Shown: positions 1 to 39,974 of the stretch, in pieces | Layout of the letters: the number at the start of each line of letters is the position of its first letter | Numbering within the stretch: the stretch's first letter is position 1 | Assembly: GCA_034439475.1 (NCBI GenBank) | Contig: JAWXAN010000022.1 | Span: 1-39,974, forward strand | DNA length: 39,974 nucleotides | Reading direction: 5' to 3' | Source of the DNA: Candidatus Zixiibacteriota bacterium | Lineage (GTDB): Bacteria; Zixibacteria; MSB-5A5; GN15; FEB-12 | Made by a program: the position numbers and the translations under genes | The notes under the pieces: model-generated | What the model saw: the letters and a program-made list of their open reading frames with translations, nothing else | Databases searched by the model: none | Told to the model about the DNA's origin: nothing

Positions 1-1223
1 CCGCCATTTCCGCCTTTGCCCCCGTCACCACCGAGGCCGCCATTGTAGAAATATGATGTTACTACCCCTCCCTTGCCGCCAGAACCGCCTTGTCCTCCAA
101 GACCTCCACGACCGCCGCGACCACCGTCGCCAGATACAATCAGACAGTTTGAAAGACTCACTTTGCTTCGCGAACAGAACAATGAGATCGAAGCGCCGCC
201 GCCCGTCCCCCCTCTGCCACCATGCCCGCCTTCTCCGCCAGCTCCGCCACCGCCACCGCTCCACCCATCATAGGAATAAGTAGTCGTCCATAACGATGAC
301 GATCCACCACCGCCTCCACCGCCGCAGGCATTAGCTCCATTTGTTCCTGATAGACCTGATGACGTTTTAATGAGGAGATACGGATCGAGTGGCTCAAGAA
401 TGGGCGAGTCAGTTGCCCCAGCTCCGGCTGTTCCTACTTCACCACCATTGCCAATCTGGCCGGGAAGTCCATTACCGAACGTCGATCCTTGGCCAGCAAT
501 ACCGCCAGAGACTGAGCCATCGAAGCAAAATCCCTGATTCCCTTCTCTGCCCGACATTATTGAGGCGCTGTTCGCTGGGCCGCCCGACCCGCCTTCGCCT
601 CCACCCACAGGAGAGAGGCCCGCTGCTTGTTTATTGGCATTGGCACCTGTGGCTCCGGGCATGCCAGCGTCGCCACTTCTACCGACCTGGCCATTACCAG
701 CAGATACCTGGCATGATAAAAGGCTGACATCCGGGGCATCTTGAATATAGATTCCGTACGAGGAGTAGCTTGAATCAATAGCGCTTTCGCCAATTATGGT
801 CATGTTTTCCACAATAACTGGCCGTGAGATATTTCGAATGACCATCGCAATATATAAATTGTCTATTCGTCTACCTTTGAGGGTTGTTTTCTGTGTCGGA
901 GAACTGGTCCAGCCGGCATTCGGGTCAAGTCCGCCGGTTATATGAACGCCGCTTCGGACACGAACCGACTCATTGAGTTCGCCAACAGCGACATTTATCT
1001 GACGAACTGATGGATTTTGGTATGCCTTTTCAAGCGCGAGATGGAGCGATCCCATCGGCTGGTCACTTGTACCGATTCCTGTCCCGCCCGGTCTGACATA
1101 AATTGCGCCTCCGGGAAAGCTGCCGCTTTTTGAAGGTTCTGTGGCTTTTTGCTCAAAGCATGAGTTTACGGTAAAAGCGACGAGGATGAGAACTACGAGG
1201 TGTCGAATGGCATGCCGGTACAT
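1..1223 (-). CDS. Glycine-rich (PGRS-like) lipoprotein, partial
   Basis: An uninterrupted reading frame starts with ATG at 1223 and runs off the left edge (about 407 codons seen), so the C-terminus is missing. The N-terminus MYRHAIRHLVVLILVAFTV is a signal peptide followed by V-N-S-C, a lipobox with Cys22 as the probable lipidated residue. Residues about 38-170 (GGAIYVRPGGTG, then VRVRSGVHITGGLDP, then VIVENMTIIGES) look like a DUF1565 or right-handed beta-helix region. From about residue 185 the protein becomes a glycine-rich repeat of the GGxGGxGG kind, interrupted by short Cys- and Ser-containing segments. This resembles PGRS-family lipoproteins annotated in myxobacteria. The function is unknown; a surface structural or adhesive role is inference. 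There is no Shine-Dalgarno before the ATG, and a promoter-like pair lies directly upstream. Confidence 0.8.
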   Translation of the reverse strand, partial: MYRHAIRHLVVLILVAFTVNSCFEQKATEPSKSGSFPGGAIYVRPGGTGIGTSDQPMGSLHLALEKAYQNPSVRQINVAVGELNESVRVRSGVHITGGLDPNAGWTSSPTQKTTLKGRRIDNLYIAMVIRNISRPVIVENMTIIGESAIDSSYSSYGIYIQDAPDVSLLSCQVSAGNGQVGRSGDAGMPGATGANANKQAAGLSPVGGGEGGSGGPANSASIMSGREGNQGFCFDGSVSGGIAGQGSTFGNGLPGQIGNGGEVGTAGAGATDSPILEPLDPYLLIKTSSGLSGTNGANACGGGGGGGSSSLWTTTYSYDGWSGGGGGAGGEGGHGGRGGTGGGASISLFCSRSKVSLSNCLIVSGDGGRGGRGGLGGQGGSGGKGGVVTSYFYNGGLGGDGGKGGNG

Positions 1224-1228
1224 TGCGT

Positions 1229-1257
1229 AATATGACTAAAACGGCCTGTTCCGGCAA
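1229..1257 (-). promoter_or_regulatory. Promoter of glycine-rich lipoprotein gene
   Basis: On the minus strand TTGCCG (1252-1257) and CATATT (1229-1234) are separated by 17 bases. Only five bases separate the -10 box from the ATG at 1223, so transcription would begin at or next to the start codon. This is motif reading only; the -35 box is a moderate match. Confidence 0.45.
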
Positions 1258-1260
1258 GAG

Positions 1261-1292
1261 AAAAGCGAATCCACTTGCGAGAATCCGCTTTT
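1261..1292 (-). terminator. Possible terminator after glnA
   Basis: An inverted repeat AAAAGCG/CGCTTTT (1261-1267 with 1286-1292) lies 36 bases after the glnA stop codon and ends in four T on the minus strand, followed by CTC. The stem is 7 bp with an imperfect inner extension and the T run is short, so termination may be partial. It sits directly before the promoter of the next gene. Confidence 0.45.
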
Positions 1293-1327
1293 CCTATTCA
1301 AGATTGGTTGATCTATTTAGCCGAAGC

Positions 1328-2653
1328 TCAGAGAATAGAGAGATATTTCTCCCGCTCGTAATCAGAGACATGGATTCGGAAGTTATCCCATTCTATTCGC
1401 TTGTTGGCGATGAGTTTGTTGAAAACATGTTCGCCCAGCGTTTCACGGGCGAGTTTTGAGTTTTCGAGTAGACCGATTGCCTCGATAAGCGAGCCGGGCA
1501 GGCTGTCGATTTTAGCGGCGGCCTTTTCTTCATCGTTCATCTTGAAAATATTCTGTTCTATCGGTTTGGCCAATTCGTACTTCCCATCGATTCCTTTAAG
1601 ACCTGCCGCCAACATAAGAGCGAACGTCAAATAAGGGTTTGCCGATGGATCCGGCGAGCGGAGCTCGATACGGGTGGCCTTTTCCTTGCCTACTCGGTAC
1701 ATCGGGATACGAACGAGACTTGAGCGGTTGCGGCGTCCCCAACTGATATAGACCGGGGCTTCGTATCCGGGAACCAGACGTTTGTAGGAGTTCACCCATT
1801 GGTTGAGAACGAGCGTGATTTCTTTGACATGGGCGAGGATTCCGGCTGTGAACTGACGAGCTGTGGTTGAAAGGTTATACTCACTTTTCGGGTCAAAGAA
1901 AAGATTTTTGTCGCCATTGAAGAGCGACATGTGGCAGTGCATACCTGAACCATTTTCGCCAAAGATTGGTTTGGGCATAAAGGTGGCATGCATATTATTT
2001 TGAGAGGCGACTTCTTTGACAATAAAACGATAGACCTGCACAAAATCGGCCATCACCATGCTCTCTTGGTATTTCAAATCAATCTCATGCTGGCTGGGCG
2101 CTACTTCGTGGTGGGCGCACTCAACCGGAATATCCATCATCTCAAGCGCGTTAACTGTCTTTTGGACGAGGAGAGTACCCATGTCAACTGACTGGTAATC
2201 GAAATATCCAGCGCTGTCGAGAATCTTAGGTTCTTTGTCATTTTCGAAATAGAAAAACTCAAGTTCCGGACCGACATAAAATGTCCATCCTTTTTCTTCG
2301 AGCTTTTTCAATTGGCGTTTGAGAATGTGTCTCGGGTCCCCCTCATACGGAGTCCCGTCAGGGTTTTGGATATCGCAGAACATCATGGCGACTTTCATCC
2401 CGGCAACTTCCCAAGGGATAATGCGGAAAGTTTTCGGATCGGGGATAGCCATCAGATCAGACTCATCGATTCGGGCGAAGCCTTCAACCGATGATCCATC
2501 AAAACCCTGCCCCTGCTCCAGCACCGCTTCAATCTCTGACCGGGTGATAGACATCCCTTTGATTCGCCCGAGAATATCGGTGAAACAGAGCCGGACGTTG
2601 TGGACACCGGCTTCGTCTATCAGCCTTAAAACATCTTCCTTAGTTTTTGTCAC
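1328..2653 (-). CDS. glnA: Glutamine synthetase, type I (alpha subtype)
   Basis: Catalyses ATP-dependent ligation of ammonia to glutamate in the cytoplasm, normally as a dodecamer. I chose the GTG at 2653 (441 aa) because AGGAGAGAGG lies just before it; an in-frame ATG 11 codons upstream would put the Shine-Dalgarno inside the gene. Visible signatures are DGSS (about 52-55), ELEFF (about 130-134), NGSGMHCHMSL (about 234-244, ATP/glutamate site), NRSSLVRIP (about 309) and ELRSPDPSANPYL (about 330-342). Length and the C-terminal SLPGSLIEAI segment match the GSI-alpha subtype of Firmicutes and Thermotoga. The NLYDLP adenylylation motif of GSI-beta is absent, so control by GlnE-type adenylylation is unlikely. 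It stands alone between a 200-base spacer and a hairpin. Confidence 0.97.
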   Translation of the reverse strand: MTKTKEDVLRLIDEAGVHNVRLCFTDILGRIKGMSITRSEIEAVLEQGQGFDGSSVEGFARIDESDLMAIPDPKTFRIIPWEVAGMKVAMMFCDIQNPDGTPYEGDPRHILKRQLKKLEEKGWTFYVGPELEFFYFENDKEPKILDSAGYFDYQSVDMGTLLVQKTVNALEMMDIPVECAHHEVAPSQHEIDLKYQESMVMADFVQVYRFIVKEVASQNNMHATFMPKPIFGENGSGMHCHMSLFNGDKNLFFDPKSEYNLSTTARQFTAGILAHVKEITLVLNQWVNSYKRLVPGYEAPVYISWGRRNRSSLVRIPMYRVGKEKATRIELRSPDPSANPYLTFALMLAAGLKGIDGKYELAKPIEQNIFKMNDEEKAAAKIDSLPGSLIEAIGLLENSKLARETLGEHVFNKLIANKRIEWDNFRIHVSDYEREKYLSIL

Positions 2654-2853
2654 TCTACCTCTCTCCTGCGCCCAGACCCCGGGCAAATTCTATATGTTTG
2701 GCCTCAGTAAAAAGCCCTAATAAAGGGACGATAATTGCTAATGCAACAGAAAAATGGTTTCGTCGGCACTCATCTTAAGTGTTTCAATGTCACCTAAATC
2801 GCCAAACACGCATACTATTGTATCACAATGCATTAAATTGACATCTTGAAGTA
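2654..2853. other. Intergenic spacer upstream of glnA
   Basis: This 200-base gap lies between the dCMP deaminase stop and the glnA start. It must hold the glnA promoter, but I find no strong -35/-10 pair; the best is TTGCAT with TATTAG 18 bases downstream. It also contains the palindrome ATTGT-ATC-ACAAT (2817-2829) and a short CCCT/AGGG hairpin followed by C and TTTTT on the minus strand (about 2710-2729). Either could be regulatory. No open reading frame here is convincing. Confidence 0.4.
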
Positions 2854-3345
2854 TCACTCAAGAGTAATTGTTATCGACTTTCTGCTCGGTATCAACTGCC
2901 GACAGTTCACTTTGGCCATTCCAAAAATGCGTCTGGCGGCGATGAACATATCCTTATCAGCATACTTGTCTGACAGATAGACCACTTCTTTTATACCAAC
3001 TTGTACAATCAGTTTCGCGCATTCGTTGCATGGAAAGAGCGAAACATAGAGCGACGCGCCGTCGAGCTCGGGTTTATTGGAGGCATTGGTTATTGCATTC
3101 ATTTCGGCATGGCAGACGTAGGGGTATTTCGTATCAAGATACGCCCCTTCTCGAGCCCAAGGAAGTTCGTCATCGCTCAGTCCACTGGGAAAGCCATTGT
3201 AGCCGATGCCTATAATGCGTTTGGTTTTATTGACAACACATGCTCCGACCTGAGTGCTCGGGTCTTTCGAACGATGCGCAGAGAGCTGAGCGACCGCCAT
3301 AAAATATTCTTCCCAGCTGATATAATCTGTTCGTTTAGTAGTCAT
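2854..3345 (-). CDS. dCMP deaminase (deoxycytidylate deaminase family)
   Basis: Deaminates dCMP to dUMP, feeding thymidylate synthesis in the cytoplasm. The 163-residue protein has the zinc signatures of the cytidine/deoxycytidylate deaminase fold: H79-A-E81 (in VCHAEMNAI; His ligand, Glu proton shuttle) and P105-C106-N-E-C109 (two Cys ligands). [14 protein letters not shown] near residues 25-38 and GYNGFPSG near 48-55 are typical of ComEB/dCMP deaminases and bind the nucleotide. It starts 22 bases after the slipin stop codon and may be co-transcribed with nfeD-slipin. A deaminase with another deoxynucleotide specificity cannot be excluded by eye. Confidence 0.93.
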
Positions 3346-3367
3346 CGGAAAAGGCTATTCTACTCGC

Positions 3368-4126
3368 TTATGGACGGTCAAGAAACTTCTGGAACGATGT
3401 CAACAGGTCTATCGGAACCGGGAAAATGATGGTCGAGTTTTTTTCCGCAGAAATCTCGGTGAGCGTCTGAAGAAATCTTAACTGCATCGCGTTTGGGGCC
3501 GTAGCGAGTACTTTTGCGGCATCAGCTAATTTTTGGGAGGCCTGAAACTCTCCATCGGCATGGATGACTTTTGCCCGGCGCTCGCGCTCGGCTTCGGCTT
3601 GTTTGGCCATCGCGCGCTGCATTTCGATAGGCAAATCGACATTCTTGACTTCGACGACGCTGACTTTGACACCCCATGGTTCGGTCTGTCCATCGATAAT
3701 ATCCTGGAGCTGAGCATTTATTTTGTCGCGATTGGTCAATAAGTCATCGAGCTCTACTTGTCCCAATACAGAGCGGAGCGTGGTCTGGGCAATCTGTGAG
3801 GTCGCTTCAAAAAAGTTGGCGACAGAGACAACAGCGCGATTGGGATCGACGACCTGGAAGTAGAGTACAGCGTTTACTTTGACCGAGACGTTGTCTTTGG
3901 TGATGACATCCTGCGGGGGAATGTCGTATGTGATAACGCGAAGGTCTATTCGTCGCATACGGTCAATAATCGGAATAAGAACGATGAGCCCCGGGCCTTT
4001 GGCGCCGATGAGTCGTCCCAGACGGAAAATGACTCCACGCTCGTACTCATTCAGGACCTTTATCAGGTTGAATAAAAAGATGAATCCAAAAATTACTACG
4101 ATTGCAAGGACAAAAGGAAACTGCAT
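3368..4126 (-). CDS. Slipin / stomatin-like SPFH-domain membrane protein
   Basis: A 252-residue member of the SPFH/band-7 superfamily. One N-terminal membrane segment (residues about 3-25) is followed by [14 protein letters not shown], a hallmark of slipins, the SPFH domain to about residue 190, and an Ala/Glu-rich helical stretch ([17 protein letters not shown]) that drives oligomerisation. The C-terminal FPVPIDLL segment is typical of prokaryotic stomatins and, in the archaeal pair, is near the sequence cleaved by the partner NfeD protease. It begins 25 bases after the long-form nfeD gene, the classic pairing of protease with stomatin. It probably forms membrane microdomains or oligomeric rings; its cellular role here is inferred from family and context. 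Confidence 0.95.
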
Positions 4127-4151
4127 TTACATCCTCCTCATTCTCTATTTT

Positions 4152-5534
4152 TCAGGAAACTTTTCTAACGGTTAGTGTCAGGTTATTCATGGCGGTCACT
4201 TCGACTCTATCCCCCGATTCAAGAGGAGCATCGCTCAGATACTTCCAGAGCGCTCCCTCGACATAAATAAAACCTCCTTTTCTTACCTGGCCTTGTCTGC
4301 CAATCATTCCCTCCACGCCGGTGAAGGGCTGTCTTTGCTGGGCTTTCATTGCCAACCAGAGGACAGCCGCGGCTGTCGCACCGATGAGAATTGCTGTGGT
4401 GATGAGAACCGTCAGTGATACTCGCAACACCGGATCCACAGTATCAATAAGCATGAGTCCTCCGAGGAACAAGGCTATTATTCCGCCGATTGTAAGCAGG
4501 CCATGAGAAATTATCTTTATTTCCAAGATGAACATAACAATGGCAAGGAGTATCAGCGCCACACCGGCCCAGTTAATAGGAAGTGTCTGAAAGGCATAAA
4601 ACGAGAGAATAAGTGAAATCGCGCCCACTATACCCGGGAGAATGGCCCCAGGATTGTATAACTCAATTACAATTCCAAGACCACCCAACGAAAAAAGAAT
4701 GAAGGCAACATCGGGATGGGTAATAAACTGCAGAAGTTTTTGGACAAATGTGAGTGGAATCTCTTCGATTTTTGGATTGATAATCTTGACGGTGGTTTTC
4801 CCAAGCCCCGTCTCGGTCTCGCGACCATTGATCTGCTCCAGAAGATCGTCAATGTCGGAAGCAACAAAATCTATGACATCGAGCGCAAGAGCTTCAGTAT
4901 TTGTAATTGATACCGATTGCCGAACCGCCTTCTCGGCCCAGTCGCCATTTCGCCCGCGTCGCTCAGCGGCGGCCTTTATCTGGGCGACAGCATCGTTCGT
5001 TATTTTTTCATTCATTATGGAGTCCGGCTGTTGCCCCCCGCCGCCAACCGGATGAGCCGCTCCGATATTGGTCGAGGGAGCCATTGCGGCAAAATGCGCG
5101 GCGTAGGTCATATATACTCCAGCCGAACCGGCCCGTGCGCCGGAGGGAGCGATGTAGACGCAAACTGGGACTTCGCTGGCAAAAAATCGTTTGCTGATTG
5201 ACCATGTGGGCGCGCTGAATCCACCGGGTGTGTCCAAGATAATTATCAAGAGGTCCGCCTTCGCTCCTTCGGCTTCGGCAATTGCTGACCCAATACGATC
5301 ATCGGTGACAACACCGATTGGCCCCTCGATGAAGAGGGTGTAGACAAGACTACCGGATTCACGGTCAGGACTGACAGCCGACAAACTATCAGATACAGTG
5401 CTTTCCGCGACAATTTTTTCGGTCGTATCAGTGATTGTTGTGGTGTCAGCGCGAAGGAGTGAACCGGCTACAAGTGAAAGGAGTCCGCCCATAAAACAGA
5501 CACAGATAAAAATCGGTACTATTTTTCGTCGCAT
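4152..5534 (-). CDS. NfeD long-form membrane serine protease (ClpP-class)
   Basis: A 460-residue membrane protein with an N-terminal signal or anchor segment, a ClpP-class protease domain (about 65-235), four to five membrane helices (about 270-400) and a C-terminal OB-fold NfeD domain (about 402-460). The protease part shows LDTPGG and GARAGSAGVYM, where Ser137 fits the nucleophile, and Lys177 (MNEKITND) lies 40 residues later. This matches the Ser-Lys dyad spacing of the archaeal 1510-N protease. I chose the ATG at 5534 because the frame upstream lacks a signal sequence and a good promoter ends at about 5560. In the known pair this enzyme cleaves the C-terminal part of the adjacent slipin. 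A role in membrane quality control is inference. Confidence 0.93.
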   Translation of the reverse strand: MRRKIVPIFICVCFMGGLLSLVAGSLLRADTTTITDTTEKIVAESTVSDSLSAVSPDRESGSLVYTLFIEGPIGVVTDDRIGSAIAEAEGAKADLLIIILDTPGGFSAPTWSISKRFFASEVPVCVYIAPSGARAGSAGVYMTYAAHFAAMAPSTNIGAAHPVGGGGQQPDSIMNEKITNDAVAQIKAAAERRGRNGDWAEKAVRQSVSITNTEALALDVIDFVASDIDDLLEQINGRETETGLGKTTVKIINPKIEEIPLTFVQKLLQFITHPDVAFILFSLGGLGIVIELYNPGAILPGIVGAISLILSFYAFQTLPINWAGVALILLAIVMFILEIKIISHGLLTIGGIIALFLGGLMLIDTVDPVLRVSLTVLITTAILIGATAAAVLWLAMKAQQRQPFTGVEGMIGRQGQVRKGGFIYVEGALWKYLSDAPLESGDRVEVTAMNNLTLTVRKVS

Positions 5535-5559
5535 AGAAAAAATCCCATTCACACGGAAT

Positions 5560-5588
5560 AATATCAGTGCCAGTTCGGCCAATGTCAA
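5560..5588 (-). promoter_or_regulatory. Sigma-70-like promoter of nfeD-slipin
   Basis: On the minus strand a perfect TTGACA (5583-5588) is followed after 17 bases by GATATT (5560-5565). It lies in the 101-base gap after the amidohydrolase gene and gives a leader of about 20 bases before the ATG at 5534. This supports nfeD, slipin and possibly the dCMP deaminase gene as a unit separate from the sel genes. Confidence 0.6.
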
Positions 5589-5635
5589 CGGCAATCGCAT
5601 TGAATATGCGTCGGTGCGGATTCTGACAATTCCGT

Positions 5636-7216
5636 CTAAAGCTTGAGCGAAGAATGAAGGTACTTGATTTCACCATCTATGATGGTCGCGAGGATCTCGG
5701 TATTTTCAACTCTCGCAGGAGTAACCGCGGTGATATCGTGCTCAAGGATAGTCAAATCGGCTGGATAGCCTGTCTGCAGATAGCCTCGGCAGTGCTCCTG
5801 ACCGCAGGCATAGGCCGCACCAGCGGTGAAACCGTGGATGGCTTCGGTGACAGAAAGCCTTTCTTCGGGATAAAATCGTGTCCTTTTGTTTGGCAGTGAC
5901 CGTCTGACAGCAGCGGCTATCCCTGCAAGCGGGTCAAGCGGCTCAATGGGGACATCGGAGCCGAACGCGAGATGAATGCCGCGCTTCCTTAATGTTTTGA
6001 AAAGATAGGTGTCCTTGCCTCGCTTTCCCCAAGAACGATGGATCATTTCGATATCTGAGGGACAGTGCGATGGCTGCATTGAGGCGATAACATGCAGCTT
6101 TTTGAAACGGGCGATGTCGCTTCTGCGAATCAGTTGCAAATGCTCTATACGATGTCTCGCCCCATTCATGAGTCGCGGGGCAGACTCGTAGACATCGAGC
6201 ACATTTGAAACGGCCTTGTCTCCTATGGCATGGATTGCACATGGAAATCCGAGATGGGCGGCCTGTTTGGCGGCGAGGAGCATGTCCGATTTTGAAGCAG
6301 TTTCGATTCCGCAGTTGTTTTTCGAACCAATGAAGGGCTTGAAACAGAGAGCGGTTTGGCTGCCAAGAGTGCCATCGGCGAAAAGCTTTATTCCTGCAAA
6401 ACGAAAGAACTCAGTGCCCGTCCCATAACGGGTTTTGCTCTTAATCAGGTCAGGCAACATCTGTACTCGGGGATAGTGATTGATCCGTAAGCCTAAAGTA
6501 TTTTTTTCGGCCCGCTCCAGATAGAATGGCAGCGCGATAGGACTGTCGAAAGAATGCACGCCTGTGACGCCTTTACAGTATGCTATTCCAAGGGTTTTAT
6601 CATACAGGCCATTCATTTCACTTTTGGATGGCAGCGGAATAAAACTGAACATATACTCGAAGGCTATGGCCTCGCGTAAAATGCCTGTTGGCATTTTATC
6701 GGGAAAACGCACGATCTCGCCGTCTTTAGGATCGGAGGTCGCTGAGGTTATACCTGCTATTTCCAGGGCTTTGCTGTTCACCCAGACTGAATGGTGGTCT
6801 TTGGCGAATACAAATGCCGGCCGCCCTGCGCTGACGCTGTCGAGCATATAGCGGTCCGGCTCTTGGCGAGTTTTGAAACCTTCGGGCGAGTAGCCTTCTC
6901 CGACTATCCATCCGCCACGCGGGACGGTTTTCGCAAACTGTTCGATTTTGCTCAGACAGGCGGTTATTGAGGTCAAGCCATGAAGCGAAACGCGTCCCAG
7001 AGACATGGCGAAATAATATAAATGCGCGTGAGCATCTACCAAACCGGGCACGACCATTTTTTTCTTAAGGTCGAGACGCCGAAAGTTTCTAAAGTCTGCT
7101 GAATTGCGAAGATTGTTCCCTACGACGACAATTTTCTCCTTGTCTATAACAATTGAATCCACGACCTGTCCATTTGATTGTGTGTGGACACAGCCGTTAT
7201 AGAGAAGGATTTTCAT
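5636..7216 (-). CDS. YtcJ-like metal-dependent amidohydrolase
   Basis: A 526-residue member of the amidohydrolase superfamily, YtcJ/Amidohydro_3 branch: a TIM-barrel metal hydrolase with flanking beta-sandwich. Visible features are DAHAHL (H63, H65), KLFADGTLGSQTA (about 270-285), HAIGDKAV and HRIEHLQL (later metal-site histidines), and FGSDVPIEPLDPLAGI (active-site Asp) near the C-terminus. The substrate cannot be read from sequence; family members act on varied amides, ureas and formamides. No signal peptide is seen, so it is probably cytoplasmic. Its ATG overlaps the end of selB by 20 bases, so translation is probably coupled. A link to selenium metabolism is not supported beyond this overlap. 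Confidence 0.92.
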   Translation of the reverse strand: MKILLYNGCVHTQSNGQVVDSIVIDKEKIVVVGNNLRNSADFRNFRRLDLKKKMVVPGLVDAHAHLYYFAMSLGRVSLHGLTSITACLSKIEQFAKTVPRGGWIVGEGYSPEGFKTRQEPDRYMLDSVSAGRPAFVFAKDHHSVWVNSKALEIAGITSATSDPKDGEIVRFPDKMPTGILREAIAFEYMFSFIPLPSKSEMNGLYDKTLGIAYCKGVTGVHSFDSPIALPFYLERAEKNTLGLRINHYPRVQMLPDLIKSKTRYGTGTEFFRFAGIKLFADGTLGSQTALCFKPFIGSKNNCGIETASKSDMLLAAKQAAHLGFPCAIHAIGDKAVSNVLDVYESAPRLMNGARHRIEHLQLIRRSDIARFKKLHVIASMQPSHCPSDIEMIHRSWGKRGKDTYLFKTLRKRGIHLAFGSDVPIEPLDPLAGIAAAVRRSLPNKRTRFYPEERLSVTEAIHGFTAGAAYACGQEHCRGYLQTGYPADLTILEHDITAVTPARVENTEILATIIDGEIKYLHSSLKL

Positions 7217-9101
7217 CGTTGAACTTATTCCCTTTCATGCGGAAATCTCCCTCGCGGTGGGTCAACTGGATTCTGTCGGTCTCTTCAAGAATTGGAATTG
7301 CGTATTTGCGGGTAAATCCGAATCGGTCACGAAGGTCGGCCACAGCCAGCTTGGTTGAGGTATTCAGTTTGTCTTTGACAAATGAGACAACTTCCTGCCA
7401 CACGGGGAAAAGGAACACAAACTCAGAGCCGCATTTGTATCCTTCACAGCTGTCAATAATATGCTTAATTGCCTGCTGATAGATCTTCCCTTTTGAGGCG
7501 AAAGTGCTAATGTCGGGAGGTGCGTATGGATGGGCATGCAGCTCTTTCATTACTGTCTCGTAAGCTTCTTTGATAATTCCTTTCAGGGTCACCGTCCTGC
7601 CGGCAATATCATATCCATCGATCACTTTAACCAGCGAACCCGAGCCGACAAGATAATCCATCAGAACAGACACATTAGAAGATGACAATGAAATATGCTT
7701 GGCGAGCGCTTCAGGAGCTATCCCTCTGAGATGGGGCTGGGCTTTAAAAATGTTTGCCATTTGTTCGATGAGTTTTTTGCCGATTTCAGCGACGGTCGGA
7801 TAATAAAACAAATGCTCTCCGAATCGTCCTATCATTCCCCCGACCAGAAGGTTTTCAATATCCAACTTTATTGCATTAGATGAGATATTTGCATTCTCCA
7901 GAAAATTCGTCTCGGGCGTCATAATAGATTTTTCAAGCTCTGAGAGAATGAGAGATTGCGTAGTAAAGTCTGCTCTTGATTTCAGATACGAAAGGTTTTC
8001 AAGTTCCTTGCGCCTTGGAAATACGGAAAAATGATCGAGAACTTGTCCTCCGCCAAGTGTGATCATTGGGGTGGCCAGGCGAAGAATAAAGTGATCACCG
8101 ACAAGTGTGTACATCGGCTCATCCGGTCGAAAAAAGATTATGCCGCTTTCGCCGGGTTTCAATGCTTCGGCGTCGAATATCCTGACCTCGCCTTTGGATT
8201 CACTTGTTCCGATGAGCAAAAGCGCGCGTCTACGGTCCTCAAGCTCCAGTAGCGCATCTACGGTCATCTCCATGTGAAGAGCAAGCACAGGGTTTTCTTT
8301 AAAGTAAGAGAGATCAGCCCGGTCGCTTACTCCCCCCCCGCGGGTAAGATTGACTTTGTCGATGCCTCCAAGTGAGACGGCAACTCTTGTTCCCGGAGTT
8401 ACACGGTCTGCATCATAACCCATCGATTGAAGCGAACGAATTTTGCCCGATTCTCCCGACGGCCAAACCGTCACCATCTGACCTTGGGTCAATGTACCTC
8501 CACGCAGTGTGCCGGTAACCACCCCGCCAATTCCTGTTTGTATAAAGGACCTGTCTATTGCAAGACGGGCTTTACCAATGTCGTCTTTCTGTTTGATCAT
8601 CGCTGGAAGATTATTTAGAAATTTAATAAGTGGATCGAATCCCTCTCCGGTCGCCGCTGAGACGCGAAAGATTGGGACATTCGCAAGAGGTGAGCCAGCT
8701 GTCTTTTCACGTACTTCCTTCTCGAGCAAGTCAATCCACTCATTTTGAGCGAGGTCGATTTTGTTGATGATGATGATGCCCTGCTCAATTCCGAGCAGTC
8801 GAATTATCTGAAAATGTTCCTGGCTCTGGGGCATCCAGCCGTCGTCAGCGGCTATAACAAGCATGACGACATCTATTCCCCCTGCGCCTGCAATCATGTT
8901 TTTTACAAAGCGTTCATGCCCGGGGACATCGACGAAGGCTATATCATCGCCATGCGAAGTGCTATAGAAGGCAAAGCCCAGATCTATGGTCATCCCACGG
9001 GCTTTCTCCTCGGGCAGTCTGTCAGGATCAGTACCGGTCAGCCGCTTGACGATAGATGACTTGCCATGGTCGATATGTCCGGCGGTGCCTATGATGATCA
9101 T
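7197..9101 (-). CDS. selB: Selenocysteine-specific elongation factor SelB
   Basis: GTPase that binds Sec-tRNA(Sec) and the SECIS mRNA hairpin and delivers selenocysteine at UGA codons. Length is 634 aa against about 615 in Escherichia coli. The N-terminus has G1 [12 protein letters not shown] (5-16), the RGMTIDLGF effector segment that separates SelB from EF-Tu (RGITI), G3 DVPGHERFV and G4 NKID. Domains II and III follow, then a C-terminal array of winged helices (about 370-634) for SECIS binding, including [26 protein letters not shown] near the end. It starts 8 bases after the selA stop. A run of eight G codes for glycines near base 8335. Identification is firm, supported by selA next to it and selC 12 kb away. 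Confidence 0.97.
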
Positions 9102-9109
9102 GGGCTAAA

Positions 9110-10510
9110 TCATTCGTATCTGGGGAGGTCGCTTCGGTCGACAATGATGCGGAGAGCTGTCGTCAAATAGGCGTCCTGTGATGAATCGACGGCTTTAATA
9201 TCTATAAGGAAAGTATTGTTCTCTACGCGTCCGATTATGGGCGGTGAAAAACGACGAAAACGCGCCGCCAGTCCTTGGGCATGATAATCCTCCGAAAAGC
9301 GAATCGCGACTGATGGTATGTCGGCTTCGGGAAGCGCTCCCCCCCCAACGTAGGCTTTTGTGCCGGTTACGGTAATCTCTTTGGGAAATCCGAGATTTGC
9401 TTCGATAGCTTTGGCCCGCTTATATAATTCAGATTCAGGAACTGAGAGAATCTGCCAGAGTTTTATGTCTTGCATGTATGTCCCGCTCAGGTACGACGAC
9501 AGCAGTTTCTCAAGCACCGCAAAAACAATCTTGTCGACCCTCAATGCTCTAAAGAGCGGGTTCCTCTTAATCTTTGCAATAAGTTTGGCATTCCCGACAA
9601 TCAAACCGGACTGAACGCCACCAAGCATTTTATCTCCCGAAAAACAGGTCAGATCTACCCCGGCCCTGACTGACTGTTGGACTGTGGGCTCCCGATATCC
9701 GAGTATTTTTTCGGTCTGAACAAAGACTCCGCTGCCTAAATCATTGCAGACCGGGATTTCATGGCTTCGTCCGAGTTCAACAAGGGCAGCCAGAGGAACT
9801 TCTTCGCTGAACCCGGCTTGGATGAAATTACTTTTATGAACTTTGAGTATCAGTCCGGTATTGTCGGTAATGGCCAAAGCATAATCTGCGAGATATGTAA
9901 TGTTTGTTGTCCCCACCTCGACCAATTTGGCTCCGGCGCGTTTCAATATGTCTGGAATGCGGAATCCCCCTCCGATTTGGACCAGTTCGCCGCGAGAGAT
10001 GATAACATCTTTTTTATTCGCCAGCGTGTTGAGAATTATGAAAAGCGCAGCGGCGCAATTATTGACTACTGTTCCGGATTCGGCATCAGAGAGCAAAGCA
10101 AGGTAGCTCTCACACATTTCTCCCCGGCTCCCCCGCGCGCCTTTTTCAATATCGAACTCCACGTTACTGTATCCTATGATGGTCGTTTTGATGGCCTCGA
10201 ATACGGATTCCGAAAGCGGGGAACGTCCAAGATTTGTATGGACAACTATCCCAGTGGCGTTTATGACCGGCTGGATTCTATACCTATTCAAGGCTTCGAT
10301 ATCATCAGAGATGGCGATAAACAGCTCGTCTTCTTTGAGTGAAACTGGTTTTACGGAAAAATCGTATTTTACTCTCTCAACAGTCTGGCGGACGACGCAT
10401 GCCACCATCTGTCGCGGTAATAGCGATGAAACCGCTTTCAGTCTGTCATCACTGAGCAGTTCATCGATGGAGGGGAAATCTCTGAGCTTTGTTATAAGTT
10501 TTTGGGCCAT
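9110..10510 (-). CDS. selA: L-seryl-tRNA(Sec) selenium transferase
   Basis: PLP enzyme that converts Ser-tRNA(Sec) to Sec-tRNA(Sec) using selenophosphate. I chose the ATG at 10510 (MAQKLITKLRDFPSIDELL, 466 aa), which matches the family N-terminus; an ATG 22 codons earlier lies deep inside the preceding gene. Key features are NATGIVVHTNLGRSPL (about 84-99), NNCAAALFI, SRGELVQIGGGFRIPDI and CFSGDKMLGGVQSG, with Lys294 as the PLP lysine (Lys295 in E. coli). Its start overlaps the end of the M28 gene by 19 bases, and selB follows 8 bases after its stop, forming a classic selAB pair. This bacterial SelA route contrasts with the archaeal/eukaryal PSTK-SepSecS route. Confidence 0.97.
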   Translation of the reverse strand: MAQKLITKLRDFPSIDELLSDDRLKAVSSLLPRQMVACVVRQTVERVKYDFSVKPVSLKEDELFIAISDDIEALNRYRIQPVINATGIVVHTNLGRSPLSESVFEAIKTTIIGYSNVEFDIEKGARGSRGEMCESYLALLSDAESGTVVNNCAAALFIILNTLANKKDVIISRGELVQIGGGFRIPDILKRAGAKLVEVGTTNITYLADYALAITDNTGLILKVHKSNFIQAGFSEEVPLAALVELGRSHEIPVCNDLGSGVFVQTEKILGYREPTVQQSVRAGVDLTCFSGDKMLGGVQSGLIVGNAKLIAKIKRNPLFRALRVDKIVFAVLEKLLSSYLSGTYMQDIKLWQILSVPESELYKRAKAIEANLGFPKEITVTGTKAYVGGGALPEADIPSVAIRFSEDYHAQGLAARFRRFSPPIIGRVENNTFLIDIKAVDSSQDAYLTTALRIIVDRSDLPRYE

Positions 10511-11418
10511 TGCGATGAATTGTAAAGTATGTGCGCAATTACTCGTCCGACATTCGCCAATGATTCTGCTGAGCATTTATCGGGCGTGTCATGTTCTGTG
10601 TGCCAGTAGATGTAATCGAAATCAATGAGAACAACAGATGGCACTCCTCCGGCATTTAGCGATAGATGGTCATCCTGTATCGGATATTTTACCGAATCGA
10701 TAAAAGTAGTCACATTTAGCTGCGATGCTGTTTTCCAAATATAATCATTGAGTGTCGGTACAAATGTCTGAGAATAAAATTCGCGGTAAATCTGCTGGCT
10801 TTTGTCTCCAACCATATCTATGACGATTCCGAAATGATATTTATCCCGGATTCCAAGAGACGCAAAATGACGCGATCCCAACAAATACCAATCACCGTCT
10901 CCGGGTTTGCCCCAGTCCTCTCCATCGACACAGACCAAATCTACATTAGCGACAGGCGCGGACACGGCAAGCATATTGGCCAATTCCATTAATATGGCAA
11001 CACCTGAGCCGGCATCGTTGGCTCCATCAATTGCAAGTTCACTCTTGGACGAGTCGAAAGCGTGTTCTGCGCGGGGACGGCAATCATAGTGCGCCATAAG
11101 CAGGATGGCTTTGGAATCCGATTTGTCGCCTCTAAAACTTGCAATAAGGTTTACAAGCGGAATCTGATTGTTTGAATAGGGATCGTCAAAAGTCATCGAC
11201 TGGCTGTCCACAGCCAAGCCTTTGGAGACAAAGTGCCTCTTGAGGTAGTCTCTGCATTCCGCCGATGCAACACTTCCTGGAACCCGAGGGCCAAAGGCAA
11301 CCTGCTGTTCTATGTAGGTTAGGGCCTGTGCGCCGTCAAAATCTGTAGTGCTAATCTTTGAGGCACAGCCCAGAAGAAGAATTGCGCTCAGTATTGGTAC
11401 AAGATATTCGAGTGTCAT
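10492..11418 (-). CDS. M28-family lipoprotein, glutaminyl-cyclase-like
   Basis: A 308-residue exported zinc protein. The N-terminus ends in L-L-G-C (Cys18), a clear lipobox, so it is probably anchored in a membrane facing the periplasm or surface. Metal and catalytic motifs of the M28 fold are present: AHYD (H110), DGANDAGSG (D135), VDGEDWG (E167-D168), VIDMVGD (D201) and WHTEHD (H273). The segment PIQDDHLSLNAGGVPSVVLID followed by WHT closely resembles the PIEDDH...WHT region of glutaminyl-peptide cyclotransferases rather than typical aminopeptidases. I therefore favour a glutaminyl cyclase making N-terminal pyroglutamate; an aminopeptidase remains possible. It lies between sprA (46-base gap) and selA (19-base overlap). 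Confidence 0.8.
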   Translation of the reverse strand: MTLEYLVPILSAILLLGCASKISTTDFDGAQALTYIEQQVAFGPRVPGSVASAECRDYLKRHFVSKGLAVDSQSMTFDDPYSNNQIPLVNLIASFRGDKSDSKAILLMAHYDCRPRAEHAFDSSKSELAIDGANDAGSGVAILMELANMLAVSAPVANVDLVCVDGEDWGKPGDGDWYLLGSRHFASLGIRDKYHFGIVIDMVGDKSQQIYREFYSQTFVPTLNDYIWKTASQLNVTTFIDSVKYPIQDDHLSLNAGGVPSVVLIDFDYIYWHTEHDTPDKCSAESLANVGRVIAHILYNSSQWPKNL

Positions 11419-11423
11419 AGCCC

Positions 11424-11452
11424 AATCTGCTTAGCAGAGAAGGGCTTGTCAA
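11424..11452 (-). promoter_or_regulatory. Possible promoter of M28 gene
   Basis: In the 46-base gap after sprA, minus-strand TTGACA (11447-11452, perfect) is followed after 17 bases by CAGATT (11424-11429, weak). Five bases then precede the ATG at 11418, which has no clear Shine-Dalgarno. If real, the mRNA for the M28-selA-selB-amidohydrolase set would be leaderless or nearly so. Confidence 0.4.
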
Positions 11453-11464
11453 ATCAAAAAGCGA

Positions 11465-14400
11465 TTAGAACTTAATCTCAGTCCAAATCTGCAACTGGCG
11501 GACATGTGTGTTTCTACCAAGCTTATCGCTCGTATCTTGCCACATTGCAGATAAGCCGCCTTGTATTTGTTGACTAAACGTATAGGAAATTGTGGGGGCG
11601 ATGGAAAAGTCCGACTTATCTGTTGTAAGTCTTCGAATTCCGACGACTGGTATTGTTTCGCTTTGGTCTCCGGAGAACCTGGCGGTGACTTCCAAAGCCA
11701 TTTGAGACTTGAACTTCACTTTACCAAATAATGGGACGGAAATACCGCCTGGTGCGCTGAATGAATATTTCGCGGTAAAGGCCAGTCTTTTCTGCTTTCC
11801 AACGGAATTGCTTTGTCGTTTTCCATCGAATGTCCCAAACTGCTCGGTAAGCGTCTTGGTTAGCGCGTACGAACTCGACATCGATAAGGCTCTGAAGAGT
11901 TTGAAGTTGACCGAGAGAAGGGGGTTGAAGTTCTCCGTAGTCGTTCGGTTCGAGGTAAAGTTTCCATCTAACTCGACCGTTTCGCGGGTTTGGCGCGAAT
12001 AGCCTGTCCGAGGAGCAAAGACTTCGATGAATTTGTTCACATATGGCTTAATAATCGGTAACGTGGTAAACTTTTGAATCGAAACCGAGACATCAGGCCA
12101 CGAGGTTGAAATTTGTTCCTGTCGCGGACCAACCCTGAAAAGATCCCGCGTAATAGACTGTCTGAACCGGACATCAATAAGTAGGCCCCCAAGCAGTCTG
12201 AAACCTGAGCCGAGATCATAGCTAACTCCCTCACTTGAAAAGGGAGAGCGCGGATCATCGCTGCTGCGAAGCCCATCGGGGTCATCTTTGAAGCCAAATT
12301 GGTAGCCGTACGATGACCGTGTAAGCATTCCAGGCGTGCTGTTATTGTAAGTTTTAGCGTATTTGTACGTTATCGGTTTTATCCATCCCGTCAGGAGTCG
12401 AAGAATAGTCAGCGGCGGATCATAGATCGGTCTGCCGTCCACCTTCGGTTCTTCTTTCTTCGCCTGAATCCGGTTTGAATCGGCGAGAGTGGAGTCTATA
12501 ACGGTAGAATCAGTGATGATGGTGTCACTTGGATTCGGTGTATTTTGAGCAACGCGCGAAGCTGACGGCCGATTGGTTGACTTCCAGGGCTTGCCGAGAA
12601 GTAGCATATGATTAAAGGTGCCATTCACGCTCCAGTTTCGAGCAAGATTGGCGGCTCGGGTTTCAGAGGTACGGTCGTATACATCACCGTACGTGGACCC
12701 ATAGGACAGGGCGGTTGTAAGAAATTTCAATAGCTTTGGATCATAGCTCGCGGAGAATGTCTGACCGTAGTTTGTTTCAAGCCCCAGCTTGAAATTACCC
12801 GGCTTGAGGGAAACGCCTTCAATATCGGCCAAGTCACGGACAGTGTTCATTGAATAAGAGGTCGAGAGGTTTTGAAATATCTCATAGCTGAGACTTGTCC
12901 GGCCATTGAAACTTCTTGAAAGCGATGTTTTCGGCTTGCCGTTTCTATCCTCGCTTATTTGTATCGAGCGATCAAACCGGCCCGACCAATCCCAGCTCTG
13001 GGGATAGATACCAAGTTTCGTGCCGTCCAGTCGTTTGAGCAGGGGAATATCTTTGGCCCATCCAAATATTGACAATCGAGGAAGATTCTTTAGACCCATA
13101 TCGTACGAGGCATTTACATTGTAATTCTCAGAAAAATTGCGGGGGTTATTCACCGAGGTGAGCATTGAACGAGCATACGAGTATGAGACTTTCTGACGAT
13201 TCAAAAGAACATTAAACAGCGGACTTTTGCCTTTTCGCTGGAATGATTCTGAAATTGAGATGCTGCGCCGATTGCTAAATGTCTGCTCGGCGAGCCGCAC
13301 GTCTTCAGGAAGGACAATGTCCGAGTTTGTCCGTAAGAGAGGGACAAGTCTGGTCTGGCTAAAGCTATAACTTATAGGTAAGCGCGCTGTCCACGATTTC
13401 GGTAAAAACTTGTCTGCGTTAAATGTGACTCCATAGTTATAGGCTGAATTAGTGCTTCCACTGCCAAGATTATCGCTGGCTCCAGCCCTGTTGGCAGTTG
13501 AAAGACCGCGGAAGTAAGGGTCTTTTTGTTCGAGACCAAAATTATAGTTAAACAGGTCAGCGGCTGTGCCATTTACGCTAAAGCGATAGGCCGTGCCGAT
13601 ATCTTTTCTGACATCGGTAACGCGAAGTTCATCGAGCCAGACTTCGCCAGTAATCGGCTGACTGCTTTCATTGACAACACCGGCCGCAAAGTAGGAAATG
13701 TCATTAATACTGGGGCGACCATTAATTCGATAATTACCGGAAGTGACATTGAGAAAGGCATTTACACTATCCTTTGCCCTGAGCGCCGAATCTTTTATTC
13801 CGGTTATGGCATTAAAGTCAATGTCGACAAAGTTCCGCTCGTCCCAGCCCGGATGCACAAATGTGGAATATTCATAAAAGTTAACTGAGTCGCGGCCAGC
13901 CCTCAAAAAGAATCGAACAGAATCGCTGACACTGGTAATGGGGCCATGGACATACATCTGCAGGTGTCTATACCCGGAATACCTTTCGATTGAAACCAAG
14001 TTCTTTTTTGCGATACCGGTATCATTTGGCTGAAGATTCTCATAGCTGAGCGAGAGAGCGCGTTGTGCCTCGGTTACGTTATTGGTCCTGTCAAAATAGG
14101 CCTCGACTCCGGGCGGAGGTGTGAAGTTTACATTTTCTTCGTCGCTGACCGATGCTACAACAAATTTCGATTGCTGCTGCTCAGGGAGATTCAAGTTTGC
14201 TGAGTCGACGTGAACAGAATCCTGCCAGTTTGATTGGACAAAATACCAGTTGGCAACTTCAACTGTATCATTTTCTACTCTGAATTCTTCGGTGTTAAAC
14301 CAGACTCTCACATATCGAATGAAATCCCAATCGGGTTTGCCGATCGAATCGGTTAAGGCGCGGCTGTCCCTTATTGGCAGACGATAGGTGCGCCAGTTGG

Positions 14401-17400
14401 TTCCGTCCGGCAAGATCTTCTCGGAACCGGGCACCAAAAAGGAGTCGCTTGCAAGGTCTATCGTGAAGGAATAATAATCGTTGAGGGTCTGGAACTGGTC
14501 TGCAAATGTTTCTTTATCAGGGGTAGTTTGGATACCATCGGCCACTCTATTTCCCTCAGTGCCATTGAGCCATTCATAAAATCGAGGATCTTCCACATTA
14601 AAGCGAACATTCGTGCACTGCCCTGGAGGAAGCGGGCAGACACCTTCCTTACCGTTAAACCAATTATCACCATTTGGGTCCGGATTTGTCACCAGATTAT
14701 AACCGGGCTCCTGTCCATCCGAAAGTCCGTCAATCCCAATATCTTCCTCTTCGGTAATTGCTTTATTCCGATCCTTATCTTCAGTGTCAGGAGCATTATT
14801 GCCATTGACATCTTCGGTGATTTGCCCGAAATCCAGATGAATCTTTCCGGTTCGTCCTTTAACCCGCATTTCGAAGAGTTGCACTCGTGACTTATCGATT
14901 CTGTTTCCAATATGTCGGAGAATGCCTGCCCATGCCTTGGTATCGGAAGTATCTGCTCCAGACGTATCTGCGTTGACTTTAGCTGGTCTAAAAATCATCC
15001 TGAATGGCGTCAATGTCCCTTCGCCTTGTGGTCTTTCTCCTTCATAAACATCGCTGAAGGCAATGGCGTGCGTGTTATGCCACAACATTTTGCTTCTATT
15101 ATATCCCAGGCCAACAAGTTGCTGCGGCAAGGCAGCAAGTGTCCAACTCTGATATGACATACCAATTGAAACCTGCTCTAGAGCTGACTCGAAATCATCA
15201 ATATATGCCTCGCCTCCAACATTTGGGTTGGGGCGGGATTGCGCTACTTCAGCGCTGAACTGCATAGTAGACGGGGCTTCGGTGGTCAAAGCAGGGAGGG
15301 CATTAATGGCTTTTGTCAGAAAGCCGGGATAGATGCGAAAACCCATATCAAAATCCAGCACAAGTCCCTTTGACGTCTCCTGCCCGACACGGGGCTTACG
15401 GTCTTGGGCCTTATCTGATTTGTAGAGAACAGTTGTCCCGAAGGAGAGATCGCGGCTCCATTCATATTCGGCGCGGGCCCCGAACAACGTCTTCTTAGCG
15501 AGAGTCAGGAAGGGGGCATATTCAAACTCAACCTTCAGATCGGCATTGGGATCGTTGGCCACATCACTGATGAGCGTTAGTTGGCCGAAATCGTACTGAA
15601 TGTTATAATCCTCACCCTTGGTAAGCAATTGCCCGTTGAGCATTACACGTTCCGAACCTTCAATAATGTTCGTGCGGTTTAACCGAATTATCGAGCTTCG
15701 TGTCTTGGATGAATACTGAATGTAATACTGTGAAGCATTGGCCGAAGCCTGAGAGCCCGGAACATCTGAGTAAATGATCGAGTTTCGCGCCGTCTTACTC
15801 AAAATATTTGTGGCCGTGCCATTTTCGTCTACAAACGTAGTATCAGAATTGAAGGGCGTTCGGCTTGGGAAAATAAGCAGACCCCAATCACTTCGGTATA
15901 TCTCGCGGCGAGTATCTATTAAGCCGTCGGGCTGCTGAGCAGATCCATTGTACTGGTCAAGTCCCAGTATCTCAATAAAGTTCCCTTCAGGTGTCCCGGT
16001 CGTACTGAGCTGATATTCAAGCGCCGCAACTGTTCCTTCCTGACCCGCCTTGCCTTTGAAAATCTTTAAACTCAGGTCTTCGGCGCCGCCTGCTTTTGGA
16101 ACGCTATATACGTTTCGCCACATTAACGGCCAAGTCTTACTTGTAGATCGAAAGTACTGTCCCGGCCGTGTACGAATATATTTAAGGATATAGTTTGATC
16201 CTGTAATATCTCCGACGGTTTGAATTGTTCCATCGGCGCGTTTAATAATCATGAATACACCCATCGCTTCGCGGCGAGAAGACGTAAACTGCAGGTAATG
16301 CAGGTTTTTTATCGTATCCTGTTCCAGAGTAAAGTTGTCACGAGTCAACTCTTTGACCTCGAGAGAATCTTTCGCCGAGGACTCCTCGGGAAATAGAGTC
16401 CTGTCAAAGGTGTTTATGTAAAGTGTGGCTGGTATAGGGTTGGTTCCATTTTGAGCGCTTATGTCCTTCGGGAGAACTTCAAATACTTGGACACTGAGAA
16501 CAAAATCGCCTTTTTTGAATCCTATACCGTCGATATTGGAGCTATCGGCGTATCCAAGGTCATACAGACGCCCTTCGGCATAGGACAAATCTCGAATCCA
16601 TGTTGCATCTTCGAGACCACCAGCATTAATGGTGGCCCGCTCCGAAGAGCCTTTTTCCTGTGAGGCAATGGCGGTAAGCGTCAGGTTGCCAAGCTGAGCC
16701 TCGGTTTTGAGTCCAAAGAGTCCTTGAATCGTCGATGAATAGCCGACAAACTGGGTTCGCTTTAAGTCGAGGGTTGTGTTGCCCGCTTCAATGGTCTTCA
16801 GTATGTCGTCCTCGTCCCCCTTATATCTGAGCTGAATTCGATTTGCAAGCGGAATATCGGTTTGGTTATCCTGGGAAACTTTGACTGATATCTTGGTTCC
16901 AATCGTACCGGCGATCTCGAATCGGGATATTTGCTCCATATTAAGCGATGGAAATCTACTCGGCTGGACTAATCCTGCCGCCGCGCCATCGGTCCACTGA
17001 GACCTGCCTGAAAGCGTGATTCTCCGATAGCCGGAGACACGGAGATTTCCGCCGCCTTCGCCAAAAATCTTATCAAACCGCTTGGGTAAATCTATACCAA
17101 CCGATAGCCCGCTTCGTTTTCTTCCACTTTGAGCTTCGGCGATTGACTTTGAGACGGAACTACTAAATCTCTGCCGCAGTAGTATAGAAGTCCGGTAAGC
17201 GTTAAACAGCTCAGCATCGACAGATACTGGTATCAGCTCACCCTTAGCCGCATACGGGGTTACAAAAGTGAGACTTTTGGCGGAATGACTGCTGGATTTG
17301 AGAAGCGGCTTAAATTGAAGCGGCTCAGAGAGGATTGAATAAGGCTTGGCCCCAAGGGCCACGGAGAAAAGCTCGCTTTGGGGTTTATAGCGAGAAACGA

Positions 17401-17554
17401 CCGGAGGCGGGTCGTCAAAGGTGGCGCTGAACCGTCCATCAGCATACGCCGCCTTGGCTCCAAGAAGGAGCATGGCCGCGCATGAGGAGAAGGCTATGAA
17501 CTTTCTTACAAACTGTAGGTGCACTGCCCAACTTTTGGTTAGATACGTCTTCAA
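11465..17554 (-). CDS. sprA: SprA-like giant outer-membrane protein (type IX translocon)
   Basis: At 2029 residues this is the largest gene here. SprA/Sov proteins form the outer-membrane translocon of the type IX secretion system, a very large beta barrel. The N-terminus (LQFVRKFIAFSSCAAMLLLGAKAAYA, then D) is a signal peptide. Much of the body alternates polar and aromatic residues like barrel strands. Motifs such as GNLRVSGYRRITLSGRSQWTDG, QLRYKGDEDDILKTIEAGN and PNVGGEAYIDDFE are familiar from SprA/T9SS-translocon families. An Asp/Asn-rich insert (about 910-975) resembles calcium-binding loops. The reading frame opens with TTG at 17554; GTG at 17524 is an alternative and neither has a well-spaced Shine-Dalgarno. 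No other T9SS component (PorK-PorN, PorU, PorV) is in the window, so secretion function is inference. Confidence 0.88.
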   Translation of the reverse strand: MKTYLTKSWAVHLQFVRKFIAFSSCAAMLLLGAKAAYADGRFSATFDDPPPVVSRYKPQSELFSVALGAKPYSILSEPLQFKPLLKSSSHSAKSLTFVTPYAAKGELIPVSVDAELFNAYRTSILLRQRFSSSVSKSIAEAQSGRKRSGLSVGIDLPKRFDKIFGEGGGNLRVSGYRRITLSGRSQWTDGAAAGLVQPSRFPSLNMEQISRFEIAGTIGTKISVKVSQDNQTDIPLANRIQLRYKGDEDDILKTIEAGNTTLDLKRTQFVGYSSTIQGLFGLKTEAQLGNLTLTAIASQEKGSSERATINAGGLEDATWIRDLSYAEGRLYDLGYADSSNIDGIGFKKGDFVLSVQVFEVLPKDISAQNGTNPIPATLYINTFDRTLFPEESSAKDSLEVKELTRDNFTLEQDTIKNLHYLQFTSSRREAMGVFMIIKRADGTIQTVGDITGSNYILKYIRTRPGQYFRSTSKTWPLMWRNVYSVPKAGGAEDLSLKIFKGKAGQEGTVAALEYQLSTTGTPEGNFIEILGLDQYNGSAQQPDGLIDTRREIYRSDWGLLIFPSRTPFNSDTTFVDENGTATNILSKTARNSIIYSDVPGSQASANASQYYIQYSSKTRSSIIRLNRTNIIEGSERVMLNGQLLTKGEDYNIQYDFGQLTLISDVANDPNADLKVEFEYAPFLTLAKKTLFGARAEYEWSRDLSFGTTVLYKSDKAQDRKPRVGQETSKGLVLDFDMGFRIYPGFLTKAINALPALTTEAPSTMQFSAEVAQSRPNPNVGGEAYIDDFESALEQVSIGMSYQSWTLAALPQQLVGLGYNRSKMLWHNTHAIAFSDVYEGERPQGEGTLTPFRMIFRPAKVNADTSGADTSDTKAWAGILRHIGNRIDKSRVQLFEMRVKGRTGKIHLDFGQITEDVNGNNAPDTEDKDRNKAITEEEDIGIDGLSDGQEPGYNLVTNPDPNGDNWFNGKEGVCPLPPGQCTNVRFNVEDPRFYEWLNGTEGNRVADGIQTTPDKETFADQFQTLNDYYSFTIDLASDSFLVPGSEKILPDGTNWRTYRLPIRDSRALTDSIGKPDWDFIRYVRVWFNTEEFRVENDTVEVANWYFVQSNWQDSVHVDSANLNLPEQQQSKFVVASVSDEENVNFTPPPGVEAYFDRTNNVTEAQRALSLSYENLQPNDTGIAKKNLVSIERYSGYRHLQMYVHGPITSVSDSVRFFLRAGRDSVNFYEYSTFVHPGWDERNFVDIDFNAITGIKDSALRAKDSVNAFLNVTSGNYRINGRPSINDISYFAAGVVNESSQPITGEVWLDELRVTDVRKDIGTAYRFSVNGTAADLFNYNFGLEQKDPYFRGLSTANRAGASDNLGSGSTNSAYNYGVTFNADKFLPKSWTARLPISYSFSQTRLVPLLRTNSDIVLPEDVRLAEQTFSNRRSISISESFQRKGKSPLFNVLLNRQKVSYSYARSMLTSVNNPRNFSENYNVNASYDMGLKNLPRLSIFGWAKDIPLLKRLDGTKLGIYPQSWDWSGRFDRSIQISEDRNGKPKTSLSRSFNGRTSLSYEIFQNLSTSYSMNTVRDLADIEGVSLKPGNFKLGLETNYGQTFSASYDPKLLKFLTTALSYGSTYGDVYDRTSETRAANLARNWSVNGTFNHMLLLGKPWKSTNRPSASRVAQNTPNPSDTIITDSTVIDSTLADSNRIQAKKEEPKVDGRPIYDPPLTILRLLTGWIKPITYKYAKTYNNSTPGMLTRSSYGYQFGFKDDPDGLRSSDDPRSPFSSEGVSYDLGSGFRLLGGLLIDVRFRQSITRDLFRVGPRQEQISTSWPDVSVSIQKFTTLPIIKPYVNKFIEVFAPRTGYSRQTRETVELDGNFTSNRTTTENFNPLLSVNFKLFRALSMSSSYALTKTLTEQFGTFDGKRQSNSVGKQKRLAFTAKYSFSAPGGISVPLFGKVKFKSQMALEVTARFSGDQSETIPVVGIRRLTTDKSDFSIAPTISYTFSQQIQGGLSAMWQDTSDKLGRNTHVRQLQIWTEIKF

Positions 17555-17587
17555 TTCGTTAGAAAATGTTCGATAGATCTCCTCTGA

Positions 17588-18541
17588 TTAGAATTTGCCA
17601 ATGGTTTGGACTTCTTCGTTTAGCATTATACCGAATTTCTCGAATACACGCTTCTTCATTATATCGGCCAAGGACCGAATATCTCGCGAGGTCGCCGTGC
17701 CAGTGTTGACGATAATATTGGCATGTTTCTCAAAAACCTTCGCTCCACCAACCGAAAGACCCTTGGCGCCGACTTCTTCAAGTAACCTACCAGCAGGAAG
17801 CTTGCCGTATTGCTCACGCGGATCGGGAATATTTTTAAAAAAACAGCCTGCCGATTTTCCGGCATTGGGGTGTTTCGTTTCGCGAAGCTTAAGGATATCG
17901 TCTACCTTTTGTTGTATCTCACTACTATTCCCCGGCTGCAGAGCCAGCTTCACACTGACAACAACTTCGTGGCTGACTTTGAGGAAGGAATCCCGATAGC
18001 TGAACCGGCAATAATCCGGAGCAACAACTTTGAGGCGTCCTTCAATATCGACCAAAGTAACCTCGGTCGTTATCTGGCCAATTTCTCCGCCGAAGGCTCC
18101 GGCGTTGCCATAAACGGCTCCACCAACAGAGCCCCAAATTCCGGCCGCAAACTCGGCTCCGGTCAAGTTCTGGTTTGTGGCGAAATCAACCAATGCCATA
18201 AGATCTTCTCCGGCTCCGCATTCAATCCCATTAGGTTCTATGCGAGTCAATCCACGGACGTCAACTTTGATTATAAGTCCATCGAACCCTTCATCTGAGA
18301 TCAGCAGATTCGATCCGCCGCCGATTAGGAAAAAATTAAGCTTCAGCTTTTTTGCGGCAGAGATCGCCTTGGCTATTTCAACGGCGGATACGGCGGTGAT
18401 AAAATATTTCGCGCGCCCGCCAGTTTTATAGCTGGTCAGCGGGGCCAGCTCTTTGTTCCATTCAAGAGAATGCCCAAATGCCGCTTGGACGGTCTGTAGA
18501 GTAAGGTCATTGCTCACCGAGAGTTGCTCTGTCATTGTCAT
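17588..18541 (-). CDS. murB: UDP-N-acetylenolpyruvoylglucosamine reductase
   Basis: FAD enzyme that reduces UDP-GlcNAc-enolpyruvate to UDP-MurNAc with NADPH in cytoplasmic peptidoglycan precursor synthesis. The 317 residues carry TSYKTGGRAKYF (36-47), the FAD-binding IGGGSNLLISDEGFDGLII (73-91), AAGIWGSVGGAVYGNAGAFGGEI (132-154), SYRDSFLK (181-188) and the C-terminal Glu pair LNEEVQ (E309/E310). The position of the catalytic serine that reprotonates the intermediate (GSxFKN) is Cys233 here (AGCFFKN). The ATG at 18541 lies six bases after a good -10 box; the ATG at 18535 has AAAAGGA five bases before it and is an equal candidate. It is the first gene before sprA, 33 bases away. Confidence 0.95.
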   Translation of the reverse strand: MTMTEQLSVSNDLTLQTVQAAFGHSLEWNKELAPLTSYKTGGRAKYFITAVSAVEIAKAISAAKKLKLNFFLIGGGSNLLISDEGFDGLIIKVDVRGLTRIEPNGIECGAGEDLMALVDFATNQNLTGAEFAAGIWGSVGGAVYGNAGAFGGEIGQITTEVTLVDIEGRLKVVAPDYCRFSYRDSFLKVSHEVVVSVKLALQPGNSSEIQQKVDDILKLRETKHPNAGKSAGCFFKNIPDPREQYGKLPAGRLLEEVGAKGLSVGGAKVFEKHANIIVNTGTATSRDIRSLADIMKKRVFEKFGIMLNEEVQTIGKF

Positions 18542-26669: not shown

Positions 26670-27718
26670 GCGCGCTCCTTAGGACTAGTCACAGCCGGAG
26701 CCGCCAGGCTACTGGTGAGAGAATGTTCACTTGTATGCCCGCTTTCTGCAACTCCAGTTGTGTTTTTTTGAGTTCGCAGATACCAGCCGCCGAAAATAAA
26801 GATTGGAAGCAAATCGATAAGGTGAAGCGAGAGCGCAAACATGACCGCATCCGAGCGGCCAATCGAAAAAGCCGCAAGCGATGTTGTGACCGCAAATTCA
26901 AACATACCGGCGTTTCCAGGGGTTATCGGAATCATCAGAACTAAGGTATTTATTACCATCAACACTGCTGCGGCAGCAAAGGGCAGATCGAAAGCGAAAG
27001 ACTTAAATAGAAAATAGACAACCAGCAAGTGCGTAAACCAGGAGAGGAGGGATACGGTGAGTGTGCCAAACAGGTGCTGGCTCGAGCGAAGCAGGCGAAT
27101 GCCTTTGGCAAACGACCGAATAAACTTTTTGATGGCGATATATATCCCCGGACGCCTATTGCGCAAGAGTCTCAGGCACAGCCTTTCCAATTTCTCCTGG
27201 TATTGAAGAATCAAATAAAGAGCGACAACGGCAGATGCGGTGGCGCCAGTGATGATATAGCTCAGCGAGCGGTACTCGCTGGGGAAAACAAATGCAAGCG
27301 AAGTGATGACAATAAAGATTATAAGGCTGACTGAGTCAAAAAGGATTTCAAGAAACAATGTCGAGAAAACAAATGACTTTCTCATTTTTAGCTTTCTCGA
27401 AAACAAAATAAGTCGCGCTACTTGGCCAGTCAGTGCAGGCATTGCGGTAGTAAGTACCAGTCCCGCGCCGTAGAGGGAAAAAACTTTGCTGAATGATAAC
27501 CCATTCGGGTGTACCATAAGCATGCGCCATCGCGCGGCCTTAATTGCCACGTAGAGAAAAGAACAACTGACGGAAGGGATCAGAAAGTAATAGTTGAGAC
27601 TACTAAGGAGAATTTTCAACTCGGAGAGCCTGATATCCTTTACGCAATAGATTAACAGCGCCAATCCAATGATGGCGCCCCAGAACTGCTTGTTTTTGAG
27701 GATCTTCACTATCCACAA
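26666..27718 (-). CDS. UPF0104 / flippase-like integral membrane protein
   Basis: A 350-residue protein with about eight membrane segments, related to the lysylphosphatidylglycerol synthase membrane domain (UPF0104, YbhN/AglD-like). The typical internal motif is seen in KAARWRMLM, FSLYGAGLVLTTAMPALTGQVARLILFSRKLKMRKS (about 80-117) and the PITPGNAGMFEFAVTTSLAAF segment (about 268-288). The mprF synthetase domain is absent, so it would act as a lipid flippase-like protein of unknown substrate. The start is TTG at 27718 with GGAGGAG directly upstream; GTG at 27709 is an alternative. It leads the corA-bsh set behind its own promoter. Confidence 0.88.
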   Translation of the reverse strand: MWIVKILKNKQFWGAIIGLALLIYCVKDIRLSELKILLSSLNYYFLIPSVSCSFLYVAIKAARWRMLMVHPNGLSFSKVFSLYGAGLVLTTAMPALTGQVARLILFSRKLKMRKSFVFSTLFLEILFDSVSLIIFIVITSLAFVFPSEYRSLSYIITGATASAVVALYLILQYQEKLERLCLRLLRNRRPGIYIAIKKFIRSFAKGIRLLRSSQHLFGTLTVSLLSWFTHLLVVYFLFKSFAFDLPFAAAAVLMVINTLVLMIPITPGNAGMFEFAVTTSLAAFSIGRSDAVMFALSLHLIDLLPIFIFGGWYLRTQKNTTGVAESGHTSEHSLTSSLAAPAVTSPKERA

Positions 27719-27752
27719 TTCTCCTCCGGCGCTTGTTCACCGGCAAACTGAT

Positions 27753-27781
27753 AAGATAGAAAGCTGTTAAAGAGGTGTCAA
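27753..27781 (-). promoter_or_regulatory. Strong sigma-70-like promoter of the UPF0104-corA-bsh operon
   Basis: Minus-strand TTGACA (27776-27781, perfect) and TATCTT (27753-27758) are spaced by 17 bases in the 90-base gap after batE. The expected leader of about 28 bases contains GGAGGAG at 27721-27727. This is the best promoter match in the window and separates the Bat operon from the bacillithiol set. Confidence 0.7.
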
Positions 27782-27808
27782 CCAATTAAAGCGTAATAGG
27801 TACTGAAC

Positions 27809-28567
27809 CTATACCGGTGCAATAAGGTCTTTCTTTATCCAGCCGCTTCGGGTATTCTCCAGCCGGACATGAAAGAAGTCTTCGGTCTCGCCTATGATTT
27901 CGACAACCAGTCCGGAGGCTCCCTCAAAATCGATATCGGCTTGCTCCGATGGTCCGGTGTGAATAGGACTCGTCTCGGACACAATGACAGCATGCTGACG
28001 CACGTGCGACTCCCGATACTTCCAAGTTGTCGCTAAGGACGAGAAAATAAGCAAAATGATTGTAAATACCGTCGCCGTTCGAACTAATTGTCTTCGCTGC
28101 CCCAATCCAAATCGCACTATCAGAAAAAGAATAAACAGAATAAACAATGCTGAGGAAATCCATGCCAGAGTGTCCAGTCGAAGCGGAAGAAGAAGCTTAT
28201 TGAGAAAAGTTCTGCCCGGATTGAGTGGGACATCGGCCATTTGAAGCGAAGTGAAACTTTGGGCAAGTTCGAGATTAGCGGAAATGTCGTCATCAGTCGG
28301 ATCAAGTCTCTGCGCGCGGAGGTAGGAAAGGACGGCATGCCCCAAATCGCCGTTCTTGAAGTGCGAATTTCCCAAGTTGAAATAGATCGCAGCCGACTCA
28401 ACTCCGCTGTCAATAATTCCTGAATAGAGGGTGATCGCGCTGTCGAAGTGGCGCTCTTCGTAGAAGCGATTGCCGCGCTCAAAATCTTCAACTACCGAAC
28501 TCAACAAAAGCTGAGGAATAAAGAGAACCAATGCAAAAAGCAGCAGTGAATTCGTGACTTTAGCCAA
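27809..28567 (-). CDS. batE: BatE: TPR and SH3-like membrane protein
   Basis: A 252-residue exported protein with an N-terminal signal segment (to about residue 24), two to three TPR repeats (FERGNRFYEERHFDSAITLYSGII, AAIYFNLGNSHFKNGDLGHAVLSYLRAQRLDP; about 27-100), two membrane helices (about 133-185) and a C-terminal SH3-like domain (HTGPSEQADIDFEGASGLVVEIIG, then GWIKKDLIAPV). This domain order is that of BatE in the Bat (Bacteroides aerotolerance) operons of Bacteroidota and spirochaetes. It overlaps the end of batD by 8 bases and is the last gene of the cluster. The SH3 domain may bind peptidoglycan or a partner; this is inference. Confidence 0.88.
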   Translation of the reverse strand: MAKVTNSLLLFALVLFIPQLLLSSVVEDFERGNRFYEERHFDSAITLYSGIIDSGVESAAIYFNLGNSHFKNGDLGHAVLSYLRAQRLDPTDDDISANLELAQSFTSLQMADVPLNPGRTFLNKLLLPLRLDTLAWISSALFILFILFLIVRFGLGQRRQLVRTATVFTIILLIFSSLATTWKYRESHVRQHAVIVSETSPIHTGPSEQADIDFEGASGLVVEIIGETEDFFHVRLENTRSGWIKKDLIAPV

Positions 28568-30389
28568 ATCTAACCCCCTGAAGTCTGGTCAATACCTCTT
28601 CGGCCTGGGAAAGCGACTGGTGAATGCTTTCGATAGTAGGGCTGATCGACGAAAAACGTGAATAATCACATTCGCGAAGCAACTGAATGCAGTCGCTGCT
28701 CAACTGGGAATCATCTGATCTCTCGCCAAACAAATCTGCGATTTTATCGCTCGTTAGGCCATACGGAGAAATATTGAGCTTATCGGCAATAAAAGCTGTG
28801 ACCGCCAGACTTATCTCCCCATAAAATTCTTTTGCCGTGTTCGTGCGAGCAAGTGACTTTGCCTTCGAAAGACGCTTGCGAGCAATCCGTGACGCACTAT
28901 TTGACCGAGTTAGTCCAATATTTGAGGCCTGCCGTTCACGTCGCGCCCGCACAACAATCATTCCAGCCAGCACAAGGACAGGTATCGCATTCACGACAAC
29001 GTAGAGAGGGTTGAGAAGCAGTATCTGCCCGACAGGCCGCACCGTTCCCAAATCTTTTTTGATATATCGTATATCGCCGGACTGCGAACCCAAAGTCTGA
29101 CCAGGAGGCGAATACGGCAGTTCCGGAGAAGCCGCATACCCTTCAGGCTTGCGCACGCTAATCTTCACAGGATTTGTCTTCAATGTGACGTATTTTTTCT
29201 GGCCGGGGTTAAAATAATTGAACTCCAGAGCAGGGATTTCAAGCTCGCCCGGGCGTTTGGGAATAAACACTTCTTCAAATATTTTCGAACCACCGAGTTT
29301 GTCATCGAGTTTGCTCATCGATTCACTACTTGATGCCTTGTATATCCGAAAATCATTGCTTTCATGGAGAATCGGTTCAGCCACAGATTTTATATTCCCT
29401 GAACCCGTTATTTTGACAGTCAGGGATACCGGTTGATTTACTTCGACTGTTTTTTTGTTAGACGTTGCCGTAATACTATAATTGCCGATTGAACCGGTAA
29501 AATTGTCCGGCTTGCCTTCATCAGGAAGAGGCTGTGCATCGATTGTTATAGGCGTCGAGCGCATTGTCACTTCTTGTCCCCTGCCAAAAAAATCTCCAAA
29601 GACATCGAATGGGTCGCGCCCCCGCCCTCCGCCGCCTGCGACAGTTGTCGTAATTATCGCGCGGCCAATGGTGAGTTCACCGGTCTGGGTCGGAAAGAGC
29701 GCATATTTTCGCTCGATAACTTTATATTGGCGATTATTCAGGCGCTGGTAATACGGCGCTTTGTTGCCCAATATTTCTGTCCAGAAACCAGTAGTGGCTG
29801 GTTCTGTCAACTCTGGTGTTCCATAAAACTGGATTGCAGTATAAAATTTCAACGTGAGGGTTATCTGCTCATTCACAAATGGCTTTTTCTTATCAACCAG
29901 GCCCTCGAGAAAATAATCTTTCGAGTCTCCTTCGCGGTTGAGAGCGCGATCTTCGAGACGCTCTGTCGTCGGGCTTTTCGAGTCGAGCACTGTCAGCGTG
30001 ACTCTATTTCCTGTGTAACTTTTATTTTCATGAACTACTGTCACTCCTTCGATTGGATAGACTCCGGACTTCTGGGGCATGAGCAAATAGCGATAGGCGA
30101 CTGAGGAACTCATTACGCCATTAGTGATGCTAAGACTGCTGGAACGTCCTTGAGAATAGACTTCAAACGCTGGTAAATTCGGCATCTGCGGTGATGGCAG
30201 GTTCTGACTGGCGCCTGAGATTTCGATGAGCAGGACAGCTTGCTCGTCCATGCTTATGGTGTCACGGTCTATCGACACCGATAAGTTCAGATTTGTTTGC
30301 GCATGCCCGGTTGATGGCAATGAGCATAATACCACAGTCAACACAAGAGCGCTGAAACCAAACCAGAGCAAGCGGGGTGCGAGTTTCAT
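28560..30389 (-). CDS. batD: BatD: oxygen-tolerance family membrane protein
   Basis: A 609-residue BatD-family protein. I chose the ATG at 30389 because it directly follows the batC stop and gives an ideal signal peptide, MKLAPRLLWFGFSALVLTVV through G-H-A with Q at the mature N-terminus; upstream ATGs add a basic extension. The exported part carries repeated beta-sandwich domains (about 35-440; GVYPIEGVTVVHENKSYTG, then RPGELEIPALEFNYFNP). A membrane helix at about 465-490 and a helical cytoplasmic domain (LTSDKIADLF, then CDYSRFSS) follow. A Gly/Arg-rich loop lies near GGGRGRDPFDVFGDFF. BatD works with BatA/BatB and MoxR in envelope stress tolerance in relatives; the mechanism is not known. 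Confidence 0.92.
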   Translation of the reverse strand: MKLAPRLLWFGFSALVLTVVLCSLPSTGHAQTNLNLSVSIDRDTISMDEQAVLLIEISGASQNLPSPQMPNLPAFEVYSQGRSSSLSITNGVMSSSVAYRYLLMPQKSGVYPIEGVTVVHENKSYTGNRVTLTVLDSKSPTTERLEDRALNREGDSKDYFLEGLVDKKKPFVNEQITLTLKFYTAIQFYGTPELTEPATTGFWTEILGNKAPYYQRLNNRQYKVIERKYALFPTQTGELTIGRAIITTTVAGGGGRGRDPFDVFGDFFGRGQEVTMRSTPITIDAQPLPDEGKPDNFTGSIGNYSITATSNKKTVEVNQPVSLTVKITGSGNIKSVAEPILHESNDFRIYKASSSESMSKLDDKLGGSKIFEEVFIPKRPGELEIPALEFNYFNPGQKKYVTLKTNPVKISVRKPEGYAASPELPYSPPGQTLGSQSGDIRYIKKDLGTVRPVGQILLLNPLYVVVNAIPVLVLAGMIVVRARRERQASNIGLTRSNSASRIARKRLSKAKSLARTNTAKEFYGEISLAVTAFIADKLNISPYGLTSDKIADLFGERSDDSQLSSDCIQLLRECDYSRFSSISPTIESIHQSLSQAEEVLTRLQGVRFG

Positions 30390-30390
30390 C

Positions 30391-31137
30391 TTACCAGTCT
30401 TTGCCATTGTAGTTGCCGGTTCCTTTTTCATGGCGGACTTTCTTCTGAACATCTTTTTCATCGTCGCGAAGTGCGTTCAGTATACGTTCAGCATCCTCTT
30501 TAGACATTTTCTTATTGGGCTTGCTCTGACCCTCCTGCTTGGATTTGTCTTTTTGATCTTTGTTTTGCTGATCCTGCTGCTGGTTCTGATCCTGATTCTC
30601 ATCCTGCTTTTGCTGGTCGTCTTTCGGCTGTTGGTCCTTTTCCTGCTTTTGTTGGTCCTGCTTTTGCTGCTGCTGGTTGTCATTCTGCTGTTGTGCCTCA
30701 GTATTCTCTTTGAGCATCTTGCGGGCGAGTTCCAGGTTGAATTTGCAATCCAGGTCGTTGGGATTGGCCTTCAGCGCGTTTTCATAGCTTTCGATGGCTT
30801 TGGGATAATCCTCTAACTTGAAATGTGCGTTACCAAGGTTATAGTGTGTGTTGGCGGTAATGCCTTGGTCATTTCCATTGAGAGCGCGATTATACTCTTC
30901 GACGGCTTCCTTATACTTCTCCTGGCCGAAGAGCGCTCCGCCAATATTGTAGCTTATATTGGGATTTTCGGGAAATTCAGTTTCCGCGACTCGGTATTGC
31001 TCTAAGGCCGCTTTGTAGTCTTTGGTCTTGTACGCCTTGTTTCCTTCTTTGACAGCATCTATATAATCTTTGGCGTAGAGATCCCCAGCAGCTAATATGA
31101 CTACCAGCGCGAGAATATACAAATTGATCTTATTCAT
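30391..31137 (-). CDS. batC: BatC: TPR protein with Gln/Lys-rich tail
   Basis: A 248-residue exported TPR protein. The signal peptide ends at L-Y-A (about residue 22). TPR repeats follow (EGNKAYKTKDYKAALEQYRVAE, then ISYNIGGALFGQEKYKEAVEEYNRAL, then THYNLGNAHFKLEDYPKAIESYENAL, about 30-140). A low-complexity stretch of Gln, Lys, Asp and Asn spans about 148-205, ending in MSKEDAERILNALRDDEKDVQKKV, the typical BatC C-terminal helix. It overlaps batB by 8 bases and precedes batD with no gap. The tail probably forms a flexible or coiled linker between partners. Confidence 0.9.
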   Translation of the reverse strand: MNKINLYILALVVILAAGDLYAKDYIDAVKEGNKAYKTKDYKAALEQYRVAETEFPENPNISYNIGGALFGQEKYKEAVEEYNRALNGNDQGITANTHYNLGNAHFKLEDYPKAIESYENALKANPNDLDCKFNLELARKMLKENTEAQQQNDNQQQQKQDQQKQEKDQQPKDDQQKQDENQDQNQQQDQQNKDQKDKSKQEGQSKPNKKMSKEDAERILNALRDDEKDVQKKVRHEKGTGNYNGKDW

Positions 31138-32152
31138 TTGCCGCCTCCGTTGTCGGTTTCTTTCGCTCTGGTAGAAAAAACTCGCTTATAATAAAAAACA
31201 TGGCTATTAGGAGCGGCCACTGGTAACGGTCGTCATATTTTGTCACCAAAGTACCTTCCAGTTCTTTCTTTTCCAGACCCGATATCTCATCAAAAATCTT
31301 ATCCAATTCAATTTCGCCAGCTGTCGCATGATAGTATTTACCCCCGGTCGCCAGCGCCACCTTTTGAAGCGTGACGTCATCGAGCTTTGAGACTATAACT
31401 TCGCCTCCTTCGTCTTTCCTAAAACCGACCTGCTCTCCCTTGCGATCAAGCATCGGAATCGGCACCCCGGCAGGGGAGCCTATACCCACACAATATATCC
31501 GCACTCCCTGTTTACGCGCTTCCTTGGCAATTTCCTCTACCCCGCCGCCAAAATCTTCTCCATCGGTCAGTAACAGAAGAACCTTGTGTTTTGTCTCCTG
31601 TTGATTGAACGCTTTGGCTGCCGTCTCAATTGCGGCGCCAAGCGATGTCCCTTGCATAGACACCGACTCATTATCCATCACCGAGAGCAGCATTTCAGCC
31701 GCGGCATAATCCAGCGTAAGCGGGCATTGAATAAATCCTTCACCGGCAAATGCCACAAGACCGATGCGGTCTCCTTGCAGCCGATCTATAATACTACGGA
31801 TTTCTTGTTTGGCAAGTTCCAACCTATTTGGTTTCATATCAGCCGCAAGCATCGAATTAGAGACGTCCAAGGCAACAACAATATCCAATCCTTCACGTTT
31901 TACAGTCTCAAAATGAGTCCCAAATTGCAGCCGGGAAAGTGTAATTATGATAAATATGAGAGAGGTGACTATTAACAGGGCCTTTGTACGCTGGCGCGCA
32001 AATGATATATACGGGGCATTTTTCATGATCAATGGAATATCGCCAAATCGCGCAAGAAGCTTCTTTTTGCGGCTGATCGCCCAAAAGAGAAACGCTCCAA
32101 GAATAATTACTCCAAGAATAAGCAAGAGATGTTCGGGTGAATAAAATCGCAT
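31130..32152 (-). CDS. batB: BatB: VWA-domain membrane protein
   Basis: A 340-residue protein with two N-terminal membrane helices (about 7-26 and 57-73), a von Willebrand A domain (about 88-290) and a C-terminal membrane helix (about 311-327). The MIDAS metal site is visible as DVSNS (96-100), the MQGTSLG threonine and LTDGED. VKREGLDIVVALDVSNSMLAADMKPNRLELAK is very similar to BatA/BatB proteins. It begins 27 bases after batA. The VWA domain should sit between the helices and bind partners such as BatA or a MoxR ATPase target. Confidence 0.92.
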   Translation of the reverse strand: MRFYSPEHLLLILGVIILGAFLFWAISRKKKLLARFGDIPLIMKNAPYISFARQRTKALLIVTSLIFIIITLSRLQFGTHFETVKREGLDIVVALDVSNSMLAADMKPNRLELAKQEIRSIIDRLQGDRIGLVAFAGEGFIQCPLTLDYAAAEMLLSVMDNESVSMQGTSLGAAIETAAKAFNQQETKHKVLLLLTDGEDFGGGVEEIAKEARKQGVRIYCVGIGSPAGVPIPMLDRKGEQVGFRKDEGGEVIVSKLDDVTLQKVALATGGKYYHATAGEIELDKIFDEISGLEKKELEGTLVTKYDDRYQWPLLIAMFFIISEFFLPERKKPTTEAANE

Positions 32153-32179
32153 ATTAGTCTTACTAAAACTCGCTAAGCC

Positions 32180-33226
32180 CTACGGCAGTTTCCTGAAATA
32201 TGTATATCCAAGCAGCGCCTCCAAAACAAGCAGTAGCAAACCGGCATAAGTGAAGTAAGGAAATAGCTCGCTGTACTGGATATGATGGGATACTTTGATT
32301 TCCGTCTTTTCCAGATTGTCGATAATAGAGTATATTTCCTCAAGTTCTTTGCCTGACTGAGCTCGGAAATATTTCCCGCCCGTCACCTCGGCTATTTTTG
32401 TTAAAGTTTCTTCGTCAATTGTGGTCGGCTGATAAATATAGCGTTTGCCGAAAATTGGGTCTTGATAGGGAAACATGGCATTCCCCTTCTTCCCGGCGCC
32501 TATCGTATAAATTTTTATATCAAAGGCTGCGGCAAGATTTGCCGCAGTAATGGGATCGATTTCGCCGGCATTATTGTCACCATCGGTCAGCAAAACAATG
32601 ATGCGGGACTTGGACTCCGATTCTCTCAGGCGATTAACACCGTTGGCAATACCCATTCCGATAGCCGTGCCGTCTTCAAGCAATCCAAAGTTTACTTGAT
32701 CCACAAATTCAAGCAGAACGCCGTAATCGACGGTGAGTGGGCACTGCGCAAATGAATTGCGCGCAAAGACAACTAGCCCGATACGGTCATTGACTCGTTT
32801 GTTAATAAAATTCTTTATCTCCTGTTTTGCCACGAACAATCGATTGTTCGGTTTGAAATCTTCGGCTTGCATCGATGAGGAGACATCGAGCACAATCATA
32901 ATATCGATTCCCTCAGATGTGATATCCCTAATTTCGGTACCGGACCTTGGGCGAGCGAAGGCAAGAACAAGAAATGCAATTGCCAGCAGCCGAAATGCAA
33001 TGAGCACAAATCTGAACTTCTGACGGCTGGATCGTGCGGCGCGTGAAACTATTTTGACATCCGAATACTTGATTGTCGCCGATTTAAATCGTTTCTGTCT
33101 AAAATAGTAAATGAGCATTACGAGGATGAGTATTCCTCCGGCTACAAATATGGCTATCGGAGATATCTGCAGGTCTCCGGAGCCGAACAGATTGAATCCA
33201 AATCCTGAGAATTCGATATCTTTCAT
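32180..33226 (-). CDS. batA: BatA: VWA-domain membrane protein
   Basis: A 348-residue paralogue of the next protein. Two membrane helices (about 22-41 and 73-90), then a VWA domain with MIDAS residues DVSSS (114-118), DGTAIG (Thr about 187) and LTDGDN (Asp about 215), and a C-terminal helix (about 323-342). FPYQDPIFGKRYIYQPTTIDEETLTKIAEVTGGKYFRA is characteristic of BatA. It overlaps the preceding gene by 4 bases (ATGA type), indicating coupled translation. Confidence 0.92.
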   Translation of the reverse strand: MKDIEFSGFGFNLFGSGDLQISPIAIFVAGGILILVMLIYYFRQKRFKSATIKYSDVKIVSRAARSSRQKFRFVLIAFRLLAIAFLVLAFARPRSGTEIRDITSEGIDIMIVLDVSSSMQAEDFKPNNRLFVAKQEIKNFINKRVNDRIGLVVFARNSFAQCPLTVDYGVLLEFVDQVNFGLLEDGTAIGMGIANGVNRLRESESKSRIIVLLTDGDNNAGEIDPITAANLAAAFDIKIYTIGAGKKGNAMFPYQDPIFGKRYIYQPTTIDEETLTKIAEVTGGKYFRAQSGKELEEIYSIIDNLEKTEIKVSHHIQYSELFPYFTYAGLLLLVLEALLGYTYFRKLP

Positions 33227-34308
33227 CGCCTGCCACCTGCCGCGACCGGTTCCTGTGTGGACATTTTCGCTGCCTGAGTTGCAACTTGTGCTTTTCTAAT
33301 GACATCTTCTCGAACGGATTCAATAATGTCATGGACAAGTTTGAAATCGGACTCGACTCTTTCTCGTTCAGGAATATAGCGGGCGAACTTTACCAGATCG
33401 GCATGCCTGAAAAATGACGAACAGTCGACATAGAGAGTTCCAGCTAATTCGATCTCCTGAAATATTTCGAGGAATTCCTCAGTTGTCATTTCCAAAACAT
33501 CAACCTTGTATATCCTCCCAAAATAAGAGCGCAAAATTTCGGTCAGCGCAATATAGTATTCCTTGAACTGGCCGTCGTCGAGAAACGGTTTTTGCTTGAG
33601 CAATGCCAAGTCAGCGAAAGCAATTTCCCATGGAGACCGCAGATCAATAAACTCAGCTTCCTTCTTTTTCTTTCGAAGTTTCCACCAGAGAAAGAGCGCT
33701 GCCAGAAGAGCCAGCGCTGCCCCCCCCCACCAATAGTACGGGGTCCAGTTTCTTTTGAATTCGGCCTGCTCTTTTAGAGGACGAATATCGGCAGAATCAT
33801 CGGCATTTAACAAAAGCGAGTTTATCTTAATCGGCACCGGCTCAGTTAGGAGATATTTTCCGCTTTCGTCGGCCCGTTTGAAGAAAATAGGAACTGGCGG
33901 GATAATATAATCGCCGGTGGTGAATGTACTCAACACAAACGTGTTCTCGCTTCGGTTGCGGCCGTCATCGAGCTTGGACTCAACATCGGGGTGGTAATCC
34001 TTTACGTCAAAGGCACCAAGATTCGCGCCGAGAGGGGGTGGGATGAGTTCATATAGGGTGTCGTATGTAATAATAACTTTATAAGTAATCAAATCACCAA
34101 TATAGGCCTCGGCTAAATCAACCGATGTCTCAATCTCGATACCGGGCAGAGATGCAACCGTATCGGCCTCCTGCGCCGCGACAGGTGAAGTCATTATGGT
34201 TAAAGCTATCACAAGAAGCACAACCACTCTGACAAAACAAGAAGCCGGAATCAGAAGTGAATGTTTCTGGGTGATACTATCTAAGATGTTGCTCAAAGAA
34301 TTCAACAT
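33223..34308 (-). CDS. BatD/DUF4381-like membrane protein of the moxR operon
   Basis: About 361 residues from ATG 34308. The open frame extends further up, but that part lies inside the preceding gene in another frame. A signal-like segment (FVRVVVLLVIALTIMTSPVAA) is followed by Q at the predicted mature N-terminus. A beta-sandwich (about 52-180; SVDLAEAYIGDLITYKVII) leads to a membrane helix (YYWWGGAALALLAALFLWW). The C-terminal helical domain has KEYYIALTEILRSYFGRIYKVDVLEMTTEEFL, close to the DUF4381 signature of moxR operons. A run of nine G in the coding strand (33720-33728) encodes W-G-G just before the helix. The start could lie further down; only the stop is certain. Confidence 0.78.
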   Translation of the reverse strand: MLNSLSNILDSITQKHSLLIPASCFVRVVVLLVIALTIMTSPVAAQEADTVASLPGIEIETSVDLAEAYIGDLITYKVIITYDTLYELIPPPLGANLGAFDVKDYHPDVESKLDDGRNRSENTFVLSTFTTGDYIIPPVPIFFKRADESGKYLLTEPVPIKINSLLLNADDSADIRPLKEQAEFKRNWTPYYWWGGAALALLAALFLWWKLRKKKKEAEFIDLRSPWEIAFADLALLKQKPFLDDGQFKEYYIALTEILRSYFGRIYKVDVLEMTTEEFLEIFQEIELAGTLYVDCSSFFRHADLVKFARYIPERERVESDFKLVHDIIESVREDVIRKAQVATQAAKMSTQEPVAAGGRR

Positions 34309-35209
34309 TCCCTGTTTGCGCCAGCTGATTGATATATTCATGATAAGCCGCCTCAGCTTTTTCCGTTTGGCAGTCTCGCACAACCTGATCTCGAACGCTT
34401 TCAAATGCGGCATCGTCATATTTGTCACTTCGGTGGGCAGTGTAATAATTCTGAATGTCAACATTATCGATCTGAATTTTTTGCATGATCTTATTTTTGG
34501 CAAACTGATCGACAAGCATTTTCTTAACAAGTTGATCGCGTGCTCGCACAAACTCAGGATTGACATCCAGTTGCTCGCGCAATGCGGCATCGTAAAGAAG
34601 CTCAACCCCCACATACTGCCGCAGGAAGTTCTTTTTCTCCTCACTTGCAATTAGCTGGCTCTGAATTTCCGGAGGAAGACTTTGTATTTGATTGTCTATT
34701 TCAGAAAGAGAAATTGAGCGCTGCCCCCAGCGCGCGACTATCGGGTCATTTTCTGCCCTTGGCTGTTGATCAACTGAAACCATAGTCGTCAGTTCGCGTT
34801 TTGCATCAAGCAGACGCCCGCTCTTCTCCAGAGCCGTTATTAAATTCTTCGAGGCTTCAGCAATAAATGGCCCCTCGGGTGAACATGACCTTGCCCTCAG
34901 ATAATAAGCCGAGGCCTGATCATAGTCTTTGAGGTCGTCAAAATATATTTTGCCTATCAGGTAGTTAATATTCCCCTGTTGCTCGTTGGTCAGATTGCCC
35001 TTTATAAGCACAAGCTGATATTCTTCTATTGCGGAAGAAAAGAGTTTGTTGTCCCTCAGTTCTCCGGCTATTGTTTTATGGCGTTCAAGATCGGCCTCGG
35101 TGTTGTTCCCTCTACAGGAACTGATAGATGTCAATGCGGCAAAGAGTATAAGCAGATTCCGACAACTGACCAAAACCATCCTTATTTTTCTTTTCCTATA
35201 TGCGTTCAA
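34277..35209 (-). CDS. TPR lipoprotein with SurA_N-like domain, no PPIase
   Basis: A 310-residue lipoprotein. The signal segment ends in S-I-S-S-C (about 32), a lipobox. TPR-like helices follow (FSSAIEEYQLVLIKG, YLIGKIYFDDLKDYDQASAYYLRARS, about 58-140). From about residue 155, VARWGQRSISLSEIDNQIQSLPPEIQSQL and the following helices (FLRQYVGVELLYDAALREQLDVNPEFVRARDQLVKKMLV) closely resemble the chaperone domain of SurA/PrsA foldases. The segment DNVDIQNYYTAHRSDKYDD, which would lead into a parvulin isomerase domain, goes straight to FESVRDQVVRDCQTEKAEAAYHEYINQL, the closing helix. It overlaps DUF58 by 4 bases and the next gene by 32. A periplasmic chaperone role is inference. Confidence 0.82.
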   Translation of the reverse strand: MNAYRKRKIRMVLVSCRNLLILFAALTSISSCRGNNTEADLERHKTIAGELRDNKLFSSAIEEYQLVLIKGNLTNEQQGNINYLIGKIYFDDLKDYDQASAYYLRARSCSPEGPFIAEASKNLITALEKSGRLLDAKRELTTMVSVDQQPRAENDPIVARWGQRSISLSEIDNQIQSLPPEIQSQLIASEEKKNFLRQYVGVELLYDAALREQLDVNPEFVRARDQLVKKMLVDQFAKNKIMQKIQIDNVDIQNYYTAHRSDKYDDAAFESVRDQVVRDCQTEKAEAAYHEYINQLAQTGNVEFFEQHLR

Positions 35210-36081
35210 TGGCGTTTCTCCCTCATTTTAAAAAAACCTACCAACGGGACGATATATGATTCGTTGGTGCGGATATCCACAAAATCCATATTGATAACCT
35301 GAAAACCCCTTTTCAGGTTCTTATTATCTTCCGCAGCCCGGCGCGAGAATTCTTTTCTGAACTCACGCGACCCGGTATCAATGAGCACCACTTCGCCAGT
35401 CTCGGCGTCCTCAAGCTCGATGAGTCCAACATCCTCAAAACTGCTCTCGCGCGGATCGGAAACCCTTATCGCGATGATATCATGCTTCTTGTTGGCTATC
35501 TGCAAGGGCTTAATAAAACCCTGAGACAGGAAGTCCGAAATAAGAAAGACAACTGATTTTCGTCGTATGACGCGGTTGAAGTATTCAAGTGCGCCGTTGA
35601 CATCAGTTCCCTTTCCCTCGGGCTGAAAATAGAGAATTTCACGAATAATCCGAAGCACGTGTCCACGCCCTTTCTTGGGCGGTACAAATTTTTCAATCCT
35701 ATCCGTAAAAATAATCAAGCCTACTTTATCGTTATTCTTGATAGCGGAAAAAGCAAGCAAGGCGCACAATTCAGCGGCCGTATCGCTTTTGAAGCGGTCG
35801 CGGGTTCCGAATTTGCCAGAAGACGAGGCATCGACCAAAAGCACAACCGAGAGCTCCCTCTCTTCTCTGAATTTCTTGATATGCGCGAAACCCGTGCGCG
35901 CCGTCACGTTCCAGTCTATAAGCCGAATGTCATCGCCGGGATAATACTCTCGCACCTCTTCGAACTCCATCCCTTGTCCTTTGAAGGTGGAATGATATTC
36001 ACCCGAAAAGAGATCATTGACCAATCTCTTCGTGCGAATTTCGATACGACGGATTTTTTTCAGTATTTCGCGGGGTATCAT
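35206..36081 (-). CDS. DUF58 (VWA-like) protein of the moxR operon
   Basis: A 291-residue DUF58 protein with no signal peptide or membrane helix. The family signature GMEFEEVREYYPGDDIRLIDWNVTARTG (about 37-64) is complete. It is followed by a VWA-like fold with DASSS (84-88), FTDRIEKFVPPKKGRGHV and LISDFL. These proteins are found next to MoxR ATPases and are thought to act as their adaptors or substrates. Here it follows moxR after 14 bases and overlaps the next gene by 4. Confidence 0.93.
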   Translation of the reverse strand: MIPREILKKIRRIEIRTKRLVNDLFSGEYHSTFKGQGMEFEEVREYYPGDDIRLIDWNVTARTGFAHIKKFREERELSVVLLVDASSSGKFGTRDRFKSDTAAELCALLAFSAIKNNDKVGLIIFTDRIEKFVPPKKGRGHVLRIIREILYFQPEGKGTDVNGALEYFNRVIRRKSVVFLISDFLSQGFIKPLQIANKKHDIIAIRVSDPRESSFEDVGLIELEDAETGEVVLIDTGSREFRKEFSRRAAEDNKNLKRGFQVINMDFVDIRTNESYIVPLVGFFKMREKRH

Positions 36082-36095
36082 AGCTCAGACGACCG

Positions 36096-37088
36096 TTATG
36101 GAACCTCAATAGCGTCGAAAATGCGTTGAACTATTTTATCCGATGTCACTTCTTCGGCTTCCGCTTCGTAGGTGAGGATAACGCGGTGCCTGAGCACATC
36201 CGGGCCGATTGCTTTTACATCTTCTGGAGTTATATAGCCGCGCCCTTTGATGAAGGCATGGGCTTTTGCCGCCAAATTTAAATAAATTGTAGCTCTCGGC
36301 GACGCGCCAAAGGATATGAGGTCTTTTAGGTCAGAGAGACCGTATTTCTGTGGCTCGCGCGTTGCGAAGATAATGTTCACAATATATTCTTTTACTTTCT
36401 CATCAACATAGATCGAACGAACAACATCGCGCGCTCGAATAATATCTGCAGGGCTTATGACCCGTTTGACTTCAAAGTGGTGTACTGCCGTATTGCGGTC
36501 CATAATTATCCGTTCTTCGGCAGGGGTCGGGTATGTAATCTTTAGCATAAACATGAACCGGTCAATTTGGGCCTCTGGGAGCGGATACGTCCCTTCCTGC
36601 TCGATTGGATTCTGAGTGGCCAGGACAAGAAACGGTTCGTCGAGGGGATAGGTCGTGTCGCCGATAGTAACCTGTCGCTCTTGCATAGCTTCCAATAGCG
36701 CGGACTGAACTTTGGCGGGAGCGCGGTTTATCTCATCGGCAAGGATAATATTTGCAAAAACCGGCCCCCGTTTGACAGTGAACTCTGCCTTCTGAGGGTT
36801 ATAAATCATCGTGCCGATGAGGTCAGCAGGAAGCAAATCCGGCGTGAATTGGATGCGATGAAACTTCACTTGAATGGCATCGGCAAGGGTTTTCACTGCG
36901 AGCGTTTTGGCAAGACCCGGAACTCCCTCAATAAGGATATGTCCGTTGGCAAGAATCCCCATCATAAGGCGTTCAATGAGATATTTCTGTCCGACGATGA
37001 CAGAACTCAACTCGCTCGTGAGCCGTTCGACAAACGAAGCCTCTTTTTCTACTGTTGCCTGAATCTGCTGGATGTCAAACTCCATCAT
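36096..37088 (-). CDS. MoxR-family AAA+ ATPase
   Basis: A 330-residue AAA+ ATPase of the MoxR family, thought to remodel or load partner VWA proteins. Walker A is GVPGLAKT (55-62) with Walker B IILADEINRAP (114-124). Sensor 1 is ATQNP (157-161), and PEAQIDRF (171-178) carries the arginine-finger region. The C-terminal lid contains SFGASPRATIYLNLAAKAHAF (sensor 2). GGAGGA abuts the first of two tandem ATG codons, so initiation may use ATG 37085. It follows a BatD-like gene after 18 bases and heads the DUF58-Bat series. No signal peptide is present. Confidence 0.96.
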   Translation of the reverse strand: MMEFDIQQIQATVEKEASFVERLTSELSSVIVGQKYLIERLMMGILANGHILIEGVPGLAKTLAVKTLADAIQVKFHRIQFTPDLLPADLIGTMIYNPQKAEFTVKRGPVFANIILADEINRAPAKVQSALLEAMQERQVTIGDTTYPLDEPFLVLATQNPIEQEGTYPLPEAQIDRFMFMLKITYPTPAEERIIMDRNTAVHHFEVKRVISPADIIRARDVVRSIYVDEKVKEYIVNIIFATREPQKYGLSDLKDLISFGASPRATIYLNLAAKAHAFIKGRGYITPEDVKAIGPDVLRHRVILTYEAEAEEVTSDKIVQRIFDAIEVP

Positions 37089-37106
37089 TCCTCCATCTAT
37101 TCACTG

Positions 37107-37982
37107 TTAATGAGCCGTTGTTTCAAAAAGCGACCGAACTTCAGCCTCAAGGCGTATCACATCGCCGGGGGCAGGCGCAACCGGGGAAAATTTCTGTCTT
37201 TGTGCCTGAAGGAGCCAAGCCCCAATCTTTTCTTTGTAAGCAGGGGGCATATCGCTTGTGTCTATAAACCGAACGATGTCCTCTGTCGGGCGAGGTGTGG
37301 AGTTCATACCGTGGTTGGTCGAGAGGTACCACAGAAGCAGTTTGTATAATCCCGTTTGAAACTGTTTCATATCACCGCCGGATTCTTCACGCAGAGCGCT
37401 CAATCGAACCAGGAGTTTCTGAGTCGGTGTCTGGATCACTTCGTTCGGCCTCCGGCTTCGAATGACCAGCACCGCGACAAATGTCATGCTCAAAAGCAAC
37501 GTTATCCCGAGAATGATTTTTACCGGACGGGAAAGCAAGGTTGGGGTTCTCGGGACTGAAGTCGGCCTGGCCACTGGATCGGAAACGATCAGTATCATTC
37601 CTTCGGTGACAAGCTCTCCGGAAATACTGTCAGGCCAACTGACATATCTTATGACTATTGGCTCTATTTTCCCTGCGCCGGAAATTGTCGGCTCAAGGTT
37701 AAAGCGAAAAGTCTTGGTTGTTATTTCGCCTGCCTCTGCGGTGGAGGTCTTGACTGACGACGAGAACTGTTTGACTTTCAAACGGTCTAATTGCGGTTGA
37801 AGTGGTTTGTCGAATCGATAGGCCGATTGATCCCCCTGCCAACTGAGCGTGATCTCAAGCGTGGCGGTTTCATCGAAAGCAATTGAGGCCTTATCCAAAG
37901 ATTGTGATAGTGACAACTCGCTCGCTGTAGAGGAGCAGGCAAGACAAACGAAAAAGAACAGAAGTTTCCAGAATCGAATCAT
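37107..37982 (-). CDS. BatD-like membrane protein, first gene of the moxR operon
   Basis: About 291 residues from ATG 37982. The start fits a signal peptide, MIRFWKLLFFFVCLACSSTAS; the frame runs 40 codons further up through the promoter region, which is unlikely to be translated. A beta-sandwich (about 22-160; KASIAFDETATLEITLSW, KTFRFNLEPTISGAGKIEPIVIRYVSW) is followed by a membrane helix (about 175-195) and a helical C-terminal domain (KLLVRLSALREESGGDMKQFQTGLYKLLLWYL). This layout repeats that of batD and of the gene at 33223-34308. The family is not one I can name precisely; assignment to the BatD group is by architecture. It starts the operon behind two promoter-like pairs. Confidence 0.75.
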   Translation of the reverse strand: MIRFWKLLFFFVCLACSSTASELSLSQSLDKASIAFDETATLEITLSWQGDQSAYRFDKPLQPQLDRLKVKQFSSSVKTSTAEAGEITTKTFRFNLEPTISGAGKIEPIVIRYVSWPDSISGELVTEGMILIVSDPVARPTSVPRTPTLLSRPVKIILGITLLLSMTFVAVLVIRSRRPNEVIQTPTQKLLVRLSALREESGGDMKQFQTGLYKLLLWYLSTNHGMNSTPRPTEDIVRFIDTSDMPPAYKEKIGAWLLQAQRQKFSPVAPAPGDVIRLEAEVRSLFETTAH

Positions 37983-38032
37983 GTTTAGTATCTCGTTACG
38001 TAAAACACTGAGTGGGCATGTCCAAGCGGCGT

Positions 38033-38060
38033 AAAGTATCATCCGCCAATTGTTTGTCAA
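38033..38060 (-). promoter_or_regulatory. Candidate promoter of moxR/Bat operon (proximal)
   Basis: Minus-strand TTGACA (38055-38060, perfect) is followed after 16 bases by TACTTT (38033-38038, weak). The leader to the ATG at 37982 would be about 45 bases. Confidence 0.45.
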
Positions 38061-38100
38061 GTGTTTAGTTACTTCCGTCAGTAACCGTAAACAATGTGTC

Positions 38101-38131
38101 ATTATACCGTCAGAGGGCTTTTTTGTTTCAA
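38101..38131 (-). promoter_or_regulatory. Candidate promoter of moxR/Bat operon (distal)
   Basis: Minus-strand TATAAT (38101-38106, perfect -10) has TTGAAA (38126-38131) upstream with a 19-base spacer, longer than ideal. It may act together with the proximal site or be an alternative. Confidence 0.4.
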
Positions 38132-38137
38132 TTGTTT

Positions 38138-38989
38138 TTAACCTATAACCAGAGCAAATAGACCGACTGCCATCCCGATTTTGAGCAGAAACGACCCGAC
38201 ACCAATTATTTTCTGAGTTGGTCGGTTAAGGGCGTAAATAAAGAATCCCAAAAGCGGAACATTTACGCAACCGATCACAAGAATAGCGAATACAGACCCA
38301 TACGCTTCAGACTTGACTAATAAAACAGTGAAAACAAACAGAAGCGCCAAGCAGACCAAAACCACCCTGAGAGTTGATGCAATGCCCGCTACGGATGGAA
38401 ATGTGATCACTCCGGCGCGGCTATCCCCCTCGATATCCTGCGCATCTTTGACAAGCTCTCTGATGAAATGCAGAATAAATGCATAGATGACCCCAATGAG
38501 CGGACCAGGTATGAGCAATGCCGCGTTGACATTGACAGCATACCCACCAGCTAAAAGGGTCATGGCGGCCAACGCCGCAACGGTGAGATTACCGAGCAAT
38601 AAAATCCGCTTTAGGCGGTGATTATAGAGATAGAGCAGCCCTATCGCCGAGAGACATACGAGCGATACAGTAAAATTTACAGTCAGGCTGATTGCTACCG
38701 CAAGAAGATTAAGCACAGCCAATAGACGTTTTGAAAAAGCTGTACTGAGCAGGCCGCGAACCAATATTCGCTCAGGACGATTTATTCGATCGATTTCAAT
38801 ATCAGCTAAATCATTTCCGATGTTTCCGGCCGCGCACACCAGAAATGTGGCTATAGAAGTGAAGAATATATTTAGATAGTCCAACGAAGCGTCGGTGGCG
38901 GTCATTGATGCCCCAACCCACACTCCGACCATGGCCATCAGACAATTTGTGACTCGAATAAGTCTACATATATGTACGAATGTTGACAC
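38138..38989 (-). CDS. UbiA-family prenyltransferase
   Basis: A 283-residue integral membrane prenyltransferase with about eight to nine helices. The two Asp-rich motifs of the superfamily are clear: N59-D-L-A-D-I-E-I-D67 (then RINRPERIL) and K181-D-A-Q-D-I-E-G-D189. Together with NRPERILVRG these resemble the branch containing digeranylgeranylglyceryl phosphate synthase and its bacterial relatives, but menaquinone or other polyprenyl transferases share them. The acceptor cannot be decided here. The start is GTG at 38989, since a stop codon lies two codons upstream; there is no strong Shine-Dalgarno. An extended -10 promoter lies about 40 bases upstream. Confidence 0.9.
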   Translation of the reverse strand: MSTFVHICRLIRVTNCLMAMVGVWVGASMTATDASLDYLNIFFTSIATFLVCAAGNIGNDLADIEIDRINRPERILVRGLLSTAFSKRLLAVLNLLAVAISLTVNFTVSLVCLSAIGLLYLYNHRLKRILLLGNLTVAALAAMTLLAGGYAVNVNAALLIPGPLIGVIYAFILHFIRELVKDAQDIEGDSRAGVITFPSVAGIASTLRVVLVCLALLFVFTVLLVKSEAYGSVFAILVIGCVNVPLLGFFIYALNRPTQKIIGVGSFLLKIGMAVGLFALVIG

Positions 38990-39027
38990 GAGTTAGAAAA
39001 TAGACGAGTAACCTGAGAACATCAACA

Positions 39028-39036
39028 ATTATAGCA
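39028..39036 (-). promoter_or_regulatory. Extended -10 promoter of UbiA gene
   Basis: The minus strand reads TG-C-TATAAT (39028-39036), a perfect extended -10 element. No recognisable -35 box lies at the usual distance, as is normal for extended -10 promoters. The leader to the GTG at 38989 would be about 32 bases. Confidence 0.55.
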
Positions 39037-39073
39037 CAGGAGATACACCAAGAGGCTACGACTGTGCCCAGGA

Positions 39074-39974
39074 CTATAAATCGGACGACAACTCAATTGA
39101 CACCTGCGGCTGGCTCAAACGAAGTTCGGGATTCCAGCCCAGCGAAAGCATCAGCGATCTTTCTTCTGTAAGAAGCGATATCCCCACGCCGTATGAATAG
39201 CGAAAGAGTTCTTCAGTTATGACAGAGCCTGCCGCTGTCCGCGTTTCCAGAATGGGCCGGTTCAGATAAGCGGCATCAATAAATGTAAAAAGTGTCCCGT
39301 TTTCAAAGCGCAGTCTCGGCTCCACTGTACCAAAGACGCTCCTCTGAACAAAAAACTGTTCGCTCCGATAACCCCTCAGACTGCCGGGACCTCCGAGAGG
39401 AATCATTTCTGAAAGCGGGGGCAACTTTTCCGCGGTCTCAAAACCCATATAATCTGCCCCGATATGCGCACGGAACTTTCCTGCAATCGGCTGATACAGG
39501 TCTGCGGAAAATGTTGCGCGTGTGTCATTAAATGAACTGCCATCATTCCGTAATGTATCTATTAGCCTCTTGTCGTATTTTCGGTGAATGTAGGATAGAG
39601 TCCAATCAAAAACGAATCCTCGACCCGGATTTCTCATAACGTCCAAACCCCGACCTTCAAACCGGAAGTCGCCTTGAAAGCGCACATATCGATCTACACC
39701 GGATACAGGCTCGACTCTTCTCACACTTATGCCTGCTCCACCGAACAGATCCTCTTTTATTGTGGTCCGGTAATTAGTCTCGAGAGCGAATTCATAAAAC
39801 TCGTTTTTGTAATTGCGAGTACTTATAAAACTTTCAATTTGACCTAAACCAAGCCAGAATAAAGGCTGGGAATATGCGACGCGAAAATTCGAGCGGCTAC
39901 TCGCGCGTCGATCGCTCACAACAGAAACCTCGCGTCCATCTCCGAAGATATTGCGCAGACGAAGATCCAGATTC
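39074..39974 (-). CDS. Omp85/BamA-like outer-membrane protein, partial (C-terminal barrel)
   Basis: The frame continues without a stop to the right edge, so the N-terminus (POTRA domains, if any) lies outside; about 300 residues are seen. The sequence is a 16-strand-type barrel: alternating aromatic/polar strands such as NFRVAYSQPLFWLG, GFVFDWTLSYIHRKY and LMLSLGWNPELRLSQPQVSIELSSDL at the end. The loop GGPGSLRGYRSEQFF contains the (V/I/L)-R-G-(F/Y) motif of loop 6 that is diagnostic for BamA/TamA/FhaC proteins. The C-terminal residue is Leu rather than the Phe common in proteobacteria. Whether it is BamA, TamA or another Omp85 member cannot be told without the N-terminal domains. Confidence 0.88.
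   Translation of the reverse strand, partial: NLDLRLRNIFGDGREVSVVSDRRASSRSNFRVAYSQPLFWLGLGQIESFISTRNYKNEFYEFALETNYRTTIKEDLFGGAGISVRRVEPVSGVDRYVRFQGDFRFEGRGLDVMRNPGRGFVFDWTLSYIHRKYDKRLIDTLRNDGSSFNDTRATFSADLYQPIAGKFRAHIGADYMGFETAEKLPPLSEMIPLGGPGSLRGYRSEQFFVQRSVFGTVEPRLRFENGTLFTFIDAAYLNRPILETRTAAGSVITEELFRYSYGVGISLLTEERSLMLSLGWNPELRLSQPQVSIELSSDL

Follow-up and report, generated by a model that had tools for sequence, protein, structure and literature searches.

A conserved gene pair of the translocon gene sprA and a type II glutaminyl cyclase in Zixibacteria and other phyla outside Bacteroidota

Analysis of a 39,974-nucleotide stretch of DNA (the window, which is contig 22 of a 2.66-Mb genome that is 98.7% complete) revealed that sprA, the gene of the outer-membrane translocon of the type IX secretion system (T9SS), is followed on the same strand by a gene for a predicted lipoprotein of the type II glutaminyl cyclase (QC) kind, and that this pair is held together in at least seven phyla outside Bacteroidota. 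The organism is a Zixibacterium, an FCB-group bacterium outside Bacteroidota, because most of the closest named QC loci come from Candidatus Zixiibacteriota and the same gene block is found there. The conserved pairing outside Bacteroidota appears to be unreported in the open-licence PMC papers searched; its parts are of known kinds. Searches of the same papers for any that connect glutaminyl cyclase to the neighbourhood of SprA, or type IX secretion to Zixibacteria, returned nothing relevant. In the searched literature, pyroglutamate capping is treated as a speciality of Bacteroidetes that co-occurs with the T9SS, with no mechanistic tie found, and genetic linkage of the two outside Bacteroidota had no earlier demonstration there.

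The sprA gene and the adjoining glutaminyl cyclase gene

The open reading frame at 11465..17554 on the minus strand (2029 aa) matched the NCBIfam model TIGR04189 with 586 bits (E 1.5e-175; cut-off 200) and Pfam SprA_N (PF14349) with 80 bits, and the SprA structures PDB 6h3i and 6h3j matched it with E of about 3e-41 to 4e-41; this was the single SprA match across the whole genome. The listed start codon is TTG; starting instead at a GTG about 30 bp downstream improves the predicted signal peptide, which is then cut between ...KAAYA and DGRF, so that the +1 residue of SprA is Asp. A gap of 46 bp (11419..11464, minus strand), in which a terminator-like site was sought and none was found, separates sprA from a 308-aa reading frame (10492..11418, minus strand), to which Pfam gave the name Peptidase_M28 (E 5e-32) and no other; a promoter scan stayed at chance level. 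Neither gene is broken, and dozens of genomes conserve both over almost their full length, which excludes chance.

The best solved relative of the 308-aa protein was the Tannerella forsythia QC (PDB 6qro, E 2e-45), followed by other bacteroidal QCs, and the sequence PIQDDH...YWHT is present at residues 246-274. A QC profile built from 43 sequences matched bacteroidal QCs with E of 1e-93 to 3e-103, compared with 2e-28 for the best aminopeptidase, YwaD, and about 4e-8 for the classical bacterial leucyl aminopeptidase (1amp, 1rtq). Foldseek comparison of the AlphaFold model (pLDDT 94.8) gave TM values of 0.82-0.90 to bacteroidal QCs versus 0.69-0.78 to the S. griseus aminopeptidase; QCs of bacteroidal or other bacterial type filled ranks 1-13, with a TM to target of at most 0.91, and the first aminopeptidase stood at rank 33 (TMq 0.69). 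The genome contains a single copy of this gene.

The predicted zinc ligands D135, D168 and H273 and the predicted catalytic residues E167 and D201 are invariant in 43/43 aligned sequences. A Glu-Glu motif is a mark of aminopeptidases. The protein has Glu-Asp at this place, and the second zinc ligand is the Asp of the bacteroidal-QC type (E167-D168) in all 43 sequences; bacteroidal QCs have their own special zinc-ligand Asp (PMC7948796). The residue that follows the first zinc-ligand Asp is consistently Asn or Asp in aminopeptidases and is Gly150 in the Porphyromonas gingivalis enzyme, PgQC (PMC7948796); here it is Ala136, and the alignment holds Gly in 41 sequences, Ala in one and Ser in one, never Asn or Asp. 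The M28 aminopeptidase marks are therefore both absent, with Glu-Asp in place of Glu-Glu and Ala/Gly in place of Asn/Asp. An aminopeptidase that trims the N-termini of secreted proteins is thus a very improbable reading, and it was rejected on the profile, the Foldseek result and the site residues. It could appeal to the M28 fold, to Peptidase_M28 as the sole Pfam name and to some PDB relatives that were deposited as leucine aminopeptidases, but those deposits (3tc8, 4fuu, 3gux) have been re-assigned as QC-like (PMC7948796), and QCs are far ahead in both the profile and the fold rankings. By sequence and modelled fold, the M28-fold protein is a type II QC of the bacteroidal branch and not an aminopeptidase, with cyclase activity predicted.

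A lipobox-like LLLGC, with Cys18 as its last residue, is present in the QC, and most Zixibacterial relatives have retained this Cys. The n-region, MTLEYLVP, has no positive charge; the protein is thus likely a lipoprotein, as judged from its sequence, though its signal is not typical. The first-pass annotation had described a SprA-type gene with the gene of a cyclase-like M28-fold lipoprotein 46 bp on, and both the arrangement and the cyclase-like assignment were upheld, since the family matches confirm the two genes and the profile, the site residues and the structure alignment place the lipoprotein with the QCs.

Conservation and loss of the pair

Within Zixibacteria the pair lies in a conserved block, recG-DUF1844-murB-sprA-QC-selA-selB. 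The upstream neighbour of sprA in the window is murB (17588..18541, minus strand; PF02873/PF01565 and synteny) and the downstream neighbour of the QC gene is selA (9110..10576, minus strand; PF03841 and synteny), whose likely true start (MAQKLITK) is at about 10510, adjoining or overlapping the QC stop. The selA and selB genes directly follow the QC gene (window 7197-10576), from which the organism probably uses selenocysteine. The window also contains bshB1, bshA and bshC in a row (22101-25710), a complete-looking set for bacillithiol biosynthesis.

The order was represented by 61 genomes. The QC, called present at E below 1e-30, was in 47 of them, and in 44 of these 47 comparison of coordinates showed its gene immediately downstream of sprA and on the same strand; the exceptions were G006, G027 and G056. 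A wider survey covered 80 named loci from a GTDB scan, which were picked for their resemblance to the QC of Zixibacteria; the following counts are therefore no per-phylum frequencies. With a gap of 0-314 bp, sprA was directly upstream of the QC gene in the Zixibacteria loci and also in Gemmatimonadota (9 loci), Calditrichota (3), Marinimicrobia (2), KSB1 (1), Latescibacterota (1) and Krumholzibacteriota (1). One MAG labelled Bacteroidetes (HyVt-473) contains the pair and groups with KSB1. Adjacency was absent at the surveyed loci of Bacteroidales/Muribaculaceae, Ignavibacteria/Kryptonia and Fibrobacterota, and at 7 other Gemmatimonadota loci. The genes murB, selA and recG were not found flanking the pair outside Zixibacteria; the other neighbours have changed there and the pair itself persists. 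The comparison of sprA neighbourhoods proposed in the first-pass annotation thus revealed a conserved pair, in the order and in six other phyla, and its suggestion that a host outside Bacteroidota would extend the link was borne out for the host and for the gene linkage. An apparent duplication of the pair in one Gemmatimonadota MAG (L130, L155) was dropped, since the SprA stretch of L130 is identical to that of another MAG and contamination is likely.

The QC tree is ordered broadly by phylum, and rows with the linked pair are spread over it, with 6 state changes compared with 14 in shuffles. The pattern is compatible with an old linkage that was lost later in some lineages, on a tree without a root and hence without a direction for gain or loss. 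Cases of loss were found at three loci (L003, L023, L026), where sprA is directly followed by selA and the QC gene is cleanly missing, and in the genome G007 (98% complete), which keeps sprA and has no type II QC. Since the QC has been lost in relatives that keep sprA, it is not required for the retention of sprA. G007 carries two tandem type I (beta-propeller, PF05096) QCs with lipoprotein-like signals (G007:C6:86643-88174; L308, L310). Among the 61 genomes, type I QC occurred in 2/14 without and 3/47 with type II QC (p 0.32); replacement of type II by type I QC was suggestive in G007 only, had no significance overall, and was set aside.

Secretion components and Gln at the +1 position

The genome contains one full-length PorU match (654 bits over 1093/1095 positions), nine matches to the PorV family above cut-off (on contigs C42, C28, C60, C27, C76, C23 and C7) and 30 T9SS type A C-terminal domains (CTDs; TIGR04183) above cut-off. 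Some of the nine PorV-family proteins could be shuttle proteins like those described for Flavobacterium johnsoniae (PMC12618676). GldM/PorM (TIGR03517) was not recognised in this genome nor in the relatives G009 and G007, and the same search found it in two Bacteroidales genomes used as controls; the motor may have diverged beyond the reach of the model, or the lineage may have another one. The expectation of further T9SS genes in the genome therefore held for PorU, PorV and the CTDs, with GldM/PorM unrecognised by its model. The PorU gene and an 889-aa reading frame directly after it lie at contig C28:10966-16970 (loci L061, L070). An insert of ~550 residues with a two-component-regulator propeller repeat (PF19572, 1.1e-17; PF07494) interrupts the PorV barrel encoded by the 889-aa frame; this is perhaps a PorV-propeller fusion that resembles PorV-PorZ.

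Gln at the first mature residue (+1) was counted with a home-made region-scoring signal-peptide predictor that is blind to +1, in a 430-kb sample of this genome that included the window and 20 stretches around T9SS cargo genes and was therefore not random. The predictor mixes in lipoproteins and membrane helices and underestimates Gln at +1: on Bacteroidota loci it gave 5/21 (24%), versus about 8/13 by hand reading. In the Zixibacterial sample Gln was the commonest +1 residue (13/47, 28%), as against a 3.5% share of Gln in the 30 residues that follow (p about 6e-9), and stretches of E. coli K-12 gave 0/25 (Fisher p 0.003 versus this genome). Hand reading of the signal-peptide list of this genome gave about 17/58. 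In CTD cargo with a readable signal peptide, Gln was found in about 5/22 and Asp was equally common.

Comparison by QC status showed no measurable difference: QC-bearing relatives pooled with this genome had Gln at +1 in 22/111 and relatives lacking QC in 12/65, so that a lowering of Gln at +1 by QC loss was unsupported. The Gln excess is real but falls short of the Bacteroidetes Q-rule, and with the numbers sampled here it could not be seen to depend on the QC gene. In Bacteroidetes the mean is 71% and nearly all exceed 48% (PMC5837995); the mark of the rule, that about half of the signal peptidase I substrates or more have Gln at +1, is not reached by the 28% found here with a predictor that underestimates. 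The genome is like Bacteroidetes under the Q-rule (PMC5837995, PMC10653852) in having a QC and in showing Gln more often than any other residue at +1, and unlike them in its 28% versus the 71% mean, a value within the continuum reported outside Bacteroidetes (PMC5837995). An excess of Gln at +1, as predicted by the first-pass annotation, was therefore seen over background and E. coli, whereas the level stayed at 28% and T9SS cargo had no further preference.

Capping, export and comparison with known systems

The explanation that we consider probable overall is a co-inherited sprA-QC unit in which the QC would cap a minority of the exported proteins, those that start with Gln. The two-gene unit, sprA and then the gene of a membrane-anchored type II QC, would act in a Zixibacterial T9SS of reduced recognisable make-up, consisting of SprA, PorU, the PorV family and cargo with type A CTDs. 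Signal peptidase I would cut the exported proteins, a QC facing the periplasm would convert those starting with Gln to pyroglutamate, and the pyroglutamate would shield the N-terminus from aminopeptidases; the substrates may include a minority of the T9SS cargo. The pair would be old in FCB phyla outside Bacteroidota and probably co-transcribed, so that translocon and capping enzyme may be made together. We infer the catalytic activity of the QC, its side of the membrane, its co-transcription with sprA and its substrate set.

The adjacency may also be neutral inherited synteny, with the QC serving all Sec substrates as a general enzyme of the periplasm and having no functional tie to the T9SS, and we regard this as the less probable, though still substantial, alternative. 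The whole block from recG to selB is conserved inside Zixibacteria, the QC has been lost or moved while sprA stays (G006, G007, G026, G027), T9SS export in P. gingivalis was found not to be controlled by cyclisation (PMC5837995), and Gln at +1 is not concentrated in T9SS cargo, all of which are consistent with such neutrality; however, the pair persists in six other phyla with its other neighbours changed, and a neutral adjacency is expected to break over such distances. A further reading, which we consider unlikely, is that the FCB T9SS ancestrally had sprA-QC as a functional unit, with the QC acting at the translocon on clients that emerge or are docked there; in Bacteroidota, capping would later have been extended to every exported protein (the Q-rule) and the gene linkage broken. 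Direct coupling of QC capping to T9SS export is possible. The proposal that export and N-terminal capping are linked thus stands as genetic linkage with a partial Gln excess, and was not supported by T9SS cargo, by the comparison of QC-bearing and QC-lacking relatives or by the loss of QC beside sprA. A pair conserved in so many phyla, and kept despite changed neighbours, is an independent genomic reason to test a tie between capping and the T9SS; it names the lineages for such a test, and the natural losses, sprA without QC, serve as controls.

Like the T9SS of Bacteroidota, that of the Zixibacterium includes SprA, PorU, the PorV family and TIGR04183 CTDs; unlike it, there is no recognised GldM/PorM, and sprA adjoins the QC gene, which was unseen in Bacteroidales loci. 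The survey of PMC5837995 makes no mention of SprA or of gene neighbourhood. The Zixibacterial QC shares with PgQC and the T. forsythia enzyme, TfQC (6qql, 6qro), the fold, the D-D-H zinc site, the catalytic E and D, the WHT and, as predicted, the N-terminal lipid anchor, at 31-34% identity; it differs from them in its host outside Bacteroidota, in the position of its gene directly after sprA, in the about 28% Gln at +1 and in a shorter loop before the WHT (IDFDY versus a longer insert). The QCs of Fimbriiglobus ruber (7d1b) and Acidobacteriales (7d18) are likewise type II QCs outside Bacteroidota, and they match the Zixibacterial QC profile more weakly (E 6e-74 and 1e-44, respectively); 7d1b shares the IDFDYxxWH end.
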